DNA of 64,000 bases. It comes from Coriobacteriia bacterium. GTDB taxonomy: Bacteria; Actinomycetota; Coriobacteriia; Anaerosomatales; PHET01. A program made the translations under genes and the position numbers. Location of the stretch: positions 124,001-188,000 of the forward strand of contig JAXMKZ010000051.1 of assembly GCA_034370385.1 (NCBI GenBank), given 5' to 3'. Shown one piece after another: positions 1 through 64,000 of the stretch (positions are counted from its first letter, which is position 1; every line of letters starts with the position of its first letter). The notes under the pieces were generated by a model. It was not told the DNA's origin. It saw nothing but the letters and a program-made list of their open reading frames with translations, and ran no database searches.

Positions 1-1
1 G

Positions 2-601
2 CAAGATCTCTTCTGGATGAACCTGCCCAAGACGTTCCAAGACAGCGTGCGGCCCGATGAGCTCGCCGTGCAGTACACGGTTGTCATCGATGAAGGCGTG
101 GATGGTGACGCGCTCGCCGCCAGGCTCGAGCGAGACGTCGAGGGCATCAAGGCGACCGGTCCGACCGAGATGCTGGGGACTGCGACGGGCCTCGTCGAAC
201 TGCTTACAGCGGTCGTCTTCGGCATCTCAGCGATCGCGCTTCTGGTGTGCACGCTCTCGGTCGTAAACACCATGACGATGTCGGTGGGCGAGCGGACGCG
301 CGAGATCGGCCTCAAGCGAGCGTTCGGTGCGTCGCGATCTCGGGTCGCGCGCGACGTGCTTGCCGAATCCGCGGTCATGAGCCTCATCGGCGGGCTTGTG
401 GGCGTTGCGTTCGGCGCCCTTACCGTGACCGTTGTGAACTCCGCAATCGTGGCGTCAACCGGAACCTCGTCGCTTCTCATGACGGGGAGACTCGTATTCA
501 TCGCGCTTGGAATGTCAGTGGTGCTCGGCCTGATCGGCGGTCTATGGCCCGCACGTCATGCGTCGCGGCTCGATCCGGCCGCCGCGCTCGCCTACGAGTA
601 G
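2..601 (+). CDS. ABC transporter permease, FtsX/MacB family (5' end outside window)
   Basis: Membrane subunit of a MacB/LolE-like ABC transporter; the reading frame is open to the left edge, so the start lies outside the window and about 199 residues are visible. The visible part holds the end of an extracytoplasmic (MacB periplasmic-core-like) domain and then a C-terminal FtsX domain: a hydrophobic helix, the cytoplasmic stretch VGERTREIGLKRAFGAS typical of this family, two more hydrophobic helices and the closing ARHASRLDPAAAL motif. The next gene, 9 nt downstream, is the matching ATPase, so the two form one complex. Family knowledge suggests mechanotransmission or export of a lipid, peptide or drug; the substrate cannot be told. 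Confidence 0.9.
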   Translation, partial: QDLFWMNLPKTFQDSVRPDELAVQYTVVIDEGVDGDALAARLERDVEGIKATGPTEMLGTATGLVELLTAVVFGISAIALLVCTLSVVNTMTMSVGERTREIGLKRAFGASRSRVARDVLAESAVMSLIGGLVGVAFGALTVTVVNSAIVASTGTSSLLMTGRLVFIALGMSVVLGLIGGLWPARHASRLDPAAALAYE

Positions 602-610
602 GGAGACGAC

Positions 611-1306
611 ATGTCATCGATCTCAGTGCAGGGCGTCGAGCAGCTGTTCCACATGGGCAAGCGCAACGTGGTGCATGCGCTGCGCGGCACCGACCTCGAG
701 GTGAGGGACGGCGAGTTCCTTGCGGTCATGGGGCCGTCGGGCTCGGGGAAGTCGACGCTACTGAACGTCATTGGCTGCCTCGCGCGGCCGACCGCCGGCC
801 ACGTGGTGCTCGACGGACGTGACGTCACGAAGCTGAAGGACAGCGAACTCGACGCGATCCGGGCCAACGAGGTCGGCTTCATCTTTCAGGGCTATAGCCT
901 GATTCCCACGCGCACCGCGCTCGAGAACGTCATGCTCGCGGCAGAGTACGCCGGCGTCCCGCGGGCGGAACGCAAGACGCGTTCGCTTGAGATTCTGGGG
1001 AAGGTGGGGCTGTCTGACCGGGTCGATCAGCTTGCCTCGGAGCTGTCAGGTGGCGAACAGCAGCGCGTGGCGATCGCACGGGCGCTCGTGAAGAATCCGC
1101 AGCTCGTGCTGGCCGACGAGCCCACCGGCAATCTCGACTCGGTAAGCGCCGAGGAGATCATGGCGCTTGTGAAGGGGCTGCGCTCGGATGGACAGACGGT
1201 CGTCATGGTCACTCACGACCCGCGGATGGCGGGTTACGCTGATCGCATCGTGTTCTTAAGGGACGGGCGCGTCGTGGATGAAGAGACGATTCGCGCCGTG
1301 TCGTAG
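611..1306 (+). CDS. ABC transporter ATP-binding protein, MacB/LolD type
   Basis: ATPase of 231 residues that powers the FtsX-type permease just upstream. It shows Walker A GPSGSGKST, the signature LSGGEQQRVAIARAL, Walker B LVLADEPTGNLD and the H-loop VTHD. The GNLD ending of Walker B and the short length are typical of the MacB/LolD/FtsE branch rather than nutrient importers. A GGGAGACGAC stretch before the ATG at 611 acts as ribosome binding site. Probably cotranscribed with the permease. The substrate is unknown. Confidence 0.92.
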   Translation: MSSISVQGVEQLFHMGKRNVVHALRGTDLEVRDGEFLAVMGPSGSGKSTLLNVIGCLARPTAGHVVLDGRDVTKLKDSELDAIRANEVGFIFQGYSLIPTRTALENVMLAAEYAGVPRAERKTRSLEILGKVGLSDRVDQLASELSGGEQQRVAIARALVKNPQLVLADEPTGNLDSVSAEEIMALVKGLRSDGQTVVMVTHDPRMAGYADRIVFLRDGRVVDEETIRAVS

Positions 1307-1375
1307 GGCGTGGTCCGTCAGGAGCCTCGCCGTCGAAGGGTTTGTCCAGAGGCGCCGTTCGGCCCGATGGACTCG

Positions 1376-2041
1376 TCAGGCCCGTACGCCTACTGCACCT
1401 TCGTACGTCAGGGGGATGCGGCGCAGGCGTTTGAGCGGCACGTCTCTCACCCCGACGAAGCCGTGGCCGGTCAGGGCCGAGCGGAGCTCGTCTGCTGTGC
1501 GCAGGTGGTCCGTGGGGATGCCGAAGCGTTTCGGCGGGAACAACGTGGTCTGGATGGCGATCGGTCTTCCGAAGTCCGCGACGGCGATGCAGCCGCCCGG
1601 CGCAAGCACCCGGCGCGCCTCGCGTAGGAACTCAGACAGCGCTGCATCGTCGAGGTACTTCACGACGCCGTTACACAGCACCGCATCGAACGACCCATCG
1701 GCGAAGGGCAGTGCCGTGGCCGACGCCTCAAGCAGTTCCACGTTGGCGCCGGCGCGCGTTGCGTCTTCAAGCCGTCGGGCCGCCTCGCTCAGAAGCTGCG
1801 GACTCACGTCGATCCCGGCCAGTATCTCGGCGCCCAGTCCGTGCTCGAAGGCCCACAACAGATAGAAGCCGGTCGCACAGCCCACGTCGAGAACGCGGGG
1901 GAGCTCGACCCGCCGCATCGCCGCAAACAGGGGTGGCGCGTACCGCGCGCCACCGTGCCGCAAGTACCACCTCACGTAGAGGGACACGGGGGTCCAGCCC
2001 CGCAGCCACCTCTCGTACTGCTCTCGCACTTCAGACTCCAC
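1376..2041 (-). CDS. Class I SAM-dependent methyltransferase
   Basis: Soluble methyltransferase of 221 residues. Motif I (VLDVGCATGFYL) binds S-adenosylmethionine; it is followed by an acidic residue after strand 2 (GIDVSP), the motif-II-like DAVLCNGVVKYL and the post-motif REARRVLAPGG, as in the Methyltransf_11 group. The substrate cannot be read from the sequence. It is the last gene of a minus-strand run of five (positions 5355 to 1376) that carries two glycosyltransferases, so a role in modifying a glycolipid or its quinone/lipid substrate is possible, but this is inference from position. Confidence 0.85.
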   Translation of the reverse strand: MESEVREQYERWLRGWTPVSLYVRWYLRHGGARYAPPLFAAMRRVELPRVLDVGCATGFYLLWAFEHGLGAEILAGIDVSPQLLSEAARRLEDATRAGANVELLEASATALPFADGSFDAVLCNGVVKYLDDAALSEFLREARRVLAPGGCIAVADFGRPIAIQTTLFPPKRFGIPTDHLRTADELRSALTGHGFVGVRDVPLKRLRRIPLTYEGAVGVRA

Positions 2042-2088
2042 GACCGGCAGTCCCCCCTAGCCCATTCAGCGGCGCACATGCCGAAACG

Positions 2089-2367
2089 TCAGTACTGACG
2101 AGTCCGGAATCCCAAACGGGACAGAACCCTCGGTAGCGCTAAGAAGTGAGCCGAGGTTCCGGGTGCTACTCGCTTGCGGGTGCCTTCGACCATGGCCAAG
2201 ACAGGTCGGAGCGCGATGTTCTCGATGCTCGTGCGCACCTCGGGTTCGAGATCATCCAGATACTCGATCGCGACGGGGATGACCTCGCCGGACTCACTGT
2301 GCTTGTGCCATGTCAGCAGCACTTGGGGACTGCCATCGCGAATAAGCTCAAGCTTGTTCTTCAGCAC
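2089..2367 (-). CDS. Small hypothetical protein, translationally coupled to a glycosyltransferase
   Basis: Predicted soluble protein of 92 residues; I do not recognise a family. The start chosen is GTG at 2367: the sequence just before it reads CGGGAGGTCCACG, a good Shine-Dalgarno at normal spacing, whereas an ATG 33 nt further upstream has none. The start overlaps the last 7 nt of the upstream glycosyltransferase gene, a typical coupling arrangement. The protein has an acidic middle (EYLDDLEPEVRTSIENIA) and a basic C-terminal end (LPRVLSRLGFRTRQY), with no membrane segment or cysteine motif. Coupling implies it is made in step with the glycosyltransferase, perhaps as a small partner. Confidence 0.65.
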   Translation of the reverse strand: MLKNKLELIRDGSPQVLLTWHKHSESGEVIPVAIEYLDDLEPEVRTSIENIALRPVLAMVEGTRKRVAPGTSAHFLALPRVLSRLGFRTRQY

Positions 2368-3545
2368 CGTGGACCTCCCGTTCGCAGCCGGTGGATGCAT
2401 CTGTGTCGTGCCGCCGCCAGCCGCTCGTAGTGCGCCAGCACTACGTCGGCTGTGTGCGCGAAGGCGTACGCGTTAGCGCGGTCCCGCGCTCCGGCGTGCA
2501 GTCGCATCCGCAGGTCCGCATCGCCCGCAAGCGCGAGCATGCGCTCGGCGAGCGCGCCGTCGGTCACCTGCGGGGCCAGTAGCCCGCACTCGCCATCGAT
2601 GACCGTATCGGAGATGCCCGGCGAGCTCACGGCGAGCACCGGTAGCCCCGCCGCCATCGCCTCAAGCACCACCAGCGGATGCACCTCGGTGACCGAGCCG
2701 GTCACAAACGCGTCGGCTGCGGCCTCGAAGCCCGGAACCTGTACGTAGTCCACGAGCCCCGTGAAGTGCGCCCGATCCGCCACGCCCGCCTCGGCCAGTA
2801 CTGCGCGCGCCCCGGCTGACGATGGACCGTCGCCTACGATGAGCAACCGCAAGCGCGGCTCGCGCGCGGCCGCAGCGGCGAACTCACTCGCCAGCCACTC
2901 GGTGTTCTTCTCGGGGCCCAGCCTGCCCGCATAACACAGCACGATGTCGTCGGGTCCGAAGCCGAACTCCTCGCGCGCGCGGGGCTGTACGGGGTTCGCG
3001 AAGCGGTCGATGTCGATGCCGTTGGGCACGACCACCGCGTCGGAGTAGCCCGCGAATGTGCCCAGCCATTCGGCGATCGAGGCGGCCGGAGCCACCACGA
3101 GGTCGGTCGACTCGCAGAAGCGCTTCAGCGTGCGGCGCAGGAACCAGTAGCGCAGCGGTTGCGGGACGTAGCTCGCGTAAGAATCCGAGTACAGCTCGTA
3201 GCGCGTGTGGTTCGTGAAGACGAGGGGGATGCCGTGCTCGCGGCAGATTCTTAGCGCAAGAGGCCCGCTCTGGAACGGGTGGTGGACGTGCGCCACATCG
3301 AGCGTGCGGATGATGGCGCGGGCCGGTGCCGAGAAGGAGACGGCTGCTCGCCAGCCTGTGTCTCCCCACGCAAGACCGGGGGAGCGCACGACGTTGGGTT
3401 CGGCATCCGCGTAGTCGAGGTCCCCGAAGGTGAACACGTACACCTCGTGGCCCAGGTCCTCGAAGCGCCGCTTGTACAGCGAGATGTGGTTGGTCACCCC
3501 GCTGATGTGCGGGAGGTACATGTCAGTGAACATCCCGATGCGCAT
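2361..3545 (-). CDS. Glycosyltransferase family 4, diacylglycerol glucosyltransferase-like
   Basis: Retaining GT-B glycosyltransferase of 394 residues. The N-terminal motif MRIGMFTDMYLPHISGVTN is of the type seen in alpha-monoglucosyldiacylglycerol synthases and PimB-like mannosyltransferases. The C-terminal half has the GT4 signature: YAGRLGPEKN, VGDGP and the E-x7-E motif in EVHPLVVLEAMAAG that contacts the nucleotide-sugar. No membrane helix is evident, so it should work at the inner face of the membrane on a lipid acceptor. It follows the LysE-like gene after 20 nt with AAAGGG before the ATG. A GT28-type glycosyltransferase in the same operon supports glycolipid synthesis; the exact sugar and acceptor are not known. 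Confidence 0.85.
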   Translation of the reverse strand: MRIGMFTDMYLPHISGVTNHISLYKRRFEDLGHEVYVFTFGDLDYADAEPNVVRSPGLAWGDTGWRAAVSFSAPARAIIRTLDVAHVHHPFQSGPLALRICREHGIPLVFTNHTRYELYSDSYASYVPQPLRYWFLRRTLKRFCESTDLVVAPAASIAEWLGTFAGYSDAVVVPNGIDIDRFANPVQPRAREEFGFGPDDIVLCYAGRLGPEKNTEWLASEFAAAAAREPRLRLLIVGDGPSSAGARAVLAEAGVADRAHFTGLVDYVQVPGFEAAADAFVTGSVTEVHPLVVLEAMAAGLPVLAVSSPGISDTVIDGECGLLAPQVTDGALAERMLALAGDADLRMRLHAGARDRANAYAFAHTADVVLAHYERLAAARHRCIHRLRTGGPRC

Positions 3546-3565
3546 CGGTCAGCCCTTTCGCGGAA

Positions 3566-4228
3566 TCATCCGGTCGTCAGTATGCCCGCGCCCACGAGCA
3601 GGAAGCGCACGCCCAGAGCCAGGAGGAAGAGCGCGAGTCCTCCCATGATGAAGCGGTACGTCCGCGGCGGCAGCAGGTGGCGACCCTTCGAGATGGCGAT
3701 GATGACGAAGGCATACCACACCACGTCGCCCAACTGGTGCCCGAGGTAGAACGCGAGCACCCCGCCCGGCCCCAGCGCGAGCCCCTGCGCCGCAAGCGCT
3801 GCTCCGATCGTCACCCACCACAGCAGCCAGTAGGGGTTCGACAGACTGACGATGGCCCCTTCGGTGACGGGCCCGAGTCGCGACTCGCTCTCAGCGACTT
3901 CCAGGTCGCTCGCGATCTTGCCGGTCCATGCGCCGCGCAGCAGATCGAAGCCCATCCACAACAGGAACGCGCCGCCGGCCAACGACAGCCCTCGCATGAC
4001 GCTTGGCTGGCTCAGGAACGACTGCAGCCCGAAGGCGAACCCCACAAGCAGCACCGCCTCGAGCAGCCCGTGGCCCAGCAGCATCATGAACGCGCTGCGC
4101 GGTCCGAGGCGCACCGTGCGCGCGATGGTGAGGGTCAGGTACGGCCCGGGCGCCATCGCCCCGGACAGCGCGATGATCGTGGCCTGAAAGAAGAGCGTCG
4201 ACAGCTCGGCGGGTGCAGCGCCGCTCAC
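3566..4228 (-). CDS. LysE/RhtB family exporter
   Basis: Polytopic membrane protein of 220 residues with five to six hydrophobic segments. The first segment carries ALSGAMAPGPYLTLTIARTV, matching the LysE/RhtB family motif GxxxxPGP near the N-terminus, and the middle has SLSNPYWLLWWVTIG, another family landmark. The family exports amino acids or related metabolites. The start is GTG at 4228, whose GTGA overlaps the stop of the preceding glycosyltransferase gene, so the two are coupled. Its place among lipid glycosylation genes is unusual for an amino-acid exporter, and the substrate is open. Confidence 0.88.
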   Translation of the reverse strand: MSGAAPAELSTLFFQATIIALSGAMAPGPYLTLTIARTVRLGPRSAFMMLLGHGLLEAVLLVGFAFGLQSFLSQPSVMRGLSLAGGAFLLWMGFDLLRGAWTGKIASDLEVAESESRLGPVTEGAIVSLSNPYWLLWWVTIGAALAAQGLALGPGGVLAFYLGHQLGDVVWYAFVIIAISKGRHLLPPRTYRFIMGGLALFLLALGVRFLLVGAGILTTG

Positions 4229-5355
4229 GCGCGCGCCTTGGCCTCGTCAGCGAGTCCTGCGATTGCGAGCGTGTGACGAGCGATGTCGGCGGCAGCGAAC
4301 GGCTTGGCGGCGGCTGCGGCGGCTTCCCGCATGTGCGCGAGCCGCCTGGGGCTCGTAGCGGCACGCCGGGTCTGATCGGCCAGGGTGCGAGGATCCTCGG
4401 CGAACAGCGCGATCCCTGCGTCCACGAGACGACGCGCGTTGCCGCGCTCGGGACCGCTCGCCGGCCCCACCAGCACGAGCGGAACGCCGGTATCGACGCA
4501 CTCGGCGCACATGACGCCGGCGGGGCGTGCCAGCACGAGGTCCGCCGACGCGATGAGCGGCGCCATGTGCTCGACTTGGTCGAAGACGTGGACGTTACTC
4601 GTCCCGAAGCCCTTCACCCGCGAACGCAGCTCAGTGGCGAAGGCCAGGTCCTGACCCGTGACGATCGCGACGGCGGTGTCGGGGATGGAGGCAAGCGCCG
4701 GCAGGAGCACGGAGAGCGACTCCTTGAAGCGCGCGTACGGCTCCGGGTTCGTGGAGCCCACGACGGCTAGCACCACGCGCGTGTCCGCCGGCAGCCTGAA
4801 GTGCGTGCGTGCAGCACCGACGTCGTACTCCACGGTGAACTGGGGCCGCACGGGTATGCCGGTAACGGCGATGATCGCAGGGTCGACGCCCCGTGCCTGA
4901 AGTGATGCGGCTGCGACGTCGTCGGCGACGCAGTGCAGTGCAACGCCGCGCAGGGGGGTGAGCCCGCGCGTGACGTAGTCGGTGGCGGCGGAGATGACGC
5001 TCGCGCGCAGGCGCCCTCGTGCCACGAGGTGTGCGGCGATGGTCGTGGCGAGCGGGTGGGTGCACACGACGGCAGCGGGGCGTGCTGCGATGAGTCCATC
5101 AGCGAAGCGCGCACACAGGCCGGCGGTGATGGGCGTGGCTACCTTGAGCGCGGTCCGGGCAAGCGGCGAGGTCGTCCAGGGGCCGTCGGTGAGGCGCAGG
5201 GCGAACGGCCCGCAGGCCTCGAGTGCGTCCAGTGTCTCGGTCGCCACGGCGCCCTCGTTGGCCGCGCCGAGTTCGCGCGCGACCGCCTCCGCCGCGATGC
5301 GGTGACCGGAGCCGGTCGAGGCGTAGGCCGCGATGATGAGAGGGGAGTCCGACAT
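4225..5355 (-). CDS. MGDG synthase-like glycosyltransferase (GT28 type)
   Basis: Glycosyltransferase of 376 residues resembling monogalactosyldiacylglycerol synthases and processive diacylglycerol glucosyltransferases. The N-terminal motif AYASTGSGHRIAAEAVAREL is the diagnostic glycine-rich loop of that family; the C-terminal half has SADLVLARPAGVMCAE and the nucleotide-sugar loop region GPERGNARRLVDAG. The start is ATG at 5355. A -10-like TATAGT ends 7 nt before this ATG and there is no Shine-Dalgarno, so the mRNA may be leaderless; any longer reading frame would start upstream of the promoter. First gene of the minus-strand cluster that includes a GT4 enzyme. It probably adds the first hexose to diacylglycerol, but the acceptor is inferred. 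Confidence 0.82.
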   Translation of the reverse strand: MSDSPLIIAAYASTGSGHRIAAEAVARELGAANEGAVATETLDALEACGPFALRLTDGPWTTSPLARTALKVATPITAGLCARFADGLIAARPAAVVCTHPLATTIAAHLVARGRLRASVISAATDYVTRGLTPLRGVALHCVADDVAAASLQARGVDPAIIAVTGIPVRPQFTVEYDVGAARTHFRLPADTRVVLAVVGSTNPEPYARFKESLSVLLPALASIPDTAVAIVTGQDLAFATELRSRVKGFGTSNVHVFDQVEHMAPLIASADLVLARPAGVMCAECVDTGVPLVLVGPASGPERGNARRLVDAGIALFAEDPRTLADQTRRAATSPRRLAHMREAAAAAAKPFAAADIARHTLAIAGLADEAKARA

Positions 5356-5361
5356 GGGTGG

Positions 5362-5370
5362 TACTATACA
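5362..5370. promoter_or_regulatory. Shared divergent -10 region
   Basis: TACTATACA reads as a -10-like element on both strands: TATACA for ychF (plus) and TATAGT for the glycosyltransferase gene (minus), whose ATG follows after 7 nt. No good -35 is visible on either side. Overlapping divergent promoters would make the two transcription units compete. Confidence 0.5.
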
Positions 5371-5422
5371 GCAGCCCGCGGGGGTTATCTTCGCCCCTGA
5401 CCTGCACAAAGGAGTCCGTGAC

Positions 5423-6487
5423 GTGTCGCTTTCCATTGGAATCGTCGGTCTGCCCAACGTGGGCAAGTCGACGTTGTTCACCGCTCTCACCAAGAATCAG
5501 GTGGATGCGGCCAACTATCCCTTCGCCACCATCGAGCCCAATATCGGCATCGTGCCTGTTCCTGACGCGCGCCTCGACGGGCTCGCGGCAATCGTGAACC
5601 CGCAGCGTATCCTGCCCGCTGCCGTCGAGTTCGTCGACATCGCGGGCCTCGTGAAGGGCGCGAGCGAGGGCGCGGGGCTCGGCAACCAGTTCCTGGCCAA
5701 CATCCGCGAGACCGACGCCATCGCCGAGGTGGTGCGCTTCTTCACCGACGAGGATGTCATCCACGTGGACGGCAAGGTCGACCCGGCCTCTGACGTCGAG
5801 ACGATCAAGTTCGAGCTCGTGCTCGCCGACCTCGCCACCGTTGAGAAAGCGCAGCCGCGCTTGGGCAAGGAAGCACAGCGCGACAAGACGCTGGCTCCCA
5901 AGGTGGAGCTGGTCGCTCGTATGCAGGCGCACCTCGCCGAAGGCCACCGCGCGCGGACTCTGCCTATGACCGACGACGAGCGCGCGATGCTTCACGACCT
6001 TCACCTGCTCACCATGAAGCCGATGCTCTACGTCGCCAACGTCGACGAGAGCCAGGTGGGCGCCGATCTGCTTGAGATCGACGGCGTCAAGCCCATCCCG
6101 ATCTGCGCGAAGGTCGAAGCCGACCTCTCAGAGCTCGAGCCGGAGGAGGCCGCCGAGTACCTCGAGTCCATCGGCCTGGCGGAACCGGGCCTGAACACGC
6201 TCATTCGCGAGGCGTACCGACTCCTGGGCCTGCAGAGCTACTTCACCGCCGGCGAGAAGGAGGTCCGTGCCTGGACCGTGCCCATCGGCGCGAAGGCGCC
6301 TGCGGCTGCCGGCGTCATCCACACCGACTTCGAGCGGGGTTTCATCAAAGCGGAGGTCATCGGCTACGCCGACTACGTCGAGCTGGACGGGGAGAAGGGC
6401 GCTCGCGAGGCGGGCAAGCAGCGCCTGGAGGGCAAGGAGTACGTGGTGCGCGACGGCGACGTCATGCATTTCAAGTTCAACGTGTAG
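5423..6487 (+). CDS. ychF: Redox-regulated ATPase YchF (Obg family)
   Basis: Obg-related P-loop NTPase of 354 residues, close to the usual 360. The P-loop GLPNVGKSTLF opens the protein, the switch region is ANYPFATIEPN and the G3 motif is DIAGLVKGAS. The fourth motif is a variant NVDE rather than NKxD, which in this family goes with ATP preference over GTP. The C-terminal TGS domain includes the closing GKEYVVRDGDVMHFKFNV. The GTG start at 5423 has AAAGGAG 9 nt upstream; longer in-frame starts would lie at or before the promoter. The family binds ribosomes and affects translation-linked and oxidative stress responses. A monocistronic housekeeping gene. Confidence 0.95.
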   Translation: MSLSIGIVGLPNVGKSTLFTALTKNQVDAANYPFATIEPNIGIVPVPDARLDGLAAIVNPQRILPAAVEFVDIAGLVKGASEGAGLGNQFLANIRETDAIAEVVRFFTDEDVIHVDGKVDPASDVETIKFELVLADLATVEKAQPRLGKEAQRDKTLAPKVELVARMQAHLAEGHRARTLPMTDDERAMLHDLHLLTMKPMLYVANVDESQVGADLLEIDGVKPIPICAKVEADLSELEPEEAAEYLESIGLAEPGLNTLIREAYRLLGLQSYFTAGEKEVRAWTVPIGAKAPAAAGVIHTDFERGFIKAEVIGYADYVELDGEKGAREAGKQRLEGKEYVVRDGDVMHFKFNV

Positions 6488-6524
6488 GCGCGGGCGGGCG
6501 GCTCACGGTCCCCTCTGCATGGAG

Positions 6525-6530
6525 TATCAT
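6525..6530 (+). promoter_or_regulatory. Candidate -10 for the HD-GYP gene
   Basis: TATCAT about 45 nt before the ATG at 6576. It places transcription start near 6537, which rules out the in-frame ATG at 6519 as start codon. No clear -35. Confidence 0.35.
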
Positions 6531-6575
6531 CCGAGCATCGACTCGAAGCGCTCGCACTTGCGAAACGGATGGCAC

Positions 6576-7976
6576 ATGAGCGACGGTCCGATAGGCGCGG
6601 ACGACACACCTCTCCAACTTGATGAGGCGCTCTATCGTGCCCTCTTCGATCTCTCGCCTGACCCCATGGTTGTGCACGACGGGCGCATTGCGCTCGCGGC
6701 TAACCGCGCTGCGCAGGAGTTCTTCGGGGTCGCGGAAGAGCAGGTTGCCGGCAGAGGCCTCGAGGAGTTCATTCACCCCGACTATCGAGTGCCGATTGCT
6801 GTGCGCGTGCGCGAGATGATGGTCTCACACAGGGTTCCGCCGCTTGCCGAGATTCGCGTCTTGAGGTCGGACGGGATGCCTTCAGAGGTCGAGATATCCT
6901 CCGCGCCTATCGTTGCGGGTGCTCGCCAGGTGGTTGTCACGCTCTTCCGTGACCTGAGTGAACGCAGGCAGCATCAGGCTGAACTCGAGGAGTCTGAGGC
7001 TCAGTTCGGGTCCGTGCTGGAGAACGCACCGTTCGGAGTGCATATGTATCGGCTGAAGCCGGACGGGCGGCTGGTCTTCGTCGGAGCCAACCCCGCCGCC
7101 GATCGCATGCTCGGGATGGATAACTCGGTGATCATCGGCAAGACCATCGAGGAGGCGTTTCCGGGGCTGAGTGACACCGACGTGGCTGTTCGCTACCGGG
7201 AGGTCGCCTCGACGGGTCGGCCCTGGTCATCGAACCAGATCGATTACCACGAGGGGCAGATACGCGGGGCGTTCGAGGTCACGGCGTTTCGAGCTGCACG
7301 CGGGTTGATGGTGGCCATGTTCAACGACGTCACCGAGCGGCTACAGATCCAAGACCAGCTTCAGGAGTTGCTCGTGGACCAGACTGAGGCGCTCGCGGAC
7401 GCGCATCGTGAGCTCGAAGGCGTAGTCGCCATCGTGAGCAGGACCGTCGAAGTCAGAGATCCCTACACGGCCGGGCATCAGCGGCGCGTGGCCCAGCTGG
7501 CCAGGGCGATCGCTGTGCACCTCAACATGGATGCCGAAGAGGTCGAGAGGATTCGGATTGCCGGGTCGGTGCACGACATCGGCAAGGTGTCGGTTCCTGC
7601 TGAGATACTCTCCAAGCCCGGAAAGCTCACGCCTGCGGAGTACGAGCTCGTGAAGTACCACTCGGAGGCCGCGCACGAGATCCTGTGCAGCGTCGACTTC
7701 GCCTGGCCGTTGGCTGAGGTCGTCTACCAGCACCATGAGCGGCTCGACGGCAGCGGATACCCGCGCGGGCTCTCAGGCGACGAGATCGCCGTGGGCGCAC
7801 GCATCCTTGCCGTGGCCGACGTGGTGGAGGCGATGTGTTCGCATCGGCCCTACCGTCCTGCCATCGGAGCCGACGCCGCTCTTGCCGAGATCAACGAGGG
7901 CAGCGGCAGGCACTACGACCCGAACGTGGTCGAAGCCTGCGTCGGTGCATTCGACGGCGGGTTCGCCTTCGAGTGA
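6576..7976 (+). CDS. PAS-PAS-HD-GYP protein, probable cyclic-di-GMP phosphodiesterase
   Basis: Signalling protein of 466 residues with no membrane helix, so a cytoplasmic sensor. A first PAS domain (about 20-130) and a second (about 142-255) are joined by a short helical linker to an HD-GYP domain (about 285-460). The catalytic domain keeps the HD pair in HDIGK (333-337) and the signature HHERLDGSGYP (386-396), so it is expected to hydrolyse cyclic-di-GMP to pGpG/GMP. The PAS domains may bind a ligand, haem or flavin; nothing in the sequence decides this. The next gene starts in a GTGA overlap with its stop. A GGDEF protein at 56412-57440 could supply the opposing activity. Confidence 0.9.
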   Translation: MSDGPIGADDTPLQLDEALYRALFDLSPDPMVVHDGRIALAANRAAQEFFGVAEEQVAGRGLEEFIHPDYRVPIAVRVREMMVSHRVPPLAEIRVLRSDGMPSEVEISSAPIVAGARQVVVTLFRDLSERRQHQAELEESEAQFGSVLENAPFGVHMYRLKPDGRLVFVGANPAADRMLGMDNSVIIGKTIEEAFPGLSDTDVAVRYREVASTGRPWSSNQIDYHEGQIRGAFEVTAFRAARGLMVAMFNDVTERLQIQDQLQELLVDQTEALADAHRELEGVVAIVSRTVEVRDPYTAGHQRRVAQLARAIAVHLNMDAEEVERIRIAGSVHDIGKVSVPAEILSKPGKLTPAEYELVKYHSEAAHEILCSVDFAWPLAEVVYQHHERLDGSGYPRGLSGDEIAVGARILAVADVVEAMCSHRPYRPAIGADAALAEINEGSGRHYDPNVVEACVGAFDGGFAFE

Positions 7977-8812
7977 TCGCCCTCATCGCCACACTCGCGG
8001 CCGCGCTGTTCGGTGCTGCGGACTTCTTAGGGGGGTTCGCCAGTCGCCGCGAGCCGGCGCTGGTCGTCACCATCGCGTCGCAGGCAGCGGGCTTCGCGCT
8101 GCTCGTGGTCGTGTCCTTCGTCGTGCCGCCCTCGTCGTGGGCCGACCCGCACCTGCTGTGGGGGATCGGCGCAGGTGCGTCGGGTGGTCTCGGCGTCCTC
8201 GCACTCTACGCGGGGCTCGCGACGGGACGCATGAGCCTTGTCGCCCCGGTGACCGCCGCATTGTCCGGGTCGATTCCGGCTGCCGTCGGCTTGCTGACGC
8301 GCGATGAGCCGCTGGCGTGGACGTCGTTTGTGGGCATCGCTCTCGCGCTAGCCGCCGTCATCATCGTGAGCGCAACCGCCGAAGACGACGGCACCGGCAA
8401 CGGCCGAAGAGCCATCGCTCTCGGGGTGCTCGCCGGCATCGGCTTCGCGGGCTCGATCCTGTGCTACGCGCAGACGCCGGCATCGACCGGCTTCGCGCCG
8501 CTCGCCGTGGCGCGTGTGACCGCCATCGCGATGCTGGGGCTGGCCGCACTCACCCGCGGGAGTCGTGTCGTGCCGCTTCCCGGGGTACGGCGGCTTGTGG
8601 TGGCCACAGGCCTGGTCGATGCCGCTGCCAATATCGCGCAGGTCACGGCTCTGCGACTGGGGCCGCTCGCCGTCGCGTCGGTGCTCGGGGCACTGTACCC
8701 GGTGGCGACGCTGCTGCTGGCGCGCTTCATCCTGCACGAGCACCTTCACGGGTGGCAGCGTGTGGGAATCGCGTTGGCGCTTGCGGCGGTCGTGCTGACA
8801 GCCCTGCCGTAG
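7973..8812 (+). CDS. EamA/DMT family transporter
   Basis: Membrane protein of 279 residues with about ten hydrophobic segments arranged as two EamA repeats (roughly 1-135 and 150-279). The first helix has the AALFGAADFLGGFASRR stretch seen in the DMT branch of small metabolite exporters, and the C-terminal repeat has GALYPVATLLLARFILHEHL, the conserved end of an EamA unit. The GTG start at 7973 overlaps the TGA of the HD-GYP gene, so it is translationally coupled. The substrate is unknown. Confidence 0.85.
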   Translation: MIALIATLAAALFGAADFLGGFASRREPALVVTIASQAAGFALLVVVSFVVPPSSWADPHLLWGIGAGASGGLGVLALYAGLATGRMSLVAPVTAALSGSIPAAVGLLTRDEPLAWTSFVGIALALAAVIIVSATAEDDGTGNGRRAIALGVLAGIGFAGSILCYAQTPASTGFAPLAVARVTAIAMLGLAALTRGSRVVPLPGVRRLVVATGLVDAAANIAQVTALRLGPLAVASVLGALYPVATLLLARFILHEHLHGWQRVGIALALAAVVLTALP

Positions 8813-8821
8813 CCGCGCGCC

Positions 8822-10579
8822 CTACAGGTAGTCGGCCTTGCGCAGCAGGTGGTCGACGAGCGGTGGCATCCCGCCGCGCGCGCCGTGCATCTCGAAGCCG
8901 CCGATGGCGCTGCGCCGGTTCGTAATCCACTCGCGCGTCTTTGCGGGAAGAATCGTGCCCTCAACCGGCAGAACAGGCATGTTGGCAGAGGCGGCGCGCA
9001 CACCCGATGCCAGGTACTCCGGCGCGAAGCGGGGGTCGGCGACGATGGGCCGCAGGCGTCCGGCACGACGCTCCGTGAAGGTCGCGGCGTTGAGCGAAGA
9101 GGCGAGCGTTGCGAAGGCCGAGGCCGAGTGGCGGGTGGTCGGTAGTCCACCTGCGATACCCGTGGGCACCCGCGTCGTGGGGCCAACGAGTATCACGCGC
9201 TTGATGAGGGCCCGGTTCGCACTCAGGAACGCGGCGCCCTCAAGGGAAAGCGCGCCGTTCGTGGCCAGAAGCAGCGGGGCGCGCCGATAAGCGGCGATCG
9301 GGGCCGCTGCGAGCAGCGCCCGCGTGTCTTCGGCCGACGCGACGAAGATGAGCCCCGTCGGCGGGACCCCCACGCTGGTTGCGATCGATGCGGATAGAGC
9401 AGCCGAGTGAGAAGCGATGAGCGTGTCAGCCGCATTGCGAGGCAGTTTGGCTGCCGTCGCGGCGAGCGAGGCGTTGCGAGTGGTGGTAGCGGTGTCGATG
9501 CCGACCACGACGATTCTCTGCGGCGCGAGCCGAGCCAGCTCGGCGGTTGTCGTGGCGTCGGGACCGCTCGCGCTCGTCCACAGCATCGGCCCGCCAAGTG
9601 CGGCCGCCAGAGCGGCGGCGCCTGGTGCATCGGCCCACTCATCGGAACGTGCCAAGACAGCCACGGGGGCGCCGGCCGGGTACTGCCGGCGGGATAGCGA
9701 AGCGGCATGCTCGCTCGTAGTCGTGCCGCCGAGCCGCGCAGTCGTGGCGCGGTAGGGGCGCGTCCGCATCCACTCGTCGACGCCACTCGCGACGCCATCG
9801 GCCATCTTCGCGAGGAACGATGGGTTGCGGAGCAGGGCGGCATCGGCCTTGTTGGTGATGAAGCCGGCTTCAAGAAGTATCGCAGGCATGTTGGTCCACC
9901 GCAGGACGTAGAAATCAGCCGTCTTCGCCCCACGGTCGACCATTTTCGTGCGGGCGATGACACGGCGCTGTACCACCTTGGAAAGCGAGCGTCCCAGGGC
10001 GTCGCGCCCCGACGCGAACGTCTCGTAGCCGCGCACCGTTCGCTTGACCGAGCCATTGGCATGCACGCTGATGAACAGGTCGGCGCCCGCCGTGTTGGCG
10101 ACGTTCGCGCGCGCTTGCAGGTCGTCACGCGGGATGTCGCCGCGCGGGTTGGCCCGACCGTCCCGAGCGAAAGCCCAGGTGCCGCGGGTTGCACTGTATC
10201 CCCAGGTGAAAGTGTCGGTCAGGCTGAGTGCGCGGTCGGTCTGACGAGTCATGAGGACGCGATACCCGCGCTTGACGAGCGCGTCGCGCAGCCTCAGCGC
10301 CAGGGCGAGGTTGACGTTCTTCTCCTTGAGGCCGTTGGCGTTGGCGTTGGAGAAGGGACCGCCGTGACCCGGGTCGATCACGATCAGCGGCGCGGCGGCA
10401 GAGGCGGTCGGAGAAGCCGAAGGCGTGGGGACGCTTGAAGCCGCCACTGTGGTCGCACTGACCGGTGCGGTTAGCGGGTCTTCAGTGGCGATGGCCTGCC
10501 CGGCCATCAGTGCGAGTGCTGCCAGCGTGATTGCAGCGAGGTAGAGCGAGCTGAAGCGGGCGCGGTGGGGATGATTCAA
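8822..10579 (-). CDS. Secreted N-acetylmuramoyl-L-alanine amidase with cell-wall-binding region
   Basis: Cell-wall hydrolase of 585 residues. A signal peptide (about 1-31, basic start then a hydrophobic core) is followed by an Ala/Ser/Pro/Thr-rich linker and an Amidase_3 domain (65-275). The zinc and catalytic residues are in place: DPGHGG (H72), E86, SVHANG (H173) and LLEAGF (E237). The remaining 300 residues look like degenerate CW_binding_2 repeats (ARSDEWADAPGAAALAAALG, RIVVVG, APLLLA, KRVILVG), which anchor proteins to cell wall in Gram-positives. The start is TTG at 10579 with AGGAAGG upstream. It should act outside the membrane in cell separation or wall turnover. Divergent from guaB3. 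Confidence 0.9.
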   Translation of the reverse strand: MNHPHRARFSSLYLAAITLAALALMAGQAIATEDPLTAPVSATTVAASSVPTPSASPTASAAAPLIVIDPGHGGPFSNANANGLKEKNVNLALALRLRDALVKRGYRVLMTRQTDRALSLTDTFTWGYSATRGTWAFARDGRANPRGDIPRDDLQARANVANTAGADLFISVHANGSVKRTVRGYETFASGRDALGRSLSKVVQRRVIARTKMVDRGAKTADFYVLRWTNMPAILLEAGFITNKADAALLRNPSFLAKMADGVASGVDEWMRTRPYRATTARLGGTTTSEHAASLSRRQYPAGAPVAVLARSDEWADAPGAAALAAALGGPMLWTSASGPDATTTAELARLAPQRIVVVGIDTATTTRNASLAATAAKLPRNAADTLIASHSAALSASIATSVGVPPTGLIFVASAEDTRALLAAAPIAAYRRAPLLLATNGALSLEGAAFLSANRALIKRVILVGPTTRVPTGIAGGLPTTRHSASAFATLASSLNAATFTERRAGRLRPIVADPRFAPEYLASGVRAASANMPVLPVEGTILPAKTREWITNRRSAIGGFEMHGARGGMPPLVDHLLRKADYL

Positions 10580-10960
10580 CGCGTCTGGCCTTCCTGTCGG
10601 GTGCGATGGTAGCTGCCAGGCCGTGCTCGCGGCGTGCGCGTGCGTACCAGTCTAGCGCGTTGCGCTCCCTCGTATCGACGCGCTCGACGGCATGACCTGT
10701 CGAAGTCGATCGAACTTTTCGCAGTGCGCGGTTCCCTAGGCTTCGGCGCTCCTCTAGAATGTCGGAACCGGGAACGTGCTCGCGCGATGCGCGCTGGGCG
10801 TTCACAGGCGAGAATCGCAGCAGATCATCGGACCAGGTTCGCCGTGTGTCGGACGGCAGGAGGCCTGGTCCTCGTCGTATCCGCGCCGCCAACCGGTCTT
10901 CGCGACCAGTGACACCGCCGTACCAGGGCTCATGATGACCGAGGAAGGAAGCGACACAGC
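10580..10960. other. Divergent intergenic region with structured guaB3 leader
   Basis: A 381-nt gap between the amidase gene (minus) and guaB3 (plus). No gene is supported in it. The plus strand has a TAGAAT hexamer at 10755-10760 that could be a -10 for guaB3, giving a leader of nearly 200 nt. Within that leader an 8-bp perfect inverted repeat (GGACCAGG at 10830-10837, CCTGGTCC at 10864-10871) encloses a smaller GCCG/CGGC hairpin, and a GGTC-ttcgc-GACC hairpin follows before the ribosome binding site GAGGAAGGAAG. It matches no riboswitch that I recognise. Confidence 0.4.
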
Positions 10961-12136
10961 ATGGAGATCGAGATCGGACGGGGAAAGACCGCTCGCCGCG
11001 CCTACGGGTTCGATGACATCGCAATCGTGCCATCGAGAAGGACGCGCGACCCGCGCGATATCGACATCTCGTGGACGTTCAACTTCAAGGGCCGTGACTA
11101 TCGCTTCGAGCTGCCCGTGCTTGCTTCCGCGATGGACGGCGTCGTCGATCCCAACTTCGCGATCACTATGGGCAAGATGGGCGGGCTGGCCGTTCTGAAC
11201 CTCGAGGGCATCCAGACCAAGTACGCCGACCCCGCGCCGCAGCTCGATGCCATCGCATCCTTCGACAAGGAGGAGGCCACGGCGAAGATGCAGGCCCTGT
11301 ACGCCGCAGAGGACGTGAAGCCGGAGCTCATCACGCAGCGCGTGCGTGAGATCAAGGCGGGCGGCGTGCTGGCAGCGGCATCGCTCACGCCGCAGAACGT
11401 CGAGCGCTACATCGGGCCGGCGATGGACGGCGGACTCGACATCCTCATCATCCAGGGAACCGTCGTCTCGGCAGAGCACGTGTCGACCTTCGACAAGCCG
11501 CTCGACTTGAACGCGTTCGTGGAGTCACTCGATATCCCCTGCATCATCGGCGGCTGCTGCAGCTATCAGGGCGCCTTGCACCTGATGCGCTCGGGCGCGG
11601 TCGGCGTGCTCGTCGGCGTCGGCCCCGGACATGCGTGCACCTCGCGCCGCGTACTGGGCATCGGCGTTCCTCAGGCCACGGCGATAGCCGACGCAGCGGC
11701 TGCGCGCACCCGCTGCCTCGAGGAGACCGGCCGCTACAGTCACGTCATCGCCGACGGCGGCATGCGTACCGGTGGAGACCTCGCCAAGGCCATCGCGGTG
11801 GGCGCCGACGCCGTCATGATCGGCTCGCCGCTCGCGAGCGCCTCTGAGGCGCCGGGTCGCGGCTACCACTGGGGCATGGCGACCTTCCATCCCGACCTCC
11901 CGCGCGGAACGCGTGTGCGTGCGGGTGTCATGGGGTCGCTTGAGGACATCCTGCTTGGCCCCGCCCACCAGAATGACGGTACGCTGAACCTTCTGGGCGG
12001 ATTGCGCACCTCGATGTCGACGTGCGGCTACGAGAACCTCAAGAGCTTCCAGAAGGCCGAGGTGCTCGTCGCTCCGTCGCTTCAGACCGAGGGCAAGGTC
12101 CTGCAGAACACCCAGGGTGTCGGGATGGGCCGCTAG
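10961..12136 (+). CDS. guaB3: GuaB3 family IMP dehydrogenase-related protein
   Basis: TIM-barrel protein of 391 residues, the length of the GuaB3 branch (about 370-390) and without the CBS pair found in canonical IMP dehydrogenase. It keeps the phosphate-binding and catalytic loop GVGPGHACTSRRVLG, with the cysteine that in IMP dehydrogenase attacks C2 of IMP, and GGMRTGGDLAKAIAVGADAVMIGS. The barrel begins with YGFDDIAIVPSRRTRDPRDIDIS. It lies directly upstream of guaA with no intergenic base, which strongly suggests a role in making XMP/GMP. Whether it acts as an IMP dehydrogenase or otherwise (some GuaB3 proteins resemble GMP reductase) cannot be settled from sequence. Confidence 0.88.
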   Translation: MEIEIGRGKTARRAYGFDDIAIVPSRRTRDPRDIDISWTFNFKGRDYRFELPVLASAMDGVVDPNFAITMGKMGGLAVLNLEGIQTKYADPAPQLDAIASFDKEEATAKMQALYAAEDVKPELITQRVREIKAGGVLAAASLTPQNVERYIGPAMDGGLDILIIQGTVVSAEHVSTFDKPLDLNAFVESLDIPCIIGGCCSYQGALHLMRSGAVGVLVGVGPGHACTSRRVLGIGVPQATAIADAAAARTRCLEETGRYSHVIADGGMRTGGDLAKAIAVGADAVMIGSPLASASEAPGRGYHWGMATFHPDLPRGTRVRAGVMGSLEDILLGPAHQNDGTLNLLGGLRTSMSTCGYENLKSFQKAEVLVAPSLQTEGKVLQNTQGVGMGR

Positions 12137-13687
12137 GTGTCGGATTACCACGACGAGCAGGCGGTCGTCTTCGTCCTCGACTTCGGTGCGCAGTACGCTC
12201 AGCTCATCGCCCGTCGGGTTCGCGAGGCGCGGGTCTACAGTGAGATCGTGCCCTTCGATATCAGCGCGGACGAGATCGCCGCGAGGAAACCTGCGGCGCT
12301 GATCATGTCGGGCGGCCCGGCGAGCGTGTACGCCGACGGCGCACCGCACATGGACCCGGCGATCCTGGCGCTCGGCATCCCGGTGCTCGGCTTCTGCTAC
12401 GGCATCCAGGAGATGGCGCTACACCTGGGTGGCCAGATTCCCCAGACCGATATCGGCGAGTACGGTTTCGCCGAGCTCGAGGTGCTCGTGACGGGCAGCC
12501 GACTGCTCGAAGGGGTGTCCGAACGCTCGCAGTGCTGGATGAGTCACCGTGACTCCGTGGGCACCGCCCCCGCAGGCTTCACCGTCACCGCTCGCACCGC
12601 CACCACCGCGGTGGCTGCCATGGAGGACGCTTCCCGGAACCTCTACGCGACCCAGTTCCACCCGGAGGTCGCTCACACCGAGTACGGCCAGCAGATCATC
12701 CGCAACTTCCTGCACGATATCGCGGGCATCGCGCCCACCTGGACCATGCTCAACATCATCGAGGAGACCATCGATCGTGTGCGCGAGCAGGTCGGGACCG
12801 ACCGGGTCATCTGCGGGCTGTCCGGTGGTGTGGACTCGAGCGTCGTTGCTGCGCTGCTGCACCGCGCGATCGGCGACCAACTCACGTGCGTGTTCGTCGA
12901 CCACGGGATGATGCGGTTGAACGAGGCCGAACAGGTCGTCCACACATTCCGTGACACGTTCCACGTCAACCTCGTTCACGTCGACGCCGAGGACCGGTAT
13001 CTGTCGTTGCTTGCGGGCGTCAGCGACCCCGAGCACAAGCGCCGCATCATCGGCGAGGAGTTCTGGCAGATCTTCTTTGAGGAGGCCACGACGCTCGAGG
13101 GCGTGAAGTGGCTCGCGCAGGGCACGCTGTATCCGGATGTCATCGAGAGCGGCAACGAGCACGCCGCCAAGATCAAGAGCCACCACAACCTGATTCCGTT
13201 CCCACAGGGCGTGCACTTCGACCTGATCGAGCCGCTCAAGGCGCTCTTCAAAGACGAAGTCCGCGCCGTGGGCTCGGAACTCGGCCTTCCCGACGAGATC
13301 GTTTCGCGGCAGCCGTTCCCGGGGCCGGGTCTGGCCGTACGCATCATCGGCGACATCACCCACGAGAAGCTCGAGAAGCTGCGCCGTGCCGATGCGATCG
13401 TGCGCGAGGAGATCGGCGCGTGGGACGTCGACCGCGAGGTGTGGCAGTACTTCGCCGTGCTTCCCGACATCAAGAGCGTCGGCGTGATGGGGGACGAGCG
13501 CACCTACGAGAATCCGATCATCATCCGCGCGGTGGCCTCCGCCGACGCGATGACGGCCGACTGGGCCCGGCTGCCCCACGAGCTGCTCGCCAAGATGAGT
13601 AACCGCATCATCAACGAGGTCGACGGCATCAACCGCGTCGCCTACGACATCACGAGCAAGCCCCCCGGCACCATCGAGTGGGAGTAG
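12137..13687 (+). CDS. guaA: GMP synthase (glutamine-hydrolysing)
   Basis: Two-domain enzyme of 516 residues that converts XMP to GMP with ATP and glutamine. The class I glutamine amidotransferase half (about 10-200) has the nucleophile loop [10 protein letters not shown] and the His-Glu pair in [12 protein letters not shown]. The ATP-pyrophosphatase half has the PP-loop [15 protein letters not shown] and FVDHGMMR; the C-terminal dimerisation domain ends in the XMP-binding [16 protein letters not shown] start at 12137, directly after the guaB3 stop codon, so the two genes form an operon. A rough inverted repeat at 13690-13730 without a T-run may end the transcript. Confidence 0.97.
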
Positions 13688-13748
13688 GGGGAGCGCGTCA
13701 CAGGACGTGCGCTGCGGCCGTGACACGCGCCGTGTATCCAGCCTGATA

Positions 13749-13791
13749 GGTTACGAATAATACGGAACGTGGTAATGTATCTGGTGTAACC
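13749..13791 (+). promoter_or_regulatory. Promoter/operator of the RES-Xre module
   Basis: An AT-rich patch in GC-rich surroundings. GGTTAC (13749-13754) and GTAACC (13786-13791) form a perfect inverted pair, with a further GTAA half-site at 13772-13775 matching the TTAC at 13751-13754. TTACGA (13751) and TAATGT (13773), 16 bp apart, could be -35 and -10. The good AAAGGAG before the ATG at 13806 follows. The layout fits autorepression by the antitoxin. Confidence 0.5.
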
Positions 13792-13805
13792 GAAAGGAGC
13801 ACCAG

Positions 13806-14489
13806 ATGCCTACCGCAGCCGCCAAGCGTGCTGGCGCGGGAGTGACCGCTTGGGACGCGGCCCTCGCCCGTCTCGCCGATTCGTTACCGGGCCGTGACCG
13901 GGCCGAGGCGCTCATCGCCGTCGCCGACGTAGTCGCCGGAGCCGACCCGGAGCTCGCGCGCTTTCGATTCTCGCTCGCGGCATCGCTGCGCGGTGCGATC
14001 GCATCCGACGAACTGGCCGACCGTCTCGCCGGAGGCCCGCGCATCCTCGTCGACCAGGTCGAGCTTCCGGGGTTCACGGCGGGAGACATCGCCCGCGAAG
14101 CCACAGTGCGCGGTCTCGCCCACGCTCGAGTGCTCGATGAGGAGATGTTGACGGCGTCGGCTGTCTCTGCGCTTCTGGGGTCCCGCTCGCGCAACCCGCG
14201 TCAGTATGCGAACCGCATGCGCACGCGCGGCGAGATCGTCGGAGTCCCGCATCACAATCAGTTCCTCTACCCGGCCTTCCAGTTCGATGCCGGCGCGCAG
14301 GCGCTTCACCCTGGAGTCAGTGACGTGAACGTCCTGCTCGACGCTGCGCACGACCCGTGGGGCGTGGCGTCGTGGTGGATCACGCCCCATACTGCGCTCG
14401 ATGGCGCGCCTCCTCGGGCGCTGCTGGGCGCTGAGGGCGCGGCAGAATCGCTCGCGGCGCTCTCCAGCGACGTCGTCTTCGGCGAGTAG
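13806..14489 (+). CDS. Xre/MbcA/ParS-type antitoxin with long N-terminal extension
   Basis: Putative antitoxin of 227 residues. The C-terminal third matches the toxin-binding domain of the MbcA/ParS antitoxins (DUF2384-like): DPWGVASWWITPHTALDGAPPRALL. Before it, about 120-170, is a helix-turn-helix-like stretch (TASAVSALLG, then NPRQYANRMRTRGEIVGV). The first 110 residues are an additional alanine-rich helical region that I cannot assign. It is followed after 7 nt by a RES-domain toxin and preceded by a palindromic AT-rich operator, so it probably binds both DNA and toxin. Antitoxin-first order is typical. Confidence 0.8.
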   Translation: MPTAAAKRAGAGVTAWDAALARLADSLPGRDRAEALIAVADVVAGADPELARFRFSLAASLRGAIASDELADRLAGGPRILVDQVELPGFTAGDIAREATVRGLAHARVLDEEMLTASAVSALLGSRSRNPRQYANRMRTRGEIVGVPHHNQFLYPAFQFDAGAQALHPGVSDVNVLLDAAHDPWGVASWWITPHTALDGAPPRALLGAEGAAESLAALSSDVVFGE

Positions 14490-14496
14490 ATCGCCC

Positions 14497-15150
14497 GTGA
14501 GCGCGGCTGACCAGTGGGCGGACCAGAGACGCACGCCGCCGGGCGGCATCACCGGTGAGCCGACAGTTCGCACGCTGCCTGCCGGTGAACGCCTGTGGCG
14601 CATCCACCTGGCCCGTTACGAAGCGGGCGAGTTCTCCGTACGCGTTCCGACGCCGCCCTCGGGTGGGCGGTTCGATTGCGCAGACGGCTCGTACGGCTTC
14701 CTCTACGCGGCGGAGTCGTTCGCAGGAGCTGTGGCCGAAGCAGTCCTGCGCGACACGCCGCTCGTCGATGTCGGGGAGCGCGTGGTTGCGCGCGCCACGC
14801 TCAGGGGCCGTATGGTCTCTGTGCTTGAGCTGACGCGTTCCGTGCGCCTTGTGAGCCTAGCGGGAGCGGACGCGGCAGCTGTGGGCCAAGGATTGTGGCT
14901 CACGAAGTGCGGTCCGGCCGACTACCCGCTCACCCGAGCGTGGGCACGGGCGCTCCATGACCTGCCTGCCCGGCCGGACGGTCTGACGTGGCGCGCGCGC
15001 TTCGACGAGAACACGCACGTTCAGGTGCTGTTCGGCGATCGGTGTGCGGATGCGCTGCGCGTCGTGGCGTCGCTACCGGTTGATTCAGGCGAGGGCTTGG
15101 AGGCGACGCGAAGGGTGCTGCTCGACCACCGTGCGGTCGTTGAGGGATGA
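14497..15150 (+). CDS. RES-domain toxin (ParT/MbcT-like)
   Basis: RES-family protein of 217 residues. The core runs from LWRIHLARY through the arginine-containing PPSGGRFDCADGSYGFLYAA to the glutamate helix VAEAVLRD and the distal QVLFGDRCADALRVV, the usual order of conserved Arg, Tyr and Glu. RES toxins such as MbcT and ParT consume NAD+ or ADP-ribosylate targets, halting growth when the antitoxin is lost. The start chosen is GTG at 14497, 7 nt after the antitoxin stop; a longer in-frame start inside the antitoxin gene is unlikely. The protein is a little longer than many RES toxins (about 150-190), mostly at the N-terminus. Confidence 0.85.
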   Translation: MSAADQWADQRRTPPGGITGEPTVRTLPAGERLWRIHLARYEAGEFSVRVPTPPSGGRFDCADGSYGFLYAAESFAGAVAEAVLRDTPLVDVGERVVARATLRGRMVSVLELTRSVRLVSLAGADAAAVGQGLWLTKCGPADYPLTRAWARALHDLPARPDGLTWRARFDENTHVQVLFGDRCADALRVVASLPVDSGEGLEATRRVLLDHRAVVEG

Positions 15151-15165
15151 GTGCAGCTCAGAGCG

Positions 15166-15567
15166 TCAGCGCGCGCGACTGCGCAGGTACTCGCCTGGCA
15201 GCATGACCGTCACACCGTCGAACGAGCGGCCGAACAGCGGACCGAAGTGTGCAAGGTCACCGGTGATCAGGTAGTCAGCGCGCGCGGCTATCGCGGCGAG
15301 GAGTACCGGTCGGTCCTTTGCTGGTAGCCCGGGGTCGTTGGTGATGGGGAAGTCGGCGGGCTCAGACGGCAGCACGGTGAGCGCCCCGATGAGCCGCTCA
15401 AGGCGCTCGGCGGATTCGCCCGGGTGCGTGTTTCGGCGCGCCTCCTCGATCACGTGTGGAGAGCCGAGAAGGCGCGCGTCGGGCAGTCCCCACAGATCGC
15501 CGAGTCTCGCATCTGCCTTCCAAGCCGCTGCGACGAGGATGTTCGCATCGAGGAACAGGCGGTCCAT
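15166..15567 (-). CDS. PIN-domain toxin (VapC-like ribonuclease)
   Basis: Protein of 133 residues with a PIN fold. The acidic metal-binding residues are recognisable as D7 (LFLDANI), E41 (VIEEARR), D85 (AKDRPVLLAAI) and D104 (YLITGDLAHFG). PIN toxins cleave tRNA or rRNA with Mg2+ or Mn2+. The ATG abuts the stop codon of the AbrB-type antitoxin gene upstream with no spacer, so the two are coupled. It converges with the RES toxin gene, leaving a 15-nt gap between the two systems. Confidence 0.88.
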   Translation of the reverse strand: MDRLFLDANILVAAAWKADARLGDLWGLPDARLLGSPHVIEEARRNTHPGESAERLERLIGALTVLPSEPADFPITNDPGLPAKDRPVLLAAIAARADYLITGDLAHFGPLFGRSFDGVTVMLPGEYLRSRAR

Positions 15568-15861
15568 CTACTCAGCCGGCCGCGGCTGGTGCGGCACGGA
15601 TTCCGGATCGATCCCCATTCCCCGGACTTCCTCGTACGCCTCGTCGTACTCGACTGCTGTCACCGCGTTGTTCAGCATGAACTCGGCTCGCCGCGTCGGG
15701 GTGTACAGCTCCACTTCGTACGCGCGAACGGGTGTGAGCAGCAGCCCGGAGGCCGACTCCTCCATCGCGAGGAGGTCTCCCTCGCCCAGACCGAGTGCAC
15801 GCCGCTTTGCCGCCGGGATCACGACGGTTCCGCGCTTGCCGATCTTCACGTACTCAGTCAT
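15568..15861 (-). CDS. AbrB/SpoVT-type antitoxin (VapB-like)
   Basis: Protein of 97 residues with an N-terminal swapped-hairpin AbrB domain (VKIGKRGTVVIPAAKRRALGL, then GDLLAMEESASGLLLTPV) and a C-terminal tail (about 50-97) that would wrap around the PIN toxin. Start ATG at 15861 with AAAGGAG 5 nt upstream. The gene precedes its toxin directly, and palindromes lie just upstream, as expected for an autoregulated antitoxin-toxin operon. Confidence 0.88.
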   Translation of the reverse strand: MTEYVKIGKRGTVVIPAAKRRALGLGEGDLLAMEESASGLLLTPVRAYEVELYTPTRRAEFMLNNAVTAVEYDEAYEEVRGMGIDPESVPHQPRPAE

Positions 15862-15882
15862 CGCAGCTCCTTTCCTCAGTAC

Positions 15883-15905
15883 GTCAGCTTATCAGAAAGT
15901 CTGAC
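15883..15905 (-). promoter_or_regulatory. Candidate operator of the VapBC-like operon
   Basis: Two nested inverted repeats about 20-45 nt upstream of the antitoxin start: TCAGA-AAG-TCTGA (15892-15904) and GTCAG (15883-15887) pairing with CTGAC (15901-15905). Their place between promoter and start fits binding by the AbrB-type antitoxin. Confidence 0.45.
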
Positions 15906-16040
15906 ATTCTGCGCCACCAAAGGCACTCCCAGCGTGATGGGACGCGCTCCCTCGCCTCCCTGAGCCGCCGCACTCGTGCCGCCTGCCGCCGCTCACGCGC
16001 CGCCTGACCGGTTCGCGGTGTCGCTTTGCCGCATCCGTGC

Positions 16041-16046
16041 GATAAT
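16041..16046 (+). promoter_or_regulatory. Candidate -10 of the aromatic amino-acid operon
   Basis: GATAAT, 58 nt before the chorismate mutase ATG, with a weak -35-like GTGTCG 17 bp upstream. No attenuator or leader peptide was recognised in the short leader. Confidence 0.4.
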
Positions 16047-16104
16047 CTCGGGACTGTTCAGCCATTCAGCCGCATCGGCTCAGTACTTCAAGGGGGCACG
16101 ACCC

Positions 16105-16377
16105 ATGGCCGAGGACAAAGTCCAGGAGATCGCGGAGATTCGCGCGCGCATCGACGACATCGACTGCCAGATCGTCAAGCTCCTGAACGAGCGAGCGACG
16201 ATGGCGCTCGAGATACGCAAGCTTAAGCCTCAGGTGCACTGGGGCCTGTACGACCCGAAGCGCGAGGAGGAGATCTTCACCCACCTCGCCAGCTGCAACG
16301 ACGGCCCCCTCTTCGCCGACAACCTGCGCGAGATCTACAGCACCATCCTTCACGTGATGAAGGAGATGAGAGGCTGA
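16105..16377 (+). CDS. Chorismate mutase, AroQ type
   Basis: All-helical chorismate mutase of 90 residues, turning chorismate into prephenate for phenylalanine and tyrosine. It has the opening [22 protein letters not shown], the second arginine in [14 protein letters not shown] and the active-site DPKREEEI, matching the order R, R, K, D, R, E of the AroQ fold. The ATG at 16105 has AAGGGGG upstream. Its last codon overlaps the ATG of the DAHP synthase gene (ATGA), so first-step and branch-point enzymes are made together. In some bacteria such a mutase also regulates DAHP synthase by contact. Confidence 0.88.
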
Positions 16378-17174
16378 TGTCGCCACAGGACGCCCGTGCG
16401 ATCGGCGCTGTGAAGCGTGACGAGGGTATGGCCATCATCGCGGGACCGTGCTCCGTTGAGAGCCGCGAGCAGATGCGTGAAGTCGCCGCTGCGCTCAAGG
16501 AGCTTGGCATCAAGATCATGCGCGGCGGCGCCTACAAGCCACGCACCTCACCGTTCTCCTTCCAGGGCCTTGAGGAGGAGGGCCTCAAGATCATGCGCGA
16601 GGCCGCTGACGAGTACGGCCTGCTCATCGTCACCGAGGTCACCGACTCCGCACATGCCGAGAAGATCGACTCCTATGTCGACATACTCCAGATCGGTACA
16701 CGCAACATGGCCAACTTCAGCCTTCTGCGCAAGATCGGCGAGGTGACGGGCAACAGCGGCAAGCCCGTGGTCTTCAAGCGTGGTATGGCTTCCACGATCG
16801 ACGAATGGATCCAAGCATCGAACTACCTCACCATGCACGGCAACGAGAACGTCATCTTCTGCGAGCGCGGGATACGCACCTTCGAGACCACCACCAGGTT
16901 CACGCTCGACATCACGGCCGTGCCGGTGGTCAAGTCGCTGTCGCTCATGCCGATCATCGTGGACGTGTCGCATCCGGCGGGCCGGGCCGATCTGGTGCCG
17001 GCCATCAGCCGTGCTGCGGTGGCGGTCGGCGCTGACGGGATCATGGTCGAAGTTCACCCCAACCCGCGCGAGGCCCTGTGTGACGGACCCCAGTCTCTCG
17101 ATATAGAAGGATTAAGGTCACTCGTTGGCGAACTGGGCAGAGTAGCGGCAGCCGTCGATCAGACGCTTACCTAG
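16377..17174 (+). CDS. aroF: 3-deoxy-7-phosphoheptulonate (DAHP) synthase, class I-beta
   Basis: Enzyme of 265 residues that condenses phosphoenolpyruvate and erythrose-4-phosphate, the first step of the shikimate pathway. The barrel carries [14 protein letters not shown], the PEP-binding [50 protein letters not shown] and the metal-binding VDVSHPAGR and VEVHPNP. The length is that of the KDO8P-synthase-like class I-beta core without an N-terminal regulatory domain; the chorismate mutase encoded just upstream may give feedback control instead. Confidence 0.95.
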
Positions 17175-17230
17175 CCCCGCACCGGGTCGGCTTCGCTGTC
17201 AAGGGGCCGTATCACCCGTGTTCGGAGACG

Positions 17231-17434
17231 GTGTTGTCCGAAGTTTTCGCCCATCTGTGTCCTCACTGCGGCGCGATCGACTCGCGACGCTTGGGTGACT
17301 GCTCCGTGTGTCACAAGCTCGTGTGCGAGCGGTGTGGCAACATCCAGTTCATCGGTGGCGAGCGGCGCGTCACCCATCATGAGTGCCTCAAGAAGGAGGA
17401 CACCGGCTTCACGATGATCAAGTTCGTGAAGTAG
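17231..17434 (+). CDS. Small double zinc-ribbon protein
   Basis: Protein of 67 residues with paired cysteine motifs CPHCG, CSVC and CERCG plus a later THHEC, enough to bind two zinc ions. The start is GTG at 17231 with GGAG just upstream. No enzyme domain. It lies downstream of the DAHP synthase gene on the same strand, but nothing links it to that pathway. Such small zinc ribbons usually bind nucleic acid or proteins; I do not recognise a named family. Confidence 0.65.
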   Translation: MLSEVFAHLCPHCGAIDSRRLGDCSVCHKLVCERCGNIQFIGGERRVTHHECLKKEDTGFTMIKFVK

Positions 17435-17503
17435 GAGGCTGACGGCATCTCGCGCCTGGTCTTACGGCGCCCCCGCACTACCGCCGAGCAGCTGGTTGCC
17501 CGC

Positions 17504-20164
17504 CTACTTGACCTGAACCTGGGCCCAGCCCGCACTGGTGTTCCCACTCGTTCCGTAGCCCGCCCTCGTGCAGCCCGGATGCACCGCCTGCAGGGCGTAG
17601 AGACCCCGCCTATCCAGACTGAAACGCGCGGCATAGCCCAGCGTGTTGCCCGGGCCGGCGGACGAGGTCGCCCACACGCTTCCGTAGTACGCCCATGTCT
17701 TCTTGCTGGCGTTCCACTTGCGGACGACGATCCTGATGTCCCGCACGCTGCCCGTGTGCGCAGGCATGACCGCTCCGGTCGCGGCGAAGGATGCCTTCGC
17801 CCGGACCGATCTTGGTGCTCTCGGCTTCGTCAGCTTCACCGCGCCGCCGATCGGCGCGACTCCGATGTTGGAGCCTGCGGCGCCGGTCTCACGCCACACG
17901 ACCCATGTGGCCCCGATGCGGGGCGAGTCGTTTTCCGCGGGGTCGGGGGTGATTCGCTGCAGCGTTCTGCTGGCGACGGTGTAGACATAGATGTCGCCGT
18001 CGCCGTTGCGGTTGTCCGACCAGGTGATCCGACCGTTGGCGACATCCGGGGAGTTCTGCGAGTAGCTGTCGCTGGTGATGATCGTCGTCTTTCCGGTGCG
18101 CAGGTCAAGGCAGTGGATGTCTCCACGCAGCCCGTTCCCTGTGTCCTTCCAGACGACCAAGTCGCCATCGATAGCCGGGTCGTTCTCGTTCGCCGACATG
18201 CTGGTCAGCCTTCGAGTTGAGCCCGTGCGCATGTCGTGCAGGTAGATGTCGGCCTTGCCCTTGCGCTCGTCGCGCCAGATGATTCGGTACTCGGTGTTGG
18301 CTCCGGTCAGGGGTACGCCCGGAATCTGCGATATCTGAGGACGCCGCTGCGCTCGTGTGTCGGCGGTGAGGCGCTCGATGGCGCCGTTGTTGGTGTCGTA
18401 CGTGTAGATGTCCCAGTTCCCGTTGCGGTAGTCGGACCAGACGATTCGATTGCCGGCGATCGCCGGTTCGTACTGGGGGCTGGGGTGGTCGGTTATTCGT
18501 GCTGACTTGCCGGACGGGATGTCGTAGGCCCACACGTCCGCGTTCGTACCGGACTCCTCGTACCACACGACCGTGTTGCCGCTGATGCGCGGACCGCGCT
18601 GGTCACCCGCACGGATGGAGAGCTTCGTGGGATAGCCCCCCAGCTTCTGCCCGTAGATGTCCCAGCTCCCCGCGGTGTACTCCTCCCAGACGACCTGATC
18701 GCCCGAGACGTCCGGCGCTGAGCGCATCATGCCTGCCATCGCGGTCACATCCGCCATCGCCGAGTACGCCGCCTCGCGCGGGCTCGCATTCGCGCTCGTC
18801 GAAGAGACCGATGTTGCACCGACGGTGCCCTTCTTGACGCGGATGTTGTTGACGATCGCAGCGTTGATCGGTGCGGCACGCTCCTGAGCAGCAGGGCCCC
18901 CGTTATTGCCGACGATCACCGACCGCGCGCCTGCCCGGATGCTGACCCCGTCACCACTCGGCAGTCTCAGGAGGATGCTTGTGGTCACGTCACCTTCAGC
19001 GGCTCCCGGCACACCGCCTCCGCGTACCGTCGCGATCTCGGCGGCGGTTCCGTCGATGAGCGTACTGGAGTACGTGTAGCCCGACTCGCGCGGGAACGCG
19101 GATCCTTTGCGGTACTTGACGGTGACGCTCCCGGAGACCCATGTCTCGCCGCTACCCTTGTCGAAGCCGAGATACGCTTCCTGGTCTTCGCTGAAGCCCC
19201 ACGCGCCCTTGGGCCAAGGCTCCTTGATGTAGTCGAAGACATACGGGTTCGAGCCGACGACGTTGCGTCGTGGATAGGAGCTGTTGCTCGGGAACTCGGT
19301 GCAGCCACTGGGTATGGCTGTCAGCTGGACCGTGTACTTGTTCGACGCCTTCTGTGTACGCAGCATCGTCTTGAGGTTCGTCCAACCCTTCCCGGTGGGC
19401 AGCTTGGCTGCGAGATACTCCTCGGCGATGGTCGCAGGGTCGGGGAACCAGAACCCGCACCACGTGCGCATCAGCTTCGGGTCGATCCCGAAGTACTTGC
19501 GCGATGCGCCGATGGCGGCCGCGTACTCGGCCTCGAACCGCTCCCACGCGGTCTTGAGGGATTCCACGGATGCTCCATTTGCCGCGAGCTGTTCGAGCCT
19601 GTTCAGGTAGATGAACTTGCCGCGCATCGACTCGAGATAGTCCGTGTAGCGCTCGTCATACTGCTTCTGCAGCGTGTTGTCTGGGCCAGAGAACGTGAGC
19701 CCGGGCTGGTTGGCGAGGTACTGGTCGTCTCCGTTGACGTGTTGAATCCGGTGTAGCAGCTCGTGGAGGGTGGTCTCCGGATTGCCGCCTCCCTTGCGTG
19801 GATCTGAGCTGAGGGAGATCTCATCGGTGCCCCAGAAGCTCGTCACGTAGCGGTCGGTGATGCGGGGATTGATCACGATGTTGTCGACCTGCTGAATCAT
19901 CCTCACGAACGTGTCGAGGTTTCCAGCCGACATGAACTTGTTCCACTGATGCCCCGTGTAGGTCTTGGACTTCATCTGATCGGTGATTTGCTTGATGAGG
20001 GCGTTCTTGAGGCCCCGTTGCCGACTCGCGTTCATTTCCCGCGCGTACTCGGTGTCCGCGGGATCGGCCGCGGCAGGCGCCGTGGCGAAGGACACAGAAG
20101 CGATACCGAGCGCTAAGACCAGCAGCAACCGGATCGCCACGGTCGGCCGAGAAGACGTAACCAT
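17504..20164 (-). CDS. Large secreted protein: HExxH domain plus TolB-like beta-propeller
   Basis: Extracellular protein of 886 residues. A signal peptide (about 1-35, cleavage near APAAADPA) leads to a domain with ETTLHELLHRIQHVNG (around 130-145), an HExxH zinc-peptidase-like motif in a context resembling anthrax-lethal-factor or M78-type zincins. After a linker come five to six beta-propeller blades of TolB type, each ending in phrases such as NTVVWYEES, NRIVWSDYRNGNWDIYTYD and GRITWSDNRNGDGDIYVY. The C-terminal 90 residues form a beta-sandwich-like module ending GYGTSGNTSAGWAQVQVK. Start ATG at 20164 with GGGGGG upstream. No sortase signal. Function and substrate are unknown. Confidence 0.78.
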   Translation of the reverse strand: MVTSSRPTVAIRLLLVLALGIASVSFATAPAAADPADTEYAREMNASRQRGLKNALIKQITDQMKSKTYTGHQWNKFMSAGNLDTFVRMIQQVDNIVINPRITDRYVTSFWGTDEISLSSDPRKGGGNPETTLHELLHRIQHVNGDDQYLANQPGLTFSGPDNTLQKQYDERYTDYLESMRGKFIYLNRLEQLAANGASVESLKTAWERFEAEYAAAIGASRKYFGIDPKLMRTWCGFWFPDPATIAEEYLAAKLPTGKGWTNLKTMLRTQKASNKYTVQLTAIPSGCTEFPSNSSYPRRNVVGSNPYVFDYIKEPWPKGAWGFSEDQEAYLGFDKGSGETWVSGSVTVKYRKGSAFPRESGYTYSSTLIDGTAAEIATVRGGGVPGAAEGDVTTSILLRLPSGDGVSIRAGARSVIVGNNGGPAAQERAAPINAAIVNNIRVKKGTVGATSVSSTSANASPREAAYSAMADVTAMAGMMRSAPDVSGDQVVWEEYTAGSWDIYGQKLGGYPTKLSIRAGDQRGPRISGNTVVWYEESGTNADVWAYDIPSGKSARITDHPSPQYEPAIAGNRIVWSDYRNGNWDIYTYDTNNGAIERLTADTRAQRRPQISQIPGVPLTGANTEYRIIWRDERKGKADIYLHDMRTGSTRRLTSMSANENDPAIDGDLVVWKDTGNGLRGDIHCLDLRTGKTTIITSDSYSQNSPDVANGRITWSDNRNGDGDIYVYTVASRTLQRITPDPAENDSPRIGATWVVWRETGAAGSNIGVAPIGGAVKLTKPRAPRSVRAKASFAATGAVMPAHTGSVRDIRIVVRKWNASKKTWAYYGSVWATSSAGPGNTLGYAARFSLDRRGLYALQAVHPGCTRAGYGTSGNTSAGWAQVQVK

Positions 20165-20385
20165 CACAGACCCCCCAATCTGTTGCGCAATCCGTCCACA
20201 CGCGAGTGTACGTCTGCGCTACAACAATCCTACCCGCGGCAGGACGCAGACAGACAGCCTGAGACGTCAGCCGTCCGAAGAGCGCGCTGCTTCGCTCGGG
20301 GACTCTGTGGCGACTGAGGCAGGGTGATGCCGCTACAGATAGGGACGATCACCGAGCAACCCCGCGCGTGACGATTCACGCGTGA

Positions 20386-20391
20386 TACACT
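20386..20391 (+). promoter_or_regulatory. -10 element of a probably leaderless pcrA transcript
   Basis: TACACT ends 9 nt before the ATG at 20401, and no Shine-Dalgarno lies between. Transcription would begin at or within a few bases of the start codon. The -35 is poor. Confidence 0.5.
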
Positions 20392-20400
20392 ACCTCGCCT

Positions 20401-22674
20401 ATGAGCCACCTCGACCTCGCCTCACTCAACCCCGCACAGCGCCAAGCTGTCGAGACCACCGAGGGACCGCTCCTCGTCCTCGCCGGTGCGGGCTCCGGTA
20501 AGACGCGCGTGCTCACCTACCGCATCGCACATATGGTCGCTGACCTGCGCGTGAGCCCGGCCGAGATCCTCGCCATCACCTTCACGAACAAGGCCGCGGC
20601 CGAGATGCGCGCGCGTCTGACGACCCAGCTCGGCGGCATCGGCGCGGCGTGGAATCCGCGCGCGATGTGGGTGCTCACCTTCCACGCGATGTGCGTGCGC
20701 ATGCTGCGCCTCGACGGTCACCTGCTGGGCTACAACTCGAACTTCACGATCTACGACGACGATGACAGCAAGCGGCTGTTCAAAGACGTGATGCGCGAGC
20801 TCGAGTACGACGAGAAGCGCTACCCCATCAACTCGGCGCGCGGACGCATATCATCAGCCAAGAACGAGCTCGTGCGGCCGGTCGAGTTCGAGCAGAAGGC
20901 CTTCACCCCGCTCGACAAGGTCGCGGCGAAGATCTATCCGGTGTACCAGCGTCGCCTGAAGGCCAACAACGCGATGGACTTCGACGACCTGCTCGTCAAC
21001 GCGCACAGGCTACTGGCCGAGCATCCCGAGGTGCTGTCGGCCTACCAGGAGCGGTTCCGCTACATCAGCGTCGACGAGTATCAGGACACGAACCACGCCC
21101 AGTACTCGATCACGTCGCTTCTGGCTGCAGCGCATCGCAACCTCATGGTCGTGGGCGATGATGACCAGTCGATCTACTCGTGGCGAGGCGCCGACATCCG
21201 CAACATCCTGGAGTTCGAGCACGACTATCCTGAGGCGACCGTGGTCAAGCTGGAGGAGAACTACCGCTCGACCGCCCGAATCCTGATGGCGGCCAACGCA
21301 GTCGTTTCCCGCAACGAGAACCGAAAGCCCAAGACGCTGTTCACGAGCAACGCGGAGGGCGAGAAGATCTCAAGCTACCTGGCCAGTGACGAGCGCGACG
21401 AAGCGCGGTTCATCTCGGGCGAGATCGACCGGCTGGGGCGCTCCGAGCACCGCCGTAATCGCGACTTCGCGGTGTTCTACCGCACGAACGCGCAGTCTCG
21501 GTCGATAGAGGACGCCTTCCTCCGTGCCGGCATCACCTACCGCATCGTGGGAGGAACCCGCTTCTTCGACCGCGCTGAGATCCGCGACGTGACGGCTTAC
21601 CTGAAGGTCATCGTGAACCCGGCGGACGAGGTGTCGCTGCGCCGCATCGTCAACACGCCCAAGCGCGGCATCGGCGACACGACCATCGAGCGCATCACCG
21701 CGATCGCTCGCCAGAAGGGCATCGGCTTCGAACTCGCGGTGCGCGACGAGGAGGCCCTCAGCGCGTGCGTGAATGCCGCGACGTGCGCCAAGCTGGCGGC
21801 GTTCGCGGCGTTGCTCGACGAGATGCGCGGGCTGCAAGGAGACCTGCGCGACGTGGTCGAGATGATCATCGAGAAGACCGGCATCATCGCCGCCTACGAG
21901 ACCGAACGCACCGAGGAGTCGCTCGGACGCGCAGACAACGTGCGCGAGTTCTTCACGGTCGTATCCGAGTTCGCGGCCAGCCACGAGGCACCCGACCTGC
22001 CGGCCTTCATGGAGTGGCTCGCGCTGCGGACCGACTTGGACTCCCTCGAAGAGGGCGCCGACGACTACGTGACACTCATGACCGTGCATACGGCCAAGGG
22101 CCTCGAGTTCCCGGTCGTCTTCGTCGCGGGCCTTGAGGAGTCGCTCTTCCCGCACGCCAACTCGATGTTTGATCCTGCCGGCCTCGAGGAGGAGCGGCGC
22201 TTGGCTTACGTCGCCATCACACGAGCGCGTGAGCGGCTGTATCTCTCCCATGCGCATGCGCGCTCGATCTTTGGATCCACGCAGCACAACCCGCCCTCCC
22301 GTTTCATCGGCGAGATCCCCACAGAGCACGTCGAGGTGTCCGGCGTCGGCTCAGATGGCTTCTCGGGCTCAGGCTGGGCTAAGCGCGGCGATCGACGAGG
22401 CACATCCGGGCACGGCGCGGGGGCACCGCGTGAGGGCCGCGTCTTCGGCGCGGGCGCACCTCTGGGCGTCGGCGCGCCGTCACGGCCGGCCTCCAAGGCG
22501 CCCACGGTGCCGACTGAGACGTTCGCAGCGGGGGACGCGGTCGACCACAAGGTCTTCGGTCGAGGCTCCGTGTGCGAGGTCAACGGCGACCAGCTCGTGG
22601 TACGTTTTGCGCGCACCGGCGAGACGAAGAAGCTGCTGGTCGGGTACGCTCCCATCGTGAAGGTCCGCTCGTGA
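20401..22674 (+). CDS. pcrA: ATP-dependent DNA helicase PcrA/UvrD
   Basis: Superfamily 1A 3'-5' helicase of 757 residues, full length for PcrA/UvrD. Motif I is GAGSGKTRVLT (29-39), Ia ITFTNKAAAEMR, II DEYQDTN, III GDDDQSIYSWRGAD, IV LEENYRST, V VMTVHTAKGLEFPVVFVAGLEE and VI RLAYVAITRARERLYLSHA. The C-terminal end has a Gly/Arg/Ala-rich linker and a Tudor-like module (DHKVFGRGSVCEVNGDQLVVRF) that in PcrA binds RNA polymerase. It unwinds DNA in repair, replication restart and transcription-coupled repair. The ATG at 20401 lies within 10 nt of a -10 element and lacks a ribosome binding site. Confidence 0.95.
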   Translation: MSHLDLASLNPAQRQAVETTEGPLLVLAGAGSGKTRVLTYRIAHMVADLRVSPAEILAITFTNKAAAEMRARLTTQLGGIGAAWNPRAMWVLTFHAMCVRMLRLDGHLLGYNSNFTIYDDDDSKRLFKDVMRELEYDEKRYPINSARGRISSAKNELVRPVEFEQKAFTPLDKVAAKIYPVYQRRLKANNAMDFDDLLVNAHRLLAEHPEVLSAYQERFRYISVDEYQDTNHAQYSITSLLAAAHRNLMVVGDDDQSIYSWRGADIRNILEFEHDYPEATVVKLEENYRSTARILMAANAVVSRNENRKPKTLFTSNAEGEKISSYLASDERDEARFISGEIDRLGRSEHRRNRDFAVFYRTNAQSRSIEDAFLRAGITYRIVGGTRFFDRAEIRDVTAYLKVIVNPADEVSLRRIVNTPKRGIGDTTIERITAIARQKGIGFELAVRDEEALSACVNAATCAKLAAFAALLDEMRGLQGDLRDVVEMIIEKTGIIAAYETERTEESLGRADNVREFFTVVSEFAASHEAPDLPAFMEWLALRTDLDSLEEGADDYVTLMTVHTAKGLEFPVVFVAGLEESLFPHANSMFDPAGLEEERRLAYVAITRARERLYLSHAHARSIFGSTQHNPPSRFIGEIPTEHVEVSGVGSDGFSGSGWAKRGDRRGTSGHGAGAPREGRVFGAGAPLGVGAPSRPASKAPTVPTETFAAGDAVDHKVFGRGSVCEVNGDQLVVRFARTGETKKLLVGYAPIVKVRS

Positions 22675-22708
22675 ACGCGGCAGTCAGCCGCACGTCAGGA
22701 GGGTGAAC

Positions 22709-24337
22709 GTGGGACCCGTTCTGGTCTTTGGGCACCGCAATCCCGACAACGACTCCATCTGCTCGGCCGTTGCCTACGCGCACCTGAAGAACCTCACCGA
22801 CCCGGGCAACGTCTACGTGCCCGCGCGGCTGGGTCCTGTGCCCGCCGAGACACGCTGGGTTTTCGAGCGCTTCGGCGTGAGCTTGCCCGAAGAGGTGAGT
22901 CATGTCCGCACCCGCGTGCAAGACGCGATGACCGAGGGTGCCGTCACCGTCGGGCCCGAAGAGCCGATGCTCGTGGCGGGGCGTCTGATGCGCGAGCGCG
23001 ATGTGCGCGCTCTGCCTGTCGTAGACGACAGCGGCGCCCTCATCGGTCTCGTGAGCCAGCGGATGCTCGCCGAGCGCTACCTCGAGGAGACCGAGCTCGC
23101 GGGCTTCGCGCGGATGCCGGTCACCGTGGAGCGCTTGGCGAAGGTGCTCGACGGCGAGGTGCTCGCCGGGGCGCCGGGCGATGAGGTCGCGGGCGGCGTG
23201 CTGATCGGCGCCGCCGAGCCGGCCACGCTGGCGGCCCGCATCAGCCCCGGCGATGTGGTCATTCTCGGTGACCGCCTTCGTTCGCAGCCGCTTGCGCTCG
23301 AGTCGGGCGCGGCGTGCCTCATCGTGACGACCGGGGCGCGTCCGGTCGACGCCGTCATCGAACTCGCGCGCGCTAAGGGCGCGAGCGTGATCGTCACCGC
23401 ACACGACACATACAGCGCGGCGCGCCTGGTGTCGCTGTCGCAGGCGGTGGGCGACCTCATGGACACCGACATCCTGACGTTTGGTCCCGAGGCCTTACTC
23501 TCCGAGGCCGCCGAGGATCTGCTCGCGAGTGTCCAGAGAGAGGCCGTGGTGACCGATGAGGTCGGACACGTGGTCGGGATGCTCACGCGCACCGATATCG
23601 CGCGCGGGAGACGTCGCCGTGTGATTCTCGTCGACCACAACGAGTCCGCGCAGTCGGCCGCCGGAATAGAGGACGCCGCGGTGATCGAGATCGTCGACCA
23701 CCACCGCGTGGGCGACGTCCAGACCGCCGGTCCGATCCTGTTTCTGAACCTACCCGTGGGCTCGACCGCCACGATTGTTGCGACGCGCTTCCAGATGCTT
23801 GGCGTCGACGTGCCGGAAGCGCTCGCCGGCGTGCTGCTCGCCGCAGTGCTCACCGACACGGTGCTATTGAAGTCGCCAACGACCGCGGCGCTCGATCGCG
23901 AGGTATGCGAGCGGCTCGCTGCCGTCGTGGGCGTCGACCCGATGGAGTTCGGGATGGAGCTGTTCCGCGCGCGCAGCGCAGGTCGGCCGTTCCTGGCTTC
24001 CGAGGTCGTCAGCGCTGACGTCAAGGAGTACCGCGCCGGCGATGTCGCCGTGGCGATCGCGCAGTTCGAGACGGTCGATCTGGCCGAGCTCATGGAGCAC
24101 GCTGACGAGGTGTGCACCGCGCTTGAGGCGATGCGGCTCGCCGGTCGCTATGATCTCGCGGTCCTGATGGGCACCGATATCGTGCGAGAGGGCTCCGAGG
24201 TGTTCGCCGCGGGCAAGATCCGCCTAGCGGAGCGGGCGCTCGGGGTCTCGTTCAAGACGGGAAGCGCATGGATGCCGGGCGTCCTGTCGCGCAAGAAGCA
24301 GATCGCGGCGCGCCTCGTGGAGGCATCAGGGGTGTGA
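22709..24337 (+). CDS. ppaC: Family II manganese-dependent inorganic pyrophosphatase with CBS-DRTGG-CBS insert
   Basis: Enzyme of 542 residues that hydrolyses pyrophosphate. The catalytic DHH half is split: it opens with FGHRNPDNDSICSAVAYA (metal ligands H9, D13, D15) and resumes with LVDHNE and EIVDHHRVG; the DHHA2 half ends in the substrate-binding SRKKQ. Inserted between them (about 70-300) are a CBS domain, a DRTGG domain and a second CBS domain. In this subfamily the insert binds AMP/ADP as inhibitors and ATP or diadenosine polyphosphates as activators. The GTG at 22709 is preferred because AGGAGG lies 6 nt upstream; a GTG at 22703 abuts that site. Downstream of pcrA by 34 nt. Confidence 0.92.
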   Translation: MGPVLVFGHRNPDNDSICSAVAYAHLKNLTDPGNVYVPARLGPVPAETRWVFERFGVSLPEEVSHVRTRVQDAMTEGAVTVGPEEPMLVAGRLMRERDVRALPVVDDSGALIGLVSQRMLAERYLEETELAGFARMPVTVERLAKVLDGEVLAGAPGDEVAGGVLIGAAEPATLAARISPGDVVILGDRLRSQPLALESGAACLIVTTGARPVDAVIELARAKGASVIVTAHDTYSAARLVSLSQAVGDLMDTDILTFGPEALLSEAAEDLLASVQREAVVTDEVGHVVGMLTRTDIARGRRRRVILVDHNESAQSAAGIEDAAVIEIVDHHRVGDVQTAGPILFLNLPVGSTATIVATRFQMLGVDVPEALAGVLLAAVLTDTVLLKSPTTAALDREVCERLAAVVGVDPMEFGMELFRARSAGRPFLASEVVSADVKEYRAGDVAVAIAQFETVDLAELMEHADEVCTALEAMRLAGRYDLAVLMGTDIVREGSEVFAAGKIRLAERALGVSFKTGSAWMPGVLSRKKQIAARLVEASGV

Positions 24338-24403
24338 GCGGGACGGGGCACTCCCGGTGGATGCTGGGTAGCGCTTGGATCATCGCCGCGGTGCTGCTCG
24401 TCG

Positions 24404-26167
24404 CTAGGTGGCCCGCGGAAGGTTCAGGGTGAACGTCGAGCCCGTACCCGGGAGCGATTCGAGGGTGACGCTGCCGCCCGAGCGTTCGGCGACGTGTCGA
24501 ACCAGCGCCAGACCCAGTCCGGTGCCGCCCGCGTCACGAGAGCGGCTCCGGTCGACCCGATAGAAGCGCTCGAATACACGCGGCTGGTGCTCTGCCGGGA
24601 TTCCCGGCCCGGTGTCGCCCACCTTGATGAGCACGCTACCATCGAGTCCCATCACGGTGACCGAGACGGTACCGGTGTCCGTGTATGCGATCGCATTGTC
24701 GAGCAGGTTGTCGAGTGCGATGGCCAGATCCGTTGGGTCGGCATGCACGAACACGTCCTGACCGCGAACGGCATCCAGGCTCGACGCCAGTGCGAGCCCC
24801 TTTCGTGCCGATGCGGCTTTGTGCGAAACCACGGCGCGCTCGACGGCCATACGGACGTCCGCGATGGCATCGGGCTTTGGACTCGAGTCAAGCCGGGACA
24901 GGTCCAGTAGGTCGCTCACGAGCTTCTGGAGCCGATCGGTCTCCGCTTCGATGAGGCGCGTGAAGGCGAGGGCTCGGTCTGTCTCGCCGTCTTCGGCTGC
25001 CGTAGCGGCCGTTTCGGCCAGAAGGCGGATTCCCGCCACCGGGGTCTTGAGTTCGTGGCTCGCGTTGGCCACGAAGTCGCGGCGCACCAGTTCGACGCGC
25101 GCGCGCTCGGTTATGTCCGAGATCACCACGATGACCCCGGAGGCGACGTCCGGGGCGAATGGCAGGGGGGCGGCGTACACCCGAAAGTGGCGGCCGGTCG
25201 GGTCCGGGGGTAGGTCGAGCGCGGTCGCGTGATCGGATCCAAGGCGCTCGCGCGTCGCTTCAAGCACCGGTGCGGGAAGCCCTGTCTCATCGAGGCTTGA
25301 GCCCGCCCACCCGCGTGAGGGCGTTCGAAACATGCGGCTGGCCTCGCGGTTGGCCAGCAGCACGGTCTCGCCATTCATGAGCAGCACCGCGTCTCCCAGA
25401 CCGTCTAGTGCGGTTCGCAGCGTGTGCCGTTCCTGCTCCAGCGCCTCGAGTCGGGACTGGACTTGCGAGCGGAGCGTGGCAAGCGCGTCAGCGAGCTCGC
25501 TCAAGTCCGCGGGCATCTCGGGAATCTCCACGCTGAGGTCGCCCGCGGCCATCTTCCCCGCCACCGCGGAGAGCTCCCGCACGGGACGCGCAGCGGCGCG
25601 CGACGCAGAGACGGCAACCGCGAACGTGATGGCCATGGCGATGCCCAGCAGTACCAACGCGATGCGGCGGGAGCGCGAAGCGATGTCTTCGATCTCAGAC
25701 ATGGGCTGGGACACCCGCACGACCACGCGGCGTCCGTCGATCGACCCCGGGACGGCCACGTGCAGTTCCTCTTGACCCTCGGTGGGGGAGACCCGGTGGT
25801 CCGTACCGATGCGGCCGGCGAGGGCCTCGCGAACCTCAGGGCGATCGGTGGGGCTCTCCATCGCAGACGCATCGGTGTTTGAGTCTGCAAGCACTGAGCC
25901 GTCGCTGGCGATGATCGTGAGGCGCAGGTCGGTACGCGCGACCAGCCCTTGTGCCATGCGTGCAGGGGAGTCGTTGGACTCCGAGGCGAGCAGCGCCGCA
26001 CTCTGGGCTACCGCCGTTAGGTTGCGCTGTTGTTGGGTGAGGGCCGCTTCGGCGAGCGGTCCGTAGAGTGACCACACCCAGGCAGCCGTGAACACCGCCG
26101 CAACCAAGGCGTACCCGACCGCCAGGCGAAAGAGCAGCGAGCCCGTGAGTCGATGGGGGGTGCTCAT
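24404..26167 (-). CDS. phoR: PhoR-like sensor histidine kinase
   Basis: Membrane sensor kinase of 587 residues. Two membrane helices (about 11-35 and 168-187) flank an extracytoplasmic sensor domain; then come HAMP (about 188-240), a PAS domain (about 245-355), HisKA with the phospho-acceptor H371 in VANASHELKTPVAGI, and the ATPase domain with N-box LDNLLDNAIAYTD and G-boxes VGDTGPGIP and GTGLGLALV. The ATG overlaps the TGA of the response regulator gene (ATGA). Divergence from pstS with Pho-box-like repeats between strongly suggests a phosphate-sensing PhoR; unlike E. coli PhoR, it has a large extracytoplasmic domain, as in Gram-positive PhoR. Confidence 0.9.
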   Translation of the reverse strand: MSTPHRLTGSLLFRLAVGYALVAAVFTAAWVWSLYGPLAEAALTQQQRNLTAVAQSAALLASESNDSPARMAQGLVARTDLRLTIIASDGSVLADSNTDASAMESPTDRPEVREALAGRIGTDHRVSPTEGQEELHVAVPGSIDGRRVVVRVSQPMSEIEDIASRSRRIALVLLGIAMAITFAVAVSASRAAARPVRELSAVAGKMAAGDLSVEIPEMPADLSELADALATLRSQVQSRLEALEQERHTLRTALDGLGDAVLLMNGETVLLANREASRMFRTPSRGWAGSSLDETGLPAPVLEATRERLGSDHATALDLPPDPTGRHFRVYAAPLPFAPDVASGVIVVISDITERARVELVRRDFVANASHELKTPVAGIRLLAETAATAAEDGETDRALAFTRLIEAETDRLQKLVSDLLDLSRLDSSPKPDAIADVRMAVERAVVSHKAASARKGLALASSLDAVRGQDVFVHADPTDLAIALDNLLDNAIAYTDTGTVSVTVMGLDGSVLIKVGDTGPGIPAEHQPRVFERFYRVDRSRSRDAGGTGLGLALVRHVAERSGGSVTLESLPGTGSTFTLNLPRAT

Positions 26168-26877
26168 CAGGGTGTCTCGGTTCCCTGCTTCGCCAGCGGC
26201 TCGAACCTGTAGCCGATTCCATGCACCGTGTGAACGTAGGTATAGGCGGACGGGTCTTCGACCGCCTGGCGCAGTCGCCGGACGTGCACGTCGATCGTGC
26301 GTGAGGTGGGAAGGTGCTCGTAGCCCCACACCTCCTCGGCGAGTATCTGGCGCGTGCACAGTTCGCCGGTGCGCTTGGCAAGACACAGGAGAAGCTGGAA
26401 CTCCTTGAGGCGCAGGCGAGCGGGTTGCCCGGCGACCGAGGCGCGGAAGCTCTTGGGCTCGATCACGAGGTCGCCCACCTCGATGCGCCGGTCATCGGCG
26501 AGCGTCTCGCGTGTGCGCACGCGGCGTAGGTTGGCTCGCACGCGGGCGAGCAGTTCCTCCATGGAGAACGGCTTGGTGATGTAGTCGTCAGCTCCGGCGT
26601 CGAGTCCGCGCACCTTGTCGCGTTCGGTGTCGAGCGCCGTGACCATGATGATGGCGATTTCGCGGTCGGTGGCCCGGAGCTTCTCGGCGATCTCGTAACC
26701 GTCGGTTCCGGGCAGCATCAAGTCGAGCAGCACGAGTTCGGGCATCACCCGATTCGCGAGATCGAGTGCCGCGTCGCCGTCACCCGTCGAATGCACGGTG
26801 AATCCCGCGCGCCGCAGGGCATACTCGACTGTCTGCCTGATGATCGGATCGTCCTCGACCATGAGGATAGTGGCCAT
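26167..26877 (-). CDS. phoP: PhoP-like response regulator (OmpR family)
   Basis: DNA-binding response regulator of 236 residues. The receiver domain has the acidic pair E8/D9/D10, phospho-acceptor D52 (LVLLDLMLPGTDG), the switch T in MVTALD and K in YITKPFSMEEL. The winged-helix OmpR/PhoB domain follows (about 135-232), with RLRLKEFQLLLCLAKRTGELCTR and TIDVHVRRLRQAVED. The ATG at 26877 has AGGGAG upstream. With the kinase gene it forms an autoregulated pair; Pho-box-like repeats lie 70-110 nt upstream. Confidence 0.92.
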   Translation of the reverse strand: MATILMVEDDPIIRQTVEYALRRAGFTVHSTGDGDAALDLANRVMPELVLLDLMLPGTDGYEIAEKLRATDREIAIIMVTALDTERDKVRGLDAGADDYITKPFSMEELLARVRANLRRVRTRETLADDRRIEVGDLVIEPKSFRASVAGQPARLRLKEFQLLLCLAKRTGELCTRQILAEEVWGYEHLPTSRTIDVHVRRLRQAVEDPSAYTYVHTVHGIGYRFEPLAKQGTETP

Positions 26878-26924
26878 CACGGGCTCCCTTGGCTTTGGGG
26901 GACGGACGGCACATGATTGCACGC

Positions 26925-26984
26925 GTGAAACCTCGACACGGGCTGTTTCACATGGAGTTTACACCTACGTGCATTGAGTTTACC
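26925..26984. promoter_or_regulatory. Pho-box-like repeats between phoP and pstS
   Basis: GTTTCAC (26945-26951), GTTTACA (26957-26963) and GTTTACC (26978-26984) lie in direct orientation at steps of 12 and 21 bp, close to multiples of a DNA turn; a weaker unit may sit at about 26968. GTGAAAC (26925-26931) is the exact inverse of the first. Actinobacterial PhoP sites are built of direct GTTCACC-like units about 11 bp apart. The position between the divergent phoPR and pst transcripts fits control of both. Confidence 0.65.
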
Positions 26985-27078
26985 TGCGTGCAACCAAAGC
27001 ACGGTGACATGTCCGTAGCATGGCTCGCGGCGGGTGCTCAAGCCCCGCTTACACGACACTGAAAGTGAGGTAGTGCCA

Positions 27079-27951
27079 GTGAAGGCGAAGAAGTGGCTTG
27101 TACTCGCACTCGCAGCGATGCTCGCATTTGCGCTTGTTGGCTGCGGAGGTACGACGACCGAGGAGCCGTCCGGCGAGGAGCCTGCGGGCGAGGAGTTGAC
27201 GGGCTCGATCAACGTCGAGGGCTCGGACACCATGGTCAACCTGGGCCAGGCATGGGCCGAGGTCTTTCAGACCGAGAATCCTGGCGTCATGATCGCCATC
27301 AAGGGTGGCGGCTCGGGCACCGGGATCGCAGCACTCATCAACGGCACCATCGACTTTGCCAATGCATCGCGCCAGATCAAGGACGAAGAGAAGGCCGAGG
27401 CTGAGGGCAAGGGCATCACGTCGTTCGAGATCGAGGTGGCCAAGGATGGCATCGCCGTCGTAGTGAACCCCGGGAATGGCGTGACGGGCATGACGCTCGA
27501 CCAGCTCGGCAAGATCTACCGCGGCGAGATCACGAACTGGAAGGATGTCGGCGGCACCGATGCGCCTATCGTTCTCCTGTCGCGTGACAGCTCCTCGGGT
27601 ACCTACGAGTACTTCAAGGAGGAGGTCGTCGGTGAGGATAACGAGTATGCCAAGGAGGCGAAGCTCCTCTCGTCTACCCAGGCGATCATCGACGAGACCA
27701 AGAACAACCCGAACGCTATCGGCTACGTGGGTCTCGGCTACCTGACCCCGGATGTCAAGGTCATTGAGATCGATGGCGTCGCGGCATCGGTCGAGACCGC
27801 GCTCGACGGCAGCTACGTGCTTTCACGCGGACTGTATATGTACAGCAACGGCGAGCCGGCTGACGTCATGAAGGCCTACATCGACTGGATCCTCGGTCCT
27901 GGTGGCCAGCAGATCGTCACCGACCAGGGCTTCGTGCCAGTCGCGCAGTAG
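27079..27951 (+). CDS. pstS: Phosphate-binding lipoprotein PstS
   Basis: Extracellular phosphate receptor of 290 residues. The signal peptide ends in a lipobox (ALVGC, Cys22), so the mature protein is a lipoprotein anchored to the outer face of the membrane. The ligand-binding region shows the PstS landmarks EGSDTMVNL, KGGGSGTGIAALINGTIDFANASR and SRDSSSGTYEYF. The start chosen is GTG at 27079, 8 nt after GAGG; a GTG 6 nt upstream sits too close to it. First gene of pstSCAB and preceded by Pho-box-like repeats. Confidence 0.94.
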   Translation: MKAKKWLVLALAAMLAFALVGCGGTTTEEPSGEEPAGEELTGSINVEGSDTMVNLGQAWAEVFQTENPGVMIAIKGGGSGTGIAALINGTIDFANASRQIKDEEKAEAEGKGITSFEIEVAKDGIAVVVNPGNGVTGMTLDQLGKIYRGEITNWKDVGGTDAPIVLLSRDSSSGTYEYFKEEVVGEDNEYAKEAKLLSSTQAIIDETKNNPNAIGYVGLGYLTPDVKVIEIDGVAASVETALDGSYVLSRGLYMYSNGEPADVMKAYIDWILGPGGQQIVTDQGFVPVAQ

Positions 27952-27956
27952 CTCGT

Positions 27957-28880
27957 ATGATAGACGCCCCCACTTCACGGCGGCGCCGCGGCCGCTCGGC
28001 ATTCAGCCGGGCGGCCGAAGGCGTCTTCACGCGCCTCATAGCGCTGTCAGGTTTGACAGCGATAGTCGTCCTTGCCGGAATCACCGTGTTTCTCGTGCTG
28101 AACTCGTGGCGTGCGATCACAGACATCGGCATGATCGAGATGATCACGGGGACCGACTGGTTCCCGACGAGCAAGGTCCCCTCGTACGGATTCCTTCCCG
28201 CCGAGACGGGGTCCATGTGGGTGACGGCGGTCGCGGTGCTCCTCTGCGTTCCCGTCGGTGTTGCCGCCGCGGTCTACATATCTGAGTTCGCCGGTCGAAG
28301 GATGAAGGAGTTCACCAAGTCCGTCATCGAGTTCATGGCCGCCGTGCCTTCGGTGGTACTCGGTCTGATCGGTCTGGCGTTGGTCGTTCCTCGGGTGCGC
28401 GTATGGTTCGAACTCGACACCGGCCTGACAGCGTTCACCGCCGGTATCGTGGTCGGCATCATGGCTCTGCCGACCATCATCTCCATCTCCGAGGATGCGC
28501 TCCACGCCGTGCCTGCCGATCTGCGCACCGGGTCCTTGGCGCTGGGCAACACGCGCTGGCAGACCGTGTACAAGGTGGTCCTGCCGGCGGCATCATCGGG
28601 CGTCTTCGCTGCGGTGATGCTCGGAGTCGGACGAGCCATCGGCGAGACCATGGTCGTGCTCATGCTGGCGGGCAACTCGGGCATCATCGCCGACACGCCG
28701 TTTGTCTCCGTGCGCACCATGCCTGGCACGATCGCCGGTGAGATGGCGGAGGTCGTGCAGGGTGGCGAGCACTACTCCGTGCTGTTCGCCATGGCCCTGG
28801 TCCTGTTCGCCGTGACCTTTGCCATCAACCTCGCCGCCGATATCGTCTTGGAGAGGCAGCGCCGGAGGTGGCGTCGATGA
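27957..28880 (+). CDS. pstC: Phosphate ABC transporter permease PstC
   Basis: Inner-membrane permease of 307 residues with six hydrophobic segments. The EAA-type loop that docks the ATPase is visible in ISEDALHAVPADLRTGSLALGNTRWQTVYKVVLPAA, and the family motif ETGSMWVTAVAVLLCVPVGVAAAVY precedes it. It starts 5 nt after the pstS stop and ends in a TGA that overlaps the pstA ATG. Confidence 0.94.
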   Translation: MIDAPTSRRRRGRSAFSRAAEGVFTRLIALSGLTAIVVLAGITVFLVLNSWRAITDIGMIEMITGTDWFPTSKVPSYGFLPAETGSMWVTAVAVLLCVPVGVAAAVYISEFAGRRMKEFTKSVIEFMAAVPSVVLGLIGLALVVPRVRVWFELDTGLTAFTAGIVVGIMALPTIISISEDALHAVPADLRTGSLALGNTRWQTVYKVVLPAASSGVFAAVMLGVGRAIGETMVVLMLAGNSGIIADTPFVSVRTMPGTIAGEMAEVVQGGEHYSVLFAMALVLFAVTFAINLAADIVLERQRRRWRR

Positions 28881-29743
28881 GTAGGGCATCAGCTCGAGTG
28901 CGTCGCGCGCGCGTCGTCGAGACAGTCGCCAAGATCATCACCGGCGCCGCGGCATTCGGTGTCATCGGCGTCGTGGCGTTCATCCTGCTCTACCTCGTGA
29001 TCAAGGGCGGGGCTTCGATCGACTGGGAGTTCCTCACCCAGCCGCCCAAGATGTTCATGACACAAGGCGGCATCTGGCCGGCCATCTACGGCACCCTGCT
29101 GCTCACCTTCTGGACGGCGGTGTTCGCCGTGCCCATCGGCGTCATGGCCGGAATCTACCTCGCAGAGTACTCGCCGAAGGGCCGGTTCACGCGTATGATC
29201 CGGCTTGCGATCGCGAACATGGCGGGAGTGCCGTCGATCGTCTACGGCCTCTTCGGGCTCGCACTCTTCGTCCTGGCGCTCGGCTTCGGGCGCTCGGTCA
29301 TCTCGGGCGCGCTGACGCTTGCCTGTCTGACCCTTCCGGTGATCATCACCGCGACGGAAGAGGCGTTGCTTCAAGTGCCGAAGGACCTGCGCCAGGCGTC
29401 CCTTGCTCTGGGTGCATCGAGGTTGCGAACGGTCGCACGGGTCGTCCTCCCTGCGGCCGCGCCAGGCATAGTCACCGGGTCGATTCTCGGGCTGTCGCGT
29501 GCCGCTGGCGAGACGGCCCCGATCCTGGTCACGGCCGTGGCCTTCTACGCCCCGCTACCGGAGTCGCTGTTGGACCAGACCATGGCGTTGCCGTACCACC
29601 TCTACATCATGGCCACGCAGGCCACCAAGTCCGCCCCCGACGTTGTCTGGGGCACCGCCCTCGTTCTTGTTGCGGGCGTAAGCATCATCAACGTCGTTGC
29701 GGCCGCGTGGCGGACCCGCCAAAGGAGAAGGATCAGATGGTAA
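28877..29743 (+). CDS. pstA: Phosphate ABC transporter permease PstA
   Basis: Second membrane subunit, 288 residues with six hydrophobic segments. It has [19 protein letters not shown] near the second helix and the ATPase-docking loop [22 protein letters not shown]. The ATG at 28877 overlaps the pstC stop (ATGA) and has GGAGG 8 nt upstream, inside pstC; the GTG 9 nt earlier is not needed. Its stop lies within the start of pstB. Confidence 0.94.
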
Positions 29744-30522
29744 CGACCGCAACCGGCTCATTCGAACTCACCGACGTCTCGGTGACCTACGGGTCAGATA
29801 CCGCGGTCCATCAGGTGAGCATGAGCATCGAGCCGACGTCGGTGACTGCCCTGATCGGTCCGTCCGGTTGCGGGAAGTCGACGCTGCTGAGGTGTCTGAA
29901 TCGCATGAACGACGAGCTGGGCAACGTCACGGTAGGAGGCAAGATCCTCCTCGACGGGGTCAATATCCATGATCGTGCGGTTGACCCTGTCGAGTTGAGG
30001 GCGCGTGTCGGGCAGGTCTTCCAGAAGCCGAACCCGTTCCCGATGTCCATCTACGACAATGTCGCCTACGGACCGAGGACCCACGGTATCCGCGGGAAGG
30101 CCGAGCTCGGGGAGCTGGTGGAGGACTCGCTCAGGCGAGCGGCGCTGTGGGAAGAAGTGAAGAACCTGCTCAAGAAGCACGCGTTCGAGCTATCGGGCGG
30201 TCAGCAGCAAAGGCTGTGCATCGCCCGCGCTCTGGCCACGAGCCCCGAGGTCATGCTCATGGACGAGCCGGCTTCGGCTCTCGATCCCATCTCCACGCAG
30301 CAGATCGAGGACACGATCTCTGAACTCAAGCGAAGCGTCACCATCGTGATCGTGACCCACAACATGCAGCAGGCTGCCCGAATCTCCGACCGCACCGCGT
30401 TCATGCTCCGAGAGTCCATGGAGGAGCCTGCCCGGCTGATCGAGATCGGCGACACGAAGACGATGTTCACGAATCCGACCGACAAGCGTACCGAGGCCTA
30501 CATCACCGGGCGGTTCGGCTAG
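29737..30522 (+). CDS. pstB: Phosphate ABC transporter ATPase PstB
   Basis: ATPase of 261 residues that drives phosphate import. Walker [20 protein letters not shown] is the typical PstB form; then [21 protein letters not shown], signature [15 protein letters not shown], Walker [17 protein letters not shown] and H-loop [17 protein letters not shown]. The ATG at 29737 overlaps the pstA stop by 7 nt with AGGAGAAGG upstream. No phoU gene follows, although phoU usually ends this operon; a strong hairpin lies about 90 nt downstream. Confidence 0.96.
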
Positions 30523-30610
30523 CCGACAGCGACACGGTCTAGCACGGCGCGGGAATCGGTGTGAACTGCTGGCCGATGGCTGGCGGTGCGGTGAAGCCCC
30601 TACAAAATGC

Positions 30611-30643
30611 CAGGACGCGCCTGAGGGGGGGAGGCGCGTCCTG
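30611..30643 (+). terminator. Hairpin terminator after pstB
   Basis: A perfect 12-bp inverted repeat (CAGGACGCGCCT at 30611-30622 and AGGCGCGTCCTG at 30632-30643) with a 9-nt G-rich loop, 88 nt past the pstB stop. There is no T-run, so it may stop or protect the transcript without being a classical intrinsic terminator. A smaller GGGCG/CGCCC hairpin follows at 30656-30670. Confidence 0.6.
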
Positions 30644-30757
30644 TGTAGTGCCGAGGGGCGTTTCCCGCCCGAGGGGGGAGGGGTAAGGCGGGTCGCCCAG
30701 CTCTCGGTCGAATTAAAGCAACGCCTGTGCCAGAACGGCGCCAGACGAGTATCATTT

Positions 30758-30770
30758 CAGTTAAGAACTG
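30758..30770 (+). promoter_or_regulatory. Palindrome upstream of an acetyltransferase gene
   Basis: CAGTT-AAG-AACTG, a 13-bp inverted repeat about 40 nt before the ATG at 30808. TATCAT just upstream (30750-30755) and CATAAT just after (30771-30776) are -10-like, so it could be an operator overlapping the promoter. Confidence 0.35.
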
Positions 30771-30807
30771 CATAATGGCGACAACTCTTTCTGAGATCCG
30801 GGGAGTG

Positions 30808-31323
30808 ATGGACCACTACGTGATCCGCCGCGCCACCGTCGGCGACGCTGCCGACATCGCGCGCATCTACAACCACTACATCGAGACGTCCACAGCCACG
30901 TTTGACACGGAGCTCAAGAGCGTCGAGGAGCGCCAGGAGTGGATCGCGGAACGGTCCGCGGCGCACCCCGTCGTCGTGGTCCAAGACGCCGAGCATCAGA
31001 CGGTTGCCTGGGGATCGCTGTCTCCGTTCGCGAGCCGCAGTGCATGGTCGCGGACCGTGGAAGTCGCCGTGTATGTGGCGCCTTCTCATCTCGGGCAAGG
31101 CATCGGGCCTCTCGTGCTCGACCACCTCGTTCACGAGGCGGTCGATGCAGGTCACCATGTCGCGGTCAGCAAGATCGTGTCGGAGAACGAGGCGAGTCTC
31201 CGCATGACAGAGCGTGCAGGCTTCGAGCGGGTCGGCGTGATGCGCGAGGTGGGCCGCAAGTTCGACCGGTGGCTCGATGTCGTGATAATGCAGCGAGTGC
31301 TACCGAGCGAGGAATCCTCGTGA
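30808..31323 (+). CDS. GNAT acetyltransferase, phosphinothricin acetyltransferase-like
   Basis: Acetyl-CoA-dependent N-acetyltransferase of 171 residues. The opening IRRATVGDAADIARIYNHYIETSTATFDTE is typical of the Pat/YncA group, and the acetyl-CoA loop is VAPSHLGQGIGPLVLDHLV. The family acetylates small amines such as methionine derivatives or phosphinothricin-like compounds. The start is ATG at 30808 with GGGGAG upstream. It is separated from pstB by a terminator and has its own -10-like elements, so it is not part of the phosphate operon. Confidence 0.86.
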   Translation: MDHYVIRRATVGDAADIARIYNHYIETSTATFDTELKSVEERQEWIAERSAAHPVVVVQDAEHQTVAWGSLSPFASRSAWSRTVEVAVYVAPSHLGQGIGPLVLDHLVHEAVDAGHHVAVSKIVSENEASLRMTERAGFERVGVMREVGRKFDRWLDVVIMQRVLPSEESS

Positions 31324-31366
31324 GCGGCGCAGACGCTAGGTTGGTCGTCACGGGCCTGCGCGTCGC

Positions 31367-31606
31367 TTAGTCGACCGTGCGGTAGCGCCCTGCCCAGCCG
31401 TGGCCTTTGAGGGCGGAGTTGAGCTGATCGCACAACTTGTCTCGCCGATAGGTGCCCGGCGGCAGCAGTTCGATGATGCCGACGAGATCGCACGGCAGGT
31501 CGTAGGCCTCAGCACGAACGATCACGTCGAGACGGGTCGCCGTCGTGGCCTCACGAAACAGGGCGTCGATGAAGCGCTGGAGAATCTCGGCATCGTCCTC
31601 AGGCAC
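31367..31606 (-). CDS. Small hypothetical protein downstream of thrC
   Basis: Soluble acidic protein of 79 residues that I do not recognise. It has an N-terminal helix (DDAEILQRFIDALFREATTATRLDVIVRAEAYDLP), a PPGTYRRDKLCDQLNSALKGHGW segment resembling a small winged or helical domain, and one cysteine pair (C39, C58). The GTG start lies 4 nt past the threonine synthase stop, so it is likely cotranscribed, though its ribosome binding site is weak. Confidence 0.55.
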   Translation of the reverse strand: MPEDDAEILQRFIDALFREATTATRLDVIVRAEAYDLPCDLVGIIELLPPGTYRRDKLCDQLNSALKGHGWAGRYRTVD

Positions 31607-31609
31607 GCG

Positions 31610-33151
31610 TCAGCCGAGCCATCCCTTGACCGCCGACTCCACTCCGTCGCGTCCGGGGTCGACCACGTCGGTGAAGCGGGCGATCATGTCGTCGAGCGAG
31701 GCGAGTCCGGACGGGATCGGTGCGCAGGAACCCGCGCGCCCGAGCACCTCGCGAAGCAACTCGACGCCGGAGAGGTCAGCGAGTTCGGCGGGAAGCGGAT
31801 CGCGATAGGGACGGCCCAGAAGCGCCTTGAGCACGTCAGCGCCGAACTTGGCCCAGTGGGCGGTCGACACGACCAGCACCGGGTTCTCGCCGCGCATGCG
31901 TTCTGCCACCTCCCAGGCGACCGCCGTGTGGGGGTCGAGAAGGTAGCCCGTTTCTTCGTGAACGCGGCGGATGGTGGCGAGGGACTCGTCGTTGGTGACG
32001 AAGTCGCCCACAAGTATCTCGCGCACAGCGCGGAAGGTGTCGGGATCCACCTGGAAGCGCCGGTGCTTGGCGAGTTCGGTCATCCATCCGTTGACCTGGT
32101 GCGGACCGGCGAGGTGGTAGAGAAGCCGCTCGAGATTGCTTGAGACCAGGATGTCCATCGACGGCGACGGGGTGTTCACGAAGTCGCGACCGGAGATGTC
32201 GTACACGCCGGTGGCGATGAAGTCGGTGAGGATGTTGTTCTCGTTGGATGCGCAGATCAAGCGTCCGATCGGGACGCCGCACAGGCGGGCGTAGTAGGCG
32301 CCGAGGATGTTGCCGAAGTTGCCCGTGGGCACACACACGTCCATCGGCTCGCCGGACTTGACCCCACCGGATGAGACCATGTCGGCATAGGCGCTCACGT
32401 AGTACGCGATCTGGGGAAGCAAACGTCCCCAGTTGATGGAGTTCGCGCTCGAGAGCTTCAGGCGGTGCTCGCCGTGTAGCCATGCGTTGAAGTTCTCATC
32501 GGCGAAAGCGTCCTTCACGGCGCTTTGGCAGTCGTCGAAGTTGCCGCGCACGCCGAAGACGCCGACATTGCCGCCGGCTTGCGTGACCATCTGCTTGCGC
32601 TGGATGTCAGAGACCCCGCCGTCGGGATAGAACACCACGATGCTCGTGTGCTCCCGGTCGGCGAACCCTTCGAGTGCGGCTTTGCCGGTGTCACCCGAGG
32701 TTGCTACCAGTACGAGGAAGTCGTCGGTGAGTTCGCCACGAGCCTGTTGACGTTCGACGGCCGCGCTGAAGAACAGCGGCAGACACTGAAGTGCCATATC
32801 CTTGAAGGCGCTCGTCGGTCCATGCCACAGCTCCAGCACATGCACGCCCGCCACGACTTCCTCGACCGGCGCGATCCGATCGTCGTCCCACTGGCGACCG
32901 TACGCACGCCGCATGAGCGCATCCACGCGGTCGGCGTCAAAGTCCACGCCGAAACGCGTGAATACGGCGGCGGCTCGCCGCCAGTACGGCATCTCGGCCA
33001 TCGCCAGAATCTCGTCGAGCGCGAAGTCAGGCAGCTCGGTCGGCACGAAGAGCCCGCCGCCCGGTGCGATGCCCGTCACTACAACATCACTGAAGAGCGG
33101 CTGATGCTCGCTCAGTCCGCGCGTATCGGTGTATGTGGTGGGTCTTCTCAT
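31610..33151 (-). CDS. thrC: Threonine synthase
   Basis: PLP enzyme of 513 residues converting O-phosphohomoserine to threonine. It begins with the family motif YTDTRG followed by GLFVP; the PLP lysine is in HGPTSAFKDMALQ (K117), and SANSINWGRLLPQI and VPTGNFGNILGAYYA bind the cofactor phosphate. The length and SINWGR motif fit the E. coli/yeast class rather than the shorter Bacillus class. The ATG at 33151 is chosen although no clear Shine-Dalgarno precedes it; a GTG at 33172 is an alternative. Its substrate branches from aspartate semialdehyde, which is also the presumed substrate of the enzyme at 47996-49168. Confidence 0.94.
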   Translation of the reverse strand: MRRPTTYTDTRGLSEHQPLFSDVVVTGIAPGGGLFVPTELPDFALDEILAMAEMPYWRRAAAVFTRFGVDFDADRVDALMRRAYGRQWDDDRIAPVEEVVAGVHVLELWHGPTSAFKDMALQCLPLFFSAAVERQQARGELTDDFLVLVATSGDTGKAALEGFADREHTSIVVFYPDGGVSDIQRKQMVTQAGGNVGVFGVRGNFDDCQSAVKDAFADENFNAWLHGEHRLKLSSANSINWGRLLPQIAYYVSAYADMVSSGGVKSGEPMDVCVPTGNFGNILGAYYARLCGVPIGRLICASNENNILTDFIATGVYDISGRDFVNTPSPSMDILVSSNLERLLYHLAGPHQVNGWMTELAKHRRFQVDPDTFRAVREILVGDFVTNDESLATIRRVHEETGYLLDPHTAVAWEVAERMRGENPVLVVSTAHWAKFGADVLKALLGRPYRDPLPAELADLSGVELLREVLGRAGSCAPIPSGLASLDDMIARFTDVVDPGRDGVESAVKGWLG

Positions 33152-33171
33152 GTTGAGGAATGATACCCGAC

Positions 33172-33705
33172 TCACGAGCCGCTCGTCGGCATGAGTTCGC
33201 GCTTGAGAAGGTCCATCAGGAGGTTGTCGTGCCATTGGTCGTCGGAGCCCCGCTCGTACTCGCGCATGACCCCGACCGGTTTGAACCCGACCCTCTCGTA
33301 GGCGCGGATCGCGCGAGTGTTGGCCACGGCAGGGTCGATGGTCACACGATGGTGTCCCCGCACGGTGAAGAGGTACTCGACGAGTGTGGCCAGCGCATCA
33401 GGTCCGACACCCCGGCCGGTCGCACCAGACAGCAGGCCGATGTCGATGTTGGCCGCGTGGTAGTCGGGATCGAGCTCCTCTTCGAACGTGATCACACCCA
33501 ATGCGGTGCCCTGCGAGTCAACGACGAAGGCAGACACCCCGTCACCACGGAACCAGGTGAGGATGACGGAGGGATCGGTTCCAAGCCACGGCGACGCATT
33601 AGCATCAGCGGCCAGAGCCTCTGCGAGCTGCGAAAGTTCGGTTTCGTCGGCAGGACGCAGTGTCACGAGCCGACCGGTGAGGGTGTGCAGATGGGATGAG
33701 GCCAT
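33172..33705 (-). CDS. GNAT acetyltransferase, AAC(6')/RimJ-like
   Basis: N-acetyltransferase of 177 residues. The fold is visible from LHTLTGRLVTLRPADETELSQLAE through IDIGLLSGATGRGVGPDALATL (acetyl-CoA loop) to the closing NTRAIRAYERVGFKPVGVMREY. The closest recognisable relatives are aminoglycoside 6'-acetyltransferases and RimJ-type protein acetyltransferases; the substrate is not clear, so drug resistance should not be assumed. The ATG at 33705 has AAGGA 6 nt upstream. It precedes thrC by 20 nt on the same strand. Confidence 0.82.
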   Translation of the reverse strand: MASSHLHTLTGRLVTLRPADETELSQLAEALAADANASPWLGTDPSVILTWFRGDGVSAFVVDSQGTALGVITFEEELDPDYHAANIDIGLLSGATGRGVGPDALATLVEYLFTVRGHHRVTIDPAVANTRAIRAYERVGFKPVGVMREYERGSDDQWHDNLLMDLLKRELMPTSGS

Positions 33706-33772
33706 GGGGGTCCTTACGCCGTGAACGGGTGGTACGCTCTTACAGGTACTCGTACCCAGGAGGGGGTCTGGC

Positions 33773-34954
33773 GTGAAGTATGTCATCGTGATTCTTGACG
33801 GCGCGGCGGGTTGGCCGATGTCAGCGCTCGGCGGCAAGTCAACGCTGGAGGCGGCGTGCACGCCGAATCTGGACGCGCTCGCGCGCACCGGGCTCGTGGG
33901 ACTGGCTCGTACGGTGCCTGAGGGAACAGAGCCCTCCTCGTCGGCCGCCTGCACCTCGATCATCGGCTACGACCCCGTGGAGGACTACGTTGGGCGTGGG
34001 GCGATCGAAGCCGCCAGCATCGGCGTCGAACTGGCCCCTGACGAGGTCGCCCTGCGCCTCAACACGGTGACGATCACCGATGGGCTCATGACGAGCTACG
34101 CCGCCGGTCACATCTCGACGGAGGAGTCCAACGCCATCGTGCGCGACATCGCCACGAACCTCGACGACGCGGTGTTCACCCTGCACCCCGGTGTGGCCTA
34201 CCGACACATCCTCGTCGTGAAGGGTCACCCCGAGCTTCTGGAGTGCGGATTCACTCCTCCGCACGATATCTCGGACAAACCCGTAGTGGGTCAGGTGCCG
34301 CGCGGAAGGGGCTCTGAGCTTCTGCTCGACTACATGGAGCGCGCGAAGCCCCTGCTCGCGCACAACGCGGTGAACCTGTGTCGCCTGGGTGCGGGACTCC
34401 TGCCGGTCACCGACGTGTGGCCCTTCTGGCCGGGAGCACGCCCGCGCGGTCTTGTTCCCTTCTCGCAGAAGCGCGGTGTTCGGGCGGCGATGACGAGCGG
34501 CGTGGACCTGCTTAACGGTCTGGCGGTGCTGACGGGAATCACGCGACTGTCCATCACGGGGGTCACCGGTGACTCCGACAACGACTACGCGGGCCAGACG
34601 ATCGGAGCTCTTGAGGCGCTCGTGGATCACGACCTCGTTGTCATCCACGTCGAGTCACCTGATGAAGAGGGTCACGCAGGGGATGGCCCCGCGAAGCTCG
34701 CCGCGATTGAGGCCATCGATCGCGAGGTCGTGAGTCGTGTTCGCGCGTACCCCGGCGAGGTGCGGATCCTGGCGATGCCCGACCATCCGACGCCGGTGGA
34801 GCTCAAGACCCACGTGGGCGATCCGGTGCCCTTCGTGCTGTGGGGTCCGGGAATCGCGACGAACGGTGCGGTGGCTTACGGCGAGACGGATGCTTCGGCG
34901 ACAGGCCTTGTCGTCGATCCCGGCGCCGGGGTGATGGACCTGCTGCTTAGCTGA
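33773..34954 (+). CDS. apgM: Cofactor-independent phosphoglycerate mutase, archaeal type
   Basis: Alkaline-phosphatase-superfamily enzyme of 393 residues that interconverts 3- and 2-phosphoglycerate. It has the metal-binding DGAAGWP near the N-terminus, the nucleophile serine in TEPSSSAACTSIIGYDP, the central GRGAIEAASIGVEL typical of ApgM, and the metal ligands in VESPDEEGHAGD and MPDHPTP. This shorter type (about 400 residues) is common in archaea and anaerobic bacteria. The GTG start at 33773 has AGGAGGGGG upstream. It serves glycolysis or gluconeogenesis. Confidence 0.9.
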   Translation: MKYVIVILDGAAGWPMSALGGKSTLEAACTPNLDALARTGLVGLARTVPEGTEPSSSAACTSIIGYDPVEDYVGRGAIEAASIGVELAPDEVALRLNTVTITDGLMTSYAAGHISTEESNAIVRDIATNLDDAVFTLHPGVAYRHILVVKGHPELLECGFTPPHDISDKPVVGQVPRGRGSELLLDYMERAKPLLAHNAVNLCRLGAGLLPVTDVWPFWPGARPRGLVPFSQKRGVRAAMTSGVDLLNGLAVLTGITRLSITGVTGDSDNDYAGQTIGALEALVDHDLVVIHVESPDEEGHAGDGPAKLAAIEAIDREVVSRVRAYPGEVRILAMPDHPTPVELKTHVGDPVPFVLWGPGIATNGAVAYGETDASATGLVVDPGAGVMDLLLS

Positions 34955-34970
34955 GTGACCGAGAGACGGT

Positions 34971-35579
34971 TCAGATGCGCCCCGCGAGGACTCGTCCGAG
35001 CGAGCAGGCTTTGTCGTTCTCCCACTCGTCGAGCTGGTGGTTGGTCCACCGGCCGGACACAGCGAGCGAGCCGATCGTTTGAATGCCCCCCACCGCAAGT
35101 GAGGTGCGCAGTTCGCGGATGGGTCCTGACGTGTAGCCGAAGAATGTCGCAATGGGTTCCGGCGCTGAGGTAGCGGTGATGATCACGGCGCGGCGAGCGG
35201 CCCTGGCCTGAGGGGCGGAGGGGACTTCGCGCTCGGAGAAACCCGGAAGTCGAAGCTGGCCGCTTGAGGAGAAGTAGCCCGAGAGGCGATCGAGAACCGC
35301 TTGCAAGGGACGCTCGGCCCGTTTGAAGTAGGAGGGGACACCGAAGATGACCCCGTCACTCAGCGCGATCCTCTCGGCGAGATCCGGTAGGTCGTCGTCT
35401 ATCTTGCAGGTGCCCGTGAGGCGGCACATCTTGCAGCCGGTGCAGTAGCGCACGTCGTACTCGGCGAGCCGTACTCGCTCCACCGTGGCCCCGGCCGCTT
35501 CGGCCGCCCGCGCTGCCACTTCGACCGATCGGCTCACCACGCCCCGCCCGGTACTCGCGTCAATCGCGATGATCCTCAC
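34971..35579 (-). CDS. Flavodoxin-fold NAD(P)H reductase / iron-sulfur flavoprotein-like
   Basis: Protein of 202 residues of the NADPH-dependent FMN reductase family. The N-terminal loop IDASTGRGVVSRSVE binds FMN phosphate, GVIFGVPSYFKRAERPLQAVLDRL surrounds the isoalloxazine ring. After about 45 residues comes CTGCKMCRLTGTC, a compact cysteine cluster like that of the archaeal iron-sulfur flavoproteins, which would bind an Fe-S cluster and pass electrons to FMN. The start is GTG at 35579 with AAGGGGG upstream. It follows the PadR gene by 45 nt; that gap contains a TATAGT hexamer flanked by two GCCGGC sites. Likely role: electron transfer or detoxification of a quinone, nitro compound or O2 under PadR control. 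Confidence 0.82.
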   Translation of the reverse strand: MRIIAIDASTGRGVVSRSVEVAARAAEAAGATVERVRLAEYDVRYCTGCKMCRLTGTCKIDDDLPDLAERIALSDGVIFGVPSYFKRAERPLQAVLDRLSGYFSSSGQLRLPGFSEREVPSAPQARAARRAVIITATSAPEPIATFFGYTSGPIRELRTSLAVGGIQTIGSLAVSGRWTNHQLDEWENDKACSLGRVLAGRI

Positions 35580-35624
35580 GCCCAACCCCCTTCTTGTCAG
35601 GCCGGCTTCACTATACGCCGGCAC

Positions 35625-36218
35625 TCACGTCCCGAATAGATGGCGCTGCCCGGTTCCCGCAGCGGTTGAGCCGGGCAGCGCCCCGTCGCGGATGGCGTCG
35701 ATGCAGTCGTCCAGCCAGTCGATGGCTGCACGCTCCCGCGCAAGCGCTCCATCGAATGCGGTCTGTCTCAGGGTCGAAGTGCGATCGTCGATGGAGCGCT
35801 CGGATGCCAGGTCCGCCTTCGCAGTCCGCAGCCCGAGCAGTCGCGACTGATGCTGGTCGCGGCTGGCCACTAGGACGGCGATGAGGTCCTCGTCAGCGGT
35901 GGCCTCGCCGAAGTAGAGGCGTATGAGGAGAGGGTCGCGTACGACGGGAGTGTCTGCAGGGGAAGCGAGCCACGCCTGCAGGGACACCTGCCCTGCGGGC
36001 GTCAGCTCGTAGAGCCGCCGGTCAGGTTTGCCCGCGCGACGTCGGCGGGTGGCGGTGACCAGACCGACCGTCTTGAGACGCTCGAGTGTGCGGTACACCT
36101 GGGCCTGATCTGCGGCCCACAAGGGGTACAGGGGACCGTCGAAACACCGCGTCTTGAGGTCGTAGCCCGACCGCGGGTGTTCGTTGAGCAGTCCGAGTAT
36201 CGCGTGCTCGAGCGACAC
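35625..36218 (-). CDS. PadR family transcriptional regulator
   Basis: Regulator of 197 residues. The winged helix-turn-helix (1-80) has the PadR signature LEHAILGLLNEHPRSGYDLKTR, then QVYRTLERLKTVGLV and RRLYELTPAGQ; the C-terminal part (about 90-180) is the Vir_act_alpha_C-like helical dimerisation domain. GTG start at 36218. An ATGT-N8-ACAT site, the PadR operator consensus, overlaps its own -10 region, so it should repress itself and probably the flavoprotein gene downstream. Confidence 0.92.
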   Translation of the reverse strand: MSLEHAILGLLNEHPRSGYDLKTRCFDGPLYPLWAADQAQVYRTLERLKTVGLVTATRRRRAGKPDRRLYELTPAGQVSLQAWLASPADTPVVRDPLLIRLYFGEATADEDLIAVLVASRDQHQSRLLGLRTAKADLASERSIDDRTSTLRQTAFDGALARERAAIDWLDDCIDAIRDGALPGSTAAGTGQRHLFGT

Positions 36219-36236
36219 AGCGCTCTTCCCCCCGAA

Positions 36237-36252
36237 ATGTTATATAGGACAT
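36237..36252 (-). promoter_or_regulatory. PadR-type operator over the padR promoter
   Basis: ATGT (36237-36240) and ACAT (36249-36252) with an 8-bp AT-rich spacer match the published PadR-binding form. On the minus strand the spacer contains a TATATA -10-like hexamer, with TTCATC 17 bp upstream as a possible -35. The site is 19 nt from the gene start. Confidence 0.65.
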
Positions 36253-36430
36253 GACATATACTAGATGAATCATACTACGCTGCACAAGTATCAACCTGGT
36301 GTTGAGGAATAAAAGAAAAATGCTGGTAGTTGTCTTGAAAGAACCCTCAAGTAGGACTCGAGTCACGTAGCGCCGGGCGCACGCGAGCGGATCACGGTCA
36401 CTCTGGTTGATTCGCGTCCCCAGACGCGAA

Positions 36431-36461
36431 AGAGCGGCGCCCCGTGAGGGTACGCCGCTCT
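36431..36461 (-). terminator. Intrinsic terminator of glnA
   Basis: AGAGCGGCG and CGCCGCTCT (9-bp perfect stem, 13-nt loop) lie 37 nt past the glnA stop. On the minus strand the stem is followed by TTTC, a short T-tract. It faces the upstream end of the padR region, insulating the two. Confidence 0.7.
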
Positions 36462-36497
36462 CATTGACCGCGGTGAAGGCCCTACCGGGCCCCGCTT

Positions 36498-37826
36498 CTA
36501 GAGGATCGCGAGGTAGTTGTCTCGCTCCCACCGGGTGACCCGGGTGCGGTAGTCATGCCACTCGATTCGCTTGTTACGAATGAACCATTCGAAGACCTGC
36601 TCGCCGAGCGCTTCGCGCACCAGCTCGCTTTGCTCCATCTCGTTCACGGCTTCGTTCAGGCTTTCAGGAAGCTGCTTGATACCGAGAGTGGCGCGCTCGA
36701 CGTCACTCATCTCGTAGATGTTGTCGGTGACGTCGGCGGGGAGTTCCAGGCCGCGCTTGATCCCGTCGAGTCCGGCGGCGAGCATCACCGAGAAAGCCAA
36801 GTACGGGTTGCATGCGGGGTCGGGCGAACGGAGCTCCACGCGGGTGGCGTTCTCTTTGCCGGGCTTGTACATAGGTACGCGCACCAGCGCCGATCGGTTC
36901 CTGTGCGCCCAGCAGATGTAGACCGGAGCCTCGTATCCAGACACCAAGCGCTTGTACGAGTTGACCCACTGGTTCGTCACGGCACAGATCGACCGCGCGT
37001 GATACAGCAGCCCGGCGACGTAGGCCTTTGCGGTGTCCGACAGGTGGAACTCGTCATTCGCGTCGTAGAACGCGTTGCGCCCATCACGGAAGAGCGACTG
37101 GTGGACGTGCATGCCGCTGCCGGCCTCGCCATACATGGGCTTGGGCATGAACGTGGCATACACGCCGTTCAGCTGCGCTATCTCCTTGACCACCAGCCGA
37201 TACGTCATGACCTTGTCGGCCATTCTGAGCGCCCGGTCGTAGCGCAGGTCGATCTCGTGTTGGCTGGGTCCGACCTCGTGGTGGCTGTACTCGACCTGGA
37301 TATCGAACTGGTTGAGCGCGCGGACCGTCTCTTTGCGCAGGTCCACGGCCAGATCGCGTGTGGTCATGTCGAAATAGCCGCCGTGGTCCAGCAGGCGGGT
37401 GCGCTTGTCGTCCTTGAAGTAGTAGTACTCGAGTTCCGGCCCGATGAAGAAGTCGAATCCCATCTCGGTGGCCCGCTCCAGGTTGCGGCGCATGACGTTG
37501 CGCGGGTCTCCCGGATACGGTGAGCCGTCGGGGCGGACGACGTCGCAGAACATGGTTGCGACGAGGGTGTCGCCCTGACGCCACGGAAGAATCTGCAGCG
37601 TCGAGGGGTCAGGCAGCGCCACCATGTCCGACTCCTGGATGCGCGCGAATCCCTGGATCGATGAGCCGTCGAAACCCATTCCCTCACTCATCGCCAGGTC
37701 GAGCTCGTCGATGGAGATGACGAATGTCTTCAGGAAGCCGAGCACGTCCGTGAACCACAGGTGGATGAACTCGACCCCTTGAGCGCGAATCGCTTCGGCC
37801 GCATGGGCTCGGCTCTCTTGAGTCAT
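36498..37826 (-). CDS. glnA: Glutamine synthetase type I
   Basis: Enzyme of 442 residues that makes glutamine from glutamate, ammonia and ATP, acting as a dodecamer. It has the beta-grasp motif GFDGSSIQGFARIQESDM, the catalytic EYSHHEVGPSQHEIDLRYD, and VPMYKPGKENATRVELRSPDPACNPYLAF. The size and the NIYEMSD in place of the NLYDLPPE adenylylation loop indicate the alpha subtype, controlled by feedback rather than AMP transfer. The start is ATG at 37826 with AAGGAG 5 nt upstream; the longer frame continues through the divergent promoter. It diverges from the GltB-like gene, whose product should use glutamine. Confidence 0.95.
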   Translation of the reverse strand: MTQESRAHAAEAIRAQGVEFIHLWFTDVLGFLKTFVISIDELDLAMSEGMGFDGSSIQGFARIQESDMVALPDPSTLQILPWRQGDTLVATMFCDVVRPDGSPYPGDPRNVMRRNLERATEMGFDFFIGPELEYYYFKDDKRTRLLDHGGYFDMTTRDLAVDLRKETVRALNQFDIQVEYSHHEVGPSQHEIDLRYDRALRMADKVMTYRLVVKEIAQLNGVYATFMPKPMYGEAGSGMHVHQSLFRDGRNAFYDANDEFHLSDTAKAYVAGLLYHARSICAVTNQWVNSYKRLVSGYEAPVYICWAHRNRSALVRVPMYKPGKENATRVELRSPDPACNPYLAFSVMLAAGLDGIKRGLELPADVTDNIYEMSDVERATLGIKQLPESLNEAVNEMEQSELVREALGEQVFEWFIRNKRIEWHDYRTRVTRWERDNYLAIL

Positions 37827-37980
37827 GGCTGCTCCTTGTCTGCGCTCACGCGCACAGTGAATATTTCGAAAACATTCCTGCTGTGTTTCTATCATGTTTC
37901 GTATCGCGCTACTATGCGGGGCAATGCGAATCCGGCAGGTTGGCACGTCGTAGCTGTCATCTATGGGGAGGGGAACGAGA
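37827..37980. promoter_or_regulatory. Divergent glnA/gltB-like regulatory region
   Basis: A 154-nt gap whose centre (37858-37912) is markedly AT-rich against the local background. It holds TTTCGAAAA, a near-perfect palindrome, and repeated GTTTC/GAAAC words on both strands, plus -10-like TATCAT (37890-37895). The arrangement suggests common nitrogen control of both genes, but no known regulator site could be assigned. Confidence 0.45.
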
Positions 37981-39573
37981 GTGAATCTGCAAAGCCCGCG
38001 AGGAAACGATGTCACACAGACGGGGAACCGCTCCAAGGATGTGGTTCCGGGTTCGGGTCTGTGTAGCCGCTGTGTCGACGGCTGCCGCGGCAACTGCGAG
38101 GTCTTCAAGGCCTCGTTCCGTGGTCGCGAGGTCATCTATCCCGGTCCGTTCGGCGAGGTCACGGCCGGCGGCGACAAGGATTATCCCATCGACTACTCGC
38201 ACCTGAACATCTGCGGGTACGCGCTGGGTGCCAAGGGGTTGCCCGACGGTGTCGAGGGCGATCCGGACAACACGCTGTTCCCGATGGTCAGCACCGAGAC
38301 CGTCTTCGGCGACAAGAACAAGGTCAAGATGCGGGTGCCGATCTTCACGGGCGCTCTCGGGTCGACCGAGATCGCCCGCAAGAACTGGGAGCACTTCGCA
38401 ATCGGTGCGGCGATCTCCGGCGTGTCGATCGTGTGCGGCGAGAATGTGTGCGGCATCGATCCGGCCCTTGAGCTCGACGCACGCGGCAAGGTGACGCGCT
38501 CGCCGGACATGGAACGTCGCGTGGAGCTGTTCCGCCGCTACCAGGAGGATGGTTACGGCGACATCCTCGTGCAGATGAACGTCGAGGACACGCGCCTCGG
38601 CGTCGCGGAGTACTGCGTGGAGAAGCTCGGCGTCACGACCATGGAGCTCAAGTGGGGCCAGGGCGCCAAGTGCATCGGCGGCGAGATCAAGGTCAACAGC
38701 CTCGAGCGCGCGTTGGAGTTGCAGAAGCGCGGCTACCTCGTCACCCCGGATCCGAGCGACCCGGCCATCCAGGCAGCCTTCGCCGACGGCGCCATCCGCC
38801 AGTTCGAGCGCCACAGCCGACTGGGCTTCGTTGACGAGGATGAGTTCTACGCCGAGGTCCAGCGTTTGCGTGACCTCGGCGCTCAGCGCGTCACGCTCAA
38901 GACCGGCGCGTACCCGATGCGCGAGCTCGCCATGGCGATGAAGTGGGCGAGCAACGCCCGCATCGACCTGCTTACCATCGACGGCGCACCGGGCGGCACC
39001 GGCATGAGCCCGTGGCGCATGATGGAGGAGTGGGGCGTTCCGACGTTCTACCTGCAGTGCATGGCCAACGAACTCGCCGAGAAGCTGGCAAGCCAGGGCG
39101 CGTACGTCCCGGACATCGCGATCGCCGGCGGCTTCTCGACTGAGGATCACGTCTTCAAGGTGCTCGCGCTCGGCGCACCACACACCAGGGCCGTCTGCAT
39201 GGGTCGCGCACTCATGATTCCGGGCTTCGTGGGCAAGAACATCGAGGTCTGGATGAAGGAGCAGGACCTTCCGAAGTCGGTGTCAGCGTTCGGCGGCACC
39301 AAAGAGGAGATCTTCGTCACCTACGAGACGCTCAAGGCCAAGTACGGCGACGAGGTCGACAAGTTCCCCCTGGGCGCGATAGCGGTCTACACCTACTCCG
39401 ACAAGATTCAAGTCGGTCTGCAGCAGCTCATGAGCGGTAGCCGCAATATGCGGCTGGACACGATCGCCCGTGCTGATCTCATGGCGCTCACGAAGGAGTC
39501 TGCTGAGATCTCCGGTATCCCGTTTGTCATGGATGCGTATCGCGATGAGGCGATGCGCATCATCGAGGGGTAG
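37981..39573 (+). CDS. Glutamate synthase-like FMN-binding protein (GltB2 family)
   Basis: Protein of 530 residues with the central FMN/synthase barrel of glutamate synthase but without the N-terminal amidotransferase domain. Landmarks are ELKWGQGAKCIGGEIKV, ITLKTGAYPMRE, DGAPGGTGMSPWRMMEEWGVP and GAPHTRAVCMGRALMIPGF. The N-terminus has a four-cysteine cluster (C28, C31, C35, C39), a candidate Fe-S or zinc site, while the cysteines of the usual 3Fe-4S cluster are absent from the C-terminal half. It diverges from glnA, implying nitrogen assimilation. The GTG at 37981 is preferred because GAGGGG lies 7 nt upstream. Ammonia delivery and electron donor are unknown. Confidence 0.82.
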   Translation: MNLQSPRGNDVTQTGNRSKDVVPGSGLCSRCVDGCRGNCEVFKASFRGREVIYPGPFGEVTAGGDKDYPIDYSHLNICGYALGAKGLPDGVEGDPDNTLFPMVSTETVFGDKNKVKMRVPIFTGALGSTEIARKNWEHFAIGAAISGVSIVCGENVCGIDPALELDARGKVTRSPDMERRVELFRRYQEDGYGDILVQMNVEDTRLGVAEYCVEKLGVTTMELKWGQGAKCIGGEIKVNSLERALELQKRGYLVTPDPSDPAIQAAFADGAIRQFERHSRLGFVDEDEFYAEVQRLRDLGAQRVTLKTGAYPMRELAMAMKWASNARIDLLTIDGAPGGTGMSPWRMMEEWGVPTFYLQCMANELAEKLASQGAYVPDIAIAGGFSTEDHVFKVLALGAPHTRAVCMGRALMIPGFVGKNIEVWMKEQDLPKSVSAFGGTKEEIFVTYETLKAKYGDEVDKFPLGAIAVYTYSDKIQVGLQQLMSGSRNMRLDTIARADLMALTKESAEISGIPFVMDAYRDEAMRIIEG

Positions 39574-39622
39574 CGCGCCGGCATCACGCGTTGCCCGGTC
39601 GGCCGGCTACACGCAACACCAG

Positions 39623-39651
39623 AAGGGCGGCTCCCCGAGGGGGCCGCCCTT
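39623..39651. terminator. Hairpin between convergent gltB-like and phoA genes
   Basis: AAGGGCGGC (39623-39631) and GCCGCCCTT (39643-39651) form a 9-bp perfect stem with an 11-nt loop. It lies 49 nt past the synthase stop and 38 nt past the alkaline phosphatase stop, so it can serve both directions; TT ends the stem on the plus strand but no longer T-run follows. Confidence 0.65.
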
Positions 39652-39689
39652 CATCGTCCGGTGGTGACGGGCGACGCGAAACCAAGCAG

Positions 39690-41117
39690 CTACTTCATCG
39701 TGGCGAAGACCGTCTTGGCGATGTCGGTGTTGTCCAAGTACTCCCCGCGCACCGGGTCGACGCCGGTCGCGGCCGCGCGCAGGTGCCGGGCAGCCGAGCC
39801 CTTGGCGAACAACGGAATCAGCGAGTTCGTGTGGTCACCGCTGTTGAACTGCATGCCCGGTGCCACTCCGATGCCGAAGTTGGCGAGCGGGTTCCACACG
39901 GGGCCGGCGATGGTGCTGCCCGAGCCGGGGCCCGTCAGGTAGCCGGTCTCATGGTCGCCGGTGACGATCACGAGCGTCTCGCCCCAGTTCGAGTTCTCAT
40001 CGACCCATTCGATCACCGCATCGACCGAGTTATTGAAGTCGACCTGCTCTTCGATGATACGGCCCTTCTGGTTGGCGTGACCGGCCCAGTCAACGGCGCC
40101 GCCCTCGATCATCAGAAACAGGCCGTTGGGGTTCTCGTCGAGGACGTTGAGCGCCGCCTTGGTCATCGTCTCGAGGGTCGGGACGTTGCGGTTGAACTGT
40201 GCGACGAACGGGTCGGCATTGGTGTCGCCGCCGCGGCTCTGCTGGAGCGTTGACGCGCACTGGGCGATTCCGACGACGCGCGCGGGGGTCGCGCCGGTCG
40301 TCAGGGCCGCGAATTCGGCGGGCGTCTGGACAAGCTTGAAGGCGTCGGAGTCGCCGTCGCCGTCAGCGTCGCCGCCCACAGTGCCCGCTACGAGCCCGTC
40401 CCAGGTGGCCTGGCCGCCGACGAACCGGTAGCTGCTCGCCGAGGGCGTGCGCGTGGTATCGCTGTCCGTCCAGAACGGATTGCCGGCGCCCATGATGACG
40501 TCAACGGCAGACGTGTGGAGCATCTCGTTGGCGATCTGCTCGTAGTTGTTGCGGCTCGCGTTGTGCGCTACGAAGCCGGCGGGTGTCGCGTGACTGATCT
40601 GAACGCTCGACACGACGCCCGTGGCCTTGCCGAGCTCCTCAGCGGCCTCCAGCGCGTGAGCGGCCCGCAGCCCATCGATGTCGACACCGAGGCCCGCGTT
40701 GTATGTCTTGATGCCGGTCGACATGGCCGAAGCAGCCGCCGCCGAGTCGGTCGGGTTGTTCTTCACGTAGTCGAAGCTCGCCCACGCCGCGGACGGGTCA
40801 TACGCCCCTCCGACGGAAGGGTGTGCGAAGGTGGACATGCCCACGCGAACGGGGAAGCGCTCGTAGGACTGCGCGACGCGGCGGCCGTAGCCGTAGAGAT
40901 TGGCCGCTTCGAGCTGGGCGTAGCCCATACCGTCGCTGATGAGCACGATCACATTCTTGACCTTGCGATCGGGCTGCGCGTGCTGGTGACGCACCGCCGC
41001 CTTCGGCTTAGCCGCGTCGGGGCGGGCGAAGGCGGTCGAGGGAACGAGTGACGCGCACAGCGCGAGGGATGTGATAGTCGCAAGCGCTCGCTTGGAAAAG
41101 GGGTGATTCAGATGCAT
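39690..41117 (-). CDS. phoA: Secreted alkaline phosphatase
   Basis: Phosphomonoesterase of 475 residues. A signal peptide (about 1-31) exports it. The active site shows the metal-binding D62 (ISDGMGYAQ), nucleophile S125 (NPTDSAAAASAMSTG), IEGGAVDWAGHAN and VTGDHETG, matching the PhoA/PhoIV family. An insert around 250-258 (DADGDGDSD) resembles calcium-binding EF-hand-like or thrombospondin repeats, which could stabilise the exported enzyme. ATG at 41117 with GGAGG upstream. It should free phosphate from organic esters for the Pst importer at 27-30 kb; no Pho box was seen in its upstream region. Confidence 0.92.
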   Translation of the reverse strand: MHLNHPFSKRALATITSLALCASLVPSTAFARPDAAKPKAAVRHQHAQPDRKVKNVIVLISDGMGYAQLEAANLYGYGRRVAQSYERFPVRVGMSTFAHPSVGGAYDPSAAWASFDYVKNNPTDSAAAASAMSTGIKTYNAGLGVDIDGLRAAHALEAAEELGKATGVVSSVQISHATPAGFVAHNASRNNYEQIANEMLHTSAVDVIMGAGNPFWTDSDTTRTPSASSYRFVGGQATWDGLVAGTVGGDADGDGDSDAFKLVQTPAEFAALTTGATPARVVGIAQCASTLQQSRGGDTNADPFVAQFNRNVPTLETMTKAALNVLDENPNGLFLMIEGGAVDWAGHANQKGRIIEEQVDFNNSVDAVIEWVDENSNWGETLVIVTGDHETGYLTGPGSGSTIAGPVWNPLANFGIGVAPGMQFNSGDHTNSLIPLFAKGSAARHLRAAATGVDPVRGEYLDNTDIAKTVFATMK

Positions 41118-41384
41118 GGTCGGTCCTCCGGATCATAGTCATGGCCCCTGTCGGGGTCGCGTGCGACCCCCATTCTCAGATCCGGGCGGTGTCGGAATCG
41201 ACGCTCGCCACACCCCCTCTCGCCCCTCTCCGCCCTGCTCGCAGTCTGAAGCCGCGCACGAGAGCGGTGGTTGCATGAGCGTTAGCGCTTTCGAAGACTT
41301 CCGTGGCAGCTCGGCGACCTGGTCGTTACATGCGCACGTGAGGGGCGCGTACGGGCCGCCTTCGACGTTCGATTCTCCCGACGG

Positions 41385-43178
41385 CTACCCGCCGAACTGC
41401 GCGTGATGCAGGCGCGTGAAGGCGCCCTCTGCGGCGAGCAGCTCGGCATAGGTCCCCTGTTCGACGATGCGCCCCGCATCAAGAACGATGATGCGGTCGG
41501 CGTCGCGTACCGTGGACAAGCGGTGGGCGATGATCAGCGCAGTGCGGCCCGCAAGGATGCCGTGCAGGCCCTGCTGGATGAGCATCTCGGTGCGCGTGTC
41601 GACCGAGGAAGTCGCCTCGTCGAGCACGAGAATGGCGGGGTCGCCGACCACGGCGCGTGCGAACGCGATCAGCTGCCGTTGGCCGGTCGACAGCGTCGAG
41701 CCCCGCTCGCCGATGGGGGTTTCGAGCCCGTCGGGCAGGCCGGCGATGAGCGCTGCCGCGCCAGAGGTCTCAACGGCGGCCATGACCTCAGCGTCCGTGG
41801 CGTCGAGCCGGCCGTAGCGGATGTTGTCCGCGACGGTCCCGGAGAACAGGAAGGGTTCCTGAAGCACGATACCGAAGGCAGAGCGCAGCGTGGTAAGCGC
41901 ATACGCGCGCACGTCGATGTCGTCTATCGACACCGTGCCGGCGGTCGCGTCGTAGAAGCGCGGCACGAGGTTGACGAGCGTCGTCTTGCCGGCACCGGTT
42001 GCGCCTACGATCGCGACGGTCTCGCCGGCCTGAACGGTCAGGTTGATGTCGTGCAGGACCTCGGATCCCGTCCGATACGAGAACCGCACGCCGGAGAGTT
42101 CGATGCGCCCGGACACGGAGGCGGGGACGACGGGCTCGGAGGGATCGGTGACTTCGACCGGCGTGTCGATCAGCGCGAGGACGCGTTCACCGCCGGCGAG
42201 CGCCGACTGCGTCTCGGAGTACAGCGACGACAGCTGGGAGATCGAGTTGAGGAACTGCCGCGCGTAGTTCAAGAAGGCGACGACGACTCCGATGGTCACG
42301 AGCCCCTGCGCCGCGCTCCATCCGCCGAGTGCGGCGACGAGTGCCGTGGCCGCCGCACTGATGACGGAGAGCACCGGCGAGAAGGCCGACGACACGGTCG
42401 CTGCGGATATGTTCGCATCGCGGTTGGTCGCGTTCCTATCGGTGAACGCGGTGCGGTTTCGTCCCGTGCGGTTGAACGCCTGAGCGACCTTGATGCCGTC
42501 CAACTCTTCGGCCAGCGTCGATGACACGTCCCCGATTGACTCCTGCCGACGACGAAACGCCCGCCGCGCCACGACGCTGAAGAGCTTCGTGACGCCAAGC
42601 ATGACGGGAACGACCAGCAAGGTGGCAAGTGCGAGCCGCACATCGACCCAGAGCATGAAGGCGAGGGTTGCCACGAGTGCGAACGTCGCCGAGACGAGCC
42701 GCCGCAATCCCTGGGACAAAAACGAGTTGACCTGCTCGATATCGTTGATGAGGCGGCTCATGAGGTCGCCCGATTCGACTGCCTCGAAGTACCCGATGTC
42801 GAGTGCGACGATCTTTGCGAACACCGCACGCCTGATCCCATAGAGCGCGCGCTGCCCGGCGGTGCCGAACGTGAGGATCTGCATACGCTGAGCGAACCAT
42901 CCGACGAGAGTAGCGCCGACGAGGACCAGTGCGGGCACCGTGAGGACGCTCGAGTCGGCGCCCTGGGGGGCGCCTGCGACCGCGGCGTCGATAAGGCGCC
43001 CGATCAGCGCGGGGGTCGCCGCGAGAGCCACGGACGAAAGCGCGAGCCACATCAGACCGGCGAGTAGGTCTCGGCGATGCGGCATGAGGAAGGCTGACAA
43101 CCGGCGCGCGACGGTTGCGGCAGCGGTGGGTCGGTCGTCCTTTGCCAGCTGACGCAGCGAGGCACCAGGTCCGGCCAT
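41385..43178 (-). CDS. ABC exporter half-transporter, catalytically complete subunit
   Basis: Half-transporter of 597 residues: six membrane helices (about 30-330) fused to a nucleotide-binding domain (about 355-597). Walker A is GATGAGKTTLV, Walker B ILVLDEATSSVD with the catalytic glutamate, and H-loop IIAHRLST. The signature is the non-canonical LSTGQ. Its ATG overlaps the TGA of the partner gene. Together they form a heterodimer of the TM287/288, LmrCD and BmrCD kind, exporting drugs, lipids or peptides; the substrate is not evident. Confidence 0.9.
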   Translation of the reverse strand: MAGPGASLRQLAKDDRPTAAATVARRLSAFLMPHRRDLLAGLMWLALSSVALAATPALIGRLIDAAVAGAPQGADSSVLTVPALVLVGATLVGWFAQRMQILTFGTAGQRALYGIRRAVFAKIVALDIGYFEAVESGDLMSRLINDIEQVNSFLSQGLRRLVSATFALVATLAFMLWVDVRLALATLLVVPVMLGVTKLFSVVARRAFRRRQESIGDVSSTLAEELDGIKVAQAFNRTGRNRTAFTDRNATNRDANISAATVSSAFSPVLSVISAAATALVAALGGWSAAQGLVTIGVVVAFLNYARQFLNSISQLSSLYSETQSALAGGERVLALIDTPVEVTDPSEPVVPASVSGRIELSGVRFSYRTGSEVLHDINLTVQAGETVAIVGATGAGKTTLVNLVPRFYDATAGTVSIDDIDVRAYALTTLRSAFGIVLQEPFLFSGTVADNIRYGRLDATDAEVMAAVETSGAAALIAGLPDGLETPIGERGSTLSTGQRQLIAFARAVVGDPAILVLDEATSSVDTRTEMLIQQGLHGILAGRTALIIAHRLSTVRDADRIIVLDAGRIVEQGTYAELLAAEGAFTRLHHAQFGG

Positions 43179-44962
43179 CAGTCCTCACCCCCCGGGGTGC
43201 GGATGTCGCATGCACGATCAGTCGCGATCTCTTCGCCGCCTACCAGCTGGCTGCTGGCGATCTCGGCGTACAGGCAGGAGCGCTCGAGAAGCTCCGCGTG
43301 TGTCCCGGTGTCGACGACGCGCCCTTCATCGAGCAGCACGACAAGGTCCGCGCGCTTGGCTGTGGCAAGACGCTGGGCCACGATGAGCGTCGTTCTTCCT
43401 GCCATCAGTGCGTCGAGGCGTTCACGTATGGCGGCCTCGGTGGCCGAATCGACCGAAGAGGTGGAGTCGTCCATGACAAGGATGCGCGGGTCGACGAGCA
43501 GGGCGCGTGCGATCGCGATGCGCTGCCGCTGACCGCCGGACAGTTTCACGCCCTGCTCGCCGATGGGAGTGTTGTAGCCGTCGGGCAGCTCGCTGATGAA
43601 CCGGTCGGCTTGCGCGGCCTCGGCTGCTGCATGTATCGCCTCCTCGGTTGCGTCCGGGCGCCCGTAGGCGATGTTGTCCCGTACCGAGCCCGAGAACAGC
43701 ACGGTGTCTTGCATGACGAAACCGACCTGCCCGCGCAGGGATTCGAGGGTCACGTTGCGCACATCGATGCCGTCGACCAGCACCGCGCCACGCGTCGGGT
43801 CATAGAAGCGCGGCACGAGATTGACAAGCGAGGTCTTGCCTGAGCCCGTCGCGCCGACGACTGCGACAACCGTGTCCTGAGCGATTGAGAGATCGACTCC
43901 CACCAGAGTCTCGCGGTCGGTACCGGGGTAGCGCAGGTGGACGCCGCGGAACTCGATCGAACCTGCCGTACCGGTGAGGGCGAGGGCGTCGGCGGCTTCG
44001 ACGACATCCTCGGGGGCATCCAGTACCTCGAAGAGGCGCTCGGCGCTCGCTCCGGCGCGGGCGATCTGCTGCGCGCCGAACCCGATGATGAAGAGTGGCT
44101 GGAGCATCAAGAACAGGTAGCTCGTGAACGCCACCAGCTCGCCGACGGTGATGCGGCCGGCAAGAATCTGTCCGGCGCCCACCCAGGTGACGATACCGAC
44201 GCCGATCGTGCCCACGCTGAACAGGAGGGGGAATGCGTTGGCCACGACGTGTCGGACGCGTAGCCCCTCGTCGAGAAGTTCGGTGTTGGCCACGTTGTAG
44301 CGGCGCGTCTCGAACTCCTCGCGCGCAAAGGCGCGCACGACACGGGCGCCGGCGACGTTCTCCTGTAGCACCGTGTTGAGCGCGGCGAGCTTGGCCTGGA
44401 AGTCCCGGAACATCGGGCCGAGTTTGCGCACGAACAGAAGGAGAACGCCGATCGTCACGGGCAGGACGAGCATAGCGACCAGTGCCAAGCGCACATCCAG
44501 CGCGAACAGGAACACGACTGTGCCGATGAGCAGGATGAGTGCCGAGACGCTCTGAACGAGTCCGCCGCCGACGAAGTCGCGAACGAGATCGACGTCGCTT
44601 GTGACACGCGTGATGAGCTGGCCCGTCTGCGCGCGGTCGTGGTACGCGAAACTCAACCGCTGCAGCTTGTCGAAGATCGTGTTGCGCATGTCGAACGCCG
44701 CGCCGTGGCTCGCACGTGCGGAGAAGTATCCTTGGAGGAACGAGGCCAGAGCACCGACCGCAGCGATGGCGACGAGCCACAGGGCATCCGTGACGATGAC
44801 GTCACGGCGTGCCTGCGCTATGCCGGTGTCGATGAGGTGTCGAAGGACCTGGGGGCCGGCGAGGTCCGCGGCGGTGGACCCCAAGACAGCGAGCACGCCA
44901 AGCGCAGCCCACCAGCCGTAGGCTCGAACGAAATGCAGGGCCCTGAAGAGCGCAGCGGACAC
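43178..44962 (-). CDS. ABC exporter half-transporter, degenerate-site subunit
   Basis: Half-transporter of 594 residues with the same layout. Walker A is GATGSGKTSLV and the signature LSGGQ is normal, but Walker B reads ILVMDDSTSSVD, with aspartate in place of the catalytic glutamate, and the H-loop histidine is replaced (IVAQRLAT). These changes mark the degenerate subunit of heterodimeric exporters, and the partner has the altered signature that completes the degenerate site. First gene of the pair; the 186-nt gap upstream holds no other gene. Confidence 0.9.
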   Translation of the reverse strand: MSAALFRALHFVRAYGWWAALGVLAVLGSTAADLAGPQVLRHLIDTGIAQARRDVIVTDALWLVAIAAVGALASFLQGYFSARASHGAAFDMRNTIFDKLQRLSFAYHDRAQTGQLITRVTSDVDLVRDFVGGGLVQSVSALILLIGTVVFLFALDVRLALVAMLVLPVTIGVLLLFVRKLGPMFRDFQAKLAALNTVLQENVAGARVVRAFAREEFETRRYNVANTELLDEGLRVRHVVANAFPLLFSVGTIGVGIVTWVGAGQILAGRITVGELVAFTSYLFLMLQPLFIIGFGAQQIARAGASAERLFEVLDAPEDVVEAADALALTGTAGSIEFRGVHLRYPGTDRETLVGVDLSIAQDTVVAVVGATGSGKTSLVNLVPRFYDPTRGAVLVDGIDVRNVTLESLRGQVGFVMQDTVLFSGSVRDNIAYGRPDATEEAIHAAAEAAQADRFISELPDGYNTPIGEQGVKLSGGQRQRIAIARALLVDPRILVMDDSTSSVDSATEAAIRERLDALMAGRTTLIVAQRLATAKRADLVVLLDEGRVVDTGTHAELLERSCLYAEIASSQLVGGEEIATDRACDIRTPGGED

Positions 44963-45148
44963 GGTCCTCCCGGCTTCTGGAGTGGGGATGGCGACGCTTC
45001 GCGCACAGCGAAGCGGGCGGGCCGTTCGGATTGTACCCGAGCGTCGGTTCAGGTCCCGAAGAGACCGACCGGTCTGGCCGGGGGGGCCGAAACGGTCGGT
45101 CTGGAGGAGGAGGGTCGGGCGTGATCGCGGTGGGGGTGCGCTCGCCGA

Positions 45149-45361
45149 TCAGTCACGCAGGAGCGCGACCATGTGCTCGAACTCGTCAAAGCTGATCTCG
45201 CCGCGAGCGTATCTGCGGGCGAGGATTCGCACGGCCTCGTCGACCGGGGTGGGTGATAGGTCTACGACGGGGCTCGGGGCCTGTCGCCCGGCTCCCTTGG
45301 CCATCATGGCCATTCCAAGAACAGCGATGGCGATGGCGGCCAGGATTCCGATCGTCGACAT
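45149..45361 (-). CDS. Small membrane protein with SHOCT domain
   Basis: Protein of 70 residues: one N-terminal membrane helix (about 3-22), a short Pro-rich linker and a C-terminal SHOCT domain (VRILARRYARGEISFDEFEHMVALL). SHOCT segments often sit at protein ends and may aid oligomerisation. ATG at 45361 with GAGGAGG 7 nt upstream. No function can be given. Confidence 0.75.
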   Translation of the reverse strand: MSTIGILAAIAIAVLGMAMMAKGAGRQAPSPVVDLSPTPVDEAVRILARRYARGEISFDEFEHMVALLRD

Positions 45362-45539
45362 GGTTCGGCCTCCTCTATCTCGGTCACTTCGGAAGGGCTA
45401 TCGATATTCCTCGACCCAGTGTGCGCCGGCACGGAGGAGACGCGGTGGGGCCGATGTGTGGAACACATGGAGTCATGAGGCCGCAAGCGCGGTATGCTAC
45501 TCATGAACGACTGTGAAGTGAGGCTGGCCGGAGGACGCC

Positions 45540-46370
45540 ATGACCCCCGAGGATGAAGTCGCGATCGATGAGCACGAAGACGAGGCCTCTCGTCGACGGA
45601 GAGGTTGGCTACCGGCACTGGTGCTGGCGGTCGTGCTCGCGATCATCGTCTGGTTGATCTGGAACTACTCGGAGTTCGGACGGGCGCCCGATCAAGTCGA
45701 CGTGGGCGATGCGAAGAGCGCCTCGGTGCGTGTGCCCGACGTTGTCGGAATGGCGCGGCGCGAGGCCATCGATGAACTAGAGGCCGCGGGGCTTGTGGCC
45801 GAGACCGAGGTCTCCTACGACACCGTTGCAGAGCCGGGAACGATCGTCGCGCAGGAGCCCGGTGCCGCGACGAGAGTCGATCCGGGCTCGATCGTGTTCA
45901 TCGACGTGGCGGTGGGCGTGCTCACGGGAGCCCAAGCCGATGAACTCGAGCGCGAAGAGAATGTGAGTCGCATCCCCGATGTGGTCGGGATGTCCCGTTC
46001 GCAGGCGACGTCGGCGCTGAGGCTGAACGGATACGGCATCGCCGTATCCGAGCTCTACACCGAGCAGCAGCCCGAGGGACTCGTCTTCGATCAGACCCCG
46101 GCGGCCGACAGCGCGGCGGACCCCGGAACCACGGTCGGAGTACTGCTCTCGCTCGGAAGGGCGCCCGGCGCGGACGCAATCGCGCCCGGTGTGTTGGGCT
46201 TGCGAACGGCGGATGCGGAGGCACGCATCCGGGCCGCAGGTCTCGAGCCGCGCGTGATGGTGCAGCCGAAGGCCTCGAGCATCGGTCGCGTCTATCAGCA
46301 GCGACCTGATGCAGACACCGCGGTCCAGAGCGGATCGCTCATGTTCATCCTCGTCGGCTCGCGCCCCTGA
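45540..46370 (+). CDS. Membrane-anchored PASTA-repeat protein without kinase domain
   Basis: Protein of 276 residues. A short acidic/basic cytoplasmic start is followed by one membrane helix (about 24-44) and three extracellular PASTA-like repeats beginning near VRVPDVVGMARREAIDELEAAGL (65), SRIPDVVGMSRSQATSALR (142) and APGVLGLRTADAEARIRAAGL (218). PASTA repeats bind muropeptides or lipid II. They normally belong to PknB-type kinases or penicillin-binding proteins; here no catalytic domain is present and no kinase gene is adjacent. GGAGG precedes the ATG; TATGCT at 45493-45498 may be its -10. Confidence 0.85.
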   Translation: MTPEDEVAIDEHEDEASRRRRGWLPALVLAVVLAIIVWLIWNYSEFGRAPDQVDVGDAKSASVRVPDVVGMARREAIDELEAAGLVAETEVSYDTVAEPGTIVAQEPGAATRVDPGSIVFIDVAVGVLTGAQADELEREENVSRIPDVVGMSRSQATSALRLNGYGIAVSELYTEQQPEGLVFDQTPAADSAADPGTTVGVLLSLGRAPGADAIAPGVLGLRTADAEARIRAAGLEPRVMVQPKASSIGRVYQQRPDADTAVQSGSLMFILVGSRP

Positions 46371-46381
46371 CGTTCACGTTT

Positions 46382-47371
46382 TCACGTCTCGATCGTAGGG
46401 GCGATGTCGGCGGGGGTGACCAGCGGAGTCGCCGGGTCGCCCGTCGCCTCAGCTCGACGCGGCGGAAGCGTGGGGGCTGCGGTCGTCAGCGCCACCCCGG
46501 CAACGATCACCGTCATGCCGACAACGATGGATGCGTTCACCGGCTCTGCCGGCACGAGGCCCGCGCGCCCGGCGGCCCATCCTGCGAACACCGCGATCAC
46601 CGGGTTCACGTAGGCGTAGGTCATCACCTTGCTGGCGGGTAGGTGTTTGAGCGCGTAGATGAACGCAGTGAAGGCGATACAGCTCCCGAACACCGTGAGA
46701 TAGACGATCGCGCCAAGACCCTTGGGGGTCACAGTGAAATCGTTCCACTCTCCCAGAAGCGTCCCGATGACAAGCGTGATGGCGCCGGCGAGCAGCATCT
46801 GCCATGCGGTCACCACCATTCCGTCCGACTTGACCGGGTGCCGCTTGCTGTAGATGGAGCCAGCCGCCCACAACCAGGTGGCGAGGATCTGAAGCGCGAT
46901 GCCAAGCGACACCACCGCCCCCGTGGCGATATCGGGTACGCGTGGCCAGATGAGGATGGCCAGACCCGCGAAGCCCACAACCAGCCCGACCCATCCGAGG
47001 GGCCCCGGTCGACTCATATCAGGGAAGACAGACTCCGCCAGCGCGATCCACAGTGGGAGTAGTGCGACGATCAGCGCGGAGAGTCCGGATGGCATGTACT
47101 GCTCGGCCAGGAACGTCACGTACTGGCCACCGATGAGGAGCAGCACGCCCACGACGGCGATCGTGCGCGCCTCGATGCGCGGCGGTGAGAGCCTGACTCC
47201 GCGCCACTTCGCCACAACGAAAAGAATCGCAGCAGCCGGAAGCAGGCGCAGACTCAAGAACAGCGCGGGTGGAAGCCCGGCGTCGAGCCCGACCTTGATG
47301 CCGAGGTACGTGGTACCCCACACGATGTAGAGCGTCAGCATCGCCAGAATCGATGTGGTTCGTTGGCTCAC
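46382..47371 (-). CDS. EamA/DMT family transporter (YedA/RhaT-like)
   Basis: Membrane protein of 329 residues with ten hydrophobic segments in two EamA repeats (about 8-140 and 155-295). The first helix has the family motif YIVWGTTYLGIKVGLD, and the second repeat ends VNPVIAVFAGWAAGR. Family members export amino acids or other metabolites. Start GTG at 47371 with CGGAG upstream. It converges with the PASTA gene and diverges from the NUDIX gene. Confidence 0.86.
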   Translation of the reverse strand: MSQRTTSILAMLTLYIVWGTTYLGIKVGLDAGLPPALFLSLRLLPAAAILFVVAKWRGVRLSPPRIEARTIAVVGVLLLIGGQYVTFLAEQYMPSGLSALIVALLPLWIALAESVFPDMSRPGPLGWVGLVVGFAGLAILIWPRVPDIATGAVVSLGIALQILATWLWAAGSIYSKRHPVKSDGMVVTAWQMLLAGAITLVIGTLLGEWNDFTVTPKGLGAIVYLTVFGSCIAFTAFIYALKHLPASKVMTYAYVNPVIAVFAGWAAGRAGLVPAEPVNASIVVGMTVIVAGVALTTAAPTLPPRRAEATGDPATPLVTPADIAPTIET

Positions 47372-47439
47372 GGGGCTCCGGAGTTCGATGGGCTCAGGCG
47401 GTCATCGTAGCTCACGGGCACGAAATGCTGTGCATTCGC

Positions 47440-47445
47440 TACACT
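47440..47445 (+). promoter_or_regulatory. -10 element of a probably leaderless NUDIX transcript
   Basis: TACACT ends 6 nt before the ATG at 47452 with no Shine-Dalgarno between. The same hexamer sits at the same place before pcrA. Confidence 0.45.
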
Positions 47446-47451
47446 GACCCC

Positions 47452-47895
47452 ATGCAGTACTCCTACGAATATCCGCGTCCGGCCTTCTGTTGTGACACGG
47501 TGGTGTTCTCCGGACCCGCCGAGGCACGCAAGGTCCTGCTCGTCCTGCGAGGCGCTGAGCCGTTCATGAACTGCTGGGCGCTGCCGGGCGGTTTCATCGA
47601 TGAAGACGAACGACCGGTGGCGGCCGCGCGTCGTGAGCTGGCCGAGGAGACCGGCGTTATCTGGGAAGGCCCCATGGTGCCGCTCGGCGCGTTCGGCGAC
47701 CCGGGTCGCGACCCCCGTGGCTGGACCGTGTCCGCGGCCTTCCTCGCCGACCTCCTTCTCGAGGAGCCCTTCGTGGTACCGGGTGACGACGCCGCGGAGG
47801 CACGCTGGTTCTTCGTCGACGAACTGCCGGACTCTCTCGCCTTCGATCACGACGAGATCATCGCCGCCGCCCTGTGGCGAATGCACTGCCTGTAG
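47452..47895 (+). CDS. NUDIX hydrolase
   Basis: Hydrolase of 147 residues. The full Nudix box is present: G-x5-E-x7-REL-x-EE-x-GV in GFIDEDERPVAAARRELAEETGV-type arrangement at about 42-64, preceded by NCWALPG. The box binds Mg2+ and cuts a nucleoside-diphosphate-linked substrate. The N-terminal YEYPRPAFCCDTVVF resembles the ADP-ribose pyrophosphatase group, but the substrate is not fixed. The ATG at 47452 is preferred because it follows a -10-like hexamer by 6 nt. Confidence 0.88.
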   Translation: MQYSYEYPRPAFCCDTVVFSGPAEARKVLLVLRGAEPFMNCWALPGGFIDEDERPVAAARRELAEETGVIWEGPMVPLGAFGDPGRDPRGWTVSAAFLADLLLEEPFVVPGDDAAEARWFFVDELPDSLAFDHDEIIAAALWRMHCL

Positions 47896-47997
47896 CGCAC
47901 CGGGGCGTTAGACCGCCGGTGGTGTCGACGGGCCGGAGTCGCGAAGTGCTCACACGTGACGACATGCGGCAATCCACTTTGAGGAGAGATCGGGTAT

Positions 47998-49168
47998 GGC
48001 CAAGACGTGGGAAGAGATCAACGCGCGCATAGCGGCGGGCAACGCCGTGGTGCTCACCGCCGAGGAGTTCGCTGAGCTTGCGGCCGACGAGGGCCTGAAG
48101 AAGGCGGCGGAGCGAGTCGACGTCGTCACCACGGGTACCTTCGGGCCCATGTGCTCAAGCGGCGTGTTCTTGAACTTCGGCCACTCCGACCCTCCCATCA
48201 AGATGGGCGAGATCACCTTGAACGACGTGCCCGCGAGCGGGGGGCTCGCCGCTGTGGATACGTACCTCGGCATCACGGAACCATCGCTGTCGCGCGGCGT
48301 CGAGTACGGCGGAGCGCATGTCGTCGAGGACCTCATCCGCGGTCACGCGGTGCGGCTCAAGGCAAGGGGGCCCGGCACAGACTGCTACCCGCGCACGGAG
48401 ATCGACACGTGGATCACGCTGGATGATTTGAATCAGGCCTACTTCTTCAACCCGCGCAACGCGTATCAGAACTACGCGGTGGCGGTGAACTCGAGCGACC
48501 GGACGCTCTACACCTATCTCGGCCCCCTGCACCCTCACCTCGGCAACGCCACCTACTGCTCTGCGGGCGCACTCTCGCCGCTACTCAATGACCCGACCTA
48601 TCGCACGATCGGAGTGGGGACTCGGTGCTTCGTGGCCGGCGCTCCCGGCTATGTGGCCTGGGAGGGCACCCAGCACAATCCCAACCAGGAACGTGACGAG
48701 CATGGTGTCCCCGTCAAACCCGCAGGCACGCTGGCCGTCATCGCCGACTTGAAGCAGGCTCAGCAGGAGTTCTTCTCCGCTGCCACCATGGCCGGCTACG
48801 GGGTGTCGAGCTTCGTTGGTATCGGCGTGCCCATTCCCGTGCTCGACGAACAGATCGCCGAGACGCTCGCGCTCACCGATGCGAATATCGAGGCAACGGT
48901 GTTCGACTATGGCGTTCAGCGCAGAGCGCGACCGGCGCTTGCGCGGGTGTCGTACGCCCAGCTTCGCAGTGGATCGATCGAGATCGATGGCAAGCAGGTC
49001 CCCACCGGCCCGATCTCATCGCTGGCGGTGGCCCGTCGAATCGCCACGACATTGAAGTCCTGGGTTGCGGAGAGAGGCTTCGCGCTGACCCAGCCTCTTG
49101 AGCCGTTGCCGCAGATGGGCACGCAGGGCGTCAAGCCGCTCGAGGTGCGTTCCGAGGAGGCGATCTGA
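47998..49168 (+). CDS. Homocysteine biosynthesis protein (DUF39), aspartate-semialdehyde sulfurtransferase type
   Basis: Protein of about 390 residues of the DUF39/MA1821 family; the ATG begins at or within two bases of 47996 with GAGGAGAG upstream. Landmarks are TTGTFGPMCSSGVFLNFGHSDPPIKMG, the conserved cysteine stretch GPGTDCYPRTEIDT and FVGIGVPIPVLDE. In methanogens and some anaerobic bacteria the family, with a NIL-ferredoxin partner, inserts sulfide into aspartate semialdehyde to give homocysteine directly, bypassing O-acyl-homoserine. The partner gene follows after 1 nt. Together with MetH downstream, this gives a short route to methionine. Reaction inferred from family and context. 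Confidence 0.85.
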
Positions 49169-49169
49169 C

Positions 49170-49571
49170 ATGGCGAAGAAGCGGCTCGACCTCACGTTTC
49201 CGCCCCGGCAGTCGCTCAAGCCGGTCGTCTACCACCTGGTCAAGGACTTCGACATCGTCCCCAACATCATGCGCGCGCAGATCCAGCCCGAGCAGGAAGG
49301 CCGCATGCTCCTGGAGGTGACTGGCGGCAAAGAGGCGTTGGCGGACGGCATCGCGTTCCTGGAGTCGCAGGGGTTGACGGTGCGGGAGGCTGCAAGCGAC
49401 ATCTGTCTCGATGAGGAGAGGTGCGTGACGTGCGGTCTGTGCACGGCCGTGTGTCGCCCCAAAGCGCTCACGCTTTCTGGTGAAGAACTCGTCTTTGACA
49501 AGGACAAGTGCGTCTACTGCGAGGCGTGCGTGATCGCGTGCCCTCGCCGGGCGATCGCACTGAGGTTCTAG
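49170..49571 (+). CDS. NIL-domain 4Fe-4S ferredoxin (MA1822-like)
   Basis: Protein of 133 residues. An N-terminal NIL domain (about 5-75), a small ligand-binding fold, is joined to a dicluster ferredoxin with CVTCGLCTAVCRPKAL and CVYCEACVIACPRRAI, each able to hold a 4Fe-4S cluster. Its ATG lies 1 nt past the DUF39 stop. This pairing matches the MA1821-MA1822 module, where the ferredoxin supplies electrons, probably to regenerate the sulfur-carrying cysteine of the sulfurtransferase. Confidence 0.9.
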   Translation: MAKKRLDLTFPPRQSLKPVVYHLVKDFDIVPNIMRAQIQPEQEGRMLLEVTGGKEALADGIAFLESQGLTVREAASDICLDEERCVTCGLCTAVCRPKALTLSGEELVFDKDKCVYCEACVIACPRRAIALRF

Positions 49572-49581
49572 GAGCCGCCGC

Positions 49582-49947
49582 ATGAACTACGGCTATGGGC
49601 AGATGTGGACACTCACGTTCGTTCCTGTCGGCTTCGTGATTGTGATCGCGTCGAGCATGGCGTACTGCCTCGTCTACGCGGTAGGTGCGTCACGAGGTGC
49701 TGTGGCGGCGCAGGTCTATCTGAGGTTCTGCGATCGGGCCCTTGCGGTGGCATCGGCGTGCACCATCGTGTATGCGGTTGCAAGCGGTCAGGCGACGACG
49801 TTCCTTGCATGGTACGGTGTCGGGCCGCTCGTGGAGATGGCGGTACTGGGCATCATGTGCGTGGGGTCACTGTGGTTCATGGCGTCCGTGTATGTGAGAG
49901 GCAAGGTTTGTGATGAGGCGATGAGGAAGGCGACGAGCGATGCCTGA
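49582..49947 (+). CDS. Unknown three-helix membrane protein in the methionine operon
   Basis: Integral membrane protein of 121 residues with three to four hydrophobic segments (about 9-34, 50-68 and 80-106) and a short charged C-terminus (CDEAMRKATSDA). Cysteines occur at about 29, 49, 59, 92 and 109. I recognise no family. It starts 10 nt after the NIL-ferredoxin gene and overlaps metH by 8 nt, so it is tightly coupled inside the homocysteine-to-methionine operon. A role in sulfide uptake, electron delivery to the ferredoxin or in membrane tethering is possible, but unproven. Confidence 0.75.
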   Translation: MNYGYGQMWTLTFVPVGFVIVIASSMAYCLVYAVGASRGAVAAQVYLRFCDRALAVASACTIVYAVASGQATTFLAWYGVGPLVEMAVLGIMCVGSLWFMASVYVRGKVCDEAMRKATSDA

Positions 49948-52387
49948 CATCATGAGACGACTCGGCCGTGAGATGCTCGTGCTCGATGGAGCCATGGGCA
50001 CGATGCTGCAACGTGCGGGTATCTCACCAGGCACGGCCCCTGAGCTCATCAATGTGACCGCGCCCGAGATCGTGGCGCAGGTGCTCGACTACTACAACCT
50101 TGCGGGCTCTGACTGCACGATCACCAACTCGTTCGGTGGTTCGGCCCCCAAGCTTGCCGAGTACGGGCTCGAGGATCGCGTGGAGGAGCTCAACCGCGCT
50201 GCCGTCAGAATCGCGCGAAGCCACGGGGCGCCGCACATTCTCGCCGACATGGGGCCGAGCGGACTTGTGATGGAACCGCTGGGCTCCGCGACGTTCGAGG
50301 AGGTCTTCGCGGCGTTCGCCGAGCAGGCTCGCGCGCTCGCCGCAGAGAATCCGGATGCGATCTTCCTTGAGACGTTCACCGACATCGCTGAGGCACGCTG
50401 CGCGGTGCTTGCCGCGCGCAGCGTCACCGATCTGCCCGTGATCGCGAGCGTCACGTTGGGGATGCAGGGAAGGATGGATCTCTCGGGCACCGAGCCGGAG
50501 ACCGCTGCGATCATCCTTGAAGCGGCGGGCGCGAGCGCGGTCGGACTCAACTGCGGGCTCGGGCCCGAGCAGATGCTGCCGCTGGCGGCACGGATGGTGA
50601 GGGCCACGACAGTGCCGGTGGTGGTCCAGCCGAACGCAGGCTTGCCCACACTCAGCGAGGATGGATCGACCGTCTTTCCCGGCACGCCCGACGAGATGGG
50701 CGCCTTCGCTGAAGCGGCACGCGAGGTCGGGGTCGCGGCGATCGGATCGTGCTGTGGCTCCTCGCCATCGTTTACCGGTGCGATAGCTGATGCCATCTCC
50801 GATAGGGACTGCGTTGTCATCGACGACCGGGGATTCGGCGGGGCGACGGTGTTGGCCGGTCCCCGGCGGGTGGTGGCACTTGGCGCGGGTCACCCGCTTC
50901 GGGTGATCGGAGAGCGCATCAACCCGACCGGCAAGCCGGCGCTCAGGGACTCGCTGCTGGAAGGTTCGATGAGTGCGGTTCGCGCGTATGCAGCGGCGCA
51001 GGAACACGCGGGTGCCGACCTGCTGGACGTGAACGTCGGCGCGGCGGGTGTCGACGCGGCAGCGGTGCTGCCCGCGGCGGTGCTTGCACTGGCGGGCGGC
51101 TGTGACCTGCCGTTGGTGATCGATACCACAGACCCCCTCGCGCTGGAGGCCGCGCTGCGGATCTATCCCGGAAAGGCGCTCGTGAACAGCGTCAACGGCG
51201 ACCCGGACTCGCTCGATGCGGTGTTGCCGCTGGTCGTGAAGTACGGTGCGGCCGTCGTGGTACTCGCCCTCGATGACACCGGAATCCCCGCCGATGCCGA
51301 GGGGCGCGTCGCGGTGGCGCGACGTATCAGGAGTGCGGCGTCGCGGCTTGGCATCGTGGACTCGAACCTCGTGGTGGACTCCCTGGTCATGACCGCTGCC
51401 ACCGACGCGGACGCTCCGGCCGTGACGATCGCGGCCACGCGCGCGGCCAAGACCGATGGGCTCTCGACGGTGCTCGGGGTGAGCAACGTGAGCCATGGCC
51501 TGCCCGATCGGCCGCTGCTGAACGCCGCGTTTCTGACAGCCACCGCGGCCGTCGGGCTCGACGCGGCCATCGTGAACCCGAACGACCACGTGGTCATGGA
51601 GGCCATTCGCCTGATCAACCAGGCCCGAGCGGCGGGCGTGGACGTGGACGCACACGGCGATGGTTGGCCGGCGTGGGAGGCGGCGTACGCCACCGCGATG
51701 GCGCGTGCTCTGTCAGGAGTCTCCGAGGAGACCGACAGCGATGGTGCCGACGAGGTCGTCGATCCCGCGTGGGCGCTCGAGGCCGCCGTGCTCCGCGGTG
51801 ACGCGGAGGCGACTCCCGGGCTGGCCGATGCGGTCATCGACGCCGGCACCGCCCCCGAGGATGTCATCGGCACCGTGCTGACGCCGACGATCCAGCGCCT
51901 GGGCGACGCCTACGGGCGCGGCGAGGTCTTCTTGCCACAGATGATGGTGGCCGCTGACGCCATGAAGGCTGCCGTGGCACGCGTCAAGGAGCGGCTGCCT
52001 GAGGGATCGGCGGACCTGTGCCCGGGACGAGTCGTCTTCGCCACGGTCAAGGGTGATATCCACTCGATCGGCAAGGACATCTGCGTCTCACTTCTCGAGA
52101 GCCAGGGCTTCGAGGTGCATGACCTGGGCGTTGATGCGGCGTCTGAGGCTGTGCTCGAAGCGGCCGTCGGGGCCGATGCCGTGTGTCTATCGGCGCTGAT
52201 GACCACTACGCTTCCCGCCATGCAGGCCACGGTCGTTGCGGTTCGCGCCGCGCAGCCCGATACCGCGATCTTCGTCGGCGGAGCCGTCGTCACGCCCGAG
52301 TGGGCGCAGCAGGTGGGCGCGGGGTATGCTCCCGATGCGCCCGGTTGCGTCCGGGCCGTGCGACAAGCTATCGAACGGAAGGCCTGA
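49940..52387 (+). CDS. metH: Cobalamin-dependent methionine synthase without reactivation domain
   Basis: Enzyme of 815 residues that passes a methyl group from methyl-tetrahydrofolate via cobalamin to homocysteine. The homocysteine domain (about 1-290) has zinc cysteines in GLNCGLGPEQM and SCCGSS; the pterin domain (about 310-570) starts IGERINPTGKPAL; a helical cap (about 600-690) precedes the B12 domain (about 695-815) with DIHSIGKDI (the histidine binds cobalt), SALMTTTLPAM and GGAVVTPEWAQQVGA. The C-terminal AdoMet-dependent reactivation domain of E. coli MetH is missing, as in several anaerobes, so another protein must reactivate oxidised cobalamin. It overlaps the gene upstream by 8 nt. 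Confidence 0.94.
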   Translation: MPDIMRRLGREMLVLDGAMGTMLQRAGISPGTAPELINVTAPEIVAQVLDYYNLAGSDCTITNSFGGSAPKLAEYGLEDRVEELNRAAVRIARSHGAPHILADMGPSGLVMEPLGSATFEEVFAAFAEQARALAAENPDAIFLETFTDIAEARCAVLAARSVTDLPVIASVTLGMQGRMDLSGTEPETAAIILEAAGASAVGLNCGLGPEQMLPLAARMVRATTVPVVVQPNAGLPTLSEDGSTVFPGTPDEMGAFAEAAREVGVAAIGSCCGSSPSFTGAIADAISDRDCVVIDDRGFGGATVLAGPRRVVALGAGHPLRVIGERINPTGKPALRDSLLEGSMSAVRAYAAAQEHAGADLLDVNVGAAGVDAAAVLPAAVLALAGGCDLPLVIDTTDPLALEAALRIYPGKALVNSVNGDPDSLDAVLPLVVKYGAAVVVLALDDTGIPADAEGRVAVARRIRSAASRLGIVDSNLVVDSLVMTAATDADAPAVTIAATRAAKTDGLSTVLGVSNVSHGLPDRPLLNAAFLTATAAVGLDAAIVNPNDHVVMEAIRLINQARAAGVDVDAHGDGWPAWEAAYATAMARALSGVSEETDSDGADEVVDPAWALEAAVLRGDAEATPGLADAVIDAGTAPEDVIGTVLTPTIQRLGDAYGRGEVFLPQMMVAADAMKAAVARVKERLPEGSADLCPGRVVFATVKGDIHSIGKDICVSLLESQGFEVHDLGVDAASEAVLEAAVGADAVCLSALMTTTLPAMQATVVAVRAAQPDTAIFVGGAVVTPEWAQQVGAGYAPDAPGCVRAVRQAIERKA

Positions 52388-52390
52388 GCG

Positions 52391-53068
52391 ATGATCATCA
52401 CGAAGCCGCGCGACTGGTCGCGTATCTTCGCCAATCTTCAGAGTGTCGGCGCCAAGAGCGTCTTCCTGATGGGCTGTGGGCAGTGTGCCACGGTCGCGAA
52501 GACCGGAGGCGAGCCCGAGCTCGAGGCCGCCGCCGAACTGCTGAAGGCCGAGGGCTACGAGGTCACCGGCTGGGCGGTGGGAGAGGTGGCATGCCATCTC
52601 GGCGGGACGAAACTCGAGACACGCAAACGCGTAGGCGATATCGATGCCGCAGATGCGGTGGTCGTTCTGTCGTGCGGTGCGGGCGTGCAGACGGTGGCCG
52701 AGAGCGTCTCCAAGCCGGTCTTTCCCGGGCTTGAGAGCGTGTTTCTCGGCAACGTCATCCGCGCCGGCGTGTTCGAGGAGCGCTGTCAGACGTGTGGAGA
52801 TTGCGTCCTCGATCTCACTGCGGGCATCTGTCCGGTCACGACCTGTCCGAAGGGTCTGCTCAACGGGCCGTGCGGCGGCATGTGGGACGGGATGTGCGAG
52901 GTTCTGACGGACCGAGAGTGCGCGCACGTACGCATCCGCCGGCGCCTTGCCGAGCAGGGTCGCGTGGCGGTGAAGGTCGTTGCCCCCAAGGACCACTCGG
53001 CGAAGCTGAAGCCGGGCGCGCTCAACCTGAGGGACCGCAAGACGCCGAGTGCCGGGAGCGGTTCGTGA
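52391..53068 (+). CDS. metV: MetV-type methylenetetrahydrofolate reductase partner
   Basis: Protein of 225 residues of the MTHFR C-terminal (PF12225-like) family. It has a zinc/Fe-S-type cysteine array, CQTCGDCVLDLTAGICPVTTCPKGLLNGPCGG (written here as the motif region about 136-168), and earlier cysteines in LMGCGQCATV and GEVACHLGG. In acetogens MetV joins MetF to form a two-protein reductase that may use ferredoxin or NADH. The gene starts 3 nt after metH and its stop overlaps metF (GTGA), so MetF and MetV should be made in equal amounts. Confidence 0.9.
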   Translation: MIITKPRDWSRIFANLQSVGAKSVFLMGCGQCATVAKTGGEPELEAAAELLKAEGYEVTGWAVGEVACHLGGTKLETRKRVGDIDAADAVVVLSCGAGVQTVAESVSKPVFPGLESVFLGNVIRAGVFEERCQTCGDCVLDLTAGICPVTTCPKGLLNGPCGGMWDGMCEVLTDRECAHVRIRRRLAEQGRVAVKVVAPKDHSAKLKPGALNLRDRKTPSAGSGS

Positions 53069-53937
53069 GCAAGCTTCGAGACGCGCTCGAGCGTGGTGAC
53101 TTCGTGGTCACGGGTGAGGTCGCACCGCCGCATGGCACCGACATGTCGGCGATGCTTGCCAGTGTCGACCGGTTGGCACCGTACTGCCACGCGATCAACG
53201 TGACCGACAACCAGGGGGCGACCCTTCACCTGAGCTCGCTCGCGGCGTCGCGCGCGGTGCTTGATGCCGGTAGCGAGCCCATCTTTCAGCAGACCTGTCG
53301 TGACAGAAATCGGCTCGCCCTGCAAAGCGACCTGCTTGCGGCATGGACCCTCGGACTTGAGAACGTCCTCATCGTGACGGGCGACGATCCACGCGGTGGC
53401 GACCACCCGCGCGCCAAGGGCGTGTTCGATCTCGACTCGACCCAACTGCTTGAGGTGGCGCGCGGGATGAACGGTGGCGTCAACATGAACGGTGCCGCAC
53501 TCGATGGAGGCTGCAACTTCCTCCTGGGCGCAGCGGCGTTCCCTGAGGCGGAGCCCGCGGACATCCAACTTGAGCGGGCGCTGCAGAAGGTCGAAGCGGG
53601 CGCGCAGTTCTTCCAGACGCAGGCCGTGATGGACGTCGACGTGTTCGCCGAGCGAGCGGCTGTTCTGCGCGAGGCGGGGGCGAAGGTTATCGCCGGCGTG
53701 CTTCTGCTCAAGAGCGCGCGCGTGATCAAGTTCATCAACGAGCGGCTGGCGGGACTCATGGTTCCGGAGCACCTTGCCAAGCGTATCGGTGAGTCGATGA
53801 GTCCGCTGGACGAGGCCGTGGAGCTCGCCATCGAGCAGGTGGCGGCGCTGCGCGACGTGGCTGACGGGGTTCACATCATGCCCCTGGGCGCCGACGACGC
53901 GCTCGTGCGTATAGTCGAGGGATCAGGTCTGGGATAG
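53065..53937 (+). CDS. metF: Methylenetetrahydrofolate reductase
   Basis: FAD-dependent barrel enzyme of 290 residues that reduces methylene- to methyl-tetrahydrofolate. It shows the catalytic glutamate near the start (VVTGEVAPPHGTD), INVTDNQGATLHLSS, VLIVTGDDPRGGDHPRAKG and QFFQTQAVMDVD. The GTG start at 53065 overlaps the metV stop. Its product is the methyl donor of MetH encoded just upstream; with MetV it could also serve the methyl branch of a Wood-Ljungdahl pathway, though no other genes of that pathway are in the window. Last gene of the operon. Confidence 0.93.
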   Translation: MSKLRDALERGDFVVTGEVAPPHGTDMSAMLASVDRLAPYCHAINVTDNQGATLHLSSLAASRAVLDAGSEPIFQQTCRDRNRLALQSDLLAAWTLGLENVLIVTGDDPRGGDHPRAKGVFDLDSTQLLEVARGMNGGVNMNGAALDGGCNFLLGAAAFPEAEPADIQLERALQKVEAGAQFFQTQAVMDVDVFAERAAVLREAGAKVIAGVLLLKSARVIKFINERLAGLMVPEHLAKRIGESMSPLDEAVELAIEQVAALRDVADGVHIMPLGADDALVRIVEGSGLG

Positions 53938-54031
53938 GGCGATGCTGCTGAGCGGCCCTGCCGTCAGCTGCACCGACGATCACGTGCCTGAAGATGCTGG
54001 CGCGGCGCGCCGAATCTGACTCACCGCATGC

Positions 54032-54037
54032 TAGAAT
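54032..54037 (+). promoter_or_regulatory. Candidate -10 of lpdA
   Basis: TAGAAT, 44 nt before the lpdA ATG; the leader contains a good AAGGAG 8 nt before the start. No clear -35. It marks lpdA as a new transcription unit after metF. Confidence 0.4.
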
Positions 54038-54081
54038 CTGCGGACGCTTATCCACGCTGAGCACGATTTCAAGGAGTCATC

Positions 54082-55464
54082 ATGCGTATCGCAGTACTTG
54101 GTGGGGGCCCCGGTGGCTACTCTGCGGCGTTTCAGGCGGCTCGCCTTGGCGCTGATGTCGTCCTCGTGGAGCGGGAGCGCCTCGGCGGAACCTGTCTGAA
54201 CTGGGGATGCATTCCGACCAAGACGATCCTGCGCTCAGCCCACATCGTCGCCGATACGCGTCATGCGGCCGAGTTCGGGCTGAACGCGACGGTCGCGAGC
54301 GTCGACATCGACGCCCTGCGCGCCCGCAAAGAGGGTGTGGTCGACGAGCTCGTCGGCCAGATCGAGGGTTCCGCCCAGCGACTGAAGGTCGATGTGATCT
54401 ACGGTGAGGGTCGGCTGGCGGGAGCGCATGCGATCGAAGTCGCACTCGCCGATGGCGCTACGTCCACCGTCGAAGCTGACGCGGTGATCATCGCCACGGG
54501 GTCGATCGTCTTCAAGCTCCCGAACATCGACCACGACATGGACGGCGTGTGGACGAGCGATGACGCGGTCTCCCTGTCGGATATTCCCCACGAGATCGTC
54601 ATCATCGGCGGCGGCGTGATCGGGCTGGAGTTCGCCTGCGCCTACGCAGCCTTCGGCTCGCGCGTGACGGTCGTCGAGCTCATGGAGCAGATACTTCCGG
54701 GCAACGACAAGCGCGTGGTGCGCCTGGCCCAGGCTCGACTTGAGGAGATGGGCGTCGAGTTCCACCTCGGTGACGCGGTGGATGCGGTGGAGCGTGGCGC
54801 CGATGGACGCATGCACGCGACGCTGCGCTCGGGCGGGGTGCTGACTGCCGACATCGTCATGAGTGCGGTCGGGCGCGTGCCCAACACCGCCGGCTTCGGT
54901 TTCGAGGAGGCTGGCATCGAGTTCGACCGTCGCGCCATCAAGGTCGACCGGTACTTCGCCACGTCGATCGCCAACGTCTTTGCCGTCGGTGATGCCATCG
55001 GGGGCATGATGCTCGCGCACGTGGCTGAAGAAGAGGGTGTGGCCGCTGCCCGCAACGCGGTCGCTGTGCTGTCCGGCCAGCAGCCACACGAGACCGTCGA
55101 CAACGACTGTATCCCCGCTTGCGTCTATACGTTTCCCGAGGTAGCGGTCGTGGGCCGCAGCCGCGACGGGGCCAAGGAGAGCGGAGTCGACGCGGTTCAG
55201 GCCATCGCGAAGTTCGCCGCCAACGGCAAGGCGCTCGGCGAGGGCGAGGGTGACGGGTTCGTGCAGCTTGTGGCCGAGAAGGGCACCGGCAGGATAGTCG
55301 GATGCCAGATCGTGGGCCCGCACGCCGTGGAGATCATCCATGAGGTAGCGGTCGCGATGCGCCACGGCATCACCGTGACGCAGCTCGCCCACACCGTTCA
55401 CGCCCATCCCACGGTGAGCGAGGTCATCAAGTTCGCGGCACTCGACGCATCGTCGAAGGTCTGA
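54082..55464 (+). CDS. lpdA: Dihydrolipoyl dehydrogenase
   Basis: FAD flavoprotein of 460 residues that reoxidises dihydrolipoamide with NAD+. It has the FAD loop VLGGGPGGYSAAF, the redox disulfide C38/C43 in GGTCLNWGCIPTK, the NAD loop IIGGGVIGLEFACAYAAFG, the second FAD contact NVFAVGDAIGG and the C-terminal catalytic His-Glu in HTVHAHPTVSE. Full length. It serves the glycine cleavage system or a 2-oxoacid dehydrogenase; neither is encoded nearby, but lipA downstream supports the glycine-cleavage option. Confidence 0.94.
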   Translation: MRIAVLGGGPGGYSAAFQAARLGADVVLVERERLGGTCLNWGCIPTKTILRSAHIVADTRHAAEFGLNATVASVDIDALRARKEGVVDELVGQIEGSAQRLKVDVIYGEGRLAGAHAIEVALADGATSTVEADAVIIATGSIVFKLPNIDHDMDGVWTSDDAVSLSDIPHEIVIIGGGVIGLEFACAYAAFGSRVTVVELMEQILPGNDKRVVRLAQARLEEMGVEFHLGDAVDAVERGADGRMHATLRSGGVLTADIVMSAVGRVPNTAGFGFEEAGIEFDRRAIKVDRYFATSIANVFAVGDAIGGMMLAHVAEEEGVAAARNAVAVLSGQQPHETVDNDCIPACVYTFPEVAVVGRSRDGAKESGVDAVQAIAKFAANGKALGEGEGDGFVQLVAEKGTGRIVGCQIVGPHAVEIIHEVAVAMRHGITVTQLAHTVHAHPTVSEVIKFAALDASSKV

Positions 55465-55488
55465 CACGTCTTCGCGCCGTGCTATTCT
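55461..55488 (+). promoter_or_regulatory. lipA promoter, probably leaderless
   Basis: CTGACA (55461-55466, 5 of 6 matches to TTGACA) and TATTCT (55483-55488) are 16 bp apart. The ATG at 55496 follows the -10 by 7 nt with no Shine-Dalgarno, so the transcript should begin at the start codon. The -35 overlaps the lpdA stop codon. Confidence 0.62.
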
Positions 55489-55495
55489 CGCCCGC

Positions 55496-56419
55496 ATGGA
55501 GAGCGAGCCGAACACAGACACCCCTGACCGTGGCGCGAACGCTAGGAAGCGCATGCCCGCATGGCTGCGTCGCCCGATCGCACGTCCGGGCGCATTCGGT
55601 CACGTCGATCAGCTCATGGATGAGCTGGATCTCAACACGGTGTGTCAGTCGGCGAAGTGTCCCAACCGCGGTGAGTGCTTCAGTTCCGGTACGGCGACCT
55701 TCCTCATCATGGGTGGGTCGTGCACGCGTGCGTGCCGCTTCTGTGCGGTGGAATCGCGCCCACCCCTTCCACTCGATTCCGACGAGCCGCGGCGAGTGGC
55801 CGAGGCCGCGCACCGACTCGGTTTGAAGCATGTCGTGATCACGACCGTCACCCGGGATGACCTGCCTGACGGGGGAGCGGAACACCTCGTTTCAGTCATT
55901 CGCGCCGTCCGTGAGGCTGTGCCGGGGGCTTCCGTCGAGGTGCTGACGAGCGATTTCGCCGGTCGGATGGACTCCGTCGATGTGGTGCAAGCCGCGAGGC
56001 CGGACGTCTTCAGCCACAACATGGAGACCGTCCCGCGGCTCTACTCCGAGGTGCGACCGCAGGCCGACTACCGCCGTAGCCTCGCCGTGCTGGCTAGGGC
56101 GCGCTCCACGTGCCCCGATGTGCCCACGAAGTCGGGCCTCATGCTGGGGCTGGGCGAGACCCCCGATGAGGTGCTCGCGGTGCTTGGCGATCTTCGACAG
56201 GCCGGCGTCGAGATGCTCACGCTGGGGCAGTATCTGCAGCCCAGCGCCGACCATCTCCCGGTTGTCGAGTTCGTGGAGCCCTCGGTCTTCGTCGAGCTGT
56301 CGCGCAAGGCGTACGGCTTGGGGTTCACCGCAGTCGCGAGCGCGCCCTTCGTGCGGTCGAGCTATCACGCCGGCGAACTCGCCGATTCCCGGAGCACGCG
56401 TCCGCTCGAGGTCAGTTGA
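55496..56419 (+). CDS. lipA: Lipoyl synthase
   Basis: Radical-SAM enzyme of 307 residues that inserts two sulfurs into octanoyl groups on lipoate-dependent proteins. Both Fe-S clusters have their cysteines: the sacrificial cluster in CQSAKCPNRGEC (C50, C55, C61) and the radical-SAM cluster in CTRACRFC (C76, C80, C83). PNRGECFSSGTATFLIMG, VTRDDLPDGGA and YLQPSADHLPV are LipA landmarks. It follows lpdA by 31 nt but has its own promoter. Its 3' end overlaps the convergent GGDEF gene by 8 nt. Confidence 0.95.
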   Translation: MESEPNTDTPDRGANARKRMPAWLRRPIARPGAFGHVDQLMDELDLNTVCQSAKCPNRGECFSSGTATFLIMGGSCTRACRFCAVESRPPLPLDSDEPRRVAEAAHRLGLKHVVITTVTRDDLPDGGAEHLVSVIRAVREAVPGASVEVLTSDFAGRMDSVDVVQAARPDVFSHNMETVPRLYSEVRPQADYRRSLAVLARARSTCPDVPTKSGLMLGLGETPDEVLAVLGDLRQAGVEMLTLGQYLQPSADHLPVVEFVEPSVFVELSRKAYGLGFTAVASAPFVRSSYHAGELADSRSTRPLEVS

Positions 56420-57440
56420 CCGAGATGTGGGGGCGCGGGCTTCCCGCGTGATCGCGCCCCTCTTCCTTCGCCTCATAGAGCGAGGCGTCAGCGGCAGCGA
56501 TCATCGTCTCGGCCTCGACCCGGGTGCCCCCGTCGGACCACGTTCCTCCTGCGCTCACCGTGAGCGTCGGCTCGCCCCCGACTTCGGCGGACATGTCGCG
56601 CACCGAGGCCACGAGGCGGTCCATGAGCCCCTGCAGCTCGCCCCGGTCGGTTTCCGGTGCCAGTACGAGGAACTCATCGCCGCCGAAGCGGCCCAGCACA
56701 TCAGATGTCCGTACCCCGCGCCGCAGCGCGTCCGCTACAAGACGGAGCGCCTCGTCACCGGCGGCATGGCCGCGCGTATCGTTCACCTGCTTGAAGTGGT
56801 CGATGTCGATCAGCACGACCGCGAGCGGCCGACCGTAGCGCTCAGACCATGCCAGCCACTGCGAGAGATGAGCAAGAAGGCCCCGGCGGTTATACAGCCC
56901 CGTCAGTTGGTCTCGAACCGTGAGCGCGGCGAGGCGCTGCTGGTCGCGGTACGAGCGGAGCAGCACCTTGGCGAGGAAGCCCGCGAGACGGCGTTGTGAG
57001 TAGTGCTCCTCGACAGCCTCGATCAGCCGCGACACGTGGCGGAAGTAGGCCTCTCGGTGTTCCACATAGCTACCAGGCTCCATGTAGTCGGCGAGTTCGC
57101 TGAATGTGTGGTCGAGCATGAAGAACTCCATACGAACGGCGACGTCCAGCATCCCGTCCGTATCAAGCTGGTCAATGTCTGCAGGGGGGAGCGCAACGAG
57201 CTCATCGCGAATCTCGGTCAGTCGTGCGGACAAGCCGTGACCGTCCGCGATGTCGGGAACGAGACCAGACTCCCAGGCGACAAGGAGGTCACGCCACCAC
57301 TCCACATGCTGGCGCTCCTCCTTGGCAAGCTGGAGGAATGTGGTCGCGAGCTTCTCGTCGTCGGTGGCGCCCGCCAGACGGCCGTAGGTTTCGCCCGCAA
57401 AGGTGTCAAGCTCGACACACAACTCGAGTATCTCGCGCAC
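56412..57440 (-). CDS. Ferritin-like domain fused to GGDEF diguanylate cyclase
   Basis: Signalling protein of 342 residues, apparently soluble. The N-terminal half (about 1-165) is all-helical and rubrerythrin/ferritin-like: GETYGRLAG, then LQLAKEERQHVEWWRDLL with an E-x2-H pair (E42, H45), MEFFMLDH (E105) and IEAVEEHYSQ (E141-H146), candidate ligands of a diiron centre. The C-terminal GGDEF domain (about 175-340) has DQLTGLYNRRG, IDIDHFKQVND and an intact GGDEF (253-257), with the inhibitory I-site RTSD (244-247) five residues before it. It should make cyclic-di-GMP from GTP in response to oxygen, peroxide or iron. GTG start with AAGGGAG upstream. Confidence 0.85.
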   Translation of the reverse strand: MREILELCVELDTFAGETYGRLAGATDDEKLATTFLQLAKEERQHVEWWRDLLVAWESGLVPDIADGHGLSARLTEIRDELVALPPADIDQLDTDGMLDVAVRMEFFMLDHTFSELADYMEPGSYVEHREAYFRHVSRLIEAVEEHYSQRRLAGFLAKVLLRSYRDQQRLAALTVRDQLTGLYNRRGLLAHLSQWLAWSERYGRPLAVVLIDIDHFKQVNDTRGHAAGDEALRLVADALRRGVRTSDVLGRFGGDEFLVLAPETDRGELQGLMDRLVASVRDMSAEVGGEPTLTVSAGGTWSDGGTRVEAETMIAAADASLYEAKEEGRDHAGSPRPHISVN

Positions 57441-57543
57441 TCGGGCTCCCTTCGATCATGGAAAAACACCGACATAGAGGTCATTCCCCTCGGGGCGACG
57501 GTGCGAACCACACACAAGGCGTGATTCCGCTGCGCGGAGGGTG

Positions 57544-57549
57544 TATACT
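57544..57549 (+). promoter_or_regulatory. -10 of the UPF0280 gene
   Basis: TATACT with a weak -35 (GTGATT) 17 bp upstream. It gives a transcription start near 57556, so start codons at or before 57541 can be excluded. Confidence 0.5.
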
Positions 57550-57651
57550 ACGTGCGTGGGGACTTCGGTCCGCGCTGGGGTTCTTCTTCATGTGTACGGG
57601 ACGCCTGCTTCGTTTCGACGGGGTGGGCGTCTCGGGTTCTGGGGAGGGTTC

Positions 57652-58392
57652 TTGGCAGGAAGGTTCGAACCGCGCTGGTACCGACGGGCCGTGCGCCCTG
57701 AGGGACTCGTGGGTTTCAGAGTCGTGCACGCGGAGACAGACATCCTGGTCCACGCCGTTCGCGATCTCAGTGAGCACGCCGCTTCCGTGGTCGCCCGGCT
57801 GAGGCACGAGCTGGAGAGCTACGTCGCCGCGCGCCCCCTGTTCGCTGAGTCTTTCACTCCCGTGCCCGCTGAACCCGCCGCGCCTGCAATCGTGCGTTCC
57901 ATGGCCGCTGCCGCCCTCGCGGCGGGCGTTGGTCCTTTTGCGGCGGTCGCCGGAGCCTTCGCCGATGAGGTCGGCGAGGAGCTCCTGTCGCTCTCTGCCC
58001 AGGTCATCGTCGAGAACGGCGGCGACATCTTCGTGGCGGGCGACGCCGACCGATTGGTCGCTCTGTGGAGCGGAGACGATGCGGATGGTATCGGGTTGCG
58101 CATCAAGGCGGGGTCTCAGCCGTGCGGCGTGGCGACTTCAAGCGCAACAGTGGGGCCTTCGGTGAGCCTGGGTCGGGCGAGCGCTGCGACCGTGGTGGCA
58201 GAGTGCGCCGCCCTGGCCGATGCGGTCGCAAGCGGCGTGGGGAATCGGGTCCGCAGCTTGGCAGACGTCGCGAAGGCTCTCGATTGGGGTAGGAGGATTG
58301 AAGGCGTTCGCGCGGTGATCGTCGTCGTCGATGGGTCGGTCGGCGCCGTCGGAGACGTTGAACTGGTTCCCCTGCCGCGGACCCTGGGCTGA
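57652..58392 (+). CDS. UPF0280 family protein (ApbE-related fold)
   Basis: Protein of 246 residues matching the UPF0280 family, which has an ApbE-like flavin-transferase-related fold and is known mainly from methanogens and other anaerobes. Landmarks are RAVRPEGLVGFRVVHAETDILVHAVRDL, AAGVGPFAAVAGAFADEVG and ENGGDIFVAGDA, the latter like the metal/flavin site of ApbE. The start chosen is TTG at 57652, just after GGGGAGGG and downstream of the -10; a GTG at 57592 is possible. Its function is not known; in ApbE proteins this fold attaches FMN to proteins. Confidence 0.78.
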   Translation: MAGRFEPRWYRRAVRPEGLVGFRVVHAETDILVHAVRDLSEHAASVVARLRHELESYVAARPLFAESFTPVPAEPAAPAIVRSMAAAALAAGVGPFAAVAGAFADEVGEELLSLSAQVIVENGGDIFVAGDADRLVALWSGDDADGIGLRIKAGSQPCGVATSSATVGPSVSLGRASAATVVAECAALADAVASGVGNRVRSLADVAKALDWGRRIEGVRAVIVVVDGSVGAVGDVELVPLPRTLG

Positions 58393-58461
58393 GTGCAGCG
58401 CTCGCGGTACGTTCCTTGCAGGGTGTAAGGTAGGAGTGCACGCGTCGTCCCAAAGGAAAGC

Positions 58462-59799
58462 ATGAGCATACGGGCATTCAGCATGCGAGGGCTCGCGCTT
58501 CGTCGCACCAGTGATGAAGCCTTGCTTGAGTACGCTCGAGAGGGCCAGGAGATCGCCTTCGCCGAGCTGTATCGCAGGTTCCACGGGTTGGTGTACGGAT
58601 ACTGCCTCGCCCGCCTTATGGATCCCGCAGCAGCAGAGGACGTCGCTCAAGAGACGTTCATGCGCATCAATCGCTCGCGCTCCTCCGAGACCATCCACAG
58701 CGCGCGCGCATGGGTGTTCACCGTGGCGCGCAGCGCGGTGATCGATCACGTTCGTCGCGCAAAGCGGATGCCCGACTCGCTTCCGGTGGACGATGCGTTC
58801 GAGCTGGCCGCTGCCAACTCGGATGCAGCCGACGGGATGATGCGCCGCGAAGACGCCAAACTCGTCTTCCTCGCGCTGGCTCGTCTCCGTCCCCGCTACC
58901 GCAGCGCGCTCGTGCTGCGGGAGATGCACGGGCTCTCGTCGGCCGAGATCGGCGAGTCACTCTCGCTCAAGGCCGGTGCCGTGGATACGCTGGTGTGTCG
59001 CGCTCGTGATGCCTTCGGCCGTGAGTACGCCGCCCTGGGTGACCTCCGAAGCGACTGCCGTCGTGCGGTCGAGTACATCTACCGCGATCGCGGCACGGGT
59101 ATCGCGGAGGCTGAGCGCGGGTGGCTCACATCACACGTTTCGACCTGTCCTCGCTGCGCGCGCGAGCGCCTGATGGCTGCCGATCCGAAGAGGCTCGCAT
59201 TCCTGCTTCCCTTCGCAAGCATCCATCCCGAGGGTATCGGGCTGTTGCGACGGGCGGTGGAAGCGTTCGGCGCGGCACCGGTGTCACTTGAGGGCACGAG
59301 TCTGATGGCGGCCAAGGTCACGGCGGTGGCCATCGCAGCCACGCTCGCGATCGCGCCGGGTCTCTCGCATCTGGGTCCCGAGAAGCCTGAAGGAGCCGCG
59401 AGGCCCACTAGCGTCGCCCGTACCGCACCTGCCGTGACTGAGCCTGCACAACACGAGCGTGTCGTGGTGGAGCGCGAAGCGCCTTCACGCGCATCCGTGG
59501 TTGAGACCGCGTCGGTCGAGGAGTCCGCATCGACCAACGTCCCGGGAGCGGCCGTCGTCGTGGTCGAGGGCCCCACCGCCCCGGAAGACGAGTTGATCAG
59601 CGACGTCGACGTGGGTTCCGATGCGACGACTCCGCCGGTCAGCGCGGCCGGTACTGAGACGCTCGATCCTCCGGTGGATCCGGGATCGGATTCTGTCGAA
59701 CCCCGTGATGAGGTCGACGCAGGCACCGCCGAACAGCCGTCAGGCGACGCGGTCGAGCCGGGGGCACCGCCTTCCATCGAGACGAGCGTCGCACTGTAG
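58462..59799 (+). CDS. ECF sigma factor fused to zinc finger, membrane segment and long tail
   Basis: Protein of 445 residues. Sigma region 2 (about 18-100, FHGLVYGYCLARLMDPAAAEDVAQETF) and region 4 (about 130-190, LRPRYRSALVLREMHGLSSAEIGESL) form a complete ECF sigma factor. Then comes C199 followed after 25 residues by HVSTCPRC (H225, C229, C232), the pattern of anti-sigma zinc domains, then one hydrophobic segment (about 282-300) and a 140-residue disordered tail rich in Ala, Val, Pro, Glu and Asp. The sigma factor and its anti-sigma module thus appear fused and tied to the membrane. AAAGGAAAG precedes the ATG. Its target promoters are unknown. Confidence 0.86.
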   Translation: MSIRAFSMRGLALRRTSDEALLEYAREGQEIAFAELYRRFHGLVYGYCLARLMDPAAAEDVAQETFMRINRSRSSETIHSARAWVFTVARSAVIDHVRRAKRMPDSLPVDDAFELAAANSDAADGMMRREDAKLVFLALARLRPRYRSALVLREMHGLSSAEIGESLSLKAGAVDTLVCRARDAFGREYAALGDLRSDCRRAVEYIYRDRGTGIAEAERGWLTSHVSTCPRCARERLMAADPKRLAFLLPFASIHPEGIGLLRRAVEAFGAAPVSLEGTSLMAAKVTAVAIAATLAIAPGLSHLGPEKPEGAARPTSVARTAPAVTEPAQHERVVVEREAPSRASVVETASVEESASTNVPGAAVVVVEGPTAPEDELISDVDVGSDATTPPVSAAGTETLDPPVDPGSDSVEPRDEVDAGTAEQPSGDAVEPGAPPSIETSVAL

Positions 59800-59837
59800 A
59801 GCCGTCGATCGTCCCGTGCGCATCGGTCCGAGCGCGA

Positions 59838-59843
59838 TACAAT
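59838..59843 (+). promoter_or_regulatory. Candidate -10 of the DUF2469 gene
   Basis: TACAAT, about 60 nt before the start; -35 weak. It lies after the sigma-factor gene stop and gives DUF2469-ligA their own promoter. Confidence 0.42.
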
Positions 59844-59904
59844 GAACCCCACGCGATGACGACGCGCGTCCGCATCCGCCGTGGACGCACGCGAGGGGAG
59901 CCCC

Positions 59905-63214
<3,310 letters not shown>

Positions 63215-63235
63215 CCCGGTCGGTGCGCCCGAGGT

Positions 63236-63256
63236 GACCACGTGGTCAGGTATCAT
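63236..63256 (+). promoter_or_regulatory. Palindrome and -10 upstream of gatC
   Basis: GACCACGTGGTC (63236-63247) is a perfect 12-bp palindrome with a CACGTG core, directly before a TATCAT -10-like hexamer (63251-63256), where it would overlap the promoter. A looser GGTCCG/CGGACC inverted repeat follows in the leader. No T-box motif was seen. Confidence 0.4.
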
Positions 63257-63329
63257 GTGACGCATTCCGGTCCGCGACGTCGCGGGCGGGACGCCTAAGC
63301 CCATATCCGGACCAAGGAGACGCCGATTC

Positions 63330-63635
63330 ATGGCCCTTACCGAATCAGAGGTGCGGCATGTCGCGCTGCTCGCCCGTCTCGCGCTCTCAGATGAGCAAGT
63401 GGACACGCTGAGGACCGAGTTGAATTCGATCCTCGGACACATCGACGCGATTCAGCAGCTCGACTTGGCCGGAGTCGAGCCGACAGCGCATGCGATTCCG
63501 ATGGTCAACGAAGTGCGCGCCGATGAGCCCAAGCCGTGCCTGACCACAGAGATGGCGCTGCTCAACGCCCCCCAGTCTGAAGCAGGAGCGTTCGTCATTC
63601 CGCAGATCGTCGGCCCCGGGGGTGATGAGGCGTGA
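63330..63635 (+). CDS. gatC: Glutamyl-tRNA(Gln)/aspartyl-tRNA(Asn) amidotransferase subunit C
   Basis: Subunit of 101 residues that holds GatA and GatB together. It shows LTESEVRHVALLARLALSDEQ, LNSILGHIDAIQQLD and the C-terminal hook VPQIV-like FVIPQIVGPGGDE. ATG at 63330 with CAAGGAGA upstream. Its stop overlaps the gatA GTG. Confidence 0.95.
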   Translation: MALTESEVRHVALLARLALSDEQVDTLRTELNSILGHIDAIQQLDLAGVEPTAHAIPMVNEVRADEPKPCLTTEMALLNAPQSEAGAFVIPQIVGPGGDEA

Positions 63636-64000
63636 GCGCTCTGGACCTGTCTTCGCTCACCGCGCCTGAGATTCGCAGCGGCATCGTCTCGGGTGACTTC
63701 TCCGCGCGCGAAGCCGCCCATGCCGCTTTCGAGCGGATCGAGGCCTTGGACTTCGAGGTTCATGCTTTCAACCAAGTGACCCCCGAGCTTGCCTATGCAG
63801 CCGCCGACCGAACCGATGAGATGGTGCGCTCCGGGGCCAGCCCCGACGAGCTGCCGCCCCTGGCGGGAGTCCCGGTGGCGTTCAAGGACAACATGAACCT
63901 GCGCGGTACGAACACCACGTGCTCGTCGCGCATCCTTGAGAACCACCGGAGCGTCTACGACTGCACAGCGGTCTCGCGCATGCTGCACGCGGGTGCGGTG
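63632..64000 (+). CDS. gatA: Glutamyl-tRNA(Gln) amidotransferase subunit A (3' end outside window)
   Basis: The first 123 codons of the amidase subunit that frees ammonia from glutamine for tRNA transamidation. GTG start at 63632 in a GTGA overlap with gatC. The visible part has the family opening (LTAPEIRSGIVSGDFSAREA), NQVTPELAYAAA and the catalytic lysine in AGVPVAFKDNMNLRGTNTT; the Ser-cis-Ser loop lies beyond the window edge. gatB is expected further downstream. Confidence 0.95.
   Translation, partial: MSALDLSSLTAPEIRSGIVSGDFSAREAAHAAFERIEALDFEVHAFNQVTPELAYAAADRTDEMVRSGASPDELPPLAGVPVAFKDNMNLRGTNTTCSSRILENHRSVYDCTAVSRMLHAGAV

Follow-up and report, generated by a model that had tools for sequence, protein, structure and literature searches.

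Can a ferritin-like domain with a putative metal site serve as the sensory input of a diguanylate cyclase? This question is raised by a single gene in the window, the 64,000-nucleotide stretch of DNA analysed here, which the original prediction had read as a fusion of a rubrerythrin/ferritin-type diiron domain with an intact GGDEF domain. The open reading frame is present at 56412-57440 on the minus strand and encodes 342 aa. It starts with a GTG codon, and its first residue coincides with the first residue of the orthologues. Some relatives have long open frames upstream, of up to 689 aa; these were treated as GC-rich read-through, since homology starts at the same Met/Val in all. A promoter scan found nothing. 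AlphaFold2, supplied with an alignment of homologues, models the whole protein with a pLDDT of 90.5, and its parts are arranged as follows:

56412..57440, minus strand: whole gene, ferritin-like domain, signalling helix and GGDEF domain (342 aa)
56994..57440, minus strand: ferritin-like four-helix bundle, residues 1-149 (AlphaFold2 pLDDT 87-90; VIA-align)
56916..56993, minus strand: continuous helix, residues 150-175, linking sensor to GGDEF domain (model secondary structure)
56451..56918, minus strand: GGDEF diguanylate cyclase domain, residues 175-330 (PF00990, E 4.3e-40)
56700..56711, minus strand: I-site RxxD (R244-D247), five residues before GGDEF
56670..56684, minus strand: GGDEF motif, residues 253-257, intact

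The protein is best explained as a putative cytoplasmic one-component sensor diguanylate cyclase.

The claim of an intact cyclase with an I-site holds in full: the PF00990 match, the RxxD of residues 244-247 and the GGDEF of residues 253-257 are all intact, and the segment reads RTSD-VLGRF-GGDEF. R244 and D247 occur in 30/30 aligned sequences covering the I-site region. D212, N220, D221, and D229 are conserved together with the GGDEF motif, the 30 aligned sequences that span the catalytic-type positions keep them, and cyclase and I-site residues are near-invariant over at least 30 orthologues. D229 lies in a GHxxGD motif, which we take to favour c-di-GMP over a Hypr-type product. By its sequence, an active-looking diguanylate cyclase domain is supported. 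Further, the genome itself contains 15 GGDEF domains, three EAL domains and at least one HD-GYP domain, and c-di-GMP turnover is thus present. The HD-GYP enzyme noted earlier at 6576-7976 on the plus strand is real (HD_5, E 3.6e-45) and carries PAS domains. A search for PilZ in the same genome gave no match at E 0.001.

The four-helix bundle proposed for the N-terminal domain is borne out by the AlphaFold2 model and by the VIA-align list of ferritins, Dps, and rubrerythrins, which agree. Modelled alone with an alignment of homologues, the domain reaches a pLDDT of 87.1. The bundle helices span residues 2-25, 29-57, 94-108/111-120 (with a kink at 108-111), and 125-146, while the long B-C connection includes a further helix (70-83). 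The top structural match is TM1526 (1vjx; Z 13.8, rmsd 2.4, 137 residues), one of the ferritin-like diiron-carboxylate proteins, and after it come Dps, ferritin, rubrerythrin, and 3EZU at Z 11-12 (rubrerythrin 1ryt, Z 11.1); for a helical bundle, VIA-align scores of Z 11-14 are not decisive taken alone. A Foldseek search of the domain is weak, with 3ezu as best match (E 0.008) and ferritins after it; the sequence-profile evidence is independent of the structure search. In hhalign, the family matches the rubrerythrin-type profile with a probability of 97% (E 2e-10). Pfam Rubrerythrin (PF02915) matches the N-terminal 171 residues weakly, at E 0.0014 and 19.5 bits and thus below the cut-off of 22.8, but 34 of the 37 orthologue domains match it at E≤1 (best 5.8e-9). 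Other recurrent weak Pfam matches among the homologous domains include COQ7, Ferritin, Ferritin_2, and EncFtn-like; Mn_catalase appears once, as a weak match to an orthologue. As modelled, the N-domain belongs to the ferritin-like superfamily and forms a four-helix bundle of ferritin type.

Two other origins of these matches were considered. Chance helical similarity is rejected because structure and sequence profiles point the same way and because conservation falls on the ligand positions. Haemerythrin identity is rejected by motif, as none of HxxxH, HxxxxE, and HxxxxD is present. The haemerythrin pattern H..HxxxxE..HxxxH..HxxxxD does not occur in the domain, its conserved His columns number two, and the Pfam and structure matches listed include no haemerythrin family or fold.

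The candidate metal ligands lie on all four helices of the bundle:

57405..57407, minus strand: D12, helix A ligand position (aligned with the rubrerythrin-type Glu; D/E in 56/57)
57306..57317, minus strand: E42xxH45, ExxH of helix B (E 57/57, H 55/57; aligned with the helix B ExxH)
57126..57128, minus strand: E105, helix C ligand position (E 57/57; aligned with the helix C Glu)
57036..57047, minus strand: Y132xxH135 of helix D, with H135 as ligand position (Y and H both 57/57)

By profile-profile alignment, D12, E42, H45, E105, and H135 match five of the six metal-ligand positions of the rubrerythrin type. The pairs D12-E15, E42-E45, H45-H48, E105-E111, and H135-H143 were read from global and low-threshold hhalign alignments, in which Y19 additionally aligns with the helix A Tyr of the rubrerythrin-type profile. 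A profile search of the PDB gives the same helix A-B register with 1VJX and with the encapsulated ferritin 5N5E. Across 57 domains from two subfamilies, one fused to GGDEF and one CxxC-tailed, twelve positions are kept (D/E12, A15, Y19, E42, H45, W49, L52, A101, E105, F113, Y132, and H135). The N-domain contains 40 D/E/H residues, and the five conserved among them are exactly the ligand positions. The candidate ligands are thus conserved in homologues, and their spatial clustering was judged by alignment to known ligand positions.

The rubrerythrin centre pattern E, ExxH, E, ExxH is absent; the domain reads D, ExxH, E, YxxH. Of the Glu and ExxH motifs originally described, one ExxH is genuine (E42-H45), while the second is a YxxH (Y132-H135) and the helix A ligand is an Asp. 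An invariant Tyr, Y132 (57/57), occupies the place of the helix D Glu, and consequently the putative site resembles a canonical rubrerythrin centre without being one. The idea of a rubrerythrin/ferritin-type diiron domain therefore survives for the fold and the conserved ligand set but not for the canonical centre. Metal binding by these five residues is likely. We infer a dinuclear site, in which the number of metals is uncertain because the helix D carboxylate is missing. Dinuclear centres with fewer carboxylates than that of rubrerythrin occur in manganese catalase and H-ferritin. Position 110 at the helix C kink, an Asp in the order that carries the gene and a His in the CxxC-tailed subfamily, is a possible sixth ligand.

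The nearest solved relative is 3EZU, a structural-genomics entry for a GGDEF-domain protein of Geobacter sulfurreducens (NP_951600.1). It is the best PDB match of the full-protein model and shares the full-length architecture, with an N-domain whose match (E 7.5e-19) leaves few of the 172 profile positions uncovered. In contrast, E42, E105, and H135 are replaced by T, Q, and Y, and its ligand positions read E, T, H, Q, Y. Since the architecture is kept despite three lost ligands, the fold can serve without the metal site. The group that deposited 3EZU lists it among proteins of unknown function and notes an unidentified ligand (PMC2954221); elsewhere it occurs only as one of the GGDEF sequences of an alignment (PMC4215984). 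Our literature search found no functional study of 3EZU, and a plasmid search for its domain gave no match. The ligand of 3EZU, bound in the same architecture by a protein lacking three of the five positions, speaks for a bundle that is a dimerisation or small-molecule-binding module with a structural or unloaded metal site. We nevertheless consider such a module quite unlikely here: the five positions are the sole D/E/H residues kept in 57 other domains, even with a different tail, and such conservation would be unexpected in a mere scaffold.

The different tail is found in a second phylum (G507 and relatives, 8/82 genomes), where the domain precedes a short C-terminal CxxC...CxxC tail and GGDEF is absent. 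This subfamily keeps all five ligand positions as well as Y132; position 12 is Glu here and Asp in the Anaerosomatales/OPB41 order. The same five positions on a different tail indicate that the ferritin-like domain is a module that brings its ligand set along. The CxxC tail has no Pfam match. Stand-alone ferritin-like proteins (L098:6001-6687 and L107-L113) end in a conserved PxCxxC...SHGICxxC tail that belongs to no Pfam family; they are putative signalling proteins, in which the tail possibly binds a metal or a thiol. One further copy of the ferritin-like/GGDEF fusion, L002 (C30:144419-144931), occurs in the genome of the window, with 29% identity. In a quick tree with long branches, it groups with the CxxC-tailed clade and 3EZU, not with the orthologues. 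L002 is rejected as an order-wide paralogue, a close copy being found in its own genome only; it was probably acquired laterally, as the rest of the order has no close copy.

Among 149 related genomes, the domain occurs in 59, all of one order: 59/69 genomes of that order have it, against 0/80 from the other orders of the class. From the named loci we infer that the order is Anaerosomatales/OPB41 of the Coriobacteriia. A scan of 396 genomes of the phylum confines full-length matches to members of the order, while matches elsewhere cover mostly helices A-B, like any ferritin-like protein. In 37 named relatives with GGDEF, the gene is flanked by ligA, DUF2469, and a divergent gene on one side and by convergent lipA-lpd on the other; synteny was judged where the flank was long enough and shows few local insertions. 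In the window, these neighbours are:

55496..56419, plus strand: lipA, lipoyl synthase, convergent, overlapping the cyclase gene by 8 bases (Pfam; neighbour in 35 loci)
54082..55464, plus strand: lpd, dihydrolipoamide dehydrogenase-like (Pfam; conserved synteny)
60216..62327, plus strand: ligA, NAD-dependent DNA ligase, upstream of the cyclase (Pfam; conserved synteny)

Order-wide presence and the conserved locus indicate that the fusion gene is ancestral and vertically kept in the order rather than sporadic. The fusion was rightly called uncommon overall, but the gene is near-universal within the order, and a PDB entry with the architecture dates from 2008 (3EZU). Two contigs labelled Aeromicrobium sp. 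(L096) and Slackia sp. (L091) have the orthologue amid the neighbours typical of the order and are probably misnamed metagenome bins. The divergent neighbour at 57541-58392 on the plus strand adjoins the cyclase gene in 31 of 38 loci. Its product has no good Pfam match (GGDEF_2 at E 0.001 is likely chance), and presumably resembles UPF0280/ApbE-like proteins. The gene at 58462-59799 on the plus strand encodes an ECF-type sigma factor whose C-terminal extension is long and contains a possible zinc-finger Cys motif, membrane segment, and acidic low-complexity tail.

The locus also bears on whether the N-domain is itself an enzyme, a peroxidase or ferroxidase whose turnover is reported by the fused cyclase. 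Rubrerythrin-family relatives are peroxidases, and a Tyr near the site could join the chemistry. However, a rubredoxin domain or evident electron-donor partner is neither fused nor co-transcribed, and the lpd/lipA neighbours lie on the opposite strand, which makes an enzymatic role most improbable.

A sensory role has precedents in other folds. Bhr-DGC of Vibrio cholerae and Bhr-HD-GYP of Ferrovum likewise join an N-terminal helical non-haem iron domain to a redox-controlled c-di-GMP enzyme, and the activity of Bhr-DGC tracks how its diiron site is oxidised or reduced (PMC9388753). They differ in their haemerythrin fold and 5-His motif, as opposed to the two conserved His columns found here. 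Globin-coupled sensor cyclases (DosC/DgcO, BpeGReg) are also direct gas-sensing cyclases but use haem and a globin fold. The rubrerythrin/ferritin-like diiron-carboxylate proteins (1VJX, 1RYT; PF02915) share the fold and five of the six ligand positions, whereas the helix D Tyr, the helix A Asp, and the fused signalling output set our protein apart. Haemerythrin, protoglobin, and PAS are among the sensory inputs of c-di-GMP enzymes named in a 2022 census, from which ferritin and rubrerythrin are absent (PMC8846402), and the literature we searched contains no description of a ferritin-like or rubrerythrin fusion to GGDEF.

We propose that D12, E42, H45, E105, and H135 would bind a non-haem centre of two metal ions, most likely iron, and that Y132 would lie within or next to it. 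By analogy with Bhr-DGC, a change of redox or oxygenation state at this centre would shift the bundle, via helix D, together with helix 150-175. The shift of the linker helix would alter how two GGDEF domains meet in the dimer, and this change of geometry would raise or lower c-di-GMP synthesis, with the I-site providing product inhibition. To control of the cyclase by redox state, oxygen or peroxide we assign a probability of about 0.55; iron as the metal, the identity of the signal, and the direction of the response are read by inference. Those members of the inferred order that have been cultured are obligate anaerobes and bear pili-like appendages, and one of them reduces Fe(III) and forms an extracellular matrix (PMC9686372). 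Fe(III) reduction and anaerobic life make an iron or oxygen input biologically sensible, as context rather than evidence.

The same protein could instead sense metal availability, with reversible occupancy by Fe, Mn, or Zn setting cyclase activity irrespective of redox state or oxygen, a reading we regard as rather unlikely. Zinc regulates DgcZ through its CZB domain. Five ligands against the six of rubrerythrin, the helix A Asp, and the lost bridging-type Glu may make metal binding looser or otherwise different, and the Fe(III) reducer among the anaerobic members of the order produces Fe(II) (PMC9686372). Against this reading, redox-active ferritin-like centres have a matching ligand set and a matching Tyr at +7 of helix A; the sequence itself contains no feature by which occupancy and redox sensing could be told apart.

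Tentatively, and at slightly less than even odds, ferritin-like domains with an atypical D/E, ExxH, E, YxxH dimetal site form an undescribed signal-transduction family that senses oxygen, peroxide or redox state, controlling c-di-GMP synthesis throughout this order of anaerobic actinobacteria and another, CxxC-type output in another phylum. If true, iron-based sensor cyclases would comprise a third class, in addition to those with haem and those with haemerythrin. The protein also offers a compact system for measuring the role of a helix D Tyr that replaces a bridging-type Glu. The known roles of ferritin-like diiron proteins are in catalysis and iron storage and hardly in signal input; a preserved ligand set on an order-wide, syntenic cyclase would couple biofilm and attachment signalling in anaerobes directly to oxygen, peroxide or iron.
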